From contig NZ_QAOK01000002.1 of assembly GCF_003050865.1 (NCBI RefSeq), forward strand, positions 62,001-126,000: a DNA stretch of 64,000 bases, written 5' to 3'. Positions 1 to 64,000 of the stretch are shown here, piece by piece. Made by a program: the position numbers and the translations under genes. How positions within the stretch are numbered: position 1 is the stretch's first letter; each line of letters opens with the position of its first letter. The stretch is from Nitrosospira multiformis. Its GTDB lineage: Bacteria; Pseudomonadota; Gammaproteobacteria; Burkholderiales; Nitrosomonadaceae. The notes beneath the pieces were generated by a model. The model had not been told where the DNA came from. It did not search any database and was given only the letters and a program-made list of their open reading frames with translations.

Positions 1-1017
1 ACGGGTCGGCACGTCCATCTGCGATAATGCGCTCCGTACGAACAGCAGAGCGAGCGCGCCCTCAAGATTGGGGGCAATAGCAGCAAAAATGAGGCACACG
101 TTAGCAGAGAGGTGAGTGAAGACCATTGTGTTGAGTAGGCCGATCCTGCGCGCGACGACCGGTGCAGCAAGCTGGGATCCGGCAGATAAGAGGCCCGCGC
201 AGAAGAAGAATGTTCCGGCTTGCGCGAGCGATAGTCCAAACCGCTCAAAAAGCCAGAGCGTTAGCAGCGAATTTCCCAACAATCCCCCCGCAAACGCATC
301 AATGCTGAATAACGTGGCTAGCTTGAACACAATGCGGCGTGAAGCGCCCAACGGATGCGGTAGGGGAGACTGAACCTCGATCGCCGGGAGAGTCCGATAG
401 AGCAGCCAGACTGCTCCGCCGAGTAGACCATACAGCACGAACATTCCGCGAAGGCCGTCAATTAATGAAAGACCCGGCCACCCCGATACGAGCCAGGACG
501 GAATGACGGCGGCTGAAGCACCTACAGCGGCGCTCAGCGAGCCAATAAGTGAATAACGTGCAAACAGTGTGATTCGTGCGTTGCCTCTGGCCACTTGTGC
601 CAAGTGTGCATGCTCAAGTGGCAAAAACACGCTTATATCGCTCGAACCAGGATTAAGTGTTCCTACGAATGCGACAACAAACAGTGGCCAAAAAGACGAG
701 ATGCTTGCAAAGCCAAGACCGGTAACTGCCATCAACAAGGCAGCGGATAGCAACAGTCGACGAGCTGTCCATCTGTAGCCAATTGTACCGACCCCCAGAA
801 TCGCCAAAGCTGATCCGGCTAACGTTGCCGTAGTTAAAAAGCCTACATCCAATTGATCAAATCCCAGCGCCAGCAGATAAGCTGGCAAAAGTACGGCAAC
901 ATAGCCATCGCCAAAGGCGCGCAATGCGCGTGCTGCCAGCAATGGGAAAGCAGTTTCAGCTGCCTCCGCAGGCATGAGCAACCGGGTGAGTATTCTGCGC
1001 CCCACATACACTTTCAC
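1..1017 (-). CDS. MFS transporter, partial (C-terminus beyond window)
   Basis: Major facilitator superfamily exporter, cut by the window edge. The minus-strand frame is open from the left edge up to 1144 with no stop. A GTG at 1017 is preceded by GGAGG nine bases upstream, which decides the start; an in-frame ATG lies at 975. The translation is hydrophobic with repeated membrane segments (for example AYLLALGFDQLDVGFL and FVLYGLLGGAVWLLY) and a charged MFS-like loop near TARRLLLSA. A frameshifted paralogue, roughly 80% identical by eye over aligned stretches, lies at 57450-58733 in the same orientation beside DUF1259 and chrB genes. The substrate is unknown; a role in oxyanion or metal stress is only suggested by the paralogue's neighbours. 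The region just upstream of the start does not align in frame with the second copy (14-bp length difference), so the N-terminus may have been remodelled. Confidence 0.8.
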   Translation of the reverse strand, partial: MKVYVGRRILTRLLMPAEAAETAFPLLAARALRAFGDGYVAVLLPAYLLALGFDQLDVGFLTTATLAGSALAILGVGTIGYRWTARRLLLSAALLMAVTGLGFASISSFWPLFVVAFVGTLNPGSSDISVFLPLEHAHLAQVARGNARITLFARYSLIGSLSAAVGASAAVIPSWLVSGWPGLSLIDGLRGMFVLYGLLGGAVWLLYRTLPAIEVQSPLPHPLGASRRIVFKLATLFSIDAFAGGLLGNSLLTLWLFERFGLSLAQAGTFFFCAGLLSAGSQLAAPVVARRIGLLNTMVFTHLSANVCLIFAAIAPNLEGALALLFVRSALSQMDVPTR

Positions 1018-1501
1018 TGACTTGATCCTCCATCTGGTCCATCTACATGGTAATGCCGGTTTTGTCGCCACCCATGTATTTACACCATTTCTTTTACAAC
1101 TGATATCTCGTGAAATGGCGGTTGGTTCGCCCGATGGAAACTTTCAGCGCCTCATCGAACAGCGCTGTCTGTGGGGAGAAAATCACATCCTGCCCTTCCT
1201 CACCGGCACATCTGTCAGCCGGTAAACCGGACAGGAATACTCTTCGTCGTATTGACCAGCAACCCCGCAGCATAGCAAACAAGGGCTCCGACGAACGATG
1301 GTTTGATTTGTAAGTCGGCTCGAGCGCAGCGAAATCCGACAGTAACGAACGATGATGTCAGATATCCCCTTCGACAGGCCTGTCTTGAGCCTGCCAAAGG
1401 GTCTGTCCTGAGCTGTTCGACCTTCAGCAGACACAGGTCAGGATGAACGGGGACGAAAGCTCAGGGCACGGAAGCGCGTGGTCCTTCGACGTGTGGGGGT
1501 G
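1018..1501. other. Intergenic region with REP-like palindrome
   Basis: No convincing gene; the short ORFs here overlap each other in several frames and lack ribosome binding sites. The stretch 1367-1401 forms an imperfect inverted repeat (CCCTTCGACAGGC against GCCTGCCAAAGGG). It resembles the interspersed extragenic palindromes rich in 'gagcctg' and 'cttcgacagg' common in proteobacteria. A related sequence lies at about 53295-53430. Confidence 0.5.
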
Positions 1502-2662
1502 TCAGGGCGTCAGGACAACCTTGCGGCAGTCGTCTTCTTTTTTTTCGAAGATTTTATATGCGGTAGCTGCTTCAGCAAGCGGCACCCGGTGACTGATGAT
1601 GACATCCGGTTGCAGCTTTCCGGATTCGATATGTTCCAGCAGTTCGGGGAGGAAGCGCTGGACATGCGTTTGCCCCATTCTGAAGGTCAGGCCTTTCTCG
1701 AAAGCATCACCGAAGAGGAAGGCATGGATAAAACCTGCATATACTCCCGGCACGCTGATCGTGCCGCCCCGCCTTACTGCTGCCATGCATTGGCGCAAGG
1801 CCACGCCGCTACTGCCTTCCAGTTTCAGGTTGGTCATGACGGTCTCGAGTGCGCTGCCTTTGGCTTCAAATCCTATTGCATCGATGGCCGCATCGACACC
1901 TCTGTAAGAAGTTTTCTCGACAATGACCTCGGCAGGATCGACTTCATCGAAATTGATGGGAAGTATGTCATATGTTTGGCGAGCGAATTCGAGTCGATAC
2001 GGATGATGGTCGATCATGAAAATTGTTTCCGCCCCAAGAAGCCGCGCGCAAGCCGCCGACATCAATCCCACCGGACCCGCGCCAAAAATCGCTACGCTGG
2101 AACCTGGACCTATATCTGCATTCAGAACAGCCTGATAGCCGGTCGGTAAAATATCGCTCAGGAACAGGACTTTCTCATCCGGAAGCGTTTCGGGAATCTT
2201 GATTGGTCCCACGTTTGCCTTCGGCACTCGTACATATTCAGCCTGCCCTCCGGGCACCCCACCATAGAGGTGGGTATAGCCAAAAAAGGCAGCACCTGAA
2301 CGTACGTTTTTTCTGTTCATGATTGCGCCCCGATCCGGATTGGTCGTTTCACAAGCGGCATATAATTGCCTCTCGCAGAAGAAGCATTGTCCGCAGGCGA
2401 TAACGAAGGGGACCACCACCCGATCGCCTTTTTGCAACGCTGTAATCCCCGAGCCCGCATCGACGACTGTTCCCATAAACTCATGGCCGAGTATGTCGCC
2501 ATTCTTGAGTTCCGGCATTTTGCCCCGATACAGGTGCAAGTCTGATCCGCAGATCGCGGTGGCCGTAATCTTCAGGACAATGTCGTCCGGTTCCTGAAGT
2601 ATCGGGTCGGGTACGGTATCCACGCGAACATCGTAGCTTCCATGATAGGTGACTGCGCGCAT
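1502..2662 (-). CDS. Zinc-dependent alcohol dehydrogenase (formaldehyde dehydrogenase-like)
   Basis: Medium-chain dehydrogenase/reductase of 386 residues, predicted to oxidise an alcohol or aldehyde with NAD. Catalytic zinc ligands are visible: C38 in CGSDLH, and H60-E61 in GHE. The four-cysteine structural zinc loop follows ([15 protein letters not shown]). A Rossmann motif, [10 protein letters not shown], is followed by an acidic residue (MIDHH) at the end of the second strand, favouring NAD over NADP. The length and the insert after the structural zinc loop suit the glutathione-independent formaldehyde dehydrogenase-like subgroup, but the substrate cannot be read from sequence. AAGGAGAAACC precedes the ATG. 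It stands alone, with no obvious operon partner. Confidence 0.88.
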
Positions 2663-2765
2663 TGGTTTCTCCTTTGAAGGGGGAGTGGCGGTTTACCAGA
2701 CGTGCGGGACAGCGTGGGCTCGAGGATCGGATAATCCTCGAGCCAGATTTACCTTGCTATTTCGG

Positions 2766-3179
2766 CTAAGGGGAACTTTGCGGTATCGTGGTGGCTTCTT
2801 CCGGACTTATTATTCCGTTTCGATCCAGGTCCGCTCCTTCTCTGATTGTACGGTTGAGCCTCTCCTTGGCCGCATCGCGTCCGCTCATCAAGCCGCTGGG
2901 TGGAGAGCCGGGCTGTACCGGTCCGATCTGTCCGGGGACGAGCGGGGGCGGCGTGGAATCGTTTTGTCTCATCGAGGGTCGTTCCGGCATGGGGCGGGTA
3001 GGTGGGGGAGGCGGCTGCCCGACGATGTAGCCACCCCCCGGCGACATTCCCTGGCCGGGCGGTTGCCCGACGATGGAACCTCCCGGTCCCGGCGCAATCT
3101 GCGCGTGAATTGCCACTGGCGCCAGGAAAACTGTGCCTGCCAGGAGCAAGGATTGAGTCACAAATTTTGAAGGTTTCAT
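2766..3179 (-). CDS. Secreted Pro/Gly-rich protein with EF-hand-like loop
   Basis: Small exported protein of unknown function. The start is set at ATG 3179 because GGGAG sits just upstream; an in-frame ATG at 3191 would add four residues. The N-terminus (MKPSKFVTQSLLLAGTVF) is a good signal peptide, with cleavage likely after IHA. The mature part is low-complexity, rich in Pro, Gly and Gln, with two copies of an IVGQPP unit and a run of five prolines. Near the C-terminus is DLDRNGIISPEEA, which matches the EF-hand calcium loop DxDxNGxIxxxE, although only one loop is present. It could be a periplasmic calcium-sensing or structural protein; no family was recognised. Confidence 0.7.
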   Translation of the reverse strand: MKPSKFVTQSLLLAGTVFLAPVAIHAQIAPGPGGSIVGQPPGQGMSPGGGYIVGQPPPPPTRPMPERPSMRQNDSTPPPLVPGQIGPVQPGSPPSGLMSGRDAAKERLNRTIREGADLDRNGIISPEEATTIPQSSP

Positions 3180-3285
3180 GGCTGCTCCCATAATGGTTTC
3201 AGGAAATAACCAACCGATCGAAAACGGATTCTATTTCGGGAAGATAGGATTTTCGGTGCGGAATCGCACTAACAGCACGCGAGAA

Positions 3286-4095
3286 CTATCCGGTGACTGA
3301 ATCCGCTGCCGCGAGCGAATTGTGAAGCACCTCTATTGCCGCTTCCAGAAGGTGCTCAGTGGAAGCGGCAATGATTCTTCCATCCGAATTCAAGGTGAGG
3401 GGTTTTCCTGTCCAGTCTGTAATCTGTCCGCCCGCGCCGTTAATTATCGGCACGAGTGGCAGGTAATCGCAAGGCTCCAGGTTGTCCTCGACCACCAGGT
3501 CACAATAGCCGGAGGCGAGCAAGCCGTATGCATAGCAGTCGCAAACAGGACGGGTGATGGCGGCGACGCGGTACAATGTCTCGATCCCTGCATATTTCTC
3601 ATCAGAATCGGCTCCAGGCGGGGCCATGATATAAAGCCGGGCTGCATCAATGGAACGGCAGCCGCTGACATTTGCTTGGCCATTGCTAATCCCATCCGTG
3701 AATATTGTCCTTCTGCCCGTTCCACCCCACCGCTCTCCCATTGCAGGAAGATCGACCAATCCGGCGATAGGTTGACTGTCATCCAGCAGGCCAATGAGTG
3801 TCCCGAACAGCGGGTTTCCCATTGTGAAGCTCTTCGTCCCGTCAATCGGATCCAGCATCCAGCTATAGCGTGCCCCGGGAGTGCACCCATATTCTTCCCC
3901 GATAATGCCATGATCCGGATATCGATCACGTATTGCGCTACGCAGCGTGCTTTCGATCTTGCAATCTGCAATCGTCACGGGGCTCCCGTCTTCCTTCCAG
4001 CGGATATCCAGCGAAGTGCGGAAATATCGTAGCGCGATGGATCGGGACAGATCAGTCAGGTGCTGGGCGAACTCCAACGCTTCCTCTTCATCCAT
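3286..4095 (-). CDS. hisN: Histidinol-phosphatase, inositol monophosphatase family
   Basis: Mg2+-dependent phosphatase of the inositol monophosphatase superfamily, 269 residues. The metal-binding signatures are clear: GEEYG, then LDPIDGTKSF, and a C-terminal NLEPCDYLPLVPI replacing the usual WDxAA element. The substitution around WD and the overall pattern fit the HisN-type histidinol-phosphatase, which makes histidinol in histidine biosynthesis; inositol-1-monophosphatase activity is the alternative. AGGAAAG precedes the ATG. The DUF421 gene upstream ends 17 bases before this start, so the two are probably co-transcribed, although no functional link is evident. Confidence 0.8.
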   Translation of the reverse strand: MDEEEALEFAQHLTDLSRSIALRYFRTSLDIRWKEDGSPVTIADCKIESTLRSAIRDRYPDHGIIGEEYGCTPGARYSWMLDPIDGTKSFTMGNPLFGTLIGLLDDSQPIAGLVDLPAMGERWGGTGRRTIFTDGISNGQANVSGCRSIDAARLYIMAPPGADSDEKYAGIETLYRVAAITRPVCDCYAYGLLASGYCDLVVEDNLEPCDYLPLVPIINGAGGQITDWTGKPLTLNSDGRIIAASTEHLLEAAIEVLHNSLAAADSVTG

Positions 4096-4112
4096 CGAAC
4101 TTTCCTGAGTTT

Positions 4113-4646
4113 CTAAATCGTCTTTTTACTGTTAGGTTTGCCCGGGGAGTTCTCCGGCTCTTTGCCATCGTGTCGCAATATGCTGATTTCGCCGTCTTCT
4201 TCAAGATGCGCCATTTTTACCTCACTGAAATCCTCGATACCCTGTTCCCGCAATTTGGATTTTAATTCCTCGGTAGTAATCAACTCACGCCGCATGGCTT
4301 TGCGCTGGATTTTGCCATTTTGTATGAGAATCAGTGGAGCCAGCTGAACGATGCGGCGGATGACGGGAAAATGAAAGCTCAGCAGGTCCAGGAGATAATT
4401 CCAGCCGGCAAGGGTAGCAATAAGGAGACAGCCATCCGTGATGGAATCGTAATTCCCGGACATGCCGTTACTGGCCGCATCCGCGATCAGGACAAGCAGC
4501 ATGACATCGGCAATGGCAATGGCGCCCACATCGCGATGAAGTACCAGCCTGAACAGCAAAAAGATGAACCAGTAGATAACTGTTCCTCGCAGAATGATTT
4601 CGGCGGGATTTACGGAAAAACCAAAAAGACGCGACCAATCAATCAT
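4113..4646 (-). CDS. DUF421/YetF-family membrane protein
   Basis: Membrane protein of 177 residues with three predicted N-terminal helices (for example GTVIYWFIFLLFRLVL and VMLLVLIADAASNGM), followed by a soluble C-terminal domain with the sequence PLILIQNGKIQRKAMRRELI. That segment and the following 'TTEELKSKLREQGI' are typical of the DUF421 (YetF/YrbG) family. The molecular function is unknown. The C-terminal tail is lysine and proline rich. It lies immediately upstream of hisN in the same orientation. The start is the first in-frame ATG; its ribosome binding site is weak. Confidence 0.75.
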   Translation of the reverse strand: MIDWSRLFGFSVNPAEIILRGTVIYWFIFLLFRLVLHRDVGAIAIADVMLLVLIADAASNGMSGNYDSITDGCLLIATLAGWNYLLDLLSFHFPVIRRIVQLAPLILIQNGKIQRKAMRRELITTEELKSKLREQGIEDFSEVKMAHLEEDGEISILRHDGKEPENSPGKPNSKKTI

Positions 4647-4879
4647 GCTTTTGCTTTGATCAGGGAAGTTTGGGGGCGGGTCAGAAGCGAATGTGGCAGC
4701 GAGATGAGGTCACTGCGCATTCCGACGGTGACAGATAGGAAACCTGCAATGAATATAGGGAATCGCTTGGGTCTCCTCAGTGCGATAACGCACATTCCGA
4801 GCCTTTGCTATTGGATAGACTGGCAGCGGGATGGCATGAAATACCGCTGCCCCTGGTGCCAGGATTGGGAAAACCGGCT

Positions 4880-5458
4880 TCAGTGTTTCCTGAATGCAGG
4901 GGCGCCTGACCTTCTGGGGGCGGCATTTATCGGCAATGCGAACCTGCTTGCGGTATACCTCCGGCGGAAAGGCTTTCGGACGAACAGGACAGTCGCGGCT
5001 AATCCGAGTGCGAAGGTTCCATAAACGATGAGCAGAGAGGACTGGGAAAGCCGATGCTCAAATCCCGGCGTCAGCCGTTTCGGTGTGAAGTGAAAATCGA
5101 CGATATAAGCCGCAAGGGTTGTTGCGACAGCCGGAGCAAGAACGGTCGCAGTGCTTTCAGCAGGCGGGAGTTGCTGACGAAGCTTTTCATACCCGATTGC
5201 CCAGAATACGGATGCGGCGTGATGTATCGCATAGCCGATAAGCGTGTATCGGAGGCTGAAGTCATCTTGATAAGGCGCATGTCTTCCCCATATCCATTGA
5301 CTTGGTCCATTGACAGGGGCGGCAGACTTGCCCAATTCAGCCTTGCCGAGGATCGAAAGCGCAACGGTCGACACAACGCTCGCCACAGTACCGGAAACGA
5401 GGCCGCTAAGAATTGCGCTGCCCCAGGTTTTTTCAGGCTCAGTCATGACTGGATCCAT
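4880..5458 (-). CDS. Hypothetical membrane protein
   Basis: Protein of 192 residues with about four predicted membrane segments: SAILSGLVSGTVASVVSTVA, a middle segment around YAIHHAASVFWAIGYE, VLAPAVATTLAAYIVDF and LLIVYGTFALGLAATVLFV. The C-terminus is strongly basic (RKPFRRRYTASRF). It looks like an inner-membrane protein of unknown function. The start at 5458 has GGAAATAAAG upstream; the second methionine four residues later is an alternative. It is divergent from the SDR-DoxX gene that begins at 5553, so the 94 bases between them should hold two promoters. Confidence 0.65.
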   Translation of the reverse strand: MDPVMTEPEKTWGSAILSGLVSGTVASVVSTVALSILGKAELGKSAAPVNGPSQWIWGRHAPYQDDFSLRYTLIGYAIHHAASVFWAIGYEKLRQQLPPAESTATVLAPAVATTLAAYIVDFHFTPKRLTPGFEHRLSQSSLLIVYGTFALGLAATVLFVRKPFRRRYTASRFALPINAAPRRSGAPAFRKH

Positions 5459-5552
5459 ACTTTATTTCCATTGTGTAAAGATATGAAAATCCCGCGCGAA
5501 AAAATCCGATCTGTCTATACAATCTTAATTCCAGTATATCTGATTATATGAT

Positions 5553-6860
5553 ATGTCCACCATTTTGATTACCGGCGCTTCCGGCTTCATCGGCAGCCAT
5601 CTGGTTGTGGCATTGGCTGCTGCGGGACATAGAATCGTATGCGCCACCCGGCAAGGCCAGCTAGAGGATATAAGGGATATAAAGGATCCGAAGGAATCTC
5701 AGCTCACTTATATCGCGGCAGATTTTACGCGCGATTTCGATATGGAGATCTGGAAAAAACGCCTTGCCGGCATCGATGTGGTGATAAATGCGGTTGGAAT
5801 ATTGCGGGAGCATGGGAGGCAAACCTTCCAGGCGCTGCATGATCGTGCTCCGAGAGCGCTATTTGCGGCTTGCGAAGCAGCAAACGTGAAGGTCGTGCAG
5901 ATATCCGCGCTCGGTGCGGACGAAAATGCGCGCAGCCAGTATCACCTCAGCAAGAAGGCCGCAGACGATGCATTGCTTGCCCCTCGGAACAAGGGGAACA
6001 AGAGCGTGGTCGTACAGCCATCGCTCGTATATGGGCCGGGTGGGACAAGCGCGCAACTGTTCAACCTCATTGCGAGCCTGCCGGTTATTCCGCTGCCCGG
6101 ATCGGGAGATCAACGGATACAACCGATTCATATTGACGACCTGACGCAAGCCGTGGTGAAGCTCGTCGAAACCGATCGATATCTTCACCAGCGTATCCCT
6201 CTGGTGGGGCCGGAACCCATCACCTTTCGAGACTATCTAGGTGAACTGCGGCATCTGATGGGGTTGGGGCCTGCCAGGTTTCTGCCGGTCCCTGCCGGAT
6301 TTGTCGAGTTCAGTGCGCGGATAGGCGAGCGGCTCGGGAAGGGTTTGCTGGACCTGGAAACATGGCAGATGCTTCAGCGGGGGAACATTGCCGATTCTGC
6401 GACGACGGGCGCGCTGCTCGGTCGCAATCCGCGGCCTGTCCGGGAATTTGCCTCAAAGTGGGAAGTGAAGGCACTGCGCTTGTCGGCGCTCCTTGGCTGG
6501 CTGCAGATCGTGCTGCGTGTGTCATTGGCAGCAGTGTGGTTTGTGGCAGGTGCGGTATCGATGGGAATTTATCCGGTAGAAGAAAGCTATGTCTTGCTTG
6601 CCCGTGTGGGAATTACCGGCAGTCTTGCGCCGATAGCGCTTTACGGTGCGGCAGCCATGGATATTGCTTTTGGATTTGGAACCCTTTTTCTCCGCAACCG
6701 CCGGTTACTCTGGATAGCTCAGGTCACCCTCATTGGCGTCTACATGGTTGCGATCACTCTTTTTCTTCCCGAGTTCTGGCTGCATCCCTTCGGTCCGTTG
6801 ATAAAAAATCTGCCTATCCTTGCAGTCATCCTGCTGCTGTACGAGTTGGAGAAACGATGA
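5553..6860 (+). CDS. SDR-family NAD(P)-binding protein fused to DoxX-like membrane domain
   Basis: Two-part protein of 435 residues. Residues 1 to about 290 are an extended/atypical short-chain dehydrogenase-like domain: the N-terminal ITGASGFIGSHLV is the GxxGxxG nucleotide-binding motif, and YHLSKKAAD supplies a YxxxK-like pair. Residues from about 305 on are four hydrophobic helices (LQIVLRVSLAAVWFVAGAV onwards) resembling the DoxX-like family. The domain order is known from other proteobacteria. A role in quinone- or NADPH-linked redox chemistry at the inner membrane is plausible but unproven. The next gene, DUF2269, starts 16 bases downstream and is probably co-transcribed. No clear Shine-Dalgarno precedes this ATG. 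Confidence 0.8.
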   Translation: MSTILITGASGFIGSHLVVALAAAGHRIVCATRQGQLEDIRDIKDPKESQLTYIAADFTRDFDMEIWKKRLAGIDVVINAVGILREHGRQTFQALHDRAPRALFAACEAANVKVVQISALGADENARSQYHLSKKAADDALLAPRNKGNKSVVVQPSLVYGPGGTSAQLFNLIASLPVIPLPGSGDQRIQPIHIDDLTQAVVKLVETDRYLHQRIPLVGPEPITFRDYLGELRHLMGLGPARFLPVPAGFVEFSARIGERLGKGLLDLETWQMLQRGNIADSATTGALLGRNPRPVREFASKWEVKALRLSALLGWLQIVLRVSLAAVWFVAGAVSMGIYPVEESYVLLARVGITGSLAPIALYGAAAMDIAFGFGTLFLRNRRLLWIAQVTLIGVYMVAITLFLPEFWLHPFGPLIKNLPILAVILLLYELEKR

Positions 6861-6876
6861 TCGAGCTGGAGGGACA

Positions 6877-7344
6877 GTGAACGACTACATTATTGTAAAG
6901 TGGCTGCACATCCTTTCATCGACATTGCTGTTCGGTACGGGCATAGGCACAGCCTTTTATATGTTTTCGGCGAGCCTGACGCGTGACTCCGCCATTGCTG
7001 CTGCGGTTACCAGAAATGTCGTTACCGCTGACTGGATATTCACGGCGACGACCATCGTCATTCAGCCGCTTACAGGTTTTTATCTCGTCTACCTGGCAGA
7101 AATTCCCGTGACCAGCAGATGGGTGATGTGGTCGACAGTTTTATACCTGATCGCGGGAGCTTGCTGGCTTCCGGTGGTGTGGCTCCAGATACGGATGCAC
7201 CGGCTCGCTGCCGATGCCAGCAACCGAAAGGACGAGTTGCCGCTCTTGTACTGGCAGTACTTCCGGTTCTGGATCGGATTGGGTATTCCCGCGTTTGTTG
7301 CACTGGTTGCTGTGTTTTACCTGATGGTGGCCAAGCCGATATGA
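6877..7344 (+). CDS. DUF2269 family integral membrane protein
   Basis: Membrane protein of 155 residues with four predicted helices: YIIVKWLHILSSTLLFGTGI, then DWIFTATTIVIQPLTGFYL, MWSTVLYLIAGACWLPVVWL, and a C-terminal GLGIPAFVALVAVFYLMVAKP. The conserved WLHIL...GTG opening and the histidine in helix 1 match the DUF2269 family, whose function is unknown. GTG 6877 was chosen over a longer upstream extension because GGAGGGACA directly precedes it and homology begins there. It forms an apparent pair with the SDR-DoxX gene upstream. Confidence 0.8.
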   Translation: MNDYIIVKWLHILSSTLLFGTGIGTAFYMFSASLTRDSAIAAAVTRNVVTADWIFTATTIVIQPLTGFYLVYLAEIPVTSRWVMWSTVLYLIAGACWLPVVWLQIRMHRLAADASNRKDELPLLYWQYFRFWIGLGIPAFVALVAVFYLMVAKPI

Positions 7345-7360
7345 ACAGCGGTTCTGAGCA

Positions 7361-7954
7361 ATGAACGATAGCTGCGTGCTTCATGAATGTCCCGTTGCGC
7401 TTCTTTTAATCGATGTCATCAATGATCTGGAATTCGAGAGTGGACAACAGCTCGTTGAATATGCAGCGCCAATGGCGCGAAACATCTCGTCCTTTAAAGC
7501 TGAAGCCAAGAAACTCGGCATTCCCTGTCTGTACGTGAACGACAACTTCGGACAATGGCAATCCGATTTCAAACATCTCGTGTCGCGTTGTGTAAAAGAC
7601 GGGGTCTGCGGAGCTCCGGTTGCCCGTGAGCTTGCTCCTCAACAGGATGATTACTTTGTTCTCAAGCCGAGGCATTCGGGCTTTTTCCAGACGCCTCTGG
7701 ATCTTCTGCTCCAGAGCCTGCACGCAAAAAAGCTCATCCTTTGTGGCCTTACCACGGATTCCTGCGTACTGTTTACCGCCAACGATGCCTATCTGCGCGG
7801 TTTTGATATCCACATTCCTTCCGACTGCTGCGCAGCGATAAGCAAAAGCAGACATACAGACGCCCTGGGCCAGATGCGACGAACGTTAAAGGCTGCCACG
7901 GCGGAATCAGTCCGCATTAATCTGGAACAATTACTGGTCGATAATAGTCGATAA
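7361..7954 (+). CDS. Isochorismatase-family cysteine hydrolase
   Basis: Cysteine hydrolase of 197 residues. The expected catalytic triad is visible: the aspartate in LLLIDVINDLEF, the lysine in FVLKPRHSGFF, and the nucleophilic cysteine in CGLTTDSCVLFTANDA. The family includes nicotinamidases, isochorismatases and N-carbamoyl amidases; this sequence does not point clearly to one substrate. It begins 16 bases after the DUF2269 gene and may be the last gene of that operon. The region 7955-8175 downstream separates it from the desaturase. Confidence 0.85.
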   Translation: MNDSCVLHECPVALLLIDVINDLEFESGQQLVEYAAPMARNISSFKAEAKKLGIPCLYVNDNFGQWQSDFKHLVSRCVKDGVCGAPVARELAPQQDDYFVLKPRHSGFFQTPLDLLLQSLHAKKLILCGLTTDSCVLFTANDAYLRGFDIHIPSDCCAAISKSRHTDALGQMRRTLKAATAESVRINLEQLLVDNSR

Positions 7955-8083
7955 ATAAGCTGGTATTGTCTCCGGGAAGAATCCGGTTTCTTGCCGTCCA
8001 CGCTCTCCCGCGTCGCTGCAATCCGGTGCTTCCCGCCCCCGTTTTCCCGGACTCCTTCGAGCTTCCGGAAGGCACATAATTTC

Positions 8084-8111
8084 TTGACTAACCGTTCATT
8101 TAGCTATAAAT
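8084..8111 (+). promoter_or_regulatory. Putative sigma-70 promoter for the desaturase gene
   Basis: TTGACT at 8084-8089 lies 15-16 bases upstream of an AT-rich TATAAA/ATAAAT element, about 65 bases before the desaturase start codon. It is a reasonable match to -35 and -10 boxes, with spacing slightly short. Confidence 0.4.
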
Positions 8112-8175
8112 TTCCGTATCCCTTCTTTCCGGCAATTACCGCTTCTACCCGTACTTACTCTAAAGGTCGCAAACA

Positions 8176-9345
8176 ATGACTCTAGGTCTTATCGACTTGC
8201 CATGGTGGGGTTATATCGCCGTTATCCTCGGCCTTACTCATATAACCATTGCCAGTATCACAATCTTTCTGCATCGTCATCAGGCTCATCGTTCACTGGA
8301 TCTTCATCCCTTGCCCAGTCATTTTTTCCGCTTCTGGCTGTGGCTCACGACCGGGATGGTCACCAAGGAGTGGACAGCAATACACCGGAAACATCACGCC
8401 AAGTGTGAAACGGTCGATGATCCCCACAGTCCGCAAATAGTCGGGATCGCCAAAGTGCTGAGGGAGGGATCTGAGCTCTATCGCCAGGAAGCCAAAAACA
8501 TGGAAACCATGGAAAGATATGGCCATGGCACGCCGGACGACTGGATGGAGCGCAATGTCTATGACAAACATAGCCGCAAGGGCGTGGCGCTGATGCTGAT
8601 CATCGATCTCATCCTGTTCGGGCCGATCGGTCTCACCATCTGGGCCATCCAGATGGCATGGGCTCCCATCATGGCTGCGGGCGTGATCAACGGGGTAGGG
8701 CACTATTGGGGTTATCGCAACTTCCAGGCCGAGGATGCAAGCACCAATATCGTTCCCTGGGGAATTCTCATTGGCGGAGAGGAACTGCACAATAATCACC
8801 ACGCTTATGCCACTTCTGCGCGCTTGTCCAACAAGTGGTATGAGTTCGATATCGGCTGGATGTATATTTGCATACTTCAATGGATGGGGCTGGCGCAGGT
8901 GAAGAAGGTGGCTCCAAAACTGCGCCTCGATGCTGCCAAGACAGAATGTGATGCAGATACTCTGCAAGCAGTCATTTCTCATCGCTACGAAGTACTGGCA
9001 AAATATGCCCAGTCTCTCAAACAGACGCTGGCAAAGGAAGTTGATCATCTGAAAGAAGCTGCGACAAATCTTGGCGTTGACCGTTCCACGCTCAAGCGTT
9101 GGGTGCTTGCAGACTCCAAGACCCTGCAGGAAGACGAGCGGGCGAAGCTCAATCTGGTGCTGAGCAAGACGAGCACTTTGGATAAGGTTTACAAAATGCG
9201 CGAGGAATTGATAACAGTGTGGCAGCGCTCCGCTTCATCCAAGGATGATCTGGTCAAACAACTGGAAGACTGGTGTCACCGCGCCGAGGAAAGCGGCATC
9301 GAAGTGCTGCAGAATTTCTCCCGCAGATTGCGCTGCTATGCTTAA
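8176..9345 (+). CDS. Acyl-CoA/acyl-lipid delta-9-type fatty acid desaturase with C-terminal extension
   Basis: Membrane-bound di-iron fatty acid desaturase of 389 residues. The three histidine boxes are present: HRHQAHR (about residue 33), HRKHH (about 70) and ELHNNHH in the C-terminal half. Hydrophobic helices lie between them. It probably introduces a cis double bond into membrane acyl chains. After about residue 260, once the family core is complete, there is a roughly 130-residue mostly helical extension containing a helix-turn-helix-like stretch (AATNLGVDRSTLKRW). Comparable transposase-like tails occur on betaproteobacterial desaturases, from memory. AAAGG precedes the ATG. It is a single-gene unit ending at a very strong inverted repeat. 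Confidence 0.9.
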   Translation: MTLGLIDLPWWGYIAVILGLTHITIASITIFLHRHQAHRSLDLHPLPSHFFRFWLWLTTGMVTKEWTAIHRKHHAKCETVDDPHSPQIVGIAKVLREGSELYRQEAKNMETMERYGHGTPDDWMERNVYDKHSRKGVALMLIIDLILFGPIGLTIWAIQMAWAPIMAAGVINGVGHYWGYRNFQAEDASTNIVPWGILIGGEELHNNHHAYATSARLSNKWYEFDIGWMYICILQWMGLAQVKKVAPKLRLDAAKTECDADTLQAVISHRYEVLAKYAQSLKQTLAKEVDHLKEAATNLGVDRSTLKRWVLADSKTLQEDERAKLNLVLSKTSTLDKVYKMREELITVWQRSASSKDDLVKQLEDWCHRAEESGIEVLQNFSRRLRCYA

Positions 9346-9397
9346 AGCTTTCTAAAGCTTAAGGAAAATTACGTAGAACTCAATTAGAGCTCAATTC

Positions 9398-9453
9398 ATA
9401 GGCTCCAAAACAGGAAACCCGCCATTTGGCGGGTTTCCTGTTTTGGAGCCTAT
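9398..9453. terminator. Perfect 27-bp inverted repeat between desaturase and rpmG
   Basis: Left arm 9398-9424 and right arm 9427-9453 are exactly complementary over 27 bases with a 2-base loop. It lies between two convergent genes, the desaturase (+) and rpmG (-), and most likely acts as a bidirectional terminator. There is no strict uridine run immediately after the stem on either strand, so stem strength must do most of the work. Confidence 0.7.
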
Positions 9454-9497
9454 GTTTTCTTGAGCTTATATTTTTACAATACTCGGTGCGAGGAAAT

Positions 9498-9653
9498 CTA
9501 TTTGAGCTTGGTTTCCTTGTACTTGACGTGCTTGCGCGCAACGGGATCGAATTTGGTAATTTCGATTTTTTCCGGAGTGGTGCGCTTGTTCTTGGTTGTA
9601 GTGTAGAAATGGCCCGTTCCCGCCGAGGATTCGAGCTTTATTTTTTCTCTCAT
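9498..9653 (-). CDS. rpmG: 50S ribosomal protein L33
   Basis: Ribosomal protein L33, 51 residues, read directly from the sequence: it begins [20 protein letters not shown] and continues with [20 protein letters not shown], ending KETKLK. It matches the L33 consensus, without the zinc-binding CxxC form. AAGGACATTACC precedes the ATG. It lies downstream of rpmB in the usual rpmB-rpmG operon, with an 86-base gap. Confidence 0.97.
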
Positions 9654-9739
9654 GGTAATGTCCTTATCTTGTCCTTAGATTACCTTATCGATACAGGTCA
9701 AGTGCCCACTGAATGCGTCCTTGAATGCGCTTTAAACTC

Positions 9740-9976
9740 TTAGATGCTGTCGCGGCGTGCGCGCATTTCAGCCAGCACTGCATCGATGCCATTCTTGTCA
9801 ATGGTGCGAAGCGCTTCATTGGACACGCGCAGGCTGATCCAGCGACGCTCACTTTCAACCCAGAAGCGGCGGCGTTGCAGATTGGGCAAAAAACGCCGCT
9901 TTGTTTTGTTGTTTGCGTGGGAAACGTGGTGGCCGGTCATGGGCTTCTTCCCGGTAACTTCACATACTCGTGCCAT
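9740..9976 (-). CDS. rpmB: 50S ribosomal protein L28
   Basis: Ribosomal protein L28, 78 residues, of the large subunit. The sequence opens [20 protein letters not shown] and continues with [14 protein letters not shown], both diagnostic of bacterial L28. It is the first gene of the rpmB-rpmG pair. The length is normal for the family. No zinc-ribbon cysteines are seen beyond C5. radC begins upstream in the same orientation, as in many proteobacteria. Confidence 0.97.
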
Positions 9977-10039
9977 GATTGATCCTGTCCGAAAGCGGAA
10001 AAACGAATATTATATCCCGGTTTTCGGGATTTCCTCAAA

Positions 10040-10714
10040 TCAAATCAATCCTCGTTCGGCAAACGACATGGTCGCGCCCCTTCCAACAATAAAATGATCC
10101 AGTACTCTCACACCGACGAGCAGAAGCGCCTGCTTCAGGGATTGCGTGAGAACCTCATCTGCGTGGCTCGGCTCAGCTACACCTGAAGGGTGATTATGTG
10201 CAAAGATCACAGCGGCGGCATTATGATGGAGTGCCCGTTTTACCACTTCACGCGGGTAAACGCTGGTCTGTGTAAGGGTGCCTCGGAACAGTTCTTCGGT
10301 TGCAATGACCCTGTTCCGCGCATCGAGAAAAATGCTCACGAAGACCTCGTGCTCCTTCCCTTCGAGGCTGAGGCGCAAATAGGCTCCCACAGACCCAGGC
10401 GAATTTATCGCATCGCTGCTTTTCAGTTCTTCTTCCAGTGTGCGGCGCGCCATTTCCAGCACTGCCTGCAACTGCGCAAACTTCGCAGGACCCATTCCCG
10501 GCATCTGGCAGAACGCGCTTTGGTCTGCAGCAAAGAGCCCGGTCAAGCCCTTGAAACGTTTGAGCAGTTCTCTTGCCAGGTCCACGGCGCTCTTGCCAGC
10601 GATGCCCGTACGCAGGAATATCGCCAGCAGTTCCGCATCGGAGAGGTATGCGGGCCCATTCTTCAGGAGTTTTTCCCGCGGCCGCTCGGCCTCAGGCCAG
10701 TCTGAAATCGACAT
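10040..10714 (-). CDS. radC: RadC family JAB-domain protein
   Basis: RadC family protein of 224 residues. An N-terminal helix-hairpin-helix region ([13 protein letters not shown]-like, here [20 protein letters not shown]) precedes the JAB/MPN domain with its metal-binding motif HNHPSG followed by PSHADEVL. The family was named for DNA repair, but the biochemical function is unsettled. It is complete and lies upstream of rpmB-rpmG on the same strand, divergent from coaBC at 10862. The 147-base gap to coaBC should contain both promoters. Confidence 0.93.
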
Positions 10715-10861
10715 AGTAAATGTAGTAATGTAGCGAGGAATTGTTCAGAGGTTCCCGAGCTTAAACGTCAGTTTGCGAAAAAACTGTAGTTGAAGAACAT
10801 ATCGCTCCGTAAAGCGGTGCGAGTTTTGGGAGTTTTGGGTTAGACTCCTGTTTTTTTTGGA

Positions 10862-12097
10862 GTGATTCGGTTGGAAACTGGCAGGCCCACGCCTGAGGCA
10901 AGGCGCGTGCTTTTGGGACTCACGGGGGGAGTTGCGGCATACAAGGCGGCAGAACTGGCGCGCCTTTTGATAAGCGACGGTCTGGAAGTGCAGGCAGTCA
11001 TGACGGCATCAGCCTGTCGTTTCGTCGGCACCGCAACGCTACAGGCCCTGACCGGTAGACCCGTATTTACTGAGTTGTGGGATGCCAGCGTAGCCAACAA
11101 CATGGCTCATATTGATCTTTCACGCAACGTCGATGCAATTGTCATTGCACCCGCCAGTGCCGACTTTATTGCCAAGGTTGCTCACGGCCGTGCGGATGAT
11201 CTGCTCTCCACATTATGCCTTGCGCGCGCCTGCCCCTTGTTGATTGCTCCCTCAATGAATCGGCAGATGTGGGAAAACCCGGCGACCCAGCGCAATCTCC
11301 GCACCCTGCGCAGGGACGGCGTGACAGTGCTGGGTCCTGCAAGCGGAGTGCAGGCGTGTGGCGAAACCGGTATGGGACGCATGCTCGAAGCGCATGAGCT
11401 CGCGGAAGCGGTGCACGTTTTTTTTCAGCCCAAACCGCTGGAGGCCAAGCGCGTACTCATCACTGCCGGACCTACGTTCGAAGCGATTGATGCAGTTCGG
11501 GGCATAACCAATTCGAGTTCCGGCAAAATGGGTTACGCCGTGGCGCGTGCCGCAGTCGAGGCGGGAGCGGAAGTCATTCTCATATCCGGTCCGGTTTGCC
11601 TGGAAGCGCCACCTGCTGCCCGGCTCGTCAGAGTGACAAGCGCGCAGGACATGCTGGTGGCCGTAAAAAACGAAACCCCACATGCCGATTTTTTTATAAG
11701 CGTCGCTGCCGTGGCCGACTATCGTCCCAAAAGCGCCAGCGAACATAAAACGAAAAAAAACGACAGGAATATCATGCTGGAGCTTGTTCCCAATCCTGAT
11801 ATTCTTGAATACGTGGCAAATCTGCCCGATCCGCCGTTTTGCATCGGTTTTGCTGCGGAGACCCAAAATCTGGAAGAGAATGCTGAAGCCAAGCGCCGCC
11901 GGAAAAAGCTTCCACTTCTTGCTGCCAATCTCGCCCAGGAGGCGATAGGCGCAGAGGAAGTTGCGTTGACACTCTTCGATGATTCTGGCAAACACCCCTT
12001 GCCAAAATCGTCGAAAATCGAACAGGCGCGACGCCTCATTGAGCACGCAGTACCGCTTTATGATAAATGGCAGAATTTTAATTCATGCAAAAAATAG
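10862..12097 (+). CDS. coaBC: Bifunctional phosphopantothenoylcysteine decarboxylase/phosphopantothenate-cysteine ligase
   Basis: Bifunctional coenzyme A biosynthesis enzyme, 411 residues. The N-terminal CoaC flavoprotein domain shows [13 protein letters not shown], the PASANT-like APASADF, the PSMNRQMW substrate-binding motif and the active-site cysteine in [11 protein letters not shown]. The C-terminal CoaB domain begins about residue 195 ([19 protein letters not shown]) and carries the KTKKN lysine motif. It catalyses cysteine ligation to 4'-phosphopantothenate and then decarboxylation. The start is a GTG with a weak ribosome binding site. It overlaps dut by 13 bases, the classic coaBC-dut arrangement. 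Confidence 0.95.
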
Positions 12098-12534
12098 ATA
12101 TCAGGATTCTCGATCCGCGCCTGAAAGACCAGTTGCCTACCTATGCGACCTCCGGCTCCGCCGGCCTCGACTTGCGTGCCTGCATCGAGCATATGATGAC
12201 GATTCAGCCTGGAGAAGCTCACCTTATCCCCACCGGAATCGCAATCCATCTGGCTGACCCCGGGCTCGCCGCACTGGTGCTCCCTCGCTCCGGCCTCGGC
12301 CATAAACATGGAATTGTAATGGGCAATCTGGTGGGATTGATCGATTCGGATTACCAGGGACAGATATTCGTATCGTGCTGGAACCGGGGACAAGCGCCTT
12401 TCCTGTTGAACCCGATGGAGCGCATTGCGCAACTCGTAGTGGTACCCGTCGTGCAGGTTGGTTTCAACGTAGTGAATGACTTCGAGCAAAGCGAGCGGGG
12501 AGCGAACGGATTTGGCAGTACCGGGAAGCACTGA
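12085..12534 (+). CDS. dut: Deoxyuridine 5'-triphosphate nucleotidohydrolase
   Basis: Trimeric dUTPase of 149 residues, which hydrolyses dUTP to dUMP and pyrophosphate and keeps uracil out of DNA. Family motifs are in order: GSAGLDLRA (motif 1), [10 protein letters not shown] (motif 2), [13 protein letters not shown] (motif 3), RIAQLVV (motif 4) and the C-terminal [11 protein letters not shown] (motif 5), which closes the active site. It overlaps coaBC at its start, and its TGA overlaps the ATG of the DUF192 gene by one base, indicating one operon. Confidence 0.97.
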
Positions 12535-12965
12535 TGCGCATCTTCGCCTTTATTCTCGCTTTCCTTTTATCGGCGCCAGGCAGGACGGAAATGCCGGTCC
12601 GCCAGCTTAGGATATCCCACCACGCTTTCTCGGTTGAAGTGGCGCATACGGAATCTACCCGAGTCCAGGGATTGATGTTTCGACAATCCCTGGGTGAAAA
12701 CGACGGAATGCTGTTCGTGTTTTCTCACCCTGAACGCTACAGCATGTGGATGATGAACACCGACATTCCCTTGAGTGTTGCTTTCCTGGATAAAAAGGGA
12801 GTGATTCTTAACATTGCCGACATGATGCCTCGCACGGCCACGGCGCATAGCTCAGCTGGGGCGGCAAAATATGCGCTCGAGATGAATCTCGGCTGGTTTG
12901 CCGCAAGGAACATCAAGCCGGGCCGGCGAATCGAAGGTCTCGAAAAAGTGCCGGCGGCGGAATGA
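12534..12965 (+). CDS. DUF192 family exported protein
   Basis: Exported protein of 143 residues with an N-terminal hydrophobic signal ([16 protein letters not shown]) and the DUF192 domain: VEVAHTESTRVQGLMFRQ, then GMLFVFSHPERYSMWMMNT and IPLSVAFLDKKGVI. The function of DUF192 proteins is not settled. It is translationally coupled to dut through a TGATG overlap. The convergent ffh gene ends at 13022, and the 56-base gap holds no strong terminator hairpin that I can see. Confidence 0.85.
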   Translation: MRIFAFILAFLLSAPGRTEMPVRQLRISHHAFSVEVAHTESTRVQGLMFRQSLGENDGMLFVFSHPERYSMWMMNTDIPLSVAFLDKKGVILNIADMMPRTATAHSSAGAAKYALEMNLGWFAARNIKPGRRIEGLEKVPAAE

Positions 12966-13021
12966 TCTAAGGAACCGCTGAACAAATCTCTCGCAGCTCG
13001 CGCGCTTGTTAAGTGGCTCCT

Positions 13022-14371
13022 TCAGCGCATGCCGGGCAGTATTCCCTTCATGCTTCGCAGCATTTTTGTCATGCCCCCCTTATTCATCATTTTCATCATT
13101 TTTTGCGCCTGCTCGAACTGTGCCAGCAGTCGATTCACCTCCTGTACCGTGACACCTGCGCCAGCAGCAATGCGACGCTTGCGCGAGGCCTTGAGGATTT
13201 CCGGCTTGAGACGTTCCTGGGGAGTCATGGAATTGATGATGCCCTCGGTACGGCCAATCACCTTATCATCGACTTTCACATTCTGGGCAGCCTGGCTCAA
13301 TTGAGCTGGCAATTTGTCCATCAGCGCGCCCATGCCGCCCATGTTTCTCATTTGTTCAAACTGCATCTTGAAATCGTTCAGGTCGAAGCTCTTGCCCGAT
13401 TTCATCTTTTTGGCGAGTTTCTCGGCCTCCTGCTGATCCACGCCGCGCTGAGCTTCCTCGATCAGTCCCAGTACATCGCCCATTCCCAGGATCCGTGAGG
13501 CCATGCGGTCAGGATGGAACGGCTCCAATCCGGTCAGCTTTTCAGCGACACCCGCGAATTTGATTGGTTTCCCCGTTACGTGAAGCACGGAAAGCGCCGC
13601 TCCGCCCCTCGCATCTCCATCCAGCTTTGTCAGTATTACGCCCGTCAGGGGCAGTGCTTCGGAAAATGCCTTGGCGGTGTTGACAGCATCCTGTCCTTGC
13701 ATAGCATCCACCACGAACAAGGTTTCGATGGGCTTCAGCAAGGTTTCCAGTTCGCGAATTTCTGTCATCATCGCTTCGTCGATGGCAAGGCGTCCGGCCG
13801 TATCCACGATCATCACATCATGGAAGTGCCTGCGCGCGAAGTTGAGCGCAGCGGCGGCGATCTCTTTTGGCTGCTGTCCCGCTTGAACCGGAAAGAACTC
13901 CGCGCCCGTTTGTCGCGCCAGCAGTTCCAGTTGCTGAATGGCCGCTGGCCGGTAGGTATCGCAGGAGACAAGCAACACTTTTTTCTTTTTTTGTTCCATC
14001 AGCCACTTCGCCAGCTTTCCGCTGCTCGTGGTTTTTCCGGCGCCTTGCAATCCCGCCATGAGAATCACTGCGGGCGGGACAGTGGCAAGGTTGACATCTG
14101 CCTTCTGGCCTCCCATGAGGGCGATCAGTTCCTGGTGGACTACGCCCACCAATGCCTGTCCTGGCGTAAGACTGCCGACTACTTCCTGGCCGACTGCTTT
14201 TTCCTTTACTCGGGCAATAAATTCCTTGACCACCGGCAGCGCGACGTCAGCTTCCAGCAGCGCCATGCGCACTTCCCGCAACGCTTCCTGTATATTGGTT
14301 TCGGTCAGCCGTGCTTCACCCCGCAAAGTCTTGATGACACCCGAAAGCCGATTGGTAAGATTGTCAAACAT
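13022..14371 (-). CDS. ffh: Signal recognition particle protein Ffh
   Basis: SRP54 homologue of 449 residues, which binds signal sequences of nascent inner-membrane proteins together with 4.5S RNA and docks to FtsY. The N domain is followed by the GTPase G domain with GLQGAGKTTSSGKLA (P-loop), VDTAGR and TKLDGDARGG, then a methionine-rich M domain ending KMLRSMKGILPGMR. Length and motif order are normal. It is divergent from the CcsA-like gene, a conserved arrangement in gamma- and betaproteobacteria. A 297-residue ORF on the opposite strand is a shadow. Confidence 0.98.
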   Translation of the reverse strand: MFDNLTNRLSGVIKTLRGEARLTETNIQEALREVRMALLEADVALPVVKEFIARVKEKAVGQEVVGSLTPGQALVGVVHQELIALMGGQKADVNLATVPPAVILMAGLQGAGKTTSSGKLAKWLMEQKKKKVLLVSCDTYRPAAIQQLELLARQTGAEFFPVQAGQQPKEIAAAALNFARRHFHDVMIVDTAGRLAIDEAMMTEIRELETLLKPIETLFVVDAMQGQDAVNTAKAFSEALPLTGVILTKLDGDARGGAALSVLHVTGKPIKFAGVAEKLTGLEPFHPDRMASRILGMGDVLGLIEEAQRGVDQQEAEKLAKKMKSGKSFDLNDFKMQFEQMRNMGGMGALMDKLPAQLSQAAQNVKVDDKVIGRTEGIINSMTPQERLKPEILKASRKRRIAAGAGVTVQEVNRLLAQFEQAQKMMKMMNKGGMTKMLRSMKGILPGMR

Positions 14372-14436
14372 GCAAAATGCCTCTCCGGAAAAATTGGTGT
14401 AGACTAAATGAGAGTTTCATTTAATCTGCAATATCA

Positions 14437-15267
14437 ATGTCCGATATTTTAGCCTATCTCGCTGCCTTCCTGCTCTACGCACTGATCGGCTGGCACTTCT
14501 GGCGCACCCGGTGGAATGTTCCTGCAAGGTCAGCGGGGCGTGAGGTTGCTATTGCGGGATGGGAACGGTATGTCATTGTCGCGCCCTTGGTATTGCACGG
14601 CTATACGTTGTATGAAGCGGTGTTTGCAGGGGTAGGATTGAATTTCGGCGTGGGCAGTGCGGTTTCTTCCATCGTATGGCTCACCGCCATGATTTACTGG
14701 CTATCCGGATTTTTTTATCGGCTGGAGGGGTTGCAAACACTGGTCGCCCCGGTTGCAGCCGTAGCGGTACTGCTGCCGCTGGCATTTCCTTCCCTGCGCC
14801 CCCTGGCCAATACCGAGTTCCCTGCTTTCAAGGCGCATATCTCGATTGCCATGCTGGCTTACAGCCTGCTGACTATTGCCGCACTGCATGCGTTGCTCAT
14901 GGCAGTGGTGGAGCGGCGGTTGCATCACCACCCGACCTTGCCCTCGGTACTTACCAACATGCCGCCACTGCTGACCATGGAAAACCTGCTGTTTCGCGTC
15001 ATCTGGGTGGGGTTCATACTACTCACGCTCACGCTCATCAGCGGTATCGTCTTTTCGGAAGAGGTCTTCGGGCAACCCCTCAAATTCACGCACAAAACCC
15101 TGTTTGGTATCATTTCATGGTGCGTGTTCGCAGCGCTGCTGGTGGGCAGGCAGCTATACGGCTGGCGCGGCCGCATTGCCATTCGCTGGACATTGAGTGG
15201 ATTCATCATTCTCTTGCTGGCTTATCTCGGCAGCAAGTTTGTACTGGAAGTGATCCTGCAGCGCTAG
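14437..15267 (+). CDS. CcsA/YpjD-family cytochrome c assembly-like membrane protein
   Basis: Integral membrane protein of 276 residues with about eight helices, related to the CcsA/HemX/YpjD family. The region FKAHISIAMLAYSLLTIAAL contains the conserved histidine expected of the family's putative haem-binding core, and a second histidine appears in FTHKTLFGIISWC. Its position between ffh and a CorB-type gene matches the ypjD context of many proteobacteria, where a link to CorB-type magnesium transport rather than haem delivery has been proposed. It is probably co-transcribed with the CorB-like gene downstream. Confidence 0.85.
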   Translation: MSDILAYLAAFLLYALIGWHFWRTRWNVPARSAGREVAIAGWERYVIVAPLVLHGYTLYEAVFAGVGLNFGVGSAVSSIVWLTAMIYWLSGFFYRLEGLQTLVAPVAAVAVLLPLAFPSLRPLANTEFPAFKAHISIAMLAYSLLTIAALHALLMAVVERRLHHHPTLPSVLTNMPPLLTMENLLFRVIWVGFILLTLTLISGIVFSEEVFGQPLKFTHKTLFGIISWCVFAALLVGRQLYGWRGRIAIRWTLSGFIILLLAYLGSKFVLEVILQR

Positions 15268-15389
15268 CAGCACCTGTGCCATAAAACAGTTGGGGTGGAA
15301 AAAGTGCAAGGAAATCCGGGGATGGAATCTCCAGTTATTTTGCCTTCTTTCCGCCCTGAATTTTTGTCTACTTGCAGAAAGGCTTTTTC

Positions 15390-16697
15390 TTGGAAGACAT
15401 GCCGTGGTATGTGCTGCTGGCAGCACTGGCTGTTCTGTTGATTTTATCCGCATTTTTTTCTCTTTCCGAAACCAGCATGATGGCGATCAACCGTTACCGG
15501 TTGAAGTATCTTGCGAAAGAAGGCCATCGCGGCGCCCGTCTCACCAGCCAGTTGTTGCTGAATACCGACCGTCTTCTGGGGGTGATTCTCCTTGGCAATA
15601 ACTTACTGAACGCGGCCGCTGCCACACTAGTGGCGGTGATTGTGTCCATTTTCTTCGGCCACAGCGATGCGGCTCTTTTTATTGGAACGGTAGGCGTGAC
15701 CTTCGCCATTCTGGTATTCAGTGAAATTACCCCGAAAGTTGTCGCCGCTGCCTATCCCGAGCGTATCGCCCTGGCATCAAGCTATGTGTTGACGCCACTA
15801 CTGAAAGTTTTCTCGCCTGTGGTATGGTTCATCAACCTGTTTGTGAAGGCGCTGCTTATCCTCCTGCGCCTGAAACCGCAGAACGAGGATCTGACCCAGA
15901 AAATCAGCCTTGAGGAACTCAAGACACTCGTGCTGGAAGCAGGCCACTTCATCCGGCAAAAACATCAGAGCATGCTGCTCAATCTGTTCGATCTCGAGAA
16001 CGTCACGGTTGACGACGTCATGGTGCCACGCGGCCAGATCGAGGCAATAGACCTCGAAGACGACGATGAGAGCATCCGGGATCAACTGCTCACGTGTTAT
16101 CACACACGTCTGCCGGTATACCGCGGTACGATGGATAACGTTACCGGAATAATTCATGTACGCAAGGTGCTCAACCAGATGAGAAGCGAGGAAATCACGG
16201 CCGCTACACTCGAGAAAATCATGCGCGAGCCTTACTTCATTCCCTCTGGAACACCATTGTTCTCGCAACTGCAATTATTCCAGGAAAACCGCGAGCGCGT
16301 CGGCCTGATCGTGGACGAGTATGGGGAGTGGATGGGGCTGGTGACGCTGGAGGATATTGTCGAAGAAATCATCGGCGAATTCACCACACATGCACCTTCG
16401 CAGGCTGGGAACTTCCTGAAACAGGAAGACGGCAGTGTAATCGTGGAAGGCAGCAGCCTGCTGCGCGACCTCAACCGCAAGCTTGGCTGGAACCTGCCTC
16501 TGGGCGGCCCCAAGACGTTGAACGGACTCATTCTCGAACATTTCCAGGACATTCCTGAGGCCGGCACCAGCGTGAAAATCGCCGGTTATCCCATGGAAAT
16601 CATCCAGACGCAGGATCGCGTGGTAAAAGTCGTACGAATCTTTCCCCCATTAGTGCCGATCGAGGAGAAGGTTCCCGACTTCGACGTGGAACCGTAA
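15390..16697 (+). CDS. corB: CNNM/CorB-family transporter with CBS pair (HlyC/CorC family)
   Basis: Membrane protein of about 435 residues. Residues 1-170 form the DUF21/CNNM transmembrane domain (opening EDMPWYVLLAALAVLLILSA, with the SETSMMAINRYRL motif); then comes a CBS-domain pair (DVMVPRGQIEAID and VDEYGEWMGLVTLEDIVEEI), and a C-terminal CorC/HlyC domain. It is likely involved in magnesium or cobalt handling at the inner membrane. The start was placed at TTG 15390 because AAAGG lies seven bases upstream and family members begin close to 'EDxP'; TTG 15372 and ATG 15399 are alternatives. Its position after ffh and the CcsA-like gene is conserved. Confidence 0.87.
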   Translation: MEDMPWYVLLAALAVLLILSAFFSLSETSMMAINRYRLKYLAKEGHRGARLTSQLLLNTDRLLGVILLGNNLLNAAAATLVAVIVSIFFGHSDAALFIGTVGVTFAILVFSEITPKVVAAAYPERIALASSYVLTPLLKVFSPVVWFINLFVKALLILLRLKPQNEDLTQKISLEELKTLVLEAGHFIRQKHQSMLLNLFDLENVTVDDVMVPRGQIEAIDLEDDDESIRDQLLTCYHTRLPVYRGTMDNVTGIIHVRKVLNQMRSEEITAATLEKIMREPYFIPSGTPLFSQLQLFQENRERVGLIVDEYGEWMGLVTLEDIVEEIIGEFTTHAPSQAGNFLKQEDGSVIVEGSSLLRDLNRKLGWNLPLGGPKTLNGLILEHFQDIPEAGTSVKIAGYPMEIIQTQDRVVKVVRIFPPLVPIEEKVPDFDVEP

Positions 16698-16717
16698 TTC
16701 CCGGGGGTGTCTTTTAG

Positions 16718-17641
16718 ATGTCTTTTATTTTCGTGCTCCAACACTCTCCGGCGTTCTTTGTCTCGTTCTGCGCTCTCATTGGTCTGGTTGTCGGCAGTTT
16801 TCTGAATGTGGTTATCTACCGCTTGCCGAGAATGCTGGAGCGGGAATGGCAGCAGCAGTGCGCCGAACTGCACGCCGAACTGTTCGCTGGAGCAAACGGA
16901 ACGGAGCAGTCACACGAACCGCATGAAACCCTGCCGCATGAAATCCTTGTTGCGGGACCGGCTTTCAATCTCATTACGCCGCCTTCCACTTGTTCCAATT
17001 GTGGGCACAGGATTACGGCGCTCGAAAATATTCCGCTCATCAGTTACATTGCGTTGAGAGGGCGCTGCTCGCAGTGCCACAGCGCCATTTCCATGCGCTA
17101 CCCGATGGTGGAAGCATTAACCGCAGCTCTGAGCGGCCTTGTCGCCTGGCATTTTGGTTATGGGGTCATCGCTTTTGCGGCGCTTGCGCTTGTTTGGGCT
17201 ATGATTGCGCTTGCTTTCATCGACCTGGATACTCAACTGCTGCCCAATGACATCACCATGCCTATGGTATGGGGAGGGTTATTGATCAATCTGGACGGTG
17301 GTTTTGCAGATATTCGTTCTGCTGTGATTGGCGCCATGCTGGGGTATCTTGCCCTGTGGTCAGTGTATTGGGGCTATAAACTCCTGACCGGCAGGGAGGG
17401 AATGGGTTATGGGGACTTCAAGTTGCTGGCTGCCATTGGCGCCTGGCTGGGATGGCAAATGCTACCCCTGGTGATTCTGTTTTCATCTATCGCGGGAAGC
17501 ATGGCAGGGCTTGGCCTGATGCTGATAGCAAAGCAGGGGCGTCATGTCCCTATTCCGTTCGGGCCTTATCTGGTGTGTGGAGGAATCGTGGCGCTGCTTT
17601 GGGGAAGCGAGATCAACAGCGCTTACCTGGGATTGTTTTAG
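16718..17641 (+). CDS. pilD: Prepilin peptidase / N-methyltransferase
   Basis: Type 4 prepilin peptidase (A24 aspartic protease family), 307 residues, which cleaves and N-methylates type IV pilin and type II secretion pseudopilin precursors in the inner membrane. The N-terminal methyltransferase region has the CxxC pairs CSNCGHRI and CSQCHSAI. Both catalytic aspartates are visible, in FIDLDTQLLPNDIT and in GMGYGDFKLLAAIG. It has about eight membrane segments. It is followed four bases later by coaE, a common pilD-coaE-zapD order. No pilin genes are in the window. Confidence 0.95.
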   Translation: MSFIFVLQHSPAFFVSFCALIGLVVGSFLNVVIYRLPRMLEREWQQQCAELHAELFAGANGTEQSHEPHETLPHEILVAGPAFNLITPPSTCSNCGHRITALENIPLISYIALRGRCSQCHSAISMRYPMVEALTAALSGLVAWHFGYGVIAFAALALVWAMIALAFIDLDTQLLPNDITMPMVWGGLLINLDGGFADIRSAVIGAMLGYLALWSVYWGYKLLTGREGMGYGDFKLLAAIGAWLGWQMLPLVILFSSIAGSMAGLGLMLIAKQGRHVPIPFGPYLVCGGIVALLWGSEINSAYLGLF

Positions 17642-17645
17642 TCCC

Positions 17646-18248
17646 ATGCTGGTAATCGGTTTGACCGGGGGCATTGGCAGCGGTAAAACCAGTGCTGCCA
17701 ATATTTTTTCCGTGCTCGGCGCCGGTGTGATCGATACCGACGAGATTGCCCATGAACTCACCCGGCCGGGAGGGGAAAGCATTTTCGCTATCCAGCAAGT
17801 GTTCGGGGAAAAATATATCACAGCGGAGGGAGCGCTGAATCGCAAGGAAATGCGCGACCTCGTGTTCGATGACACGGATGCGCGTCGCAAACTGGAGGCT
17901 ATTCTTCACCCGCTCATCCGGGACGAAGTGTCGCGGAGGGTAGAACTTGCCCAAGCGCCTTACCTGATAATCGTGGTTCCGCTGCTGCTTGAGACCGGCC
18001 ACTACCGGGGAATAGTCCAGCGCATTTTGGTGGTGGATTGCAGCGAAGGTGTGCAGATCAGCCGCGCCACTGCGCGCAGTGGAATGGATGAACAGGCAGT
18101 GCGGTCCGTCATGGCTGCGCAGGTTTCACGTGACGAACGGTTGGGGCAGGCGGATGATGTAATTGTCAACGATGCCGACCTTCCCAACCTCGAGCGGCAG
18201 GTACGGACTTTGCACAAGAAATATATGACGCTGGCCCAGGGAAGTTGA
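17646..18248 (+). CDS. coaE: Dephospho-CoA kinase
   Basis: Last enzyme of coenzyme A synthesis, 200 residues, phosphorylating the 3'-hydroxyl of dephospho-CoA. The P-loop GLTGGIGSGKTSAAN is at the N-terminus, followed by VIDTDEIAHEL (substrate-binding DxD-like aspartates) and the lid/base motif LHPLIRDEVSRR. ATG 17646 was chosen because the family starts one or two residues before the P-loop strand; an upstream extension would run through pilD. It follows pilD by four bases. Confidence 0.96.
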   Translation: MLVIGLTGGIGSGKTSAANIFSVLGAGVIDTDEIAHELTRPGGESIFAIQQVFGEKYITAEGALNRKEMRDLVFDDTDARRKLEAILHPLIRDEVSRRVELAQAPYLIIVVPLLLETGHYRGIVQRILVVDCSEGVQISRATARSGMDEQAVRSVMAAQVSRDERLGQADDVIVNDADLPNLERQVRTLHKKYMTLAQGS

Positions 18249-18372
18249 TTTCAACGCACCACGCCGATTCCCTGCAGGACTTCACATTTGTTGTCCACGG
18301 ATTTGGCTGCTAAAATAAGAATTTGGAAAAACGCCCATCTGCAGTCCCGGTTCTCTGCCCTGGGCCTCTACT

Positions 18373-19128
18373 GTGATCCGTTACGAACATCCTCTCAACG
18401 AACGTGTCCGCACGCTCCTGCGCCTTGAGGACCTGTTTGACAAGGTGGCGTTCTTTTCTGCGCAGGAAGAGCCCTATGATCACCACGCTGCACTTGTCAC
18501 CCTGTTCGAGATTCTCGACGTGACAGGCCGCGCCGACATGAAGTCGGAACTGCTGCAGGAATTGGATCGGCAAAAGCAGGCGCTGGAATTGTTGCGTAAA
18601 AGCCCGGAGAACCCGGAAGGCGAGCTGGACGAGATGCTGGATGACATTCAGATCTCCTCCCAGGATCTGCGGACCGTTGCCGGAAAAATCGGAGAACCCA
18701 TGCGCGACAACGAGTGGCTGATGGGCATCAAGCAGCGCGTCGGCGTACCCGGAGGGGCATGCGAATTTGATTTGCCTTCATATCGCTACTGGCTGCATCT
18801 CGACCCGGAAGTGCGGCGAAGCGACCTCGATGAATGGATCGGGCCGCTGCTGCCAATCGAGAAAAGTTTCCGTATTCTTTTGCGTCTGCTGCGGGATAGC
18901 GGAAGAACCGACAACTACACCGCGAACAAGGGCATGTTCCAGCAGATGGGAGCGGGAAGGACAGTGCACCTGCTATCCCTCAAGCTGGACGAGAGCCTGC
19001 CCTGCGTTCCCGAGATCAGCGCGCACAAATTTGCCCTGACCATTCGCTTCGTTGTTTCCAGCTCCACACAGAAAACCAGGCTATACGAAGAAGATGTGGA
19101 GTTCGAATTGACTTCCTGCGCTCTATAG
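18373..19128 (+). CDS. zapD: Cell division protein ZapD
   Basis: FtsZ-interacting protein of 251 residues (DUF1342 family), which bundles FtsZ filaments at the division site. The sequence begins VIRYEHPLNERVRTLLRLE, typical of ZapD, and contains LPSYRYWLH, which is strongly conserved. The start is a GTG. It lies 124 bases after coaE. In many relatives zapD is followed by yacG (zinc ribbon); that gene is not present here, and the accessory TIR-TPR gene follows instead. Confidence 0.93.
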   Translation: MIRYEHPLNERVRTLLRLEDLFDKVAFFSAQEEPYDHHAALVTLFEILDVTGRADMKSELLQELDRQKQALELLRKSPENPEGELDEMLDDIQISSQDLRTVAGKIGEPMRDNEWLMGIKQRVGVPGGACEFDLPSYRYWLHLDPEVRRSDLDEWIGPLLPIEKSFRILLRLLRDSGRTDNYTANKGMFQQMGAGRTVHLLSLKLDESLPCVPEISAHKFALTIRFVVSSSTQKTRLYEEDVEFELTSCAL

Positions 19129-19203
19129 AGTCGCGGCTCGATCCATTCCGATCAAAATCGCTATAGCAGCTTTCGCCATACCCACCACTGCTGTACACCC
19201 TCC

Positions 19204-19434
19204 TCAGCTGCAGTAATCACCCTGGCTGTAATCTCTCTCAGATCGCCCTGATCGCTTATACCCGCTATCGTAGGGTTTTTGTCTTTTGGCCCGCCACGTA
19301 CTATCCTGACATTGGTATTTGCTGGAACAAGCCCAGTAGGTCAGACACTCCTGACAACGTTTCTGATAGTTGAGAGGGACGGAATTTGCTACAAATTTAG
19401 GAGATTGCACTCCACTTGATTTACTTGCTTGCAT
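19204..19434 (-). CDS. Possible small Cys-containing protein (doubtful)
   Basis: An open frame of 76 residues in the gap between zapD and the TIR-TPR gene. It includes KRCQECLTYWACSSKYQCQ, with five cysteines, followed by a basic, serine-rich tail. No strong ribosome binding site precedes it. The +1 frame over its 3' half reads more like natural protein (for example GISDQGDLREITARVITAAE), so this may be a decayed gene with a frameshift rather than an intact one. No family was recognised. Confidence 0.25.
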   Translation of the reverse strand: MQASKSSGVQSPKFVANSVPLNYQKRCQECLTYWACSSKYQCQDSTWRAKRQKPYDSGYKRSGRSERDYSQGDYCS

Positions 19435-19514
19435 TTTTTCCGCTTGCGCTCGTCGTTCCTATAGTGTTCCCAAGGAGCACTTGAAACTCCTGATCGCTGG
19501 CGAGGAGAAGGTTA

Positions 19515-21860
19515 ATGCCCGGCATCTTTATCAGTTATCGACGTGACGACAGTGCTGCCTCTGCCGGGCGGTTATATGATCGCTTAGCCGATCACTTCGG
19601 GAAAGAACAAGTCTTCCGCGACCTGAATGCCCTTGCGCCGGGCGCAGAGTTTTTGAAGGTCATCGAGGAGCGAATCGCGCAGTGTAATGTCCTGGTTGCT
19701 GTCATCGGTAAAAATTGGGTCAGCATCAGGAGTGCGGCAGGGCAGCGCAGGCTGGATGACCCAAAGGACGCCGTGCGGAGCGAGATTCGCGAAGCGCTCA
19801 ATCAAAAAAAACTCATCATCCCCATATTGATAGGAGGGGCTGAGGTACCAAAACCCGAGGCGCTTCCGGAAGATATCGCGGCGCTCGTCGGGCGAAATGC
19901 AATAGAGATCAGTGAATCCCGCTTTGATTATGATGCAGGCCGCGTGATCGAGGCAATAGAAAAGGCAGGCGTTCCAGCGCAGCTCACGGAGCCGCCCCCG
20001 CCAGCACATCAACCGGCACGTCAAGATGAATCGCGAGGTGAACAAGGAGCATGGGCTGCGGTAAGTAACCGGGCCAACCAGCGTACCTGGAAGTTTATTG
20101 GGGGTGGGATCGCGGTTGTGGTCGGGGGCTTATGGACGCTTTACACCCATTTTTCAGATAAAGAAACTGCGCCCACCGCTGGCCCGACTGTCATCGCATC
20201 AGGTGGAAGCGTGGCTGCGGGCGGTGACATAAACATTTCTGCGGGACGCGATATAAATATCGTAAATGTCGGTTTATCCCCGCTGGAATTCGAGGAATGG
20301 CGCCAAAAACTGAAAGAAGAAGCAATGGCGGAACTTGCCAGGGAATTTGCGAAGGAAAGGCAGGCGGACCGGGAAAGAATCACTGCGCTCGAGCTCAAGA
20401 TTCAAAAAGCAAGCGCTGATCTGGAGTCTCTTGAAGAAGCTACGGCGGGATACAATGCCACCCTTGCGAGCGCCGGCAAAAGCTTGCAGGAAATAGCGCC
20501 AGACGTTCCGGAATCGGTCCTTGAACAGGCGCGTGAACTGCTCTTCAAAGGGGACACGGCAAAGGCTGAGGAGTTATTCGAGAAAGCGTTGAGAGCCGAT
20601 ACCAAACGTGCCGCAGAAGCCGCTTTCCAGTTGGGCGAGCTCGCTTTGAGCAGAATCGACTACATCAGCGCGCGCAAATACTATCTGGAAGCTGCACGGC
20701 TCCAGCCGGAGAATGCAGAGTATGTCAATAAAGCAGGGAAAATCAACCACGAAATGGGGCGCTACTCTGAAGCCCTCACATTCTATCAGAAGGCCCTCGG
20801 TATTCGAGAAAAGTCGCTTGGCCCCAACCATCCAGATGTAGGCGTTAGCCTCAACAATCTTGCTGGGCTTTATCACGACTTGGGTTTATACGACAAGGCC
20901 GAGCCATTACTTAAACGCTCATTGGAACTGATGACAAAGGCCCACGGGCCCGACCATCCAGACGTGGCGATTTCGCTGAACAACCTCGCAACGCTTTACT
21001 ATACAGAGGGTCAATACGCCAAGGCCGAGCCCTTGTATCAGCGATCACTCAAGATTGGGGAAAAAACCTATGGCCCTGACAACCCCCATGTCGCCGTTAG
21101 ACTCAACAATCTCGCGAAGGTCTATTATGCCCTTGGGGAATACGCTAAAGCCGAACCGCTATTTCGAGGGGCGCTGAAGATTTTCGAAAAAACCCTGGGC
21201 CCCGATCACCCTAACGTGGCGACCAACCTCAGCAATCTGGCGGGGTTCTACTATACTCTCGGTGAATACGCCAAGGCGGAGCCCTTGTATCTGCGCGCGC
21301 TTACGATTCGCGAAAAGACCCTGGGGCCCGACCATCCTGATATAGCGGCAAGCCTCAACAACCTAGCCACGCTTTACTATGCGGAAGAGAAATATTCCGA
21401 GGCCGAACCCTTGTACAAGCGTTCGCTAGCCATTCTGGAAAAAATCCTCGGCCCGGATCATCCTCACGTGGCTGCTAACCTCAACAATCTGGCGGAACTC
21501 TACCAGGAGCAGGGGCAATACGCCAAGGCCGAGCCTTTATATCAACGCTCGCTGAAAATTTGGGAAAAGTCCGTGGGACCCGATCATCCCCACGTGGCGA
21601 TCTGCCTCAATAACCTTGCCACCCTTTACTATAACAAGGGGCAATATGCCAAAGCCGAACCTTTGTACAAGCGCTCATTGAAGATATGGGAAAAGGCGCT
21701 TGGCCGTGACCATCTCGATGTCGCGAACGCGCTGGATGCCTACGCTGACCTGTTGGATAAGATGGGGCGCGCTAAAGAAGCAGCATCAAAGCGCGCCCGC
21801 GGGGAGGCGATTCGGGAGAAGCATGCGAGGGTGAATGGCGGCGGTAACAACAAGAACTAG
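19515..21860 (+). CDS. TIR domain - transmembrane - coiled coil - TPR (kinesin light chain-like) protein
   Basis: Multidomain protein of 781 residues. Residues 1-135 are a TIR domain: FISYRRDDSAASAGRLYDRL, VFRDLNALAPGAEF, VLVAVIGKNW, and DAVRSEIREAL, where E90 corresponds to the catalytic glutamate of TIR NADases. A Pro-rich linker leads to one membrane helix (about 194-212), then a Gly-rich segment with the paired phrases GGDINIS and GRDINIV, a coiled coil (about 255-315) and TPRs (about 340-760), including seven near-identical 42-residue units. A strong site, GAGGAGAAGG, precedes the ATG. TIR-TPR proteins are candidates for NAD-based defence or signalling; catalysis here is inferred only. 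No partner gene is obvious. Confidence 0.85.
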   Translation: MPGIFISYRRDDSAASAGRLYDRLADHFGKEQVFRDLNALAPGAEFLKVIEERIAQCNVLVAVIGKNWVSIRSAAGQRRLDDPKDAVRSEIREALNQKKLIIPILIGGAEVPKPEALPEDIAALVGRNAIEISESRFDYDAGRVIEAIEKAGVPAQLTEPPPPAHQPARQDESRGEQGAWAAVSNRANQRTWKFIGGGIAVVVGGLWTLYTHFSDKETAPTAGPTVIASGGSVAAGGDINISAGRDINIVNVGLSPLEFEEWRQKLKEEAMAELAREFAKERQADRERITALELKIQKASADLESLEEATAGYNATLASAGKSLQEIAPDVPESVLEQARELLFKGDTAKAEELFEKALRADTKRAAEAAFQLGELALSRIDYISARKYYLEAARLQPENAEYVNKAGKINHEMGRYSEALTFYQKALGIREKSLGPNHPDVGVSLNNLAGLYHDLGLYDKAEPLLKRSLELMTKAHGPDHPDVAISLNNLATLYYTEGQYAKAEPLYQRSLKIGEKTYGPDNPHVAVRLNNLAKVYYALGEYAKAEPLFRGALKIFEKTLGPDHPNVATNLSNLAGFYYTLGEYAKAEPLYLRALTIREKTLGPDHPDIAASLNNLATLYYAEEKYSEAEPLYKRSLAILEKILGPDHPHVAANLNNLAELYQEQGQYAKAEPLYQRSLKIWEKSVGPDHPHVAICLNNLATLYYNKGQYAKAEPLYKRSLKIWEKALGRDHLDVANALDAYADLLDKMGRAKEAASKRARGEAIREKHARVNGGGNNKN
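20820..21701 (+). repeat. Seven tandem 126-bp coding repeats (42-residue TPR units)
   Basis: Within the TIR-TPR gene the unit beginning GPDHPxVAxxLNNLA recurs seven times with a period of exactly 126 bases, followed by a divergent eighth unit (GRDHLDVANALDAYADLL). Arms diverge at third positions, indicating an old or gene-converted array rather than a recent slip. Such arrays can change unit number by recombination. Confidence 0.85.
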
Positions 21861-21861
21861 G

Positions 21862-21886
21862 AGACGGCTTATTTTTCAAGCCGTGT
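21862..21886 (+). terminator. Weak hairpin after the TIR-TPR gene
   Basis: ACGGCTT (21864-21870) and AAGCCGT (21878-21884) form a short stem with a seven-base loop just after the stop codon. No uridine tract follows directly, so it is only a possible terminator. Confidence 0.4.
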
Positions 21887-22092
21887 CTAGTCATGATTTT
21901 ACTATCTGCGCACACGCCCTGCGCACACGCGAGGCGCCTTTATTTGGGCGGCATATTGGCCGACTTAGTATATGTCGCGAATATAACGTCCTTATTGTCC
22001 CCACTTGAGTAGCACGTAACCGAAGGGGTTTTTCTTGCCTTTCTTGCCCCACGTTATACATCGCGCTATAAACAGTTATCGTTTGCACATAC

Positions 22093-22542
22093 TTAACAAG
22101 TGTAATTGTAACAATTCTCCTTGGTCGAGTCGTAGCAATACTGATCAGCCTCGCTGCCGTCCTTGCAAAGACGCTTGGGACACCAGGCACATGGAGAAGT
22201 CTTTTCACATTTTTTCTTCTTCTTAAAATCGTTACAGTTGACCTCCTGACCACCGTGGCCTCTAACGATAGACCAAGCCAACCCAACAGTACCAATAATA
22301 ATGCTGAAAGGGATTATATTGGGATAAATTTTTTCGCGTACATCGGCTATTAAACGGCTCGATGCTTTATCAGTAGTAAGAGCAACTTTTTGTATTAGTT
22401 TCTCTTTGGCTTGATTTAATTCGATCGGCGATAAATTGGGCACGCATCGGATGAAGTCGTCTAATTCCGCCCGTAGGTCCCCGGTTTCTTCCCGCAGGGC
22501 TGCGCGTCGCCGTTTGCTAGCTGGTTTAGTATCTGCTTTCAT
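22093..22542 (-). CDS. Small membrane protein with cysteine-rich C-terminal tail
   Basis: Protein of 149 residues of unknown function. Residues 1-85 are charged and helical (LREETGDLRAELDDFIR onwards) and recall DUF883/ElaB-type proteins, although this is not firm. One membrane helix follows (IIPFSIIIGTVGLAWSIV). The last 50 residues, presumably on the periplasmic side or lumen-facing, contain nine cysteines in the pattern C-x7-C-x5-C-x2-C-x3-C-x8-C-x7-C-x6-C, ending in cysteine. That tail may be disulfide-bonded or bind metal. A strong site (GGAGGGAATTAAA) precedes the ATG, supporting real expression. It lies convergent to the TIR-TPR gene, in an accessory stretch. Confidence 0.65.
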   Translation of the reverse strand: MKADTKPASKRRRAALREETGDLRAELDDFIRCVPNLSPIELNQAKEKLIQKVALTTDKASSRLIADVREKIYPNIIPFSIIIGTVGLAWSIVRGHGGQEVNCNDFKKKKKCEKTSPCAWCPKRLCKDGSEADQYCYDSTKENCYNYTC

Positions 22543-22718
22543 TTTAATTCCCTCCAGTTATAGTAGGAAATGCGTGTTCTGCAGCGTCAATTGTCGATAT
22601 TAATTCGCATGTGCTTGTAACAAGAGATACGCCTATCATATTTAGTTGAATAAACCTGCCGGCGTATGTTCCCTGAACCTGGCATTCATATAATGTGTGA
22701 TTTCATAGCTTAGATTCT

Positions 22719-25700
22719 TTAAAAGTTTAACGTAAGCCGCAGAAAAAATGTCCGGCTAGGGATGAAACGTGGTGCAGTAATCTCATTGGCTTGAAAATTG
22801 TTGCTCTTGAAAAAGAAATTCTCGTCAAGAAGGTTTCTGCCCTCGAGACTAACGATACCTCTACGATTAGGAAATCGGTAGCCAAGAACTGCGTCGAGTA
22901 GCACGAAATTGTCATCTACAGTTGTCGGTACAGATACTTCGTCCCCATCTTCCCCCACCTCCAATGACTCCATTCGCCTCAATTCTTGCCTAACATATGT
23001 CGTTGTAACAGTAGCAAATATTCCAGACGGGTTGAAGTAGTTCAGGCTTAGAGGTGCGCTTAATGTTTCAATCCGAAAGGGGTCATCGATATCGAGATTC
23101 TCGGACGGAGCGCGGGTAAATTTCTCAAACCGAGACTCGCCCCGAATTGCCCAGTTTGGGTGAGGTATCCAGTAAAGGTAAGCGGAGTAAACCCTCTCTT
23201 GTTGCTTTTCCTCCCGCGATAACTCTCTTTTTAGAAAAAAGGGAACTGCAAGATCACGAACTGATGCCTCAAGGCCCCCGTACAGGTTGGTTGCGACACG
23301 AGCATCCAGCCCAATCCCCTTGCGTCGAGCTTTAGTACCATTAACGTCATCGAACAGTTGATTAAAGCCGGCGACTTGAGTTGGTTCGATGGTCTGATTG
23401 GCGATCAAAAATGATTTGACTGTCTCGAACCATGCCAGCCGAAGACGCAGATTAGCGGTAATATTCCATTGCATGCCAAGTTTGGGATTAAATTTATTGA
23501 CTTCGAAGTTTTCTTGATCTTTTAAGGAGTCATAACCTAAACCGAGAGTCCAGCTTAAGTTTTTAATAGGATTAAAGTTCATATAAAAATAACCGGTATT
23601 TCGCCATTTTTTAAAATGGATATCTTGACTATCAACTTGGAACTGGAAAGTACCAATCCCCGCGAGGAAATTAACGCGGTCACCCCGGAACAAATATTGA
23701 GTTTCAACTTGATAACCGAAGTCCTTCGTTAGGCTCTCATTCGGGCCAGTTCTACGGTCGTTATACATAGCTGAAACAATAAAATCCTGCGTTGGCGACA
23801 ACGAGGCTCGCGCTCCTATACGTGCGGTATCTTGAGCTAATTCTCGCCGAAAGTTCGACTCAAGGGGCTGATCAAACCTCAGCAATAGGTCGCCATTTTC
23901 AGTCTTGCGAGTGCGCACTTCCGCCTGAACGTTGAACCTCGGCGTTACTGCGTACTGGAAGAAAGCGTTGTAGACGTTGTGTTTTTGATCGTTGTTTTCG
24001 CGAAAGCCATTTGTGTTGTAGTGAAATTGACCAATGCTAACTGAAGCGCGCTCATAAAGCGCCGAGAGGACAGCCTCGTCCCCTATCGTGCCATGGTTTC
24101 CTAAGATGCCTGAAGCTACGAGTTGAGGTTTGTTGCGCTCAACTAGTGGCGTGAATTCGTTAAAGCCGCCTACTGTCGGCCCGGTGCTCGTGATGATATT
24201 AAGATCGGCTACAGTAAGGTGGGGCTGGACAGGGTTGACGTTGATTGGTTGCAGGAGTTGAGCCTGAAGCAACTCGCTTGCACGGGCAATCTCGTGCCAA
24301 GGAACATTACGATATGCATCAGAAAGAAAGCGGTGTGATGAGTGGCTGCCTGGATCAAAACTCAAGGACTTTGCCGTTTCCATAAGCGCGCGCTTCTCGA
24401 ACCCCAGATTGTCATAAATACGGGCCAAGCTGGAACCGCGCGCTGCCTGGTCGCGGTCCAGCAGGAGCTTTGAGCGATACACTGCCCGATTGTCATTGAG
24501 ATCAATGGATTTCTGTAAATCCCATAGGGCCTCCACTGGGCGATTTTGCGTCTGTTTCTGGATCGCATCATAAAACCAGGGCGTGGGGTCATTCGGATCG
24601 AGGGCTTTACCCATATCGAATTGCGCTTCGGCCAGGTTGTAGCGTTTCTCCTCGAAATATGCTTTGCCGAGATAGCTGCGTATCAAGGAATTCATTGGAT
24701 CAAGGGCGGCTGCAATCTCCATTTCCATACGCCCAGCTTCGACATCTCCCTCGCGCAATTTTGCGAGGCCCATGCCGAGTCTTGGCATGGGGTCTGCCGA
24801 GTCGAGTTCGATGGCTTTGGCAAAGGCTGCCTTTGCTGCCTTGGTGTCGATGCGGGTCAGGTGGGCAAATCCCAGCACGGTCTGTGTCTTCGAGAGATTG
24901 GGGTTCAGGTCGACTGCGCGCTCCGCGGCTTCCAGAGCCCGCTCCAGGTAACCGGCCGACATGTGCAGTTCCGCAATGCGTGCCCAGATAAGCGCATTCT
25001 GGGGATCAAACTCTGCGGCTTTCTGCACGCTTTCAAGCGTCGCCTCGATCTGGAAGTGCGCCTGCTGCGTATAGGAGAGCGCCAGCCGGGCAGTTGACGA
25101 TTCCTGATCGAGCTCGACTGCCTTGGTCGCCAAGTTCAGCGCCTGATCCTTGTCGTTTTGCACGACAGCTATGATGGCCTGAAGAGCATAGGCGTCGCTG
25201 TTTCGCGGGTCTAAATTGAGCGCTTGCGCGATATCTGTTCTTCCTTCCTCGACCCTTCCGACCGAGAGTAAAAGACCGGCGCGATAAGTCAAAAAGCGAG
25301 GGGAATGCGCAGTTTCTGGCACCTCATCCAGCGCAGCCAGCGCCTCGGGCAACCTGCCTTGCCTATAAAGTGCAAGGGAGGCGCGCAAGGCCAGTTGAAC
25401 TGGCTCAGCGGTCAGCTTCTCGTCCAGGCGATAGCTGATGATGGTGGGGTAATACAGGGTCCATTGCACTGCGTCGGTAGGCCGGACGACTTTTTCCTTG
25501 CGGGGCGCCTCACCTTTAAGCACGCTTGCCGCTTCGTTGCTGACCAGGCTGACGCTCCCCTGCTCGTTGCTGGCCGATACCGTGCCTTCATAAATTACCA
25601 GTTTGGCGCGGTCCTCATCAGTACCGATAAAGAATTCCGTTCCTTCAATATCGGCTGTGACAAGGCGTGTTTTAACCCTGAAGGGCTTGGGCGTGCGCGT

Positions 25701-26090
25701 AATGACAAAGAGATTGCCGGTAACCAGTTCCACCAGTGCGGCCCTATCCCGGGCAGGGGCGGCGAGCGTGAGGACGGTCTTCTGATCGAGCCGCAAGGTG
25801 CTCTCGTTGCTAAGTCGCAAAGCAGCGCGGCTATTCTCTGCAACACGGACTGTATCGCCAGGGCAAAGAACAACATTCAACTTGGCCGCTTGCCAGTTGG
25901 CTTCCTTAACCCGACGTAGTTCTACAGCGCCTTGCACGGAAACCATGAGCGCGATGCTCGGCCTGCAGAGCTCAGCTGCGTGGACGTCCAGGGCCAGGGC
26001 GGAAACCGCCACGACCGTGATCAGAAGGGAGGCCGTCATGGGTTTCCAGTTGTGCTGCGATCTTTGTGAATGCATACAATAAAATTCCAT
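22719..26090 (-). CDS. FecR domain - TPR - outer-membrane beta-barrel fusion protein
   Basis: Very large exported protein of 1123 residues. A signal peptide (around MTASLLITVVAVSALALDVH) is followed by a FecR-like domain (about 45-190: VSVQGAVELRR, LCPGDTVRVAENSRAAL, VTADIEGTEFFIGT). From about 225 to 640 there are ten or more TPR units (for example ALEAAERAVDLNPNLSKT). From about 660 to the end, alternating hydrophobic strands and a terminal phenylalanine (FFLRLTLNF) indicate a beta barrel assembled by BAM, resembling TonB-dependent receptors or PgaA-type porins. FecR domains usually sense or bind peptidoglycan or signal to sigma factors. The start could be 26090 or a downstream ATG; signal-peptide position allows either. 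Function is unknown. Confidence 0.8.
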   Translation of the reverse strand: MEFYCMHSQRSQHNWKPMTASLLITVVAVSALALDVHAAELCRPSIALMVSVQGAVELRRVKEANWQAAKLNVVLCPGDTVRVAENSRAALRLSNESTLRLDQKTVLTLAAPARDRAALVELVTGNLFVITRTPKPFRVKTRLVTADIEGTEFFIGTDEDRAKLVIYEGTVSASNEQGSVSLVSNEAASVLKGEAPRKEKVVRPTDAVQWTLYYPTIISYRLDEKLTAEPVQLALRASLALYRQGRLPEALAALDEVPETAHSPRFLTYRAGLLLSVGRVEEGRTDIAQALNLDPRNSDAYALQAIIAVVQNDKDQALNLATKAVELDQESSTARLALSYTQQAHFQIEATLESVQKAAEFDPQNALIWARIAELHMSAGYLERALEAAERAVDLNPNLSKTQTVLGFAHLTRIDTKAAKAAFAKAIELDSADPMPRLGMGLAKLREGDVEAGRMEMEIAAALDPMNSLIRSYLGKAYFEEKRYNLAEAQFDMGKALDPNDPTPWFYDAIQKQTQNRPVEALWDLQKSIDLNDNRAVYRSKLLLDRDQAARGSSLARIYDNLGFEKRALMETAKSLSFDPGSHSSHRFLSDAYRNVPWHEIARASELLQAQLLQPINVNPVQPHLTVADLNIITSTGPTVGGFNEFTPLVERNKPQLVASGILGNHGTIGDEAVLSALYERASVSIGQFHYNTNGFRENNDQKHNVYNAFFQYAVTPRFNVQAEVRTRKTENGDLLLRFDQPLESNFRRELAQDTARIGARASLSPTQDFIVSAMYNDRRTGPNESLTKDFGYQVETQYLFRGDRVNFLAGIGTFQFQVDSQDIHFKKWRNTGYFYMNFNPIKNLSWTLGLGYDSLKDQENFEVNKFNPKLGMQWNITANLRLRLAWFETVKSFLIANQTIEPTQVAGFNQLFDDVNGTKARRKGIGLDARVATNLYGGLEASVRDLAVPFFLKRELSREEKQQERVYSAYLYWIPHPNWAIRGESRFEKFTRAPSENLDIDDPFRIETLSAPLSLNYFNPSGIFATVTTTYVRQELRRMESLEVGEDGDEVSVPTTVDDNFVLLDAVLGYRFPNRRGIVSLEGRNLLDENFFFKSNNFQANEITAPRFIPSRTFFLRLTLNF

Positions 26091-26393
26091 GCTTCTTCTT
26101 TTGCCGCAGCGAGTTGGATAAAAGGTTTCTTACATGACAGTAAGTTTCTCTATTGGAAAAAAATCGTATCGTAGGATTCAGCGAATCCCTTCTTTAACTA
26201 AAGCAATAAAAATGCCATCTTTGTTGCTTGAAGTAGTCCCTTATCCATCAATAACTTGGCCTGATTCATTTTCACTGGAACGGGTCATGTTTTGCACGTT
26301 GATATCAGGGTTAAAAACACGCAGAAACCCTTTTAGTGCTTTAAATTCTATACATGCGTGCATGGGTAAGAAATGACCCCTACCGGGTAAAAA
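26091..26393. other. Gap upstream of the FecR-TPR gene
   Basis: An 80-codon open frame at 26134-26376 on the plus strand has no ribosome binding site and no recognisable domain, and I do not call it. The minus strand should carry the promoter of the FecR-TPR gene, but no convincing -35/-10 pair or sigma-54 -24/-12 element is evident. Confidence 0.4.
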
Positions 26394-26678
26394 TTGACCT
26401 ATGTATGCACTGTGCAGCTACTTCTCACTCGTAGACGCGATGCTGCAAGAACAGCGGCCTTCGTGGCGAAGACACGACAAAAGCTGGGCCTTGATCAGCG
26501 CCAGGCGGGAGAGATTTTCGGCGGTGGCGTCAACGCTTTTTCTCGTTATGAGAGCGGAAAAGTGAGAACGCCCGTATCAGTCATGCAGCTGCTTACGCTG
26601 CTCGACCGGCACCCCGAGCTGTTTGAGGAAATCAGGCAAAGGAGATATTGGATCGGGAGGACCACACGAATTCCGTGA
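26394..26678 (+). pseudogene. Truncated MqsA-type antitoxin (HTH half only)
   Basis: The frame encodes the C-terminal helix-turn-helix half of an MqsA/YgiT-like antitoxin: KTRQKLGLDQRQAGEIFGGG, then VNAFSRYESGKVRTP and LLTLLDRHPELFEEIR, which are highly typical. The N-terminal CxxC zinc domain that normally binds the toxin MqsR is missing, and no mqsR-like gene is adjacent. The only upstream start is a TTG without a ribosome binding site; a GTG at 26463 is another option. It is best read as a remnant of a toxin-antitoxin module, although an orphan DNA-binding domain remains possible. Confidence 0.6.
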
Positions 26679-26714
26679 GGAGGCATCCGAAAAGTCAGGT
26701 ATGACTACATCGTA

Positions 26715-26748
26715 AGTAATTCACGTTTCTGCTAAATCGTGAATTACT
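26715..26748. repeat. 11-bp inverted repeat
   Basis: AGTAATTCACG (26715-26725) and CGTGAATTACT (26738-26748) are perfect complements separated by 12 bases. It lies between the MqsA-like remnant and the sigma-54 activator gene that ends at 26868. It may be an operator or a weak terminator; no uridine tract follows. Confidence 0.5.
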
Positions 26749-26867
26749 CGTCGCTGGTAACCCGGCCATATCTGGATGGGTAACCAAGGAGAAAGTGTGG
26801 GTGTTCAGATTCAGAATGAGTAGCTCAAAGCGCTAAGGATCGGGAGGGGAATCTGAAAACAGGAGAA

Positions 26868-27842
26868 TCAGTGTTCTACAAAGACTTTGCTTTTATTCAT
26901 ACTATGCTTTTTTAGCAATTTCCCAAACGCGCGACGATCTTTTCCGACAAGGCTCGCAGCTTTTGTGACGTTACCCTGCGCTCTGACCATGGCTTCGGCG
27001 AGGTAATACTGTTCAAAAGTTGCTATGGCGCGATTTTTGGCCTCGGTGAAGCTCAAGCCGTTCAACTCGGGGAGGCGGCGGTCAAATCCCGATCGCCGTT
27101 CGACTTCGGTGGGCGCGAGCGATGCGATATTTATGACAGATTCGTCGGCGAGAAGATACTCGCGATAGATCAGATTTTCCAGTTCCCGTATATTCCCCGG
27201 CCAACTGTATTTATCAAACCATGCGATAGTATTCGGATGTAAAGTTTTGTTGCCACGGTTAAAACGCGCGGAGCATTCGCGCAGGAAGTAATCTGCCAAC
27301 AGAGCCGCGTCACCTTGGCGCTCACGGAGTGGCGGCAGGGTGAGGTACATGATTTTGAGGCGAAACAGAAGATCGAGCCGGAATTCGCCTTTCTCGGCCA
27401 GTTGCCCTAAGTTTCTGTTACTGGCGATGATTATCCTCACGTTTGCAGAGCGCGCCGTCCCGCTTCCCAGTGGAAAGTACTGCTGATCCTGAAAGAACCG
27501 GAGCAGGGTAACTTGCGCTTTGGGAGATAACGCATCCACTTCATCCAGGAAGAGTGTGCCGGACTGCGCGTGCGCAATCAGACCTGGGCGTTTCGACTGC
27601 GCCCCGGTGTAGGCGCCCCGTTCGTGTCCGAACAGTTCGTTTTCAACGAGGGTGTCCGGGATGGCGCCGCAATTTATCGGCACAAACGGGCCGTCTCGCC
27701 TCGTGCTGCTGCCGTGAATTGCCCGTGCGGCCAGTTCTTTTCCTGTGCCTGTTTCGCCTTCGATAAGAACAGGTGCGTCGCAACCTGCAATTTTCTCAAT
27801 GAGCTGGGTAACTTTTGCGAAGGCAGGGGATTGTCCAATCAT
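26868..27842 (-). CDS. Sigma-54-dependent transcriptional activator lacking a receiver domain
   Basis: Bacterial enhancer-binding protein of 324 residues consisting of an AAA+ domain and a C-terminal DNA-binding domain only. Walker A is GETGTGKE (29-36), the sigma-54 contact loop is GAYTGA (76-81, the usual GAFTGA with F to Y), Walker B is TLFLDEVD (96-103) and the sensor/arginine region is RFRLDLLFRL-like (EFRLDLLFRLKIMYLTLPPL). A Fis-type helix-turn-helix lies near the end (GNVTKAASLVGKDRRAFGKL). Without an N-terminal sensory domain its activity would be controlled by expression or a partner protein, as for PspF. Targets cannot be seen in the window; the adjacent FecR-TPR gene is one candidate, with no promoter evidence. 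Confidence 0.85.
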   Translation of the reverse strand: MIGQSPAFAKVTQLIEKIAGCDAPVLIEGETGTGKELAARAIHGSSTRRDGPFVPINCGAIPDTLVENELFGHERGAYTGAQSKRPGLIAHAQSGTLFLDEVDALSPKAQVTLLRFFQDQQYFPLGSGTARSANVRIIIASNRNLGQLAEKGEFRLDLLFRLKIMYLTLPPLRERQGDAALLADYFLRECSARFNRGNKTLHPNTIAWFDKYSWPGNIRELENLIYREYLLADESVINIASLAPTEVERRSGFDRRLPELNGLSFTEAKNRAIATFEQYYLAEAMVRAQGNVTKAASLVGKDRRAFGKLLKKHSMNKSKVFVEH

Positions 27843-28158
27843 GTTCTCTGCACCTGGGAGCGGGAAGATTAATCAATTCTTATCAATTCTTACGTAAGGG
27901 ATTCAAAAAAGCCGTGTGGAACTCATCTTTCTGCATGGCTCCTCGTGGTATAAGTATTAAAGGACAAGATTAAATACGCCGGTAGCTGTAAAATCTTACA
28001 GGTTAAAGGTACCCCCTCAGTCTGGTGCTTCCTCGCAGCGTTTCCATCGTATTTCCATTGCTAATCATTGCTAATCATTGCTAATTTTCACGGTTTAACA
28101 CATATTCACGTGCCTGCCTTCGTTTGATCCATCAATTCAGCTACTTCCTGTAATACCA
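27843..28158. other. Intergenic region with 10-bp direct repeats
   Basis: A divergent intergenic region. Near the activator gene ATCAATTCTT occurs twice in tandem (about 27873-27892), and nearer ispD CATTGCTAAT occurs three times in tandem (28056-28085). Both repeats have a 10-base period, about one helical turn. No gene or clear promoter was recognised. Confidence 0.5.
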
Positions 28159-28854
28159 ATGCAAAATTTCTTCGCACTCATCCCGGCGGCAGGTTCAGGC
28201 TCGCGCATGGGCGACCAGATGCCCAAGCAATACTTGCCCCTGGCAGGAAAACCCATGATTCGTCATGCGCTGGCAACGTTGTGCAACTCGCCCCGCCTTT
28301 CCCGAGTCTTTGTTGTGCTGTCTCCGGGAGATGGAGAGTGGGCGCGCCATGACTGGTCAGAATTTTCAAACAAGCTGTCGATGCTCGAATGCGGGGGAGC
28401 TACACGGGCCGAGACCGTGCTGAATGGTTTAAAAGCAGCGCAGGAAGAGACGGCGATCGAGGATGATAACTGGGTGCTGGTCCATGATGCTGCACGGCCC
28501 TGTTTAGGAGAGAAGCTTCTGGATAAACTGATGGATGAACTGGAAGAGGATGAGGTAGGTGGATTACTCGCGGTTCCGGTCGCAGACACCTTGAAGCGAA
28601 GCGATTCCACTTGCCGGGTTGAACGTACAGAACCGAGGGAAGGGCTTTGGCAGGCCCAAACACCGCAGATGTTCCGGTACCGAACGCTGGTGGACGCCCT
28701 GAGCAGGGCTGGAGGTGTAACCATGACTGACGATGCAGGCGCGATCGAAGCACTGGGTCTGCGCCCAAAACTGGTTCTGAGCGATGCGCGCAACCTGAAA
28801 GTTACTTATCCTCAGGATCTCGCACTGGCGGAGTTGATACTGAAAAATCTGTAA
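28159..28854 (+). CDS. ispD: 2-C-methyl-D-erythritol 4-phosphate cytidylyltransferase
   Basis: Third enzyme of the MEP isoprenoid pathway, 231 residues, joining CTP and methylerythritol phosphate. The nucleotide-binding motif [20 protein letters not shown] is at the N-terminus, followed by [10 protein letters not shown] and the conserved [26 protein letters not shown]. Length is normal. ispF follows on the same strand but is separated by 292 bases containing short palindromes, so they may be separately transcribed. Confidence 0.96.
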
Positions 28855-29146
28855 ATGGTAGTGAAGTGGTGACGGTTGCGGCTTATTAGCCAGTTGTAGT
28901 AGTAGATCCAGCCATCGGTGAACAAGATTCGGGCAAAGCCCGACCTGCTACTTCTAGCATCTGTGGGGGGATGGAGGTCGCAAGCTGTAACCCATCATTG
29001 AATAATAGGATGATTGCACTTCGCTCCACCCATCCTGCAGCTGAGCAATTTTTATCATAGTAGGTCAGGCTCTGCCTGACGAGTCACGCAAAGCACCGAT
29101 TACTGTTTCTCATATTTTTCCCGGAATTAAACAAGAAGAGGTGATA
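28855..29146. repeat. REP-like palindromes between ispD and ispF
   Basis: Short palindromic words recur here: GGGCAAAGCCC (about 28934) and CAGGCTCTGCCTG (about 29066), with 'gacctgcta' and 'gtaggtcagg' in opposite orientation around them. This is the structure of an extragenic palindromic pair. No gene is visible. Confidence 0.5.
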
Positions 29147-29644
29147 GTGGACGGATTCAGAATCGGGCAGGGTTTTGATGTACACCAGCTGGTCGAGGGT
29201 CGTAAGCTTATTATCGGCGGAGTGACCATTCCCTACGAGAAAGGTTTGCTGGGGCATTCCGACGCGGATGTACTGCTGCATGCAATATGTGACGCGGTAC
29301 TGGGAGCTGCGGCATTGGGTGACATCGGCAGGCATTTTTCTGACACTGATCCGCGTTACAGGAATATTGACAGCCGCGTGCTACTGCGGAGCGTGGGCAA
29401 CCTCCTTGCGGAACGCGGCTACAGGGTGGTGAATGTCGATGCCACTATCATCGCACAGGCGCCTAAAATGGAGGCTCATATACCTTCCATGATCGGAAAT
29501 ATTGCGGAGGACCTGAGCATGCAGCCCGGAGATGTCAACGTCAAGGCCAAGACCGCTGAACGTCTTGGTCCGGTAGGGCGAGGCGAGGGAATAGAGGCGG
29601 AAGCGGTATGCCTGATTACCCGAATAAATCAAGCGAATGACTGA
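29147..29644 (+). CDS. ispF: 2-C-methyl-D-erythritol 2,4-cyclodiphosphate synthase
   Basis: Fifth enzyme of the MEP pathway, about 165 residues, forming the cyclic diphosphate with release of CMP. Zinc ligands lie in GQGFDVHQL (D and H) and in [14 protein letters not shown]. The C-terminal [19 protein letters not shown] is the family signature. GTG 29147 fits best because GAGG lies five bases upstream and the family begins just before 'RIGQGFDVH'; GTG 29141 would add two residues. No fusion to ispD, unlike some bacteria. Confidence 0.95.
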
Positions 29645-29715
29645 GCGAAAAACAATCGGGACGTAAATTGAGTGGAAAGTGACCGGCGGGTGAGCGGGTA
29701 GATGAATGGTGGCAG

Positions 29716-30297
29716 ATGGCTGAAGAGACCAGGCTTGTCAGACAAAAAACAGTACGCCTGTTTTTTGCGATATGGCCCGACAGGGAAGCCTGCATGCAGC
29801 TGGTACGGCTGACCGGGCGATTAGCATCGTTTTGCGAGGGGCGGAAAACAAAAACGGACAACATTCACCTCACATTGGTTTTCGTAGGGGAGGTGGATGC
29901 AAGCCAAATGGCTGCTTTATACAAGGCAGCGGATGAAATCAAGGATTCCGGGGGGCGCGCTTTCGATCTGATTATCGAAAGAATCTGCATGTGGAAGCGC
30001 AAGAATATCGTTTATGCGGAAATCAGCGAGATTCCCCAGCCGCTCATCGATCTGGTCGAAGCTTTGCAGAGCAGACTTTCATTGGCAGGATTTTCATTGG
30101 AGGAGCGGCCTTACAAGCCCCATATCACGCTCATGAGGAATGCATCCTGTAAAACGCTGCCTGAGCTGGCAGAACCGATGGTGTGGCGGGTGCGGGAGTG
30201 GGTATTGGTTAGATCGGACCGGACCAGCGACGGTTCGGTTTATACGCCGATCGGCCGCTGGTCTCTGGAAGGATGGTCAAACCATCCTAATAACTGA
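29716..30297 (+). CDS. thpR: RNA 2',3'-cyclic phosphodiesterase
   Basis: 2H phosphoesterase of 193 residues (ThpR/LigT). It opens with VRLFFAIWPD, and both HxTx catalytic motifs are present: HLTLVFVG in the N-terminal half and HITLMRNA in the C-terminal half. It hydrolyses 2',3'-cyclic phosphates on RNA to 2'-phosphates; the physiological substrate is unclear. It follows ispF by 71 bases on the same strand and is convergent with the host-attachment-like gene, with only four bases between them. Confidence 0.9.
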   Translation: MAEETRLVRQKTVRLFFAIWPDREACMQLVRLTGRLASFCEGRKTKTDNIHLTLVFVGEVDASQMAALYKAADEIKDSGGRAFDLIIERICMWKRKNIVYAEISEIPQPLIDLVEALQSRLSLAGFSLEERPYKPHITLMRNASCKTLPELAEPMVWRVREWVLVRSDRTSDGSVYTPIGRWSLEGWSNHPNN

Positions 30298-30301
30298 ATA
30301 A

Positions 30302-30742
30302 TCAAAGATAAATGCAGCTCTCCAGTTGTTTTACCAGGTTTCTTTCATTGGCCCTGGTGTAATCCTTTTCAAAAGTATCGCTTACGAGGTTGCGCACCTG
30401 GCTTCCAAGATTGCTATTGATGAGACCGATAAATGGCGCCGATACAACCAGGATCAGGCGTTGATAACTGTTGGTTTTGCGCCCATTCTCCAGTTCCCGG
30501 GCTAGCTGCGAGGCGAAAGTCCATGCCTCATGCTGCTTTGGATCGGTGGCGGGTATGTAGGAGCCGCGACCATTCCCGTTACTTCTGTTATGTCCCGGGC
30601 GATCGGTAACCAGGTCCACCCGCTTCTCCCTGCTGGCGTCATGCCGGAATTCCCTGAGTTTCTGTAATCCTTTTCTTGGGCCGTAGTTTGCGTAAAGATA
30701 TGCTGCGCTTGCGTTTGCAACCAGAATCCACGTGATGCTCAT
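30302..30742 (-). CDS. Host attachment family protein (baeRF-like)
   Basis: Protein of 146 residues of the 'host attachment protein' family. It opens ITWILVANASAAYLYANYG, continues with a charged spacer and HEAWTFASQLARELENG, then LILVVSAPFIGLIN, which are characteristic. The family is related to the archaeo-eukaryotic release-factor-like baeRF fold; the name comes from an Agrobacterium protein and the true role is unknown. It is a single gene, convergent with thpR and divergent from tsaB. Confidence 0.82.
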   Translation of the reverse strand: MSITWILVANASAAYLYANYGPRKGLQKLREFRHDASREKRVDLVTDRPGHNRSNGNGRGSYIPATDPKQHEAWTFASQLARELENGRKTNSYQRLILVVSAPFIGLINSNLGSQVRNLVSDTFEKDYTRANERNLVKQLESCIYL

Positions 30743-30872
30743 GACTCCTCCGTGCGAGTAGTGATAAAGTTAAACGAACTGGAGTGTTGCTCAACAATAG
30801 ACAATGATTTCTCCGCCGAAGTTTCCATACGGGTTGTCATTGTACTGACATTATGCTCGATATTTCTTCGAC

Positions 30873-31550
30873 TTGGCCTTGAAAATTCTCGCTTTCGATA
30901 CATCCAGCGAATATTGTTCTGTTGCGCTGTTGCTGGAGCGTGACCTCCTTGGTGAGGAGGTTCTTGCGGGACAGCGCCACTCCGAACTCGTTTTGCCGAT
31001 GGTGAGTCGAATACTGGATGAAAGCGGACTGACGCTGGTACAACTGGACGGCATCGCTTTCGGCTCGGGTCCCGGATCCTTCACCGGGTTGCGCATTGCC
31101 TGCGGAATAGCGCAGGGACTGGCTTTCGGGGCGGGACTGCCAGTGATCGGAATAGGTACATTGGAAGCATTGGCACAGCAAGCTGGTGGAACACAGGTCA
31201 TCACCGCGCTGGATGCGCGCATGCACGAGATCTATCATGCTGCTTACAGGAAAGGGCTGGACGGATGGCAAGCCGTGAGCGAGCCCATACTCTGCCTGCC
31301 GCAAAATGCGCCTCCGCTGCAGGAGCAGGACTGGACAGGTTGCGGCAGCGGGTTCGATATGTATCCCACAGTGCTGCGCAAACGTTACGAAGGCTACCTC
31401 AATCACATCATCAGCGGCGTCCGGCCGGATGCGCGGGCAATGACGCAACTGGCTGCACCCCGATTCGCGAGGGGACAGGGGCTCGATCCGGCTGATGCCG
31501 CTCCGCTCTATATTCGAAACAAGGTGGCCCTGAAGGAAAAGGAGCGATGA
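30873..31550 (+). CDS. tsaB: tRNA threonylcarbamoyladenosine biosynthesis protein TsaB
   Basis: Non-catalytic Kae1/TsaD-like partner of 225 residues, required for the t6A37 modification of ANN-decoding tRNAs. The ASKHA-fold N-terminus ILAFDTSSEYCSVAL and the motif GSGPGSFTGLRIACGIAQGL are diagnostic. The start is a TTG (30873 or 30879) without a clear ribosome binding site; no ATG fits the family length. It overlaps rimI by four bases in the conserved tsaB-rimI-udg operon. Confidence 0.93.
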   Translation: MALKILAFDTSSEYCSVALLLERDLLGEEVLAGQRHSELVLPMVSRILDESGLTLVQLDGIAFGSGPGSFTGLRIACGIAQGLAFGAGLPVIGIGTLEALAQQAGGTQVITALDARMHEIYHAAYRKGLDGWQAVSEPILCLPQNAPPLQEQDWTGCGSGFDMYPTVLRKRYEGYLNHIISGVRPDARAMTQLAAPRFARGQGLDPADAAPLYIRNKVALKEKER

Positions 31551-32008
31551 GTGCCCAATTGCAGGAAGCGCCCCGAATAAGGCGAATGGTGCCCTCAGAC
31601 CTCGAAGCGGTAGTGACGATTGAGAGGGAGGTTTTTCTTTTTCCGTGGACTCAGGGCAATTTCAGCGATTCGCTCGACGCAGGCTATCATTGCCGGGTAT
31701 TGGAGCAGGATGGACATATTTTTGGATATGGCGTAATGACAATCGGGGCAGAAGAAGCACATTTGCTGACGCTCAGTATTGCGCCGGAATCACAAGGAAA
31801 GGGTTGGGGTGAAAAATTGCTGCGCCATTTCATCGGGATTGCAAGGGAGCAGCTGGCGCTCACCATGTTTTTGGACGTGCGCGAATCCAACCATGCTGCT
31901 GCCCGGCTGTATGAACGTCTCGGATTCAGGCAGATCGGGAAGCGCAAGGATTATTATCCCGCAATGGGCGGACGCGAAGACTCGCTGGTGATGGAACTGG
32001 TGTTGTGA
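31547..32008 (+). CDS. rimI: Ribosomal protein S18 alanine N-acetyltransferase
   Basis: GNAT acetyltransferase of 153 residues that modifies the N-terminal alanine of S18. Motif A for acetyl-CoA binding is the stretch LSIAPESQGKGWGEKLLRHF, with the downstream DVRESNHAAARLYERLGFRQ and RKDYYP characteristic of RimI. It overlaps tsaB and udg by four bases each (ATGA-type), showing translational coupling. Confidence 0.93.
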   Translation: MSAQLQEAPRIRRMVPSDLEAVVTIEREVFLFPWTQGNFSDSLDAGYHCRVLEQDGHIFGYGVMTIGAEEAHLLTLSIAPESQGKGWGEKLLRHFIGIAREQLALTMFLDVRESNHAAARLYERLGFRQIGKRKDYYPAMGGREDSLVMELVL

Positions 32009-32805
32009 TCAGCAACGACAGAAAACGGATCAGACGCGGCGAGATACTCAAAGAGTTGGGGTTGACGCCGGTATGGCGCGTCAGGGAACGTACCGACGAT
32101 GAGAGTGTACCCGCAGTGCTGGAATCGGTTCAGGTGACGGTAGCGCCGGTTGTTGCGCATCCCGAATTCGAAGAACAGGTAGAACAGGCTTGCGTGCGAT
32201 CTGTCGACGCGGCAGAGAAGCGCCGGGCGACGATTCTGCAGATGGACTGGGATCAGCTTAAAGAGAGTGTGGAAGGCTGTGTGGCTTGCCAGCTATGCAA
32301 CTCACGTACGCGCACCGTGTTTGGCGTAGGGGATCCGGGTGCGGACTGGCTTTACGTAGGTGAAGGACCCGGTGCGCAAGAGGATGCGCTTGGTGAACCC
32401 TTTGTGGGGCAGGCAGGCAAGCTGCTGGATAACATGCTGATGGCCATTGGTTTAAATCGAGGTCGCGATGTTTTTATAGCCAATATCGTAAAATGCCGCC
32501 CGCCTGGCAATCGCGAGCCTTCGGACGACGAAGCGCAATGTTGCGAGCCGTACCTCGCGCGGCAAATCGAGCTGCTCAAGCCGAAGCTGATTGTTGCGCT
32601 TGGCAAAACCGCCGCCAGGAATCTGCTCAATACCGATGCAAGCATAGGCAGCCTTCGGGGCAGACTCCATCAGCACGAAGGTATTCCGGTGATCGTCACT
32701 TATCACCCGGCTTATCTGCTGCGCACGCTGGTTGCCAAAGCAAAGGCATGGGAGGACCTGTGTTTCGCCCAAAGCACTATGCAGGCCTTGAAGGCCTCGG
32801 AATAA
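32005..32805 (+). CDS. Family 4 uracil-DNA glycosylase (iron-sulfur)
   Basis: Uracil-DNA glycosylase of 266 residues, removing uracil from DNA. Motif 1 is GEGPGAQEDALGEPFVGQAG, and motif 3 is TYHPAYLLR. The Fe-S cluster cysteines are in CVACQLC, in IVKCRPPGN and in the later AQCCEPY. The first 85 residues are a variable N-terminal extension typical of the beta/gammaproteobacterial, bacteriophage SPO1 polymerase-like members. The start is a GTG overlapping rimI by four bases. Together with dut in the window it serves uracil exclusion. Confidence 0.92.
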   Translation: MISNDRKRIRRGEILKELGLTPVWRVRERTDDESVPAVLESVQVTVAPVVAHPEFEEQVEQACVRSVDAAEKRRATILQMDWDQLKESVEGCVACQLCNSRTRTVFGVGDPGADWLYVGEGPGAQEDALGEPFVGQAGKLLDNMLMAIGLNRGRDVFIANIVKCRPPGNREPSDDEAQCCEPYLARQIELLKPKLIVALGKTAARNLLNTDASIGSLRGRLHQHEGIPVIVTYHPAYLLRTLVAKAKAWEDLCFAQSTMQALKASE

Positions 32806-32845
32806 ATCCGCGTTTGGGAACAGCAGGCGATACAGTCTCCTGGCA

Positions 32846-33289
32846 TTACTCCTTGGGGGGCCGTTGTGATTCCATATTTGCAGAGGAGTCCATTTTTTGC
32901 TTGAAAAGTAGCGCGCGGAGAGCTTCATTTGCGGCTTTGGCCGCCTCCGGGTCGGAATCATCCAGGTGACGGCGAAGCTTCCCTTCGGATTCCGCCGCAC
33001 CGATGTCCCCCAGCATCGTTAAAACCAGCGGCATGTTTCTGCGATTTTCCAGCTCGTGCTCCAAAAGAGGGATTGCCTTGCGGCCGCTCTGCACGAGGAA
33101 CATCCCGGCCAAAGTCCTCACATTTTCGTTTGGCGAACTTAACCCCTCGATCAGCCTCTGTCCGCTGGCGCCCGTACCGAACAGTTTCCAGACCATGTTT
33201 GCGCGGTACAAGTCGGCTGCTTTGATGAGCCATTGCGAGCTTTCCCCCTTGCCATTCAGTGATCCTTCAGATTTTCGTTGGGACGTCAT
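32846..33289 (-). CDS. HEAT-repeat protein
   Basis: Soluble protein of about 147 residues with two or three HEAT-like alpha-helical repeats (LIEGLSSPNENVRTLAGMFL, AIPLLEHELENRRNMPLVLT, LRRHLDDSDPEAAKAANEAL). Start ATG 33289 was preferred over 33349 because the upstream 20 codons lie inside the preceding gene's end and no repeat is found there. It overlaps the alpha/beta-hydrolase-like gene by 23 bases, so the two are probably coupled in translation. Likely a binding scaffold; partner unknown. Confidence 0.65.
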   Translation of the reverse strand: MTSQRKSEGSLNGKGESSQWLIKAADLYRANMVWKLFGTGASGQRLIEGLSSPNENVRTLAGMFLVQSGRKAIPLLEHELENRRNMPLVLTMLGDIGAAESEGKLRRHLDDSDPEAAKAANEALRALLFKQKMDSSANMESQRPPKE

Positions 33290-34478
33290 ACCGTATCCAT
33301 ATATCCGGCTCGTGAGGTGCGGAATGGTCGAACCAGACAGGTAATACATTTTCTATGATATCCGGATGGTTGAATCGCTGCCCGCCGCGATCCGCCAGAA
33401 TCACCAGATCCAGTCGCACCCGCACCGATACCACGCGGTTTACGTGTCCGAAGTTGGGCCAGTACTTGTGGGGATGTACCGGACAGGCGAGGAGAACCAT
33501 TCTGCCGATATCGATTGCCTGGTTTGCCAGCAGGACGACGTTGGCTCCATGGCTATGGGCAAAAAAATCCGGTGATTCAAGTCCCTTGCCTTGCACCCAT
33601 GCCGTCAGCGTAAGCGCTGCCAAGGCGCGGGCTTGGTCGCTGTATCCGCCGGACCATTCAAATCGGTCCGATCCTGAATAAACGGAGGGGTCTACGGATT
33701 GCAGAATATAAGTGTGAAAGTCTCCCCCCGGCTGCCACCAGCTAGCTGTTCTCGCCCAGGTGCCATGGATAATGAGGCTGGTGTGAGCAGGCTCGCCTTC
33801 TCCCCCGTAGTCGGTATTTTGTAAAAGGGGCACCAGCGCGGGGTGTTCCGGCAGTATGCGCGCCAGTGCGGTGGCGGCCACATCCCGTATCAATAGTTCC
33901 TTGCTTGCTGTGCCTAGGGCAAGAATGGACACAAGGCGCTCCATGTCGCCTTGAAAAGTGGGGTGAGGTATGAAGAATCCGTCAACAGCGTCCAGATACG
34001 AGATGGCAGCTGCGACCCGCACCAACTCATCGGAATGATGCAATGAGACCGCTAGAAGCCTGAGAAGCGACTGCGCGTCACGGATCTCGAAAAATTGGAC
34101 AGTATATTTCGTTTGCAGCTCGGAGATTGGTTTGGCATAAATCGGTTGGCCGATGAGAGTACCGCTTATCGTTCCGGGGGAGAGTGCGTTTTCCTTTTCA
34201 ATCTCATTGATGAGCTCAGTGAGCAGCAGATTTTCGGGTGACACTTCTATGCCCATCTTTGCCACATCTGGTGGGATGCCGAGCGATTCGAGGTCTTCAG
34301 GTGGAACGCTTTCAGGATCCGGCGGGCGTTTCCTGTAGCGAGCCAGGATATGCGTTGGCTTAAACAGTATGCCTGCATAGAGCAGAAAGGCGGCCTGCGA
34401 TTGGGCGGCAATGTCATTATCCATGCTGAAAGCATCTGGTATTCGGAGCGGCTTATCGACAACTGTGGAATAAGGCAT
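33267..34478 (-). CDS. Alpha/beta-hydrolase-like protein with HEAT-like N-terminal half
   Basis: Protein of 403 residues. The N-terminal half includes helical, HEAT-like stretches (LLRLLAVSLHHSDELVRVAA, LLIRDVAATALARILPEHPA). From about residue 235 a hydrolase-like fold begins (SLIIHGTWARTASWW), with the nucleophile elbow AHSHGANVVLL, where the first glycine of GxSxG is alanine. A late H in SAPHEPDIW or HNPD-like FNHPDI could complete a triad. Function and substrate are unknown; a lipase/esterase-like or inactive scaffold are both possible. It overlaps the downstream HEAT protein gene. Confidence 0.65.
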   Translation of the reverse strand: MPYSTVVDKPLRIPDAFSMDNDIAAQSQAAFLLYAGILFKPTHILARYRKRPPDPESVPPEDLESLGIPPDVAKMGIEVSPENLLLTELINEIEKENALSPGTISGTLIGQPIYAKPISELQTKYTVQFFEIRDAQSLLRLLAVSLHHSDELVRVAAAISYLDAVDGFFIPHPTFQGDMERLVSILALGTASKELLIRDVAATALARILPEHPALVPLLQNTDYGGEGEPAHTSLIIHGTWARTASWWQPGGDFHTYILQSVDPSVYSGSDRFEWSGGYSDQARALAALTLTAWVQGKGLESPDFFAHSHGANVVLLANQAIDIGRMVLLACPVHPHKYWPNFGHVNRVVSVRVRLDLVILADRGGQRFNHPDIIENVLPVWFDHSAPHEPDIWIRYDVPTKI

Positions 34479-34766
34479 GGTTTCTCCTTCGGGCAGGTGG
34501 TTTTTTGTTACACCTATTCGATCACGTCGCTTTTAATTCTAGGACAGCCTGCCTCGTTATGCTTCATTCAGGGAAAGCGGTTCGGCGGGGCAGAGTGCCC
34601 AATGATGTGGGATGAAAATGACTTCCGCGCGGGAATGATAACGAACTCGTCTCTCGAACTCATTCGATTAGTCCCTCTTGAAATCCGCGCACTCGTCCTT
34701 ATTTCTTTCCTTATTCATGAGTTCGCCTATACTTATCCATATCGGCATTTTTCCAGGAAGATTTTC

Positions 34767-35360
34767 ATGAACAACGTGCTGCGGTCTCTGATATTGCTTC
34801 TGGTGCTCAGCCTGAGTGGTTGTGGATACAATACCTTGCAGTCTACGGATGAGCAGATCAAGGCAAGCTGGGGTGAAGTGCTGAACCAGTATCAACGCCG
34901 TGCTGACCTCATCCCCAATCTGGTAAACGTTGTAAAAGGTTTTGCTGCCCAGGAGAAAGAAGTGCTGCTGGGCGTAACCAACGCGCGTTCCAGGGTGGGC
35001 AGCATCCAGGCCACGCCCGAGCTTTTCAATGACCCGGAGGCATTTGCGAAGTTTCAGAGTGCCCAAGGGGAATTGTCGAGTGCTCTGTCGCGTTTGCTGG
35101 TTGTAGTGGAGAAATACCCGGAACTGAAATCAAATGCCAACTTCCGGGAATTGCAGGCGCAACTGGAAGGCACGGAGAATCGTATTGCCGTGGCCCGTAA
35201 CCGTTACATCAAGGCGGTTCAGGAATACAACATCGTAGTGCGCTCCTTCCCCACCAACCTTACCGCGATGGTGTTCGGCTACAAGGTGAAGCCCAGCCTC
35301 ACCGTTGATGACGAGAAAGCGATTTCAACCGCGCCCAAGGTGGATTTCAGCAAGCCCTAG
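34767..35360 (+). CDS. lemA: LemA family lipoprotein
   Basis: LemA-family protein of 197 residues. The N-terminus is a lipoprotein signal with lipobox LSGC. The conserved region follows: SWGEVLNQYQRRADLIPNLV, then VTNARSRVG and RYIKAVQEYNIVVRSFPTN. ATG 34767 was chosen because AGGAAG precedes it by six bases and gives a proper signal peptide; a longer open frame from 34350 is spurious. It is followed by two TPM-domain genes, a conserved lemA-ygcG-TPM cluster. The role is unknown. Confidence 0.92.
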   Translation: MNNVLRSLILLLVLSLSGCGYNTLQSTDEQIKASWGEVLNQYQRRADLIPNLVNVVKGFAAQEKEVLLGVTNARSRVGSIQATPELFNDPEAFAKFQSAQGELSSALSRLLVVVEKYPELKSNANFRELQAQLEGTENRIAVARNRYIKAVQEYNIVVRSFPTNLTAMVFGYKVKPSLTVDDEKAISTAPKVDFSKP

Positions 35361-35450
35361 GCGGAAGAGGCGTTTGCTGATCTTGGAGCTTGAAATTGGA
35401 CTCCACCCATCCTACTCGCGACACCAGCCGGAAATGGCAAGGGCTTACAT

Positions 35451-36356
35451 ATGATTCATGCCGGGAAAAAAATCCTCGTATTCATCGCTCTGCTTATTTC
35501 AGCCTCCCTGTCGATGGCGGATGCCGCGATTCCGCCTCTCAAAGCCCGTGTTACCGATCTTACCGGTACACTTTCTGCAAACGAAGCTACCCAACTTGAG
35601 CAGAAGCTCGCCGCATTTGAAGCCAGGAAAGGCAGCCAGATTGCCGTATTGATCGTTCCCACCACCCAGCCTGAAACCATCGAACAGTATTCAATTCGGG
35701 TAGTGGATGCCTGGAAGCTGGGACGCAAGGGTATTGATGACGGTGTTCTGCTGCTGGTTGCAAAGCAGGATAGAACTGTGCGCGTGGAAGTGGGCTATGG
35801 TCTGGAGGGCGTGCTTCCGGACGCCGTGGCGAAGCGGATAACCGACGATATCATCGTGCCCGAATTCAGACAGGGCCGATTTGCGTCAGGCATAAATGCC
35901 GGTGTCGATCGAATAATAGGGGTAGTCGAAGGAGAGTCCTTACCCCCACCTCCCGCCCGTTCCGCACATGGCGGCGATTCTTCCGCTGCCGCCGATATTC
36001 TGGTGAATAATATTATTTTTGTCTTTATCCTGCTCTTCATTGCGGCCAAGGTATTTCAGTCCATTTTCGGCCGCTTTCTCGGTGCGACGCTGATGAGCGC
36101 AGTGGCAGCCATTATCGTCTGGCTGGTATTCGCTTCGATATTACTTGCCTTGATCGCCGCTGCCTTTGCGTTTTTCATCAGCCTGTTCGGCCATGCCGGC
36201 AGCGGAATTTACAGAGGAGGGCGCGGCTGGCCGGGTGGCTTTGGTGGTTATGGAGGATGGGGTGGCAGGGGCGGTCCCGGCGGCTTCGGCGGTGGCGGGG
36301 GTTTCGGCGGAGGCGGGGGGGGCTTCGGTGGCGGCGGCGCCTCAGGGAGATGGTAG
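35451..36356 (+). CDS. TPM-domain protein, YgcG family, with Gly-rich tail
   Basis: Exported membrane protein of 301 residues. A signal peptide is followed by the TPM domain (ARVTDLTGTLSANEATQLEQ, then SQIAVLIVPTTQPETIEQY, DDGVLLLVAKQDRTVRVEVG and YGLEGVLPDAVAKRI). Two or three membrane helices come next (ILVNNIIFVFILLFIAAKVF, LVFASILLALIAAAFAFFI). The last 45 residues are almost entirely Gly, with Phe/Trp/Tyr/Arg. The TPM fold is associated with photosystem II repair in plants (TLP18.3) but unknown in bacteria. It is in an operon with lemA and a second TPM gene. Confidence 0.88.
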   Translation: MIHAGKKILVFIALLISASLSMADAAIPPLKARVTDLTGTLSANEATQLEQKLAAFEARKGSQIAVLIVPTTQPETIEQYSIRVVDAWKLGRKGIDDGVLLLVAKQDRTVRVEVGYGLEGVLPDAVAKRITDDIIVPEFRQGRFASGINAGVDRIIGVVEGESLPPPPARSAHGGDSSAAADILVNNIIFVFILLFIAAKVFQSIFGRFLGATLMSAVAAIIVWLVFASILLALIAAAFAFFISLFGHAGSGIYRGGRGWPGGFGGYGGWGGRGGPGGFGGGGGFGGGGGGFGGGGASGRW

Positions 36357-36857
36357 ATGGATTTCACGCGAGTACTGCGGCATCTTTTTACAGGACCATT
36401 GGCGGTGCGCAAGGCATTTCCCGCTACAGCCCTTACCGCTATCGAACATGCGATCGCACAGTCGGAATTCGGTCATCGGGGAGAAATCCGCTTTGCAGTG
36501 GAGGCGGCACTGGATATGCTGCCTCTGGTGAGAGCAACATCGGCACATGATCGGGCTATCGAAGTATTTTCGCAGTTGCGCGTGTGGGATACCGAGCATA
36601 ACAACGGTATCCTGATTTACCTGCTTCTGGCCGATCACAATGTCGAAATCGTTGCTGACCGGGGCATCGACGCGAAGGTCGGCCATGAAAAGTGGGAAAC
36701 CATCTGCCGTGAAATGGAAACCCATTTCAGTCAGGGGAAGTTTGAATCCGGGGTCATCAGTGGAATCCAGGCAGTGGGTTGTCATTTGCACGAGCATTTC
36801 CCGCTCGGGCGGGAAAGTGGGGAAAATGAACTGTCCAACAGACCAGTTATCCTGTAG
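36357..36857 (+). CDS. TPM-domain protein
   Basis: Cytoplasmic or membrane-associated TPM-domain protein of 166 residues, without signal peptide. Recognisable features are TALTAIEHAIAQSEFGHRGE, RFAVEAALD, RAIEVFSQLRVWDTEHNNGI and LIYLLLADHNVEIVADRGID. Its ATG follows immediately after the stop of the upstream TPM gene (zero gap). It is the third gene of the lemA-TPM-TPM cluster, a recurring set in betaproteobacteria whose role is not established. Confidence 0.88.
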   Translation: MDFTRVLRHLFTGPLAVRKAFPATALTAIEHAIAQSEFGHRGEIRFAVEAALDMLPLVRATSAHDRAIEVFSQLRVWDTEHNNGILIYLLLADHNVEIVADRGIDAKVGHEKWETICREMETHFSQGKFESGVISGIQAVGCHLHEHFPLGRESGENELSNRPVIL

Positions 36858-36884
36858 GCATTACGGCCGATAATTCCACAATAG

Positions 36885-36930
36885 CCTTCGATGTACCCCT
36901 AGATTCCCCTAAATTCCCCTAAATTCACTC
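36885..36930. repeat. Short tandem CCCCTAAATT-like repeats
   Basis: Between convergent genes the words GATTCCCCTAAATTCCCCTA and a further CTAAATTCA occur in tandem. It is a small, low-complexity direct repeat with no clear function. Confidence 0.4.
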
Positions 36931-38203
36931 AGTGCCCCTTGTGTGCGCCAATGAGATGAAGAGAATCCTCGATGCTCTGGTTGTGCAGGTGCCACTGGCG
37001 TATCACCGCCATGATCACGGCTACGAACAGGCCGAACAGAATAATCACCGTATACACATGCACGTCAAAGCTCACCAGCAACGCATACAGTCCCAGCATA
37101 GTGAGAATACTGAGATTCTCGTTGAAATTCTGGACAGCAATAGAGTGACCGGCGCCCATCAGGATGTGACCGCGGTGTTGCAGCAGTGCATTCATTGGCA
37201 CGACAAAAAATCCGGCAAGTCCGCCAATCAGCATGAGAAGCGGAATGGCAATCCACAACTCGCGGGCAAAAATCATTGCCATTACCACAATGCCCATGGC
37301 AATGCCCAGAGGAATCACCTTCACGGAATGCCGGAGTGACACTATTCGTGCTGCAAGGACTGCGCCTATGGCAATGCCGACGGCGACTACGCCCTGGAGT
37401 TGCGCCGCCTTGCTCAAGGGATAACCGAGGGCAACATCTGCCCATTTCAGCACGATGAATTGCAGCGTTGCACCCGCGCCCCAGAAAAGGGTTGTTACCG
37501 CCAGTGAAATCTGCCCCAGTTTGTCTGCCCACAGTAGCCTCATGCAGTGACCGAATTCATGCACGAGAAACATTGGATTTTTCCTGAGAATGCGGTGATC
37601 GACTCCCGTGTTGGGGATGTAAAGATTGAAGATGGCAGCAGCAGTATAAAATATGGCGATGAGCAGTATGCTTGCTTCCGGTACAGTGTCCACGCCGGTA
37701 TCGATCAAGGGAAAATCGAACGACAGCAGGACAGCGGAGATGGCTGGCGAGATCAGCAAGCCGCCCAACACCGTGCCCAGTATGATGGAGGCCACGGTCA
37801 AGCCTTCGATCCAGCCATTGGCGATGACGAGTTTTTCGGGCGGCAGCAGTTCAGTCAGTATCCCGTATTTTGCGGGGGAATAGGCGGCCGCGCCAAGCCC
37901 GACTACCGCGTAGGCGGCAAGCGCGAAGTACTGGTGCATGGCCAGGAAAAGCAGGCTGCAGCCCACAATCTTGATCGCATTGCTGATGAACATGACGCGG
38001 CCCTTGGCCATGGAATCCGCGAAGGCTCCGACGAAAGGCGCGAGGATCACGTAAAAGAGAACAAACACAAACTTGAGCATCGGAGTGAGATAAGCGGGCG
38101 CGTGCAGCTCCACCAAAAGGGCAATGGCAACAACCAACAGCGCATTGTCGGCTAGCGAAGAAAAAAACTGGGCCGCCATAATGGTATAAAATCCGCGTTT
38201 CAA
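36929..38203 (-). CDS. lplT: Lysophospholipid transporter LplT
   Basis: MFS transporter of 424 residues with about twelve helices, which flips lysophospholipids across the inner membrane for reacylation. The N-terminus GFYTIMAAQFFSSLADNALL and the following LTPMLKFVFVLFYVILAPFV are typical of LplT. The acyltransferase aas, its usual partner, is not adjacent here. It is divergent from alr at 38411, the usual lplT-alr neighbourhood of betaproteobacteria. Confidence 0.9.
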   Translation of the reverse strand: MKRGFYTIMAAQFFSSLADNALLVVAIALLVELHAPAYLTPMLKFVFVLFYVILAPFVGAFADSMAKGRVMFISNAIKIVGCSLLFLAMHQYFALAAYAVVGLGAAAYSPAKYGILTELLPPEKLVIANGWIEGLTVASIILGTVLGGLLISPAISAVLLSFDFPLIDTGVDTVPEASILLIAIFYTAAAIFNLYIPNTGVDHRILRKNPMFLVHEFGHCMRLLWADKLGQISLAVTTLFWGAGATLQFIVLKWADVALGYPLSKAAQLQGVVAVGIAIGAVLAARIVSLRHSVKVIPLGIAMGIVVMAMIFARELWIAIPLLMLIGGLAGFFVVPMNALLQHRGHILMGAGHSIAVQNFNENLSILTMLGLYALLVSFDVHVYTVIILFGLFVAVIMAVIRQWHLHNQSIEDSLHLIGAHKGH

Positions 38204-38410
38204 GCGTTTTCTCCTAGAACTTGACCTTCTTTTTAACGATGAGGCGTGGCATTATACAACGGTCGTCGGACCCTCTCCTGATGGAAAATTTCAAACCTTT
38301 GATGCTGCCCAAAAAATACCTGGTCTGGAGCACTCATAACAACTCTCGTTCCCGCAAAATCCCTTCAAAGAAAATCTTCAAGAAAAACTTCCGGATATCC
38401 CTGAATTACC

Positions 38411-39484
38411 ATGTCGCGTCCCATTCAAGCGTTGATTGATCCCGCCGCGCTCGAGCACAACCTGGCTATCGTTCGTCGACATGCGCCGCGTTCACGCGTG
38501 ATGGCGGTCATCAAGGCGGATGCATACGGTCACGGGTTGTTGCGCGCTGCCGAGGCCCTGGCGGAGGCAGAGGGATTTGCCCTGCTCGAACTGGATGCTG
38601 CCGTGCGTTTAAGAGAGGCGGGCTATCGCCAGACGATTCTGTTGCTAGAAGGTTTTTTCGACGTAGACGAACTGCGCTGGATCGAGCAATGCCATTTAAG
38701 TACCGTGGTGCATCACCCCGAGCAGCTTGCCATGCTGGAGGCGGTTCGACGGCGTGCAACGCTGGATGTATTTCTGAAGCTCAATAGCGGCATGAACCGG
38801 CTCGGATTTACACCCCAGGAATTTCCCGCTGCGCTGGAGCGCCTCAAGGCGAATTCCGCGGTGCGGCAAATCACCCTCATGACCCATTTTGCATGTGCCG
38901 ACGAATCGGACAGAAACGACAGCATTGCAGCGCAACTGCAATGTTTCAACCTGGCTGCGGGAGGGAGAAATATGCCTCGTTCGCTCGCGAATTCTGCCGC
39001 CATTCTTCGTTTTCCCGAAGCACATGCTGACTGGGTGCGTCCCGGCATCATGCTTTATGGTTCCTCACCGCTTGCTCACACAACCGCAGAGCAACTGGGT
39101 TTGCAACCCGCCATGACTGTATCGAGCAGAATTATCTCTGTGCAAACACTCAGGCCAAGCGACGGCGCGGGTTACGGGTACGCTTTTCGGGCGGACCGAT
39201 CGATGCGAGTGGGCATAGTTGCAGGGGGCTATGCTGATGGCTATCCCCGCCATGCTCCTACCGGTACCCCGGTGCTTGTAAAGGGAAGACGAACACGGGT
39301 TGTGGGACGCATCTCCATGGACATGCTGCATGTGGACCTGAGCGAGATCGAAGATGCGGGCGTAGGCAGCCCGGTAACGCTATGGGGGAGGGGCATGCCG
39401 GTTGATGAGGTTGCGCAGGCCGCTGGTACACTGGGCTATGAACTGTTGTGCGCGATCGCGCCGAGAATGCAAAGGGTAACGTAA
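38411..39484 (+). CDS. alr: Alanine racemase
   Basis: PLP-dependent racemase of 357 residues, supplying D-alanine for peptidoglycan. The lysine that binds PLP is K35 in VMAVIKADAYGHG. The catalytic tyrosine region is VGIVAGGYADGYPRH with the preceding GAGYGYAFRAD, and VVGRISMDMLHVDLS is the conserved C-terminal motif. It is a complete, normal-length enzyme. It ends before two hairpins, one a strong bidirectional terminator shared with the ppiC-like gene. Confidence 0.96.
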   Translation: MSRPIQALIDPAALEHNLAIVRRHAPRSRVMAVIKADAYGHGLLRAAEALAEAEGFALLELDAAVRLREAGYRQTILLLEGFFDVDELRWIEQCHLSTVVHHPEQLAMLEAVRRRATLDVFLKLNSGMNRLGFTPQEFPAALERLKANSAVRQITLMTHFACADESDRNDSIAAQLQCFNLAAGGRNMPRSLANSAAILRFPEAHADWVRPGIMLYGSSPLAHTTAEQLGLQPAMTVSSRIISVQTLRPSDGAGYGYAFRADRSMRVGIVAGGYADGYPRHAPTGTPVLVKGRRTRVVGRISMDMLHVDLSEIEDAGVGSPVTLWGRGMPVDEVAQAAGTLGYELLCAIAPRMQRVT

Positions 39485-39503
39485 GCAGGAAGCGCTTTGG
39501 AAG

Positions 39504-39532
39504 CGCATTGTCGGGCGGAGCCCGACAATGCG
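39504..39532. repeat. 13-bp inverted repeat after alr
   Basis: CGCATTGTCGGGC (39504-39516) and GCCCGACAATGCG (39520-39532) are exact complements with a three-base loop, directly after the alr stop. It resembles an extragenic palindrome; no uridine tract follows. Confidence 0.6.
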
Positions 39533-39604
39533 ATCGTCGAGCAATGGATCTACTCCATCCCATTCGCGCGTTTGCAGACAGATAGCTCAAAGATGCTTTC
39601 AGAC

Positions 39605-39636
39605 ACAAAAAAGGCAGCCTTGGCTGCCTTTTTTGT
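39605..39636. terminator. Bidirectional Rho-independent terminator
   Basis: ACAAAAAAGGCAGCC (39605-39619) and its complement (39622-39636) form a perfect 15-bp stem with T6/A6 tracts on each side. It lies between convergent alr and the ppiC-like gene and serves both strands. Confidence 0.92.
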
Positions 39637-39697
39637 ACTCCGGAGCGATGAGCTGCCGGGTAAAGGGAATGGGAGAATAAAGCTTATGGGAAGAAGC

Positions 39698-40495
39698 TTA
39701 CTCGACTTTCGCCTTCGAGCGCAGATCGTTGACCGAGGCCGCAAACTGACGCTGCAACACGCGCTGGGCCAGGTTTTGTTTTATTTCCTCGAATGGGGGA
39801 ATTTTCAGGGGTCGCACATCATCCAGACGGATCACATGCCAACCGAAGGGGGTTTTTACCGGCTGATCGGTGAGTTGGCCCTTGCGCAGCTTGGTCAAAG
39901 CCTCGGCAAAAGGTTGAACATAGCTTGCAGCCGGGCTCCAGTCCAGTTCGCCACCCTTGCTCTTGCTGCCCGTATCCAGGGATTTTTCCTCGGCAAGTTT
40001 GTCAAACTTTGTGCCTTTTTTTAACTTGGCGATAATGTCTTTGGCTTCTTCTTCTGTAGCCACCAGAATATGATGCGCCTTGTATTCCTTATCCCCCATC
40101 TGCGTCTTTACCGTTTCATATTCCTTATGCAGCTCTTCGTCGCTTACCGGGTGGTTCTTTATGTAATCGATCTGGTACGCTCTGACCATCGCTGTCTGGC
40201 GAGCCATGTCGAGCTGGGTGACAAAGTCAGGATCCCTGTCCAGTCCCTTCTTCTTCGCTTCCTGGGCGATTACCTCTTCAGTGATGAGATCCTCGCGCAA
40301 AGCTTTCCTCGCCTCCGGCGTATCCGGCTGCCCCTGGCCAGCACGCGCCTTCATTATGAATTCGAGGCGCGATTGAGGAATCGGCGTACCGTTCACCTTT
40401 GCCATGGTTGAGCCGGTCTGGGCCTGAACGGCCGTCGCGGCGATCACTCCGGAGATACCCAGTGCCGCAAGTCGAGTAAATTTCATAAAATGCAT
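39698..40495 (-). CDS. Periplasmic parvulin-type peptidyl-prolyl isomerase
   Basis: Exported PpiC/SurA-like foldase of 265 residues. A signal peptide (MKFTRLAALGISGVIAATAV, cleavage after VQA) is followed by an N-terminal SurA-like helical region and a parvulin domain from about residue 130: HHILVATEEEAKDII, then TGSKSKGGELDW and PVKTPFGWHVIRLDDVRP. It helps fold outer-membrane or periplasmic proteins. GAAGGAACC precedes the ATG. It is the last gene of a yciB-yciI-bolA-ppi cluster conserved in betaproteobacteria. Confidence 0.92.
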   Translation of the reverse strand: MHFMKFTRLAALGISGVIAATAVQAQTGSTMAKVNGTPIPQSRLEFIMKARAGQGQPDTPEARKALREDLITEEVIAQEAKKKGLDRDPDFVTQLDMARQTAMVRAYQIDYIKNHPVSDEELHKEYETVKTQMGDKEYKAHHILVATEEEAKDIIAKLKKGTKFDKLAEEKSLDTGSKSKGGELDWSPAASYVQPFAEALTKLRKGQLTDQPVKTPFGWHVIRLDDVRPLKIPPFEEIKQNLAQRVLQRQFAASVNDLRSKAKVE

Positions 40496-40507
40496 GAAGG
40501 TTCCTTC

Positions 40508-40783
40508 TCAGTGGATCGAATCAAATTCCTCGGGAGTATACGCTTTTACACTTAAGGCGTGAATATTCTTGTGCATCATCTCGCCCAGGGCATCGTAAAC
40601 CAGCCGGTGCCGCGCCAGGGCCGACTTGCTGATGAATTGATGTGAGACGATGGTAAGTAAATAGTGCCCGCCTCCTGCTTTGGCGCCTTCATGTCCCGCA
40701 TGGCGCGCGCTTTCGTCCGCAATCCGGATTACCGCAGGCTCCAGAGCAGCGAGCTTCTGCTTCATCAATTCGATAGTGTTCAT
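40508..40783 (-). CDS. bolA: BolA family protein
   Basis: BolA-like protein of 91 residues, a class involved with monothiol glutaredoxins in iron-sulfur trafficking and in cell-shape regulation. Recognisable parts are MKQKLAALEPAVIRIADES, GGHYLLTIVSHQF and RHRLVYDALGEMMHKNIHAL. No glutaredoxin gene lies nearby. It sits 12 bases before the ppiC-like gene and after yciI, in a conserved operon. Confidence 0.93.
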   Translation of the reverse strand: MNTIELMKQKLAALEPAVIRIADESARHAGHEGAKAGGGHYLLTIVSHQFISKSALARHRLVYDALGEMMHKNIHALSVKAYTPEEFDSIH

Positions 40784-40799
40784 CCGGCCTCTGGTGAGG

Positions 40800-41105
40800 T
40801 TATGCCGGTAAAACCTTTTTGAATGGCTTCACCATCACTTTTGCATAGACGCCCGAAGTGGCGTAGGGATCCGCTTCCGCCCAAGCCTGGGCTGCTTCGA
40901 GCGACTCGAATTCGGCTACGATCAGGCTCCCGGAAAATCCTGTCGGCCCGGGATCGGGGCTGTCAATCGCGGGATATGGACCGGCTAAAACAAGGCGGCC
41001 GTCTTCCTGCAACGCCTTGAGGCGTTCAAGATGCGCAGGACGCACCGCCATTCTCTTTTCAAGACTGTCGGGCACATCCTCGCCACTTATTGCATATAGC
41101 ATCAT
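40800..41105 (-). CDS. YciI family protein
   Basis: Small protein of 101 residues with the YciI dimeric alpha/beta-barrel fold. The catalytic-type histidine and aspartate are in [20 protein letters not shown] and GPYPAIDS, with [14 protein letters not shown] near the end. Function is uncertain. It overlaps yciB by four bases and precedes bolA by 16. Confidence 0.9.
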
Positions 41106-41647
41106 GCCTCTTTATCCTCGTCAGTCACCATGTATTTCCCCAGCATCAATCCCTGCAATACGACAAAAACCAGCATGAAGCCCATAAAGCCGAACAGCTT
41201 GAAGTCAACCCAGGTTTCAGTAGAGAAATTGAAGGCGACATAGAGGTTGGCGGCGCCCATAAATGCAAAAAACGCTGCCCAGCTCGCGTTCACCCGGACC
41301 CAAACCGTTTCCGGCAGGGTGAGCTGTTCTTTCATCATCGTCCGGATAAAATTTTTCTTGAAAACCGCCTGGGCTATCAACAGTGCGGCCGCGAATAGCC
41401 AGTAGAGCACGGATGGTTTCCATTTGATGAATGTTTCATCCTGCAGAATAAGTGTTGCGCTGCCGAAGACGACTATGAGAACCAGACTGACCCACAGCAT
41501 GGTATCGACTTTGCCATGGCGGAACCATACCCAGCCGATCTGCACAAAAGTGGCGCCAATCGCTACAGCAGTGGCGGCATAGATGCCATAAATCTTGAAA
41601 GTGATGAAAAACAGGATTACCGGAAAGAGATCAAAAAGAAATTTCAT
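41102..41647 (-). CDS. yciB: Intracellular septation/cell-envelope protein YciB
   Basis: Inner-membrane protein of 181 residues with about five helices, related to YciB/IspA, which interacts with division and elongation machinery. It begins [20 protein letters not shown], the family signature, which sets ATG 41647 rather than the longer open frame to 41695; [20 protein letters not shown] follows. It heads the yciB-yciI-bolA-ppi cluster. Confidence 0.93.
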
Positions 41648-41740
41648 CGCGATGGAGTTTGAGCGGACACAGTTATTTGAGAGTGCGGGGCGCAATTAGC
41701 AAAGCGCATTGCGTCCCATTTAACTTCCCTTGCTGCCCGT

Positions 41741-42151
41741 TTATTCAGTCTTCGAAGAATCTCGATCGAGTTTGAGGGAAGCGGAATTGATGCAGTAGCG
41801 CAGTCCGGTCGGAGCAGGGCCATCCTCGAATAGGTGACCGAGGTGCGCGTCGCAGCGGGCGCACAACACTTCTACCCGCCGCATGAAATGGCTGTTATCT
41901 TCCTGGTTGACGACATTTTCCGATCGGGCAGGCTGCCAGAAAGAAGGCCATCCCGTACCGGAATCGAATTTGGTCTCCGAGTCAAACAAGGGGGCCCCGC
42001 AGCAGGCGCAACGATACACGCCCTGATCGTGGCAGTTCCAGTATTCCCCTGTGAACGCCCGCTCTGTCCCTTTTTCGCGGCATACATGATACTGCTGCGG
42101 GGTCAGCTGGTTTTCCCATTCCTGCTCGGATTTAACAAGCTTGTTGCTCAT
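41741..42151 (-). CDS. msrB: Peptide-methionine (R)-S-oxide reductase
   Basis: MsrB of 136 residues, which reduces methionine-R-sulfoxide in damaged proteins. Zinc-binding CxxC pairs are CACCGAPLF and [10 protein letters not shown]; the substrate motif is [11 protein letters not shown], and the catalytic cysteine is in RYCINSASL. Full length. It is adjacent to, but 94 bases upstream of, the yciB operon on the same strand. Confidence 0.96.
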
Positions 42152-42202
42152 GATTCCTCTTCCGGAAAAAATTGATGCTCCTGAATAAGATGATGAACAC
42201 TC

Positions 42203-43420
42203 TCAATGCAGATGTATGGGCGCTACTTCACCTTCTTCTGGGAATTCTGCATGCACGATTTCGCCATCCGCATTGGGAAACAGCGGTCCCCCGCATTCTT
42301 CGCAGTACTCCATAAGAAAATGCTCTTGCAGCAGGATAGTTTGTGTCACTCCGCATTCCCGCAGCGCTGCCTCGATCTGAGCGACGCTATCTGTATTTTC
42401 ATCCTCATCCCCTACCAGTCCCCAGATGATGCCGTAGAGCACGTTGTCCCGATCCTTGAGGGTGAAGCCAATGCGATATTCCTCCAGCCACTGATCATAG
42501 AAAGGCGCGATCACTGCACGCAACCTGTCTGGGGAAATACTCAGAGTGGTTTCCAGAAAATCAACCGTGGCACGCACCGAATAGGGGCGGGCCAGGCGGT
42601 CCGCCGCGCGCCATGCTGAAAAGAAGCCATCCGGCATCAGCAGTTCAAACGCACAGCCCTGGAATAGCGGCAGCAGCACTGCGGTACCGTGAGTCTGCCA
42701 TGCGTGCAGTATCTGCTCTTTGGAGAACTGGAGGGTGGAAACGTTGCTGCCCTTGTGCTCGCCCGCGTCCCCCTGCTGCCAGCGGAACATAGGTTTTCCC
42801 TGAGGGACCGCGACCCCGCCGAGGAGATAGCGGGTATCAGAAAGAAACCGTCCCGTTTCAGCAAGCTGCTGTGGGTTCATATGCAAATCGCGTTGTCCTG
42901 TCACCGCTGCCGACCAGAGTTTGCGAGCCAGTTCATGTGTAAGATGATAGCCTCTTGGCAATTGATCGGGGCTGAAAAGACAATCCGCAAGCGCAAGCCG
43001 GGCATCGTCCGCCAACACCTGCACCTGCAACTGCCCGCGAAGTTCGGAAAGCACGGATTCTGCCATTGGTCCCGAGGGAATCGAAAAACGTGACCAGGTG
43101 AGCACCGGTACAGCAAACATTAAAACGTCGTAAGTGTGATCCCCTCGCGTGAATATGCTGCATTCTATTGCAGCTTCGATGGCATACATGAATTCACTGT
43201 AGCCTCCAGGATCAGCATCATAAAGCTGATCCAGCGCAGCTTCGAGATTCTGATCGTCCCCCGTACGCAGTTGGGCATGTATTTTTGCCGCAAGGCGATT
43301 CTCCCAGAAGGCGTCTTCTACGCGACTGCCGGAGGCGGCAAGTCCCGTTGCCAGGCGCACAAGCTCCTGAACCATGCGCGCAGACTTGGTGCGATGAGGG
43401 ACGCGAAGTTTTTTCATCAA
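42203..43420 (-). CDS. DUF2863 family protein
   Basis: Conserved betaproteobacterial protein of 405 residues of unknown function, which I match to DUF2863. Most is soluble and without motifs I can assign. The C-terminal part has a zinc-ribbon-like YCEECGGPLFPNADGEI and an acidic tail. It is upstream of msrB on the same strand, with 51 bases between them. No membrane segments are evident. Confidence 0.7.
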   Translation of the reverse strand: MMKKLRVPHRTKSARMVQELVRLATGLAASGSRVEDAFWENRLAAKIHAQLRTGDDQNLEAALDQLYDADPGGYSEFMYAIEAAIECSIFTRGDHTYDVLMFAVPVLTWSRFSIPSGPMAESVLSELRGQLQVQVLADDARLALADCLFSPDQLPRGYHLTHELARKLWSAAVTGQRDLHMNPQQLAETGRFLSDTRYLLGGVAVPQGKPMFRWQQGDAGEHKGSNVSTLQFSKEQILHAWQTHGTAVLLPLFQGCAFELLMPDGFFSAWRAADRLARPYSVRATVDFLETTLSISPDRLRAVIAPFYDQWLEEYRIGFTLKDRDNVLYGIIWGLVGDEDENTDSVAQIEAALRECGVTQTILLQEHFLMEYCEECGGPLFPNADGEIVHAEFPEEGEVAPIHLH

Positions 43421-43713
43421 ATTGGCGTCCTGGATGGTTAAAGAATTATTTTAACCTAAATCCTGAATTCCCTGATATTTTGAAGCACTTATTGAGTCGG
43501 CGAGCAAGCAGTACAAGCGTCATATCGGATCAGATGGTCCGGCAGACAGCAAAGCGTGGCATAAAGCAGGCTGCGAAGCATAGCCGGAGGCAGGCGAGTA
43601 CAGCATGCCTCTCCGTCAGGGAATCGCCTCCTACGCCCTCCTGTGCCCTTTCCGGCCCCCTCCGCAGGGTTGCGGAGGAGGTCACTCGCCATCATCAGTT
43701 CCGATACGCTTCC
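43421..43713. other. Gap downstream of the precursor-peptide genes
   Basis: A minus-strand open frame at 43489-43695 is cysteine-containing but has no ribosome binding site, and its DNA resembles repetitive intergenic sequence. I see no supported gene here; a terminator for the peptide genes might be expected but none is clear. Confidence 0.4.
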
Positions 43714-43950
43714 TCAAAACCTTTCACGAACAGGCCCCCACGGAAGGAAGGGACACAAGGTCGCGTCACAGCTACAAGCTCCGGATGCAGGATTGCAATT
43801 GCAAAACAGTGTGCATCCCGGTCCGAGATCTATCGTTCGCATCATTTGCGGAATCACCGTTGTGCCATTCATGGAACCCTGCCTGCTCTTGAAATAATTC
43901 CCGGTTGTTTTGTAAACCGACGACTCCGCGCTAAATCCTGGTATGTTCAT
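43714..43950 (-). CDS. Putative RiPP-like precursor peptide 1 (Cys-rich core)
   Basis: Peptide of 78 residues. Leader-like start MNIPGFSAESSVYKTTGNYF, then a middle with TVIPQ (32-35 for VIPQ), and a C-terminal core rich in cysteine: C46, C50, C52, C59, C61 and C66, in GPGCTLFCNC and GACSCDATLC. C50-C61 form CxC-x6-CxC, exactly matched in the neighbouring peptide. AAGGAGATAAATC precedes the ATG, a very strong ribosome binding site. It is the last gene of the protease cluster. It has no signal peptide. It resembles small proteins beside PatG-like proteases; whether it is processed, modified or secreted is not known. Confidence 0.7.
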   Translation of the reverse strand: MNIPGFSAESSVYKTTGNYFKSRQGSMNGTTVIPQMMRTIDLGPGCTLFCNCNPASGACSCDATLCPFLPWGPVRERF

Positions 43951-43985
43951 GATTTATCTCCTTTCAATCAGTGCAGCGATATTTC

Positions 43986-44207
43986 CTAAAGCTCCCCCAA
44001 TACCGCATGAATTGCCCGTATGGCACCATGTTCCGATTTACAGATACAGATGTCGGTTGCAGCATCACAGTCGCATGTCCATTCCTGCAGCTTTATGCGT
44101 TGAGGGATAACTGATCCCTCTACCCGATGCATTGGCCCTGGCAACCGCCGAGCGATAGTATTTGTGCGACGAAGCGAGGCCTCAGCAGTAAATCCTGGCA
44201 TATTCAT
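43986..44207 (-). CDS. Putative RiPP-like precursor peptide 2 (Cys-rich core)
   Basis: Peptide of 73 residues. The start MNMPGFTAEASLRRT is nearly the same as peptide 1's; SVIPQRIKLQ follows, and the core has four cysteines (45, 47, 54, 56) in WTCDCDAATDICICK, the same CxC-x6-CxC spacing as peptide 1. ATG 44207 was chosen because AAGGAGGTGTGAA, close to the perfect anti-16S sequence, precedes it; the longer frame to 44234 is spurious. It lies 24 bases after the PatG-like gene. The last 17 residues lack cysteine and may be a follower or part of the product. Confidence 0.72.
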   Translation of the reverse strand: MNMPGFTAEASLRRTNTIARRLPGPMHRVEGSVIPQRIKLQEWTCDCDAATDICICKSEHGAIRAIHAVLGEL

Positions 44208-44230
44208 TTCACACCTCCTTCTTTGGAAAA

Positions 44231-45184
44231 TCAACGTTCATAATACGGAGAGATCTTGGTGACGAGGAAAGGAAACTCCTCGGTCACGTCCACCCGCACG
44301 AAGTACTTTTCGGTAAAATCGGTGTTGCGGTTGGTATAGGAGAAAATGACCTCGACGATGTTGCGTCCGCTGCTTAAAGCGGAGGGACGCACTTCCACGC
44401 CCGTCAGGGAATGATCTTCCGCAAACTCTTCCGCCGCCTTGGCATAAATGGCGGGATAGCGCATGGCAAGGTAGTTCAATGCCCGATGCTCATCCGTGGC
44501 GCCTGCGTTATCGGTCATGTGCATGATCCGGTCAAACAACTCCTCGGCAGCGGAGCCAAATCGCTCCTTGGCCATTTTCTCCGGTTTCGGAATTGCCCTG
44601 ATCAATTCATCCCGTCCAAAGGAATAGATCTGGTCGAATACCACTACCGGCACCATCAGCCCATTACACATCTCCGGCGGAGCAATGGGACCACGCATTC
44701 CGATGACCACATCGATATCCTGGGGAGCAGGCGCGGGCCGGATGGCATCAATCAACATATCGACATCAGCAGGATCGCGTGGAACCAGAAGATAGGTTTC
44801 CAGTCCCTGTACCGTCAGCACCCAGCATAGTTGCCGCACCAGATACCGGTTCTGTCGCTGGGACAGAACTTCATGGAAGGCCTGCTGATCGGTTTTGCCA
44901 GCGGTTTCTGCACGCCCGGTCGCTTGCGCAAATTCTTTTTCCACACTCAGATTAGGAAAGCGTGCTTCCACTCGTCCTATGGCATAAACAAAGGCATTCA
45001 TTCCGCCATTCGCATTCATGCCTTCAGCCCCACTCGGATTTTGGCTCATGCGCGTTCCGTTACAACCGCAGCTTCCTCCCATCTGGGGAGAGATCATTGC
45101 GTTCGAGGCCGAATCAGGCCTTGCCTGGATCGGTTGGTCTGTTGTGCTTTCGACGGGCTCTGCCATCGCAGTTTGTTCGTTCAT
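44231..45184 (-). CDS. Stand-alone PatG-like domain protein
   Basis: Protein of 317 residues matching the C-terminal PatG region of cyanobactin maturation proteases, without the peptidase part. Recognised stretches: NAFVYAIGRVEARFPNLSVE, then RQLCWVLTVQGLETYLLVPR, VVIGMRGPIAPPEMCNGLMV, and the C-terminus KYFVRVDVTEEFPFLVTKIS. Near residue 39 is the cysteine motif GGSCGCNG, with a CxC like that of the precursor cores. In canonical PatG the subtilase is fused; here it is split into the gene at 45561. It may bind or present the precursor. It is 89 bases after the 96-residue gene. Confidence 0.72.
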   Translation of the reverse strand: MNEQTAMAEPVESTTDQPIQARPDSASNAMISPQMGGSCGCNGTRMSQNPSGAEGMNANGGMNAFVYAIGRVEARFPNLSVEKEFAQATGRAETAGKTDQQAFHEVLSQRQNRYLVRQLCWVLTVQGLETYLLVPRDPADVDMLIDAIRPAPAPQDIDVVIGMRGPIAPPEMCNGLMVPVVVFDQIYSFGRDELIRAIPKPEKMAKERFGSAAEELFDRIMHMTDNAGATDEHRALNYLAMRYPAIYAKAAEEFAEDHSLTGVEVRPSALSSGRNIVEVIFSYTNRNTDFTEKYFVRVDVTEEFPFLVTKISPYYER

Positions 45185-45273
45185 ATTGCTCCTCTCTTAA
45201 CTTGGTAGTGCCAACGGCGTTAAAAAGCTGAAAATTTCCTCTAAAACGACCCTCTACTTCCCTTGCCATGCTT

Positions 45274-45564
45274 TTACTTCCGGCCGCGGGGTGTAAAAGA
45301 GAGCCAGCGATTGAGCGCAGCCGCCCGCCCTTCGCAACCTCCACAGGGTTTCATTCGAAAATAAGTGGTGGCGCGCTTGATCGCATCACCGAGCCCGATC
45401 TCCTCATCAGTAATGAAACCGGGCAGGCGCACGCGGTGAGCGGGCTGCTTGCCTGTATCTGCAACGCTTTCACGTTTAACCGGGTTTTTATCGCTTCCGC
45501 CATTTGTATTTCTTTCGCTCCCGTTCCTGCGACCCGGATTTACGTTGATATCATTTTCAGTCAT
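45274..45564 (-). CDS. Small CxxC partner protein of the PatG-like cluster
   Basis: Protein of 96 residues. The first 45 are polar and disordered; the last 50 are distinctive: LPGFITDEEIGLGDAIKRAT, then MKPCGGCEGRAAALNRWLSF. The CGGC at 74-77 may bind metal or be redox-active. I recall similar small proteins beside such subtilases but cannot name a family. It overlaps the protease gene by four bases (ATGA), so the two are coupled. Confidence 0.65.
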   Translation of the reverse strand: MTENDINVNPGRRNGSERNTNGGSDKNPVKRESVADTGKQPAHRVRLPGFITDEEIGLGDAIKRATTYFRMKPCGGCEGRAAALNRWLSFTPRGRK

Positions 45565-46505
45565 GCTGTTTGCCTCCTCGTATTTACCGCGGACAGTATC
45601 TGCCAGGCCGACTCGGCATCCAGCAGGGGTGGAACCACCGAACCCCGCCGCGGGTGATGGAGTTGCATGTGACCGCCTCCGGTTCCCATGATGGTTGCTT
45701 GCCGAAAGTTTTGAGGTTGGCGCATGAGGGCGAGCTTGATCTGGGCCGCCGTGGCATCAGGAAACTGTGACCACAGCAGCGCAATGGCGCCGGTGACAAA
45801 AGGCACAGCTACACTTGTACCGCCCATAGTGAGGGTTTGTCCCTCAGCGCCAAGGCCGGTGATGTTGTCGCCCGGCGCGCTCAAGCCGCGCGTTCCGATC
45901 GTGCTGCCGAGATTGGACTCGTTGATCGGATAGCCCCGCAAATCGCAAGCCACGACCGGAATAACCCAGCGATGGCGAGTAATGACGGAACTGCCCAGCA
46001 TGCCCTGGTTGCCTGCTGCAGCAGCAATCAGTACACCGCGGCTCAGCGCCTGGTTGAATGCTTCATCCAGCAGCTTCTCTTCCCTCGTCGAGGGCTGTGC
46101 CAGGGCGAGGCTCAGGTTGATAACGCGCGCCCCCGCATTGATGCAGTCAAAAATTGCCGCCGCCAGTTCTTGCGGAGTGGCACTGGGCATGTGCTCGCGT
46201 CCGGCGGTACTTTCGCTGAAAATCGGGCGGATAAGGAGCGTACAGTCGGGACAAATGGCAGGCGCAGGAGAAGTGCGCCTGGCCGCGAGGATGCCGGCGA
46301 TGAAGGTTCCATGCAGGCAGGCGCTGCTATTGGTCCTGGTACAGCTCGCCCCGTTATTTCCGGATATCTCCTGAAGATGTCCGTTTGCCAGATCCGCATG
46401 ACTGGTGGCGACAGGGCCGTCGATGAGTCCGATCCTGATATCGGAACTGCCGCTGGTACGCTGCATCAACCCGGTGAGCTTGACGAGTTCGGTAGGGCGC
46501 AACAC
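45561..46505 (-). CDS. PatA/PatG-like subtilisin-family (S8) peptidase
   Basis: Serine peptidase of 314 residues, similar to the protease domain of cyanobactin PatA/PatG. Catalytic residues are in place: D29 in IGLIDGPVAT, H65 in CLHGTFIAG, the oxyanion N166 in AAAGNQG, and S231 in MGGTSVAVP. The insert with ICPDCTLLIRPIF is typical of this subfamily. No signal peptide, so it is likely cytoplasmic. GTG 46505 or TTG 46502 fit the AGGAG site. It heads the minus-strand cluster protease - CxxC protein - PatG-like - two peptides and probably cleaves the leader. Confidence 0.85.
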   Translation of the reverse strand: MLRPTELVKLTGLMQRTSGSSDIRIGLIDGPVATSHADLANGHLQEISGNNGASCTRTNSSACLHGTFIAGILAARRTSPAPAICPDCTLLIRPIFSESTAGREHMPSATPQELAAAIFDCINAGARVINLSLALAQPSTREEKLLDEAFNQALSRGVLIAAAAGNQGMLGSSVITRHRWVIPVVACDLRGYPINESNLGSTIGTRGLSAPGDNITGLGAEGQTLTMGGTSVAVPFVTGAIALLWSQFPDATAAQIKLALMRQPQNFRQATIMGTGGGHMQLHHPRRGSVVPPLLDAESAWQILSAVNTRRQTA

Positions 46506-46989
46506 TTTCTCCTGAATCTAAAGTTATAACCTTCCATGCAGGGGGAAGACAGTTTGAGCCAGGAAAGTACTTACCCAACTCTCGCCTGCTTTATGTTTAG
46601 CACACCTCATGCCGCAAGCAAGCTCAATCAGATCCTTAAATACGGGCAGGTTTAGCAGGAATAAAGACCGGGGAAATTTTTATCCGGAAGTGGAAGCGGG
46701 AAGGGGATTTGGCGGTCTATTGATCCGCCCAGAAAATACTATGAATCTCGTCATTCCGGGCCTGACTCTGAATCCAGCAAACCGGAATCCAGTCCAAACC
46801 AATAATGGCGTGCTTTGAATGTCACTGGATACCGGCTTCAGCCGGTATGACGTTTGTACTGTTTGCTCGCCGACTCAATAAAAACAGCGACTGCAAACAA
46901 GATTCGACAGGTGACAACGGCTGGATGTTACGCGCACCGGGTACTCGCAGCCATTTGGATCCAAAGATATGGAAACTGCCAGCATTATC
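46506..46989. repeat. Intergenic region with palindromic element
   Basis: No gene seen. ATACCGGC (46829-46836) and GCCGGTAT (46841-46848) form a hairpin in a block (about 46755-46855) of the type 'cattccgg...aatccag...ggattccggc', a widespread extragenic repeat. The protease promoter should lie near 46520-46600 on the minus strand, but I cannot point to one. Confidence 0.5.
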
Positions 46990-49900
46990 TCAAGTTGTCC
47001 CTGCGGGATCGGGCGCATCTCTTCCGTGGGCGAGATGGTACAGCACCGGTAGTACCAGCAGTGTCAGGGCCGTGGATGACAGAATTCCTCCAATGACCAC
47101 CGTTGCCAGCGGCCGCTGCACTTCCGCCCCGATACTTGTAGCCAGAGCCATGGGAACAAACCCGATGGCAGCCACCAGGGCTGTCATCAATACCGGGCGC
47201 AATCTCGCGAGTGCTCCTTCCTTGATGGCATCTTCCAGTGACCGGCCTTGCGCGCGCAAGTCCCGTATGAATGACAGCATCACGAGGCCGTTCAGCACGG
47301 CGACACCAGACAGAGCAATGAACCCGACCGCGGCGGAAATGGACAGGGGGATGCCCCGCAACCACAATGCCACTATACCGCCACTGAGGGCAAAGGGAAC
47401 GCCGGTGAACATCAACCACCCGTCCCGAAAATTGCCGAACATGGCGTAAAGCAGCATCAGGATCAGTCCAAGCGCCAGGGGAATTGCTATTTGCAACCGC
47501 TTCGCCGCAGAAACCAGTTGCTCGAACTGTCCCCCCCAGGTGAGCCAATATCCCGAAGGAACGGGCACTTGCTTCACCACCAGTGCTTCCGCTTCTTCGA
47601 CAAAGGAACCAATATCCCTGCCTCGTACATTCGCGGTAACGACAGCCCGGCGCTTGCCGTTTTCCCGGCTCACCTGGTTGGGTCCCTGGAGGACTTCGAT
47701 GACGGCGACTTCGCCGAGAGTAACGTAGGTCATGCCAACGGGCGCCTCGGCTTGCGGATTTCCGGTTTGTGTCTGGTTTTGCGGATTCCCGGTTGCCGAT
47801 CCTCTCACTGGAATTCCGACGGGCAATCGCCGGAGTGCATCCGGATCAGTCCGCAACTGTTCCGGTAGCCGCACCTGCAGCTCGAAGCGGCGATCGCCCT
47901 CGAAAATGGTTCCGGCGTTTTTTCCACCAATGGCAACCGCTACTGCATCCTGTATATCCGCAATATTCAATCCGTAACGCGCAAGCTTTACACGGTCAGG
48001 CTGAACGGTCAGCACCGGCAGGCCGGTAAGTTGTTCGGTTTTTACATCCGCCCCCCCCGGAACAGTCTTGAGCAGATGCTCGACCTGGTCTGCCACCCTG
48101 AACAGCGTGTCCATGTCGTCACCGAATACCTTTACCGCGACGTCCGCTCGCACACCGGACAACAACTCATTGAATCGCATCTGGATGGGCTGGGTGAATT
48201 CATAATTGTTGCCCGGTATCTGGCCTACCGCCTGCTCCAGTGCAGCGATAAGATCTGCCTTCGTGGAATATTGTTTCCGCCATTGCGACTGGGGTTTCAG
48301 CATGACGAAGATGTCTGCCACGTTCGGCGGCATGGGATCGGTTGCAATCTCGGCAGTCCCGATCTTGGTGAAAACACGGTCCACCTCGGGAAATGCCTTG
48401 ATTGATTCCTCCAGTTCATGCTGCATCTCGATGGCCGTGGTCAGGCTGGTGCCGGGGATGCGGATTGCGTGCAGCGCGATATCGCCCTCATTGAGGCTGG
48501 GTACGAACTCCGTACCCATTTTTGTGGTCAGCAGGCCGCTCAACACAACAATCACAACGGCGGTGGTAACGGTGAGGCCCTGGTTCCTCATTACGGCGTC
48601 GAGAACCGGCAGGTAGGCTTTCTTCGCCCACGCAACCACCGCGCTTTCCTTTTCTGTCACTTTTCCCGTCAGAAAGAGTGCAATCGCCGCCGGGACAAAC
48701 GTTATGGAAAGAATCATCGCACCTAGCAGGGCGGTTAATACCGTGTAGGCCATTGGGTGGAACATTTTCCCTTCCACTCCCGAAAGCGTGAAGACGGGAA
48801 GATAAACCACCATGATGATGAGCTCGCCATAAATGAGCACACGCCGCGCTTCCCTGGTCGCGTCGAATACCACTGCGAGACGCTCGTTCAACGAGAGTTG
48901 GCGCCCCAGCCGCGCCTGCTCATGAGCCAGCCGCCGCATGCTGTTTTCCACGATGACGATCGCGCCGTCCACGATGAGGCCGAAATCGAGCGCCCCCAGG
49001 CTCATCAGGTTGGCGCTGACCCCATTGGTTACCATTCCGGTAAAGGTGAACAGCATCGAGAGGGGAATCACGAGCGAAGTGATGACGGCCGCCCGCAGGT
49101 TGCCAAGGAAAAGGAGCAGCACGACGATGACCAGTATCGCGCCTTCGAGCAGGTTGGTGGCAACAGTCCTGATCGTCTTGTCCACGAGCGTCGTCCGATC
49201 ATAGACAGCGATTGCTTCGACACCTCTCGGTAGATTCCGGTTGATTTCGGCGAGTTTTTTTGCGACCGCCTGCGAAACGACACGACTGTTTTCTCCGATC
49301 AGCATGTGGGCGGTGCCGATCACGGTCTCCTGCCCATTCTGGGTCGCGGCGCCGGTGCGCAATTCCCGTCCTATCAGCACATCGGCCACATCCTTGATAC
49401 GTATGGGTATCCCCAGCCGGGATCCCAGGGTGATGTTCCCAATCTCTTTCAGGTTTGCCACCTGTCCCGGCACTCGCACCAGGTACTGTTCGCCGCTTTT
49501 CTCGATATATCCGGCGCCGACATTGAGGTTATTGAGGCGCAATGCGACGATGACGTCATTCAGTGTCAATCCGAAAGAGATCAGCTTTTCGGGGTAGGGC
49601 GCGACATGGAATTGCTTGACGAAACCTCCGACGGCGTTTACTTCCGTGACGCCCGGTACCATGCGCAGCTGCGGGCGGATGATCCAATCCTGGATTTCCC
49701 GCAGGTCGGTGATGCTGTATGGCGACCCGTCAGGCTTTTGCGCACCCTCTCTTGCATTGACAGACCACATGAAAATCTCGCCCAGGCCGGTTGAGATCGG
49801 TCCCATGGTCGTTTCCACATCGACCGGTAAACGCTCTTTGGCTTCCTGCAGCCTCTGGTCGATCAACTGGCGGGCGAGGTAGATATCCGTGCCGTCCTCA

Positions 49901-50190
49901 AAAATAACCGTAACCTGCGAGAGGCCGTAGCGGGAAAGCGAGCGGGTGTACGCGAGATTGGGGAGCCCTGCCATGATCATCTCGATCGGGAAAGTGACGC
50001 GTTGTTCAACCTCGATCGGGGTATACCCGGTTGCCCGCGTATTGATCTGTACCTGCACGTTGGTTATGTCGGGCACCGCGTCGATGGGGAGCTTCTGGTA
50101 GCTATGGATTCCCACGGCGCCCATCGTCAGCACGGCCATCAGGACCAGCACGCGCCGCTGAATGGAGAGTTCGAGGATGCGCTCAATCAT
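46990..50190 (-). CDS. czcA: Heavy-metal RND efflux pump, CzcA family
   Basis: Inner-membrane proton-driven pump of 1066 residues, exporting divalent cations through the CzcCBA complex. The helix-4 motif LDFGLIVDGAIVIVEN contains the D/D/E residues typical of CzcA (Zn/Co/Cd), not the CusA pattern. The N-terminus MIERILELSIQRRVLVLMAV and two large periplasmic loops are normal. An insertion near the middle, about residues 815-840 (GSATGNPQNQTQTGNPQAEA), is low-complexity Asn/Gln/Pro-rich and not usual in the family. It is the last gene of czcICBA, 68 bases after czcB. Confidence 0.92.
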   Translation of the reverse strand: MIERILELSIQRRVLVLMAVLTMGAVGIHSYQKLPIDAVPDITNVQVQINTRATGYTPIEVEQRVTFPIEMIMAGLPNLAYTRSLSRYGLSQVTVIFEDGTDIYLARQLIDQRLQEAKERLPVDVETTMGPISTGLGEIFMWSVNAREGAQKPDGSPYSITDLREIQDWIIRPQLRMVPGVTEVNAVGGFVKQFHVAPYPEKLISFGLTLNDVIVALRLNNLNVGAGYIEKSGEQYLVRVPGQVANLKEIGNITLGSRLGIPIRIKDVADVLIGRELRTGAATQNGQETVIGTAHMLIGENSRVVSQAVAKKLAEINRNLPRGVEAIAVYDRTTLVDKTIRTVATNLLEGAILVIVVLLLFLGNLRAAVITSLVIPLSMLFTFTGMVTNGVSANLMSLGALDFGLIVDGAIVIVENSMRRLAHEQARLGRQLSLNERLAVVFDATREARRVLIYGELIIMVVYLPVFTLSGVEGKMFHPMAYTVLTALLGAMILSITFVPAAIALFLTGKVTEKESAVVAWAKKAYLPVLDAVMRNQGLTVTTAVVIVVLSGLLTTKMGTEFVPSLNEGDIALHAIRIPGTSLTTAIEMQHELEESIKAFPEVDRVFTKIGTAEIATDPMPPNVADIFVMLKPQSQWRKQYSTKADLIAALEQAVGQIPGNNYEFTQPIQMRFNELLSGVRADVAVKVFGDDMDTLFRVADQVEHLLKTVPGGADVKTEQLTGLPVLTVQPDRVKLARYGLNIADIQDAVAVAIGGKNAGTIFEGDRRFELQVRLPEQLRTDPDALRRLPVGIPVRGSATGNPQNQTQTGNPQAEAPVGMTYVTLGEVAVIEVLQGPNQVSRENGKRRAVVTANVRGRDIGSFVEEAEALVVKQVPVPSGYWLTWGGQFEQLVSAAKRLQIAIPLALGLILMLLYAMFGNFRDGWLMFTGVPFALSGGIVALWLRGIPLSISAAVGFIALSGVAVLNGLVMLSFIRDLRAQGRSLEDAIKEGALARLRPVLMTALVAAIGFVPMALATSIGAEVQRPLATVVIGGILSSTALTLLVLPVLYHLAHGRDAPDPAGTT

Positions 50191-50258
50191 GATGCCGGTG
50201 AAACTGATCTATTTGATCAAGAGGGATGGAACCCTTACGTGACCTGCCTGACCCGGAT

Positions 50259-51785
50259 CTAGTGTTCATGGGTAGCCCCCGATTTACCCAGCTCGGCTTT
50301 GATCGCAAAGCTGTTGCCTGCCGCGTATTGCTCTCCTGCCTCCAAGCCATGGAGAACCTCGATCGTCTTGCCGTCGCTACGTCCCAGTTCCAGCGGCCGC
50401 GCCTCGAAATATTCACCATAACGTCCGAATGCTACGGTCCAGTCACCGAGTGTCTGAAGCGCGTCGGCAGATACGGCAACAGGTACGGGAATTTCTGCAG
50501 CCACCATTTCGGCAGTTACGAACATCCCGGGGCGCCATTTTCCCTCCCTGTTTTGCAGGGCGAGCCGCGCCGTGGCGGTACGGGTCTGGCCGCCGATCAG
50601 CGTGGTGATGTAGATAACAACGCCTTCCCCCTCTACATCCGACGCCGTTGCTCTGATGGTTGCCTTTTGCCCAACCTTGACTACATCCAGATCTTTTGGA
50701 TAAACCGTGATGCCGGCCCACACCGTCGAAACATCGGCAATAACAAAAATATGTTCATCTTCCTTCAGCGTCTGGCCGAGGGCGACAGCCTTGTCGATGA
50801 TTAGCCCGGATATCGGTGTCCGGACTTCGTAGCGGGCCAGATTGCCGGAAGAAGCCGCTTCCGGCTGCACCCCGAGCGACTGCAGCTTGACCGCAGCCAG
50901 ATCCACTGCAATCTCCGCTTCATTCAGCAGTTCCTGGGCGACGAGGTAGTCCTGCTTGGCGGAGATTTTTTCTTCCCAGAGCTGCCGTTCGCGCTTGTAG
51001 GTGGTCTGCGCCAGCGCCAGCCGTTTCCTGGCTACCCGATACTGACTACGCAGTTCTGCCAGCATCTGGCTCTCTATCACCACAAGAATCTCTCCTTTCT
51101 GCACCTGCTGGCCGTGGTGACGCTTCACGGCTGTGACTATTCCCGGCAGGCGGGGTACCACCTGCACGATGGTATGCTCGTTGAAGATGATCTCGCCAGG
51201 CAGCTTGAGCATGGGTTTGATGATGGCAGGTCCCGCAGTGCGTATTTCGATGCCGGAGCCTTTCAGCATCTCGTCCGGCATTTCCACCCTGGCCTCGACC
51301 TGGCTGTATTCCCAATGGATCGTCTTGCCTTTCCATTGAACGGTAATCACGGCATCAAACGAGTGCGGCTCCTCTACTATCTGATCGCTCACCAGGTAAT
51401 CAGCCTCAGGCGTGAATTTGAATACCTGCGCGGGTGCTCCAAGGCGCGACAGCGTCATGGTGACCCTGGCAGCGGTGGGCGGAAGAGGCTTGCTCTTTTC
51501 ATATAGATAGAGCCTGAAGCGCGGCGGCACGTTAGCCTCAAAAATAGTTACCTCCAGGCCAAAGCCATCTGTTTCACCTTCGGTAAAAAGCTTTCCGCCT
51601 TTTGGCCCCTCCCGGTAGTTCGATGATGCCTTGCCTTCGACCGCAGGTGCTTCATGAGTAGGATAGGCCGCGGAATCCCCGGAGATGGATTGCGAAGTCT
51701 TGTCGGAGCTGAGTATCAACCCGCCAAATGCAATTCCTATGGCGATTACGGCAATGATCGGAAACAGTCTCTTCCTGTTATTCAC
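50259..51785 (-). CDS. czcB: Periplasmic adaptor of RND efflux, CzcB family
   Basis: Membrane-fusion protein of 508 residues, anchored by an N-terminal helix (LFPIIAVIAIGIAFGGLIL). The early domain (about 60-170) includes EGETDGFGLEVTIFEANVPP. The barrel-sandwich and coiled-coil part contains LPGIVTAVKRHHGQQVQKGE and ELRSQYRVARKRLALAQTTY. The C-terminus ends ATHEH, where histidines could bind metal. It links CzcA to the outer-membrane channel. It ends two bases before the czcC stop region, in one operon. Confidence 0.92.
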   Translation of the reverse strand: MNNRKRLFPIIAVIAIGIAFGGLILSSDKTSQSISGDSAAYPTHEAPAVEGKASSNYREGPKGGKLFTEGETDGFGLEVTIFEANVPPRFRLYLYEKSKPLPPTAARVTMTLSRLGAPAQVFKFTPEADYLVSDQIVEEPHSFDAVITVQWKGKTIHWEYSQVEARVEMPDEMLKGSGIEIRTAGPAIIKPMLKLPGEIIFNEHTIVQVVPRLPGIVTAVKRHHGQQVQKGEILVVIESQMLAELRSQYRVARKRLALAQTTYKRERQLWEEKISAKQDYLVAQELLNEAEIAVDLAAVKLQSLGVQPEAASSGNLARYEVRTPISGLIIDKAVALGQTLKEDEHIFVIADVSTVWAGITVYPKDLDVVKVGQKATIRATASDVEGEGVVIYITTLIGGQTRTATARLALQNREGKWRPGMFVTAEMVAAEIPVPVAVSADALQTLGDWTVAFGRYGEYFEARPLELGRSDGKTIEVLHGLEAGEQYAAGNSFAIKAELGKSGATHEH

Positions 51786-51787
51786 TT

Positions 51788-53212
51788 TTACTCCTTATCA
51801 TCCGTAAAATCGGTATAGGCCGGTTCATGGGCGCCCTGTCTGGCAACGCCATCAAGAGGTGCTGCAATCAAGCGTTCGATTTCATTGACAAGGCGGTGGT
51901 AATTGGCGAGCGCACGCACATACAAAACCTGGTTCTGAAACAGGGTGCGCTGTGCGTCGAGCACTTCAAGAAAGCCGAATTTGCCGAGTTCATAACCCTT
52001 GTTCGTTACCTCGAAAGCACTTCGGGCCGCAGGCAATATCTCCCCGCGCAGTATCGATATCTCGTTCTCGGCTGCCGCCAACGATTCGTAGGCCTGTATC
52101 AGCTCTGCCTTGAGGCGCAAGTCTGTCGCGGCTTGCTCATCCTGTGCCTTATCCAGGCGCTGATAGGCTTCCCGCAGATTTCCCTGATTCCGGTCGAATA
52201 ATTGCAGTGGCATGGAGATGCCTACGATTGCAGTCGTTCCCCCCGATTCCCAATGCTTGATCATGCCGCCCGCAAGGGTGATATCGGGAATGCGACGGGA
52301 TTGCTCCACTTCGAGCAGCGCCTTGCGATGTTCTATGCCTTTTCTGGCGCGATCCGCCATGGGATTCGATAAGACTCGCTCGGTCAATGCGGCTAAATCG
52401 GGCAGGACGACCATTGATTCCAGCATTCCCAGCACCTGCCCGAACTCCGGGGTAGTGTCACCCCATAGCAGTGCGAGGCGTTTGCGCGCCGCCGCCAGTT
52501 CCCGTTGCGCTTGGCCCAGGGAAATTCGCGTCGTGGAAAACGCTACTCCCACTTTAGTCTCTTCTATGGGAGGCACTTTTCCCGCCTGCACCCGGCGCTT
52601 GACAGTATCCACCACCTGCTGAGCCAGCCGCTGGCTCTCTTCGGCCAGGCGCAACTGCTCCTGCCCCGCCAGCACCTCTGTAAATACGTTCGCTACCCGT
52701 GCGATGAGTTCGAGCCGTTTGGTTTCAAAGTCCTTGCCCGCCAGCGCTTGCCCGAGCGACGCAGCATTTACTCGCGCTGCACGTTTTCCTCCCAACTCGA
52801 TCAATTGGCTGATGCGAATGATCAAATCCTGCTGCTCGACATTTTGCTTGATGGCTCTTTGTCCGTTTCCGCTCCCCATGTTTCCGGCGTTGTCGACGTC
52901 CACCGACAACTGAGGGTTGCGCAACAACCCGGCCTGCAACGTAACACCCTCCAGGGCGCGCATCTCCTTATCGAAGGAGGCCAGTTCGGGGTTGTGCTGA
53001 AGTGTGAGCCGCACTGCATCCCGCAGGGTGAGATTGCTCTTGACTTCAGGACCAGCAGTATTGGGAAAGCGCGTGCCCTCCCTGCCCTCCACCGCGCGGA
53101 TGCCCGCAAAAGAGCTGTCAGCACCTGCTGCCGGCAAGCAGGTCATCGCAAGGACAAGCATGGCTCCCACACGCCCACACTGCCTGATGATGAACGACAC
53201 ATGAAAGTTCAT
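51788..53212 (-). CDS. czcC: TolC-family outer-membrane channel, CzcC
   Basis: Outer-membrane efflux protein of about 474 residues. The signal peptide (MNFHVSFIIRQCGRVGAMLV, cleavage near AGA) is followed by two OEP repeats: LTLRDAVRLTLQHNPELASF and SNPMADRARKGIEHRKALLE, with AYESLAAAENEISILRGE later. ATG 53212 was chosen because GGAGAAATCTCC precedes it and it gives a proper signal; the frame extends eight codons upstream. It heads the czcCBA part of the operon; a czcI-like gene lies 439 bases upstream. Confidence 0.9.
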   Translation of the reverse strand: MNFHVSFIIRQCGRVGAMLVLAMTCLPAAGADSSFAGIRAVEGREGTRFPNTAGPEVKSNLTLRDAVRLTLQHNPELASFDKEMRALEGVTLQAGLLRNPQLSVDVDNAGNMGSGNGQRAIKQNVEQQDLIIRISQLIELGGKRAARVNAASLGQALAGKDFETKRLELIARVANVFTEVLAGQEQLRLAEESQRLAQQVVDTVKRRVQAGKVPPIEETKVGVAFSTTRISLGQAQRELAAARKRLALLWGDTTPEFGQVLGMLESMVVLPDLAALTERVLSNPMADRARKGIEHRKALLEVEQSRRIPDITLAGGMIKHWESGGTTAIVGISMPLQLFDRNQGNLREAYQRLDKAQDEQAATDLRLKAELIQAYESLAAAENEISILRGEILPAARSAFEVTNKGYELGKFGFLEVLDAQRTLFQNQVLYVRALANYHRLVNEIERLIAAPLDGVARQGAHEPAYTDFTDDKE

Positions 53213-53236
53213 GGAGATTTCTCCGCGAGTAATCAA

Positions 53237-53650
53237 GGGAAACGCATAACTGTAGCTGATTACATAAATAGCGGTTTCGCCTTGGCCTTCGTCCCCCGTT
53301 TAACCTGAGCCCTGAGCCCTTCGGCAGGCTCAAGGCATCACTGAGCCAGATCGAAAGGTCGAAGCTGTTCAGGATCCGCGCTTCAAGGGTTCAGGGGTCG
53401 AACAGGGGCTGAGCGGAGGTCGAACGGATGCTCAAGACAGCCTTATCGGGGAATCGGCCGTTCTCGGGTTAAACAAGTACCCGGAAACAGTTGCCCGAGG
53501 GTGCAGGGGTGCAATATAGAAACCATTTACCCTGTGAAAGGCTTGCCGGATAAACCGGAAGGCGCTTGCGTTAATTCAGGGCTGTTAATTCAGGGCTAAC
53601 AGGTTTCGAGTTTGGACCAATGTCACGCTCGGACTGCCCGGCGGCCTGGC
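53237..53650. repeat. Intergenic region with REP-like sequence upstream of czcC
   Basis: No gene is visible. 'agcccttcggcaggctcaagg' style sequence at about 53305-53440 is related to that at 1367-1401 and contains several short, related inverted words (CTTCGGCAGG, GGTCGAA). The long gap between the czcI-like gene and czcC may contain an internal promoter. Confidence 0.5.
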
Positions 53651-54031
53651 TTAAGAGATTCTGCGGGGAGGGTGAAGAGGTGAATCGGGGATGGATTCGG
53701 GGATAGTGACGGTAACGAATCCTGTTATGACCTCCTCAGCAGTGGAAGCTGCCACCATGAGGGGTGCTGTCAGGAAAAAGGGCTGATATTGCCCGGCTGC
53801 ATGCAGGCACAGATGGGTCGCGGCATCCAGATGATCTTTGTCGTCATTCAGGGCATGCTGATGGGCTTCGAGGTGAGCCATCGGATCCAGGGATAGAAGG
53901 TGATGAGCATGATCAAGCTCATGCGCAAAGACTTCCCCATTAAATGCCCAGCTCAAGGCGTTTGTCATCATGCTGACGAACAGCATGAGCATGACGAAAT
54001 GGATACGCTGCCTGGGCATGATTCTGTTCAT
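53651..54031 (-). CDS. CzcI-like small His-rich exported protein
   Basis: Protein of 126 residues. A hydrophobic signal (IHFVMLMLFVSMMTNALSWA) is followed by a mature part dense in histidine: HELDHAHHLLSL, HLEAHQHALNDDKDHLD, THLCLHAAGQYQ, then a proline-rich end. It resembles CzcI, the periplasmic metal-responsive protein encoded ahead of czcCBA in Cupriavidus. The position, directly upstream of czcC on the same strand, fits. It could bind zinc or cobalt in the periplasm and adjust expression; that role is inferred. Confidence 0.6.
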   Translation of the reverse strand: MNRIMPRQRIHFVMLMLFVSMMTNALSWAFNGEVFAHELDHAHHLLSLDPMAHLEAHQHALNDDKDHLDAATHLCLHAAGQYQPFFLTAPLMVAASTAEEVITGFVTVTIPESIPDSPLHPPRRIS

Positions 54032-54419
54032 GACATAAGAAAAACGGGAAAAGGAATTCTATACCCTTGAAGGCGGTAGTGCCAATGTTTGTTTCGTCTC
54101 GCGCACCTGGTTCGGCTGTAGTTCCATACTGCTTCTTCCAGCAATAAAATTCTGCTCCACAATCCAATCTTTCTTCTCATTGTGCTCATACCTGTCCTTG
54201 ACATTCGCTGCTCATGAACTAGGTTTAATAACACAAAATAAAATGATGGTGTCGAACACAGCTATGCATTGGATGATAAAAAAAACAAACAGCGCCAGGG
54301 GTATCGTTGAGCGGAGATCAGAACTAGAACTGTAACTGTATGGCGTCCTGTTCGATAGAACCAGAAAAATTCTACGAATATCAAAATTCTATGGATATCA
54401 AATATAGGAGCAAACCGCC
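54032..54419. other. Divergent intergenic region
   Basis: The gap lies between the CzcI-like gene and the GMC oxidoreductase gene, which are divergent. Short ORFs are without support. AT-rich segments at 54230-54300 and 54350-54400 could hold promoters; none was clear. No metal-operator palindrome was recognised. Confidence 0.4.
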
Positions 54420-57104
54420 ATGCCACTTATCGCCCCCGACTACAACACCGCCTTTACCCGCGATGTTCTCGGACGTTACGACTGCAATACCTTTGACGAA
54501 GTGCTCGTTACCATAGATCCAAACACCCGTGCCGCTGCCGGATTGCCTGGCCGAGGCGATCTTCGGCCGTTTGATTTCATCATAATTGGCGGGGGTACAT
54601 TTGGGGCGGCTATTGCTGAACATCTGTGGTTCCGAAGCACTCAGCGCAGTGAGCGTATTCTCGTGCTCGAGGCTGGTCCCTTCCTCCTACCGGAACACGT
54701 GCAGAATCTACCAATGCTCGGCCTCGATACCGCTGGCGCCCGCAAGGATCATTCGCTGCAAAGCGAAGTCTGGGGGCTTGCCTGGAATTCAAATGATCCT
54801 TTCGGTTTTCCTGGGCTTGCTTACTGCCTGGGCGGACGCTCGATTTACTGGGGTGGTTGGTCGCCCCGATTGCTTGACGCAGAAATGCCAAAAGACGTTT
54901 GGCCAAAAGGGGTGCTCGACGATTTAACGGCAAAGGTTCTGCCAGATGGCCGAAAGGGTTATTTCCGGCAATCAAGCGATCAGATCGGCGTCACAGAGAC
55001 GAATGATTTCATTTTTGGCGATTTACACCGAGCGATGCGGCAACAGCTGTTCGGAGGTCTCTCCTCGATCCCTGATGTGTATGATCTTGCGTTGCTGCCC
55101 GACCATCCCGCAGTCTACTATGACAACACTCCAGTAACAATCGACGATCTGGCCAAGCTGCTTGGCATCGATAAATTGCCGAGTCCGCCGCCTTCTATCC
55201 AGAAGCTCCGCGATGAAGCAAAACTTGAAGCACCGTTGGCCGTGCAGGGACAAGTGGGCCACGCCGGGTTTTTTCCGTTTAACAAATTCAGCGCTGTTCC
55301 GCTGCTCATGAAGGCAGCCCGCGAGGCGGCAACCCAAACCCCATTCGATGGAGTAATAAATCGGCTTGATGACGTAAAGAAACGGCTAATGGTCGTGGAA
55401 CGCTGCCACGTCACGCAACTCAACACTGTCAATACCGAAGGGGGGCGACGCGTGAGCGAGATCGTTACCGAGCGGGGAGTGCTGCCTGTTTCCCCGGACA
55501 GCAAAGTCATCATTGCTCTCGGCACGATCGAGAGCGCTCGCCTCGCGCTAACTTCCTTTGGGACGGATGGAAGAATCGGTAGAAATCTGATAGCCCATTT
55601 ACGCTCGAATGTCGATTTTCGAGTTCCCCGGGCGGCGCTGGCAGCGCTGCCGCCGGCAGTGAAAGCCCTCGAAGCGTCGGCGCTTTTTGTAAAAGGCCGA
55701 CATGAGTTCAAGAAGGCCGATGGTTCCTCAGATGGCTTTGCACACTTCCATTTCCAGATTACTGCGTCAGGTCTAGGTGCCAGCGGGACCAATTCTGAAG
55801 CTGAGCTGTTTAAGAAAATCCCGGATATTGACCTGTTCGATGCACACAAGAATGCGACTGACACACACGTCGTCATTACGATTCGCGGCATCGGTGAGAT
55901 GGGGCCCAAGAACGACAGTGACTTCGGTAGCTCGGTTACGCTTGATCTTGATCCACAACAAAAAGACGAATTTCAGGCACGGCGAGCATTTGTGAACCTC
56001 CAGCCCAGTTCTCGCGACTACGAACTGTGGGATGCGATGGATAAGGCGTCGGATGAGGTCGCGAAAGTCTTTGCCAACGGTCAGAAAATCGATGTCATCA
56101 AGAACGGAAATGTGATTGTGACGAATATTGATGCGAGTTCACTTGCAACGGTTCTGCCATATAAATTCTCTGATCAGGCCGGTCGCGGCCGCCGCGATGG
56201 CCTGGGCACGACACATCATGAAGCCGGAACGTTGCGAATGGGAGAGGATCCGAACAAATCGGTGACCGATCCCGATTGCCGTTTTCATAATGTGACAAAC
56301 ACTTATGTCGCTGGACCCGCACTCTTTCCTACCATCGGTTCACCAAACCCGATGCTCACAGGCATTGCCCTGGTCCGCCGGCTAGGAGATCACTTGATGC
56401 CGGAACCGCCGCTTGTGGTATCGGAACCAGGTTTCAGGTATCTATTTGACGGGAGCGATGTGCAGTTCGCGAATTGGGAGATGGCTGGAGGAGGCTCGTT
56501 CTCCCGGTTTGGTCGCACGATAATTGCCCAGCAGAATGAAAAAGGCATGGGCTTGCTCTTCTACAAGCCAAAACCCTTTGAGGATTTCACGCTGCGCCTC
56601 GATTTTCTTCTTCCTCACCCGCGAGGCAATGACAACGATAACTCGGGTGTCTTCGTTCGGTTCCGCGATCCGCGCCTGCCTGATCCTGCTCCCGATCCGG
56701 TCGATCCCGCAGACAATGCCGCTTTCGTTGCGGTTCATACTGGGTTTGAAATCCAGATCGATGAAGAAGCACGTGGTGATAAGCGTTTCGGCGAGCCGGA
56801 TGGTTCATTTTTTGCGAGAACCGGGGCAATTTATAAAATCAAGTCATTGGGGACCGGCGAAGGACAGCAGAATTACCAAAACAACATCTCTCTTGCGGCA
56901 CGACAATGGCATCACTACGAAATCGAGGTAAAAAAGCAGGATTACGTGGTTCGGCTCAACGGTCAGGAGGTAACCCGGTTTAAGCGTAGCCTCTCCGATA
57001 CTGCTAGAGGGAATCCACCCAGTGTTGATCCCAATTCAGGTTATATTGGGCTGCAAACACATACAGGCAACGTAGCTTTTGCAAATGTTCGGATCAATGC
57101 ATAG
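54420..57104 (+). CDS. GMC-family oxidoreductase fused to DUF1080-like domain
   Basis: Protein of 894 residues. The first part, about 1-665, is an FAD-dependent GMC-like oxidoreductase: dinucleotide motif IIIGGGTFGAAIAEHLW at about 53-69, LAYCLGGRSIYWGGWSPR, and a late GTTHHEAGTLRMG and NTYVAGPALFPTIGSPNPM, the conserved FAD-binding end. From about 675 a DUF1080/3-keto-disaccharide hydrolase-like beta-sandwich begins (FRYLFDGSDVQFANWEMAGG, VFVRFRDPRLPD, RQWHHYEIEVKKQDYVVRLN). AGGAG precedes the ATG. No signal peptide is apparent. The combination suggests oxidation of a sugar or alcohol joined to hydrolysis or binding; the substrate is unknown. Confidence 0.85.
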   Translation: MPLIAPDYNTAFTRDVLGRYDCNTFDEVLVTIDPNTRAAAGLPGRGDLRPFDFIIIGGGTFGAAIAEHLWFRSTQRSERILVLEAGPFLLPEHVQNLPMLGLDTAGARKDHSLQSEVWGLAWNSNDPFGFPGLAYCLGGRSIYWGGWSPRLLDAEMPKDVWPKGVLDDLTAKVLPDGRKGYFRQSSDQIGVTETNDFIFGDLHRAMRQQLFGGLSSIPDVYDLALLPDHPAVYYDNTPVTIDDLAKLLGIDKLPSPPPSIQKLRDEAKLEAPLAVQGQVGHAGFFPFNKFSAVPLLMKAAREAATQTPFDGVINRLDDVKKRLMVVERCHVTQLNTVNTEGGRRVSEIVTERGVLPVSPDSKVIIALGTIESARLALTSFGTDGRIGRNLIAHLRSNVDFRVPRAALAALPPAVKALEASALFVKGRHEFKKADGSSDGFAHFHFQITASGLGASGTNSEAELFKKIPDIDLFDAHKNATDTHVVITIRGIGEMGPKNDSDFGSSVTLDLDPQQKDEFQARRAFVNLQPSSRDYELWDAMDKASDEVAKVFANGQKIDVIKNGNVIVTNIDASSLATVLPYKFSDQAGRGRRDGLGTTHHEAGTLRMGEDPNKSVTDPDCRFHNVTNTYVAGPALFPTIGSPNPMLTGIALVRRLGDHLMPEPPLVVSEPGFRYLFDGSDVQFANWEMAGGGSFSRFGRTIIAQQNEKGMGLLFYKPKPFEDFTLRLDFLLPHPRGNDNDNSGVFVRFRDPRLPDPAPDPVDPADNAAFVAVHTGFEIQIDEEARGDKRFGEPDGSFFARTGAIYKIKSLGTGEGQQNYQNNISLAARQWHHYEIEVKKQDYVVRLNGQEVTRFKRSLSDTARGNPPSVDPNSGYIGLQTHTGNVAFANVRINA

Positions 57105-57449
57105 AGCAGAGAACTCTATCATTTCGAAGGTTTAAAAGTTCTGTCGGTTGGTTTGGTTACTGGAGCAAGCCGAAAAAGTAGTTTTCAATGTTCCATCAGT
57201 AAAGCTCCGACTGAATTCCCTTGATTTGGCTATTGGGTCTTCTTCGCCGCTTTTTATACCATTAATGACGCCACATGTTGGGATAACAGCTTTACTCTCC
57301 ATTGTTCCTTTCGTGAAACGCGAACAGAAATTGTGATTGTAAAATTGAGCCAGAAGCGGGCGGTTGGCCGAAGGCCGTTGACAAGGAGAGTTCAACTGCA
57401 ACGGCTATTCCCTCGGAAATGGGAATAAAGGCAGCGGCACCTGAAACAA
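57105..57449. other. Gap between the GMC gene and the MFS pseudogene
   Basis: A minus-strand frame of 89 codons (57132-57401) lacks a ribosome binding site and any recognisable domain; I do not call it. No repeat or terminator is clear. Confidence 0.4.
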
Positions 57450-58733
57450 TTATCCTCGATCCAGCGGAACATTCACGTGCCTGAAGGACACCAGCAACGC
57501 TAAATCATATGCAATCTTCAAAGCTCCACAAGCAATTAAGGGAGCGCTCAGAAGCCCACCGGCCAGCAAGGCGCCAGCCAAGCTTGGACTCAGGATTGAG
57601 GCGAGGCTGCGGGGTACGGTAGTGAAGCTCGCGGCGGCAGCGCGCTCCGGTGGCGTAACTGCAGCCATCACGTATGTAGTTCGTGTGGGCACATCCATCT
57701 GAGATAATGCACTTCGCACCAACAATAGCGTCAGCGCGATTTCTACGTTTGGAGCAATCGCCGCAAAAATGAGACACACGTTCGCAGGGATGTGAGTGAA
57801 GACCATCGTGTTAAGCAACCCGATCTTGCGCGCAACTACCGGTGCAGCGAGTTTCGATCCGGCTGATAGAAGCCCTGTGCAGAAGAAGAAGGTTCCTGCC
57901 TCTCCCGTTGAGAGTCCAAAGCCCTCAAAAAGCCAGAGTGTGAGTAGCGAATTCACAACCAGTCCACCGGCAAATGCATCAACGCTGAACAACATCGCAA
58001 GCTTGAAAACGATACTGCGTGACGGACCCAGCGGCGCTGGTAGTGACCTGGTAGAGATGTCGCCCGCTGGCAGAGCCCGATAGAGCAGCCAAACCAATCC
58101 GCCGAGCAGGCCATATAGCACGAACATTGTGCGCAAACCATCAATCAATGGTAGCCCTGCCCATTGCATCAGCCAGGAGGGGATGCCCGCGGCCAAGGCG
58201 CCTACAGCCGCGCTTAGCGAACCAGTAAGCGTGTAACGGGCAAACAGAGTGGTGCGTAGCTTGCCGTTGCCGCCTGTGCCAGACGAGCATGCTCCAGCGG
58301 CAAAAACATGCTCACATCGCCCGAACTCAGATTAAGGGTTCCAACAAATGCGACAACGAGGAGTGGCCAAAATGAAGAGACGCTCGCGAAAGCAAGACCG
58401 GTAGCTGTCATTAATAGGGCAGCAAACAGCAACAGCCGGCGGCTTGACCATTGGTGGCCGATTACCCGATCGCCAATGTCGCCAGGGCCGATCCTGCGAG
58501 AGTGGCCGTACTTAAATAACCTACGTCCAGCTGGCCAAATCCCAGCGCCAGGAGGTACGCAGGCAGAAGCACGACGACATAACCGTCTGCAAAACCACGC
58601 AACGCACGAGCGATCAGTAGTGGAGAGCAGTTTCGGCTACTCCTACAGGCATGAGTAAGCGGGCAAGTATCGTGCCGATCCGGCCTGTTTCCGCCGACTT
58701 AACCTTCTCTACCTGATCCACGGGCACAGGCAT
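57450..58733 (-). pseudogene. MFS transporter pseudogene (second copy)
   Basis: Degenerate homologue of the MFS gene at the window start. ATG 58733 opens MPVPVDQVEKVKSAETG, but the frame stops at about 58625 after a one-base loss ('GCTCTCCACTACTGA' where the first copy reads on). The next piece (58214-58432) and the last 248 codons (57450-58196) are in other frames, with a further lesion near 58260 and a deletion near 58470. The C-terminal piece still has long membrane segments (FVLYGLLGGLVWLLYRALPA). Unless both are sequencing errors, the gene is inactive. It is next to DUF1259 and chrB. Confidence 0.8.
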
Positions 58734-58755
58734 CCCAGGATTGTGTCACACAGGA

Positions 58756-59691
58756 CTATTCTGGATGGTCAGCTTGTTTATTCAATGCGCTCCTGATGGT
58801 TTTGGCCAGGTCCTTCGCATCCCCTTTGCCCCAGTAGTGCATGAATAAATAGTGTGGCTTCTCATGCGTCATGTGTTGATGAATTGCCACAATATTTATG
58901 CCACCTGCTCGCATTGTTCTCAAGACAGTCTGCATTTCATCGGCAAGCATGGCGAAATCTCCATCCACCACCGCCTCGCTATCCGTACCTGCAAACGCTG
59001 CCCAGGTGTTTATACCCATTTCTTTTCCCACCGGTGCCCCATGCATAGTGGCGGGCCGGCCGATGACAACTTTAAACATGCCATCTTTTGAGCTTCCTTT
59101 CATTCCAAGGATTTGTTCCAGAGGCTGGGGGGAAATCTTGTTCTCCTGCGGGATTGTCCTGGGAAATTGCGAAGAGGGTACAGGGTGGGCCGCACGGATT
59201 TCAGTGACTTTGTCATAGATCTTTTTAACGCCAGCTGCAAGCTTGGCAGAGCTCCCAGTGCCGCCGATGTGCATGAAATATACCTTGGGTTCATCAAAGA
59301 AAAAATGATTGTGCAAGGCAGTCACTTCCAGTCCCGCCTCGAAAGCCGCGCTTATCACCGGGTTGACCTCGTCCTCGAACAGCACGGTATCGCCCATCAT
59401 TACAACCTGGCCATCCTGTGCAGGAGCAAAAGCAGCCCATGAGCCCAATCCCATGAAAGGCGGCATCGGCCATTTATCTATCTTTATCTTTACGTCAGTG
59501 CGGGGTTTGGAAACTTTGAAAACATTTTCTTCTTTTGAGTAAGCTCCCTTGAGACCTGTCAATTCCTCAATCTCAGCTGTATCTATATTGGCGGGGGCGG
59601 CATGCGCTGTTGTCACGAACAGCAGTACCGCGATAGCGAGGGCGAGGAGGCGCAGAGAGGGAACAAAAGAGGGCAGGGCAAGGAAAGGCAT
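58756..59691 (-). CDS. DUF1259 (LppY/LpqO-like) exported protein
   Basis: Exported protein of 311 residues with a signal peptide (LRLLALAIAVLLFVTTAHA) and two related DUF1259 halves: first GLGSWAAFAPAQDGQVVMMG with ALHNHFFFDEPKVYFMHIGG, second GINTWAAFAGTDSEAVVDGD with AIHQHMTHEKPHYLFMHYWG. Each half keeps an HNHF/HQHM plus FMH histidine set, suggesting metal binding. ATG 59691 is favoured by AAGGAGATAGTT. It is divergent from chrB and next to the MFS copy, a neighbourhood I recall from other proteobacteria. The function is unknown. Confidence 0.85.
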   Translation of the reverse strand: MPFLALPSFVPSLRLLALAIAVLLFVTTAHAAPANIDTAEIEELTGLKGAYSKEENVFKVSKPRTDVKIKIDKWPMPPFMGLGSWAAFAPAQDGQVVMMGDTVLFEDEVNPVISAAFEAGLEVTALHNHFFFDEPKVYFMHIGGTGSSAKLAAGVKKIYDKVTEIRAAHPVPSSQFPRTIPQENKISPQPLEQILGMKGSSKDGMFKVVIGRPATMHGAPVGKEMGINTWAAFAGTDSEAVVDGDFAMLADEMQTVLRTMRAGGINIVAIHQHMTHEKPHYLFMHYWGKGDAKDLAKTIRSALNKQADHPE

Positions 59692-59906
59692 AACTATCTC
59701 CTTAAGCAATAATGGTGGCAGGTACATGATCAACGTATGTATGTTTGGCTGATTGTTCCAGGCAGTATCAGTTCAAGCATCAAGCCAGCCTTCGCGCTCA
59801 CAGGCAAACACTGAATTGTTCACTTTGATTTCGGAGCACCACTGCTATATATGCAATATGCTCTACACTTTTTGTAATGTATAAAACATCAATATAGATT
59901 CCCTTT

Positions 59907-60887
59907 ATGAGTTCCGCAAATACACAATGGCTTCTACTGATTATCAGCCTGCCTACAAATAGCGCAACGGCGCGCATGCGCATCTGGCGGGCGCTGAAAT
60001 CCCTTGGCTGCGGTTTTTTGCGCGATGGGGTCTATCTGCTCCCCTATAGTAGGGTCCAACAACAGGTACTGAGAGAGTTATCCGACGATACGGTGCGTGA
60101 AGGCGGGAACGCCTGGCTGCTGACGGTGCAGGCGCAGTCCGAAAACGAGAGCGAAGTCTACCGTGCCCTGTTCGATCGTAGCGGCGACTATGAGGAACTG
60201 TTTAAAGCCTTTGCAGAGGCACGCAAGGGATTTTCAAAATCAACGCCTCAGGAAATTACAAAGTCACTGCGCCGACTACGCCGTGATTATGAGGCCGTTC
60301 GCGCGATCGATTACTTCCCTGATCAGGCCGCCATGCAAGCAGAAGTCTTGTGGATGGATTTCGTGAATGCGGCTGACAGCATACTGTCCCCGAATGAGCC
60401 GCATGCGGCTGTGGAAAGAGTGATTCCACACCTGGAATTAACTCAATATCAGGGACGCACATGGGCAACACGCCAACATCTGTGGGTGGATCGTGTTGCC
60501 AGTGCTTGGCTTATCCGCCGCTTTATCGACAAAAAGGCCCGTTTTCTCTGGCTGAACTCTCCCGGTCATTGCCCGGGTGACGCCCTCGGCTTCGATTTTG
60601 ATGGCGCGACATTTACCCATTTCGGCAATCGCGTGAGCTTTGAAGTATTGCTCGCGAGTTTCGCACTGGATCAGGATTCTGGTTTAAAGCGGATAGGGGC
60701 AATAGTGCATGCTCTCGACGTTGGGGAAGGCTTCGTAGCCGAAGCCAGCGGTTTCGAAGCTGTACTGGCTGGCGTGCGTCAACGCGCAAAGGATGATGAC
60801 GAGTTGCTAAGTGAGTTCAGCCTTGTTCTTGATGCGCTGTATACGCATTTTTCAAATGATTCACAGTCTTCAGAGATGCAGGAATAG
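59907..60887 (+). CDS. chrB: Chromate resistance protein ChrB
   Basis: ChrB-like protein of 326 residues. The N-terminal domain resembles PaaX-type regulators (WLLLIISLPTNSATARMRIW, GFLRDGVYLLP). The C-terminal domain has WATRQHLWVDRVASAWLIRR, FDFDGATFTHFGNRVSFEVL and VHALDVGEG. In Cupriavidus and Ochrobactrum ChrB senses chromate and regulates chrA. No chrA lies in the window. Its close neighbours are a DUF1259 gene, divergent, and an EamA transporter; it may regulate or support those instead. Confidence 0.88.
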   Translation: MSSANTQWLLLIISLPTNSATARMRIWRALKSLGCGFLRDGVYLLPYSRVQQQVLRELSDDTVREGGNAWLLTVQAQSENESEVYRALFDRSGDYEELFKAFAEARKGFSKSTPQEITKSLRRLRRDYEAVRAIDYFPDQAAMQAEVLWMDFVNAADSILSPNEPHAAVERVIPHLELTQYQGRTWATRQHLWVDRVASAWLIRRFIDKKARFLWLNSPGHCPGDALGFDFDGATFTHFGNRVSFEVLLASFALDQDSGLKRIGAIVHALDVGEGFVAEASGFEAVLAGVRQRAKDDDELLSEFSLVLDALYTHFSNDSQSSEMQE

Positions 60888-60990
60888 GAGAAATGATGAC
60901 CTCGGCGGTGTCCGGCCAGCTTTGACCAGAGTTTTTCAGAATGGAGAGTTATAGGCGCCTGAATCAATGCATTGACTCCTTGGGGCGTTC

Positions 60991-62031
60991 TCATTCGTGG
61001 TCATGCCAATGGTGCGCATCAGGATAGTGGGGATGTGAGTGTGCCAGAGGCTTATGGCGATGCCTGTGAGTATGGGCGCCGGTTACAACTTCCGAATGTG
61101 CATGCTGGTGATGGTCGTCATGTATATGCTCATGTTCGTGCTCCAATTCCTCGTGTGTATGCCAGTGCTCGTGTCGCTCGGTCAGATGCAGCCATACGCC
61201 GACAGCCATCAACAGCGCTGCTACCACGAACTGAATGGATAGCGATTCTCCCAGTAGGGGAATGGCCAGCAGAGCCCCTAAGAATGGTGCTGTCGAGAAA
61301 TATGCGCCTGTACGCGCCGTGCCGAGGTGGCGTAACGCCACTACGAACAACACGAGGCTAAGGCCATAACTGAAAAAGCCCAAGGTGCCGGTAGCCAGCA
61401 GAACAAATGGTTGTGGTAGCGTTATGCCCAGCAACCAGGCGATCATAATATTTGTGCCGCCGGCCGTAAGTCCTTTTATCATGGCAATAAATGTGGCGTC
61501 TGCCAGAGCCACCTTACGCGTAAGGTTGTTGTCAATTGCCCATCCAAGGCATGCACCGACAATGGCGAGCGCGGGGAGCATTGAATCGAAACTGGCATCG
61601 CTTGACCACGTCAGCACTACAGTACCCAGCACGATCAGGATCATGCCGCTGGCAATACGGCGGTCGAAGCTCTCGCGGAACACGAACCAGGCGAGCAATA
61701 CAGTCAGGACTCCTTCGGCATTCAATAGGAGTGCTGCACTCGAAGCGGGCATGCGAGATAAGCCCCACATTAACAGCACGGGTGCAATCACACCGCCTGC
61801 CAGAATAGCGCAAGCCAGCCATTTGGTTTCCCCATGGCTCAAATGCACTGGGGGAGCTTTTCTAATCAGCCGCAACAGCGCAAGGCCGAACCCTGAACCG
61901 AGATACAACAGTCCGGCTGATAGCCATGGGTTCACCGGGCCGAGCAAAAGTTTGACGACGGGAGTGCTGGTCCCGAACAGAAGTGCGGCCGCCAATGCAC
62001 TCGGTACTCCTGCGTTATACGGTATGCTCAT
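60991..62031 (-). CDS. EamA/DMT-family transporter with His-rich C-terminal tail
   Basis: Drug/metabolite-type membrane transporter of 346 residues: ten helices (for example ALAAALLFGTSTPVVKLLLG, VFRESFDRRIASGMILIVLG, IPLLGESLSIQFVVAALLMA), with EamA repeats. The final 60 residues are extremely rich in histidine (TERHEHWHTHEELEHEHEHI, then HDDHHQHAHS and AHHWHDHE), unusual for the family and similar to tails of metal exporters. It suggests metal binding or efflux, inferred only. It lies convergent to chrB across 103 bases and divergent from the symporter pseudogene. Confidence 0.85.
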   Translation of the reverse strand: MSIPYNAGVPSALAAALLFGTSTPVVKLLLGPVNPWLSAGLLYLGSGFGLALLRLIRKAPPVHLSHGETKWLACAILAGGVIAPVLLMWGLSRMPASSAALLLNAEGVLTVLLAWFVFRESFDRRIASGMILIVLGTVVLTWSSDASFDSMLPALAIVGACLGWAIDNNLTRKVALADATFIAMIKGLTAGGTNIMIAWLLGITLPQPFVLLATGTLGFFSYGLSLVLFVVALRHLGTARTGAYFSTAPFLGALLAIPLLGESLSIQFVVAALLMAVGVWLHLTERHEHWHTHEELEHEHEHIHDDHHQHAHSEVVTGAHTHRHRHKPLAHSHPHYPDAHHWHDHE

Positions 62032-62051
62032 GCCGCAGCACGCTTATATCA

Positions 62052-63105
62052 ATGGACTCGTCGAATATGAAAAATTCCATTGCGCTCCTCTTGCACCTCA
62101 TCCATCACTATTTCATTTGGGTGATCGTAGCCTCTTATTTTGTTGCTGCGATATTGCCGGCGTTTGGGCTGTGGATTCGTAACGCGGGCTTGGGTCGCGT
62201 AGAGGTACTTCATCGGGAGGTTACTTTTTCCCTTCCTCTCGTGATGCTGGCGACACTGCTATTTAACGCCGGTTTAGGGATGAAGATCGAGGAAGTGAGG
62301 AACCTGCTGAAAAACCCCTTGGTACTGTTGGGCGAGTATTCGGAAATCTGGCGGTCCCACTGACTTTCATCATCGCCCTAAGCTTCGCAATGAAGCTTTG
62401 GCATAACCCCGAAGAGGTCCAGTTGATCCTCGTCGGGCTTGTTTTTGTGGCCGCTATGCCAATTGCTGGTTCCTCAACCGCGTGGACCCAGAATGCCAAC
62501 GGGAATCTAGCATTGAGCCTCGGGCTCGTCCTGCTCACGATGTTCCTCAGCCCACTGTTATCGCCGCTTGTCCTCCACGCCGTGGGTTTCATGGCTACAG
62601 GTGACTACTCAGAAGATTTGCATGAACTCGCTTCCAACGGAGTCGGGACTTTCCTTGGAACGTGGGTCATCCTCCCTTCGCTGCTCGGTATCCTGACGAA
62701 TCGGTTCATTGGAGAGCGACGCATCGAGATGATGAAGCCTTACGTAAAGCTCATAAATTATTGCGTTCTTGTATTGCTTAACTATCCAAATGCCTCGCTC
62801 ACCCTGCCAGCGGTAGTGGCGGAACCTGACATCGGCTTTTTGGCGTTGATATTAGTGATCACCATTGCGCTTTGTCTTGTCGCCTTTCTCGGGATACCTG
62901 TTGGTCGTATTTTGGGAAGTGAGCGGGATGAATCTCGCTATTGTTTGGCCTCGGAATGAATAATAATGGCTCGGTGCTTGTATTAGCCTCCATGGCAATG
63001 GTCGATCGCCCGCTAATTATGCTGCCCATTATTTTCTATAACCTCGTGCAACACCTTGTGGCTTCGCTGGTTGATTCCGTTTTGTTTCGGCGGCAGATGA
63101 GGTGA
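62052..63105 (+). pseudogene. Bile acid:sodium symporter-like pseudogene
   Basis: Remains of a BASS-family transporter in three frames. Part one ends at 62363 (FSLPLVMLATLLFNAGLGMK, then a shift near 62335); part two is 62390-62959 (MPIAGSSTAWTQNANGNLAL); part three starts near 62945 and ends at 63105 (FGLGMNNNGSVLVLASMAMV, the conserved family end). At least two single-base frameshifts are required, at about 62335 and 62935. Apart from them the sequence is well conserved, so decay is recent or these are sequencing errors. Confidence 0.8.
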
Positions 63106-63296
63106 AAAAGAGATTTGCTCTAGCTTGTGAAAGATTTGGCCGATCAAAAAGCTGCGCAACCGGTGTGCGGAATAGGATATTCTTGTCTCAGCCAGCAGCT
63201 TTTGAGGTTGGACAATGGACTTGTTATATTGATACCTTCCACGTATTGGGGTAGGCGATTCAAAAGTGGTGCGTGCGGTCAGGCCAGAAGGATTCT

Positions 63297-63656
63297 TCAG
63301 CCGAGATCTATACCTTTTTCTCCTCCTTTGGGTCCCCAGAATACCACCCAGGTTCCAAAATCGCTCGAGAAATTCTCGAACCGGTGCTCAACGTTGGCGG
63401 GTACAAAAAGGCAGTCGCCCTCTTTGAATGGATAACGCTCCCCCTCGATCACCAGCTCACCCATTCCCCGATGCACGAAATAGACTTCATCCTGCTCGTG
63501 CGGCGTTTGCGGATCATGCCCGATGGGAGCGTAATATTCGACTGACATGGTGCCATGCGCCAGCGCAATGGCAAAACGTTCTCCCATTGGCCATTCCGCG
63601 GTTACGGGACCGGGAATGCGGGACAGTACTTCTTCAACGGTGGCTTTGATTTTCAA
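63297..63656 (-). CDS. Cupin domain protein
   Basis: Small cupin of 119 residues. The two cupin motifs are GHDPQTPHEQDEVYFVHRGM (G...H.H-like; H at QTPHEQDE, E for metal) and FVPANVEHRFENFSSDFGTW (second motif with H). It could be an isomerase, a sugar-binding protein or a mannose-6-phosphate-like enzyme; it is too generic to assign. TTG 63656 is the start because AGGAG lies 7 bases upstream and no ATG fits. It is alone on the strand. Confidence 0.8.
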   Translation of the reverse strand: MKIKATVEEVLSRIPGPVTAEWPMGERFAIALAHGTMSVEYYAPIGHDPQTPHEQDEVYFVHRGMGELVIEGERYPFKEGDCLFVPANVEHRFENFSSDFGTWVVFWGPKGGEKGIDLG

Positions 63657-63768
63657 TGAAGACTCCTATCGGAAAAGATCGTTTGTTTATGTCTCGATAC
63701 GAAATATCGCCTGCCCTCATCCCCTGGCGCTGTGAAAGGCAGAACGCATGCAAGAAATGCTATAAACG

Positions 63769-64000
63769 TTATTTGTTAGGAAGAGATTCCTCCGAAGTCT
63801 CGTCCGATATTTCCTGAAATCTGCCTGACAAAGCAGCTAGAAACTCGCTGCGGGAGGTCAGAAACCGGTAAAGCGGATAGGCAAGAACACCAAAGACTGC
63901 ACCCAGAAGCAGACCGGCAAACGGAGCTAAAAAGAGAGCGAGCAGCGCGCGACCGATCCCGCTGCTTTCGAAAGTGAAAAGTGCGTTTAAAGGAGAAAAT
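63769..64000 (-). CDS. Membrane protein, partial (N-terminus beyond window)
   Basis: C-terminal 76 residues of a minus-strand gene cut by the right window edge; the frame is open to the edge. One clear helix (ALLALFLAPFAGLLLGAVFG) is followed by AYPLYRFLTSRSEFLAALSG and an acidic end (DETSEESLPNK). No family was recognised. Confidence 0.5.
   Translation of the reverse strand, partial: FSPLNALFTFESSGIGRALLALFLAPFAGLLLGAVFGVLAYPLYRFLTSRSEFLAALSGRFQEISDETSEESLPNK

Follow-up and report, generated by a model that had tools for sequence, protein, structure and literature searches.

The window, a 64,000-nucleotide stretch of a Nitrosospira multiformis-like genome, carries five open reading frames (ORFs) lying head to tail on the minus strand. 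The tight spacing reported in a preliminary description was confirmed: the S8 and C96 ORFs overlap by 4 bp, and the remaining gaps measure 89 nt (C96-DUF), 23 nt (DUF-pep1) and 35 nt (pep1-pep2). The features are as follows.

45561..46505, minus strand: PatA-like S8 subtilase, 314 aa (Pfam S8, PDB matches, catalytic residues)
45274..45564, minus strand: C96, a small CGGC protein of 96 aa (homologues in 52 of 72 close loci)
44231..45184, minus strand: stand-alone PatA/PatG C-terminal domain (DUF) protein with PatG_D and PatG_C, 317 aa (PF18047, PF18065)
45062..45094, minus strand: N-terminal tail of the DUF protein, ISPQ...CGC, resembling VxPQ...C of the precursors (tail motif counts)
43986..44207, minus strand: precursor peptide 1 (pep1), 73 aa, a leader ending in VIPQ and a 37-aa core with 4 Cys (leader profile, dN/dS)
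43989..44099, minus strand: predicted core of pep1, after VIPQ (from the VxP[QA] motif)
43714..43950, minus strand: precursor peptide 2 (pep2), 78 aa, a leader ending in VIPQ and a 43-aa core with 6 Cys (leader profile, dN/dS)
43717..43845, minus strand: predicted core of pep2, after VIPQ (from the VxP[QA] motif)

Each of the five ORFs is preceded 5′ of its start by an AGGAG-type sequence. A search of 43400-46900 returned no sigma-70-like promoter, compared with 2.4 in shuffles. An RND efflux gene pair, metal-type by eye, adjoins the operon. Compared with two N. multiformis strains, dN/dS was 0.18-0.20 for S8, 0.05-0.07 for DUF, 0.10-0.15 for pep1 and 0.13-0.15 for pep2; these low values suggest purifying selection on both peptides, which thus look like real genes. 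For C96, dN/dS was 0.66 and 0.41, and the gene is broken in both nearest N. multiformis strains by separate single-base deletions.

Proteins of the operon

The subtilase matched Pfam Peptidase_S8 at 1.1e-25 (91 bits, gathering score 21.8) and has the Asp/His/Ser triad and oxyanion Asn of this family. D29, H65, N166 and S231, previously noted as intact, lie at these places and are conserved in 60, 61, 63 and 63, respectively, of 63 aligned S8 sequences (window included). The Asp-His spacing is 36 in the window protein and 29-42 in its relatives, one gapped row excepted, with none above 42 among the 63. Top PDB matches were 3zxx, 4h6v, 3zxy and 4h6w; the last is an N-terminal cyanobactin protease by name and the first two we take to be PatA. 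When aligned to 3zxx, the stretch between D and H differed in length by one residue. By sequence the window protease resembles PatA, the distance from Asp to His being short. Neither a signal peptide nor a prodomain was seen by eye. Among the PADLOC defence models, S8 matched only subtilase/IetS protease models, and DUF, C96, pep1 and pep2 matched none at 0.01.

The DUF protein matched both PatG_D (PF18047; 3e-38, 131.1 bits, gathering 27) and PatG_C (PF18065; 9e-37, 126 bits, gathering 25.9). As a single-sequence query it found no PDB entry at 1e-3, whereas a profile from eight DUF relatives matched 4uvq at 5.9e-37; homology to the solved domain thus rests on profiles. The earlier reading that PatG is split here is imprecise: what stands alone is only the C-terminal domain common to the two proteins PatA and PatG, and the protease is of the PatA type. 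N-terminal tails were compared for 64 of 72 DUFs, after leaving out eight that were cut or had no recognisable start. [VILMF]xP[QA] was present in 43 tails (7.9 in shuffles) and CxC or CxxC in 57.

C96 is defined by the motif LPGF...GLGD...K.CGGC..RA..LN. It had no match in Pfam, and a profile search of the PDB gave a best E of 0.65. Its AF2 structure reached only modest confidence (pLDDT 73.5, pTM 0.47), and Foldseek with this structure against the PDB returned five matches with a best E of 6.4; assignment to a known fold was therefore rejected. The CGGC half weakly resembles the phage family phrog_32048 (3e-4).

Precursor peptides and their distribution

The precursors have in common the nearly Cys-free leader pattern MNxPGFTAEASLY...Y...VxPQ. 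In general the N-terminus of a precursor reads M-x-[MIL]-P-G-F-T-A-E-x-S-L, and about 30 residues later most leaders close with [VI]-x-P-[QA]. Filtering reduced 132 leaders (the peptides L044 at 6445, L106 at 59 and L054 at 4231 having been dropped) to 109 diverse ones, of which 48 went into a leader profile, A2; it matched pep1 at 2.9e-12 and pep2 at 1.6e-13. As A2 includes some leaders of the window's own family and of Methylobacter, matches there are in part built into the profile. With a regular expression, 135 leader peptides were found on the DUF strand versus 3 on the opposite strand (79 loci), residue shuffles giving 1.6, which places the leader peptides beyond chance; with A2, 165 leader ORFs were found on the DUF strand versus 1 on the other.

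Cysteine composition changes sharply along these peptides: over all 135, Cys accounts for 26 of 5324 residues in the leader part versus 779 of 7027 after it. [VILM]xP[QA] stands at the junction of leader and core in 84 of 133 peptides (shuffles: mean 7.0, maximum 16) and is lacking in strict form in 49; the motif search covered 22-40 residues downstream of the Pro, to which range the distances are limited, and L044 at 6445 and L106 at 59 were dropped. Where the junction is clear, the median core is 43 residues long. Cores are hypervariable: the 180 of at least 12 aa, 20 of them unlinked and two from the window, form 116 clusters. CxC, CC and CxxC patterns are frequent among the cores, two are acidic (L086, L100), and nine leader ORFs lack Cys beyond position 36.

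Cys counts are even for 152 of the 156 cores, for 18 of the 20 unlinked cores and, by majority, for 109 of 113 core clusters. Among sequences with at least 3 Cys, even and odd counts were 156 and 5 for cores versus 471 and 812 for control ORFs; control ORFs with at least 2 Cys were also mostly even (1515/2327), though far less extremely so. The even counts in cores point to disulfides. The locus has the genetically encoded precursors of a RiPP, each with a conserved leader and a variable core; for modification and leader removal, the even Cys counts and VxP[QA] are indirect signs. For pep1 and pep2, NCBIfam gave no family at E<=1, and neither qualifies as a PatE-family precursor.

The preliminary description named rare co-occurrence of the five genes elsewhere as a result that would refute it; it was not refuted, as the set is widespread. 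At 72 close loci found via DUF, S8 was present at 65, C96 at 52 (absent at 20), a leader at 63 and all three at 51. Loci that combine S8, DUF and leader fall under 10 phylum labels, and the hosts include Streptomyces, Acidobacteriota and cyanobacteria; many hosts are, by record titles, ammonia, methane or nitrite oxidisers. Among eight archaeal loci the profile recognised the full S8-DUF-leader combination at L058 alone, and seven distant loci (Vibrio, Rhizobiales) have neither leader nor C96. Two rhizobial plasmids in PLSDB carry the set, with DUF annotated as hypothetical; the precursor peptides are missing from the gene tables shown for them, which PLSDB gives incompletely.

In the window's own family (125 genomes), a leader was found in 16 of 16 DUF-positive versus 1 of 109 DUF-negative genomes (p 2.7e-19), the exception, G095, keeping one leader peptide; all 13 genomes with a C96 homologue fall within the 16. 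The Methylobacter family (151 genomes) gave 4 of 4 versus 0 of 147 (p 4.8e-8). Genomes and loci are related, so these p values overstate independence. Precursors are scattered among other genes: unlinked leaders occur in 10 of the 16 DUF-positive own-family genomes, and the window's own genome has two. With precursors far from the operon, processing should work in trans.

A DUF tree was built by a quick method from 71 sequences, one from the window and the others from 70 of the 72 close loci. Phyla interleave, with 20 label changes against a minimum of 10 and a shuffled mean of 42.5; only 14 of the 68 inner branches carry a star, and many of the sequences come from MAG contigs. The interleaving suggests, rather than shows, transfer of the system between lineages.

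Neighbours were drawn from 412 ORFs of at least 130 aa, 185 of them near and at most 600 aa; 90 were hand-picked on the DUF strand and tested. Opposite-strand ORFs and some same-strand nitrosomonad ones were left out, so that the test is blind to partners on the other strand, above 600 aa or unlinked. No Pfam family occurred in more than 2 of the 90 (Radical_SAM, among others, in 2), and no recurrent exporter, immunity or regulator family was present; a dedicated exporter or tailoring enzyme beside DUF was accordingly rejected. The window's genome gave two Peptidase C39 matches, none above the cut-off, and no YcaO match at E<=1, a search that was positive in 7 of 14 control genomes. The earlier assignment to a PatA/PatG-related, RiPP-like but non-cyanobactin cluster agrees with these results. 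That description undersold the locus: the shared leader, the hypervariable even-Cys cores and the unlinked precursors have to be added.

Proposed maturation and alternatives

From the sequence evidence, the locus probably yields ribosomal disulfide-rich peptides whose precursors share one leader, removed at VxP[QA] by a PatA-like subtilase that does not cyclise. The PGFTAE part would be read by the DUF protein, the subtilase or both; the subtilase, acting in the cytoplasm, would cut after VxP[QA] and free a linear core, whose cysteines, being even in number, may pair as disulfides. C96 and the CxC/CxxC tail of DUF could be accessory, perhaps in thiol oxidation or metal binding. Our guess is that export takes an unlinked route and that the peptides work extracellularly, with competitors as the likeliest targets. 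Points against the proposal are the 49 junctions without the strict motif, the leader ORFs without core Cys and the two acidic cores, the loci and strains in which C96 is absent or broken, the want of a recurrent exporter, immunity or regulator family among the 90 neighbours, the leader kept by G095 and the single complete archaeal locus.

Tentatively, the peptides may form a class reaching across phyla into archaea, in which a trans-acting protease/DUF/CGGC module matures a scattered, open-ended set of precursors, with DUF reading the leader and, together with its tail and C96, coupling oxidative folding to cleavage. Mann et al. (PMC4259220) give the role of the conserved PatA/PatG C-terminal domain as unknown; their finding that linear PatE peptides did not bind PatG DUF speaks against the proposed maturation.

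Ammonia, methane and nitrite oxidisers are rich in copper enzymes. Such organisms are frequent hosts, the cores have many CxC, CC and CxxC patterns, and in the window the RND pair that looks metal-type is adjacent, all of which would fit metallothionein- or chalkophore-like cores that, once released by the subtilase, take up a metal such as copper or zinc. This is nonetheless unlikely: the nearly perfect even parity suits disulfides better than metal sites, the hosts are not confined to these oxidisers, and 116 clusters in 180 cores are too varied for one ligand. We consider it improbable, too, that the leader is a tag read by the subtilase-DUF pair, by which Cys-rich proteins active intact in the cell would be destroyed. 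The scattering of precursors and the want of a recurrent exporter or immunity family among the 90 neighbours agree with regulated degradation of this kind, but the fixed junction motif and the sharp Cys-free/Cys-rich boundary fit one defined cut, and a constant N-terminus with hypervariable C-termini is the usual anatomy of a precursor.

If release of disulfide-rich peptides is the true reading, soil nitrifiers and other microbes hold a large, apparently unread repertoire of such natural products. The system makes testable how, through a single protease, many different Cys-paired peptides might arise in bacteria that lack a dedicated cyclase. Should DUF be the leader reader, its counterpart in cyanobactin PatA and PatG would be left over from such a function; since DUF is a separate protein here that can be removed or restored, the role of the PatA/PatG C-terminal domain becomes testable. 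The gene set is apparently undescribed: no description of the system was found in the open-licence literature (paywalled work being outside the scope), and the leader and CGGC motif strings had no match in open-licence papers.

Comparison with known systems

The machinery is cyanobactin-related, yet not a cyanobactin one. In common with the patellamide-type pathway are the PatA-type S8 protease, the PF18047/PF18065 domain and precursors made of leader and core, whereas here DUF stands alone and cores are longer, Cys-rich, hypervariable and often encoded by unlinked genes. Against the cyanobactin model TIGR03895 (cut-off 421 bits), S8 scored 107 and DUF 26 bits; split as they are, neither alone could reach the cut-off. 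The PatG macrocyclase insertion sits between Asp and His, and a spacing of 36 leaves no room for this helix-loop-helix in the window S8. That the subtilase both cleaves and macrocyclises while a remote enzyme makes heterocycles, as its homology and that of DUF to PatA/PatG might suggest, is highly improbable, as the genome is without YcaO, the precursors are without an NCBIfam match, and, according to PMC4698589, PatGmac requires the insertion for cyclisation and accepts cores of 6-11 residues, compared with a median of 43 here.

ElxP of the lanthipeptide epilancin, likewise an S8 protease inside the cell, recognises (D/E-5)(L/V-4)X2(Q-1) according to PMC10885120. Compared by motif only, L/V-4 and Gln-1 resemble VxPQ, whereas here the -2 residue is P and Ala is frequent at -1; a lanthipeptide enzyme was not seen. 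Roseomonas oryzae, likened by description only, has a cyanobactin peptidase gene outside cyanobacteria from which its authors predict a new cyanobactin-like peptide; the excerpt of PMC8776678 consulted names the peptidase gene alone.

Rhizobiales (L112-L116) and L036 (same phylum) have the same two domains fused into one S8-DUF protein, 23-27% identical to DUF. L112-L116 have a Cys-rich linker, with no leader and no C96 at their loci; the genome of L036 has no leader. Prochlorosins are a multi-precursor RiPP system with trans-acting enzymes. Although no ring-forming enzyme was found here and the putative links are disulfides, the present system resembles the prochlorosin type in its single machinery, constant leader, variable cores and unlinked precursors.

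The operon and its protease

The genome holding the window (3.29 Mb; contig C2) carries five ORFs running head to tail on the minus strand from 46505 to 43714, and the sequence reads as the preliminary description had claimed. An AGGAG-type sequence lies ahead of the start in all five.

S8, first ORF, minus strand: PatA-like subtilase, 314 aa (Pfam Peptidase_S8)
C96, second ORF, minus strand: CGGC protein, 96 aa, 4-bp overlap
DUF, third ORF, minus strand: stand-alone PatA/PatG C-terminal domain protein, 317 aa (Pfam PatG_D, PatG_C)
pep1, fourth ORF, minus strand: precursor peptide, 73 aa
pep2, fifth ORF, minus strand: precursor peptide, 78 aa

No Pfam match above cut-off was obtained for C96, pep1 or pep2. 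In Nitrosospira multiformis Nl7 and Nl18 the DUF protein shares 97% identity with that of the window, and substitution rates against these strains indicate purifying selection on S8, DUF, pep1 and pep2. C96 looks dispensable; it is broken by separate single-base deletions in the Nl7 and Nl18 loci (L038 and L039), where S8, DUF and the peptides are intact, and no copy was found in L047 or L052. After pep2, both Nl7 and Nl18 have a third leader-like ORF (MSMPGFTAGDALPRTT...; L038, about 8357-8890; L039, about 8500-8907). No counterpart of it was found in the window, suggesting that precursors are gained and lost rapidly. The stretch directly upstream of the operon (46990-51785, same strand) encodes an RND efflux pump of 1066 aa that by eye resembles CusA/CzcA, together with a membrane-fusion-like ORF of 508 aa; in Nl7 and Nl18, too, the upstream sequence contains the end of a highly similar RND ORF.

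The best PDB match of S8 was of the PatA type (3zxx, 3.3e-28), with the PatG macrocyclase domain 4h6x far behind (1.9e-11); 3zxx and 4h6v are structures of PatA. The PatGmac insertion sits between Asp and His; the D-H spacing of S8 in the operon is 36, the most frequent value among the aligned S8 sequences (46 of 63), which, leaving aside one gapped row, range from 29 to 42. According to a conference abstract, this helix-loop-helix insertion is required for cyclisation (PMC4698589).

Precursor peptides and partner proteins

Peptides defined by the leader pattern numbered 135 on the DUF strand versus 3 on the opposite strand, with 1.6 expected from shuffles. The leader consensus of 48 rows reads MNxPGFTAEASLY.....Y............VxPQ, and a [VILM]xP[QA] junction was present in 84 of 133 peptides (shuffles: mean 7.0, maximum 16). 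VxPQ is similar to the motif that a review gives for ElxP, a cytoplasmic S8 protease: (D/E-5)(L/V-4)X2(Q-1) (PMC10885120). Cysteine accounts for 0.5% of residues in the leader part and for 11.1% beyond it. Its number is even in 152 of 156 Cys-bearing cores, in 18 of 20 unlinked precursors and, by majority, in 109 of 113 sequence clusters. Control ORFs of the same loci with at least two Cys comprised 1515 even and 812 odd cases; with at least three, the controls stood at 471 even to 812 odd versus 156 to 5 for the cores. Cysteine pairing is the simplest reason that can be offered for these even numbers.

The 180 cores formed 116 clusters, and a few core families recur in distant groups, such as the PRAVCNAC/PRAVCRAC type of Methanoperedens, Nitrospira and Pyrinomonadaceae. 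Long acidic Cys-free tails replace the Cys-rich core at L086 (8073) and L100 (7972). At L022, L029, L051, L132, L136, L141 and L147, some precursors consist of two Cys-rich parts with Gly-rich linkers between them, the first hydrophobic-bacteriocin-like by eye and the second ending in a CC...C...CP-type pattern.

By profile, DUF matches the PatG DUF structure 4uvq, described by its authors as a new fold that does not bind linear substrates and whose role is not known (PMC4259220). Of 64 DUF N-terminal tails, 43 carry [VILMF]xP[QA] (7.9 in shuffles) and 57 carry CxC or CxxC, and Cys-rich stretches link S8 and DUF in five fused Rhizobiales relatives; DUF may thus be trimmed by S8 or act as a substrate mimic. 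C96 has the invariant residues P, G, G, C, C, R, L and N over 41 rows. In Nitrospira sp. S2bin.17 (L100, 8565-8798), the GLGD...CGGC motif of C96 is joined to a PGFTAE leader, so C96 may act both as substrate and as helper. The same locus also encodes a fused S8-DUF protein.

Co-occurrence and reach across phyla

S8, C96, DUF and the leader peptides are a conserved unit. Among 125 Nitrosomonadaceae genomes, own genome included, DUF was found in 16, leaders in 17 and C96 in 13. Leaders were present in all 16 DUF-positive genomes versus 1 of 109 DUF-negative ones (G095), and all 13 C96-positive genomes were among the 16. In the Methylobacter luteus (G522) family, the 4 of 151 genomes that have the leader are also those that have DUF. 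Fisher p values for leader against DUF (2.7e-19 and 4.8e-8, respectively) overstate the case, the genomes being related and the leader profile partly built from both groups. Across 398 genomes sampled widely from the phylum, the PatG_C model gave two matches, the own genome and a fused S8-DUF in G454; the leader profile matched the own genome and, marginally (7e-4), a stretch within a 715-aa frame.

Ten of the 16 DUF-positive family genomes have further leader peptides, distant from the operon or on a separate contig, and in the 19 such stretches read most stood alone among unrelated ORFs. In the genome of the window, two such peptides (C9, C29) add to the pair in the operon; totals reach 8 per genome in the family and 12 on one Acetobacteraceae contig. 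In G095 (L133, C13), without DUF or C96 matches, a single leader peptide whose core is Cys-rich is retained, either as a relic or in independent use. In G105, at about 739 kb (L035, L017-L019), a second, broken DUF gene copy lies apart from the intact operon.

A single scan of the contig database (genome_contigs) by DUF resulted in 79 loci. In 72 of these, the close ones, the best segment showed 48-97% identity; the other 7, at 23-27%, are distant and have neither leader nor C96. The close loci contained S8 in 65, C96 in 52, leaders in 63 and all three in 51, some absences being due to contig ends. Together with the counts from both families, these figures bear out the expected co-occurrence of the genes elsewhere. 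A tree of 71 DUFs spanned 11 phylum labels, and S8, DUF and leader shared a locus under 10 of them; since many of the loci come from MAG contigs, a lone odd placement may reflect misbinning. On each of two rhizobial plasmids, of which one was typed as conjugative, S8, a C96-like ORF and a pair of leader peptides accompany DUF (80% and 72% identity). Archaeal support is thinner than bacterial: among 8 loci, S8 was found in 5, profile-matched leaders in 2 and C96 in none, and only L058, a Methanoperedens MAG, combines S8, DUF and leaders. The Nitrosocosmicus-type loci L101 and L103 have one leader-like ORF each, by pattern. S8 follows the DUF gene in the bacterial or archaeal loci L053, L087, L094, L098 and L101-L104.

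Proposed maturation and known systems

The unit probably carries out leader-guided maturation of disulfide-rich peptides. Precursor anatomy, co-occurrence, selection and Cys parity have been shown at the level of sequence. The leader would be read by DUF or S8, cleavage would occur after VxP[QA], and the core cysteines would form disulfides in a linear product, which might act externally. A role in metal handling is improbable; it is retained since many hosts are thought to rely on copper enzymes and clustered cysteines are frequent.

A literature search of incomplete coverage found no description of this system; the nearest hint was a single sentence that mentions a Roseomonas oryzae gene for a cyanobactin peptidase (PMC8776678). 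The proteins are related to those of cyanobactin clusters, yet four features of such clusters were tested and none was found, in line with the earlier view of a distinct pathway. The gene set would work like RiPP systems.
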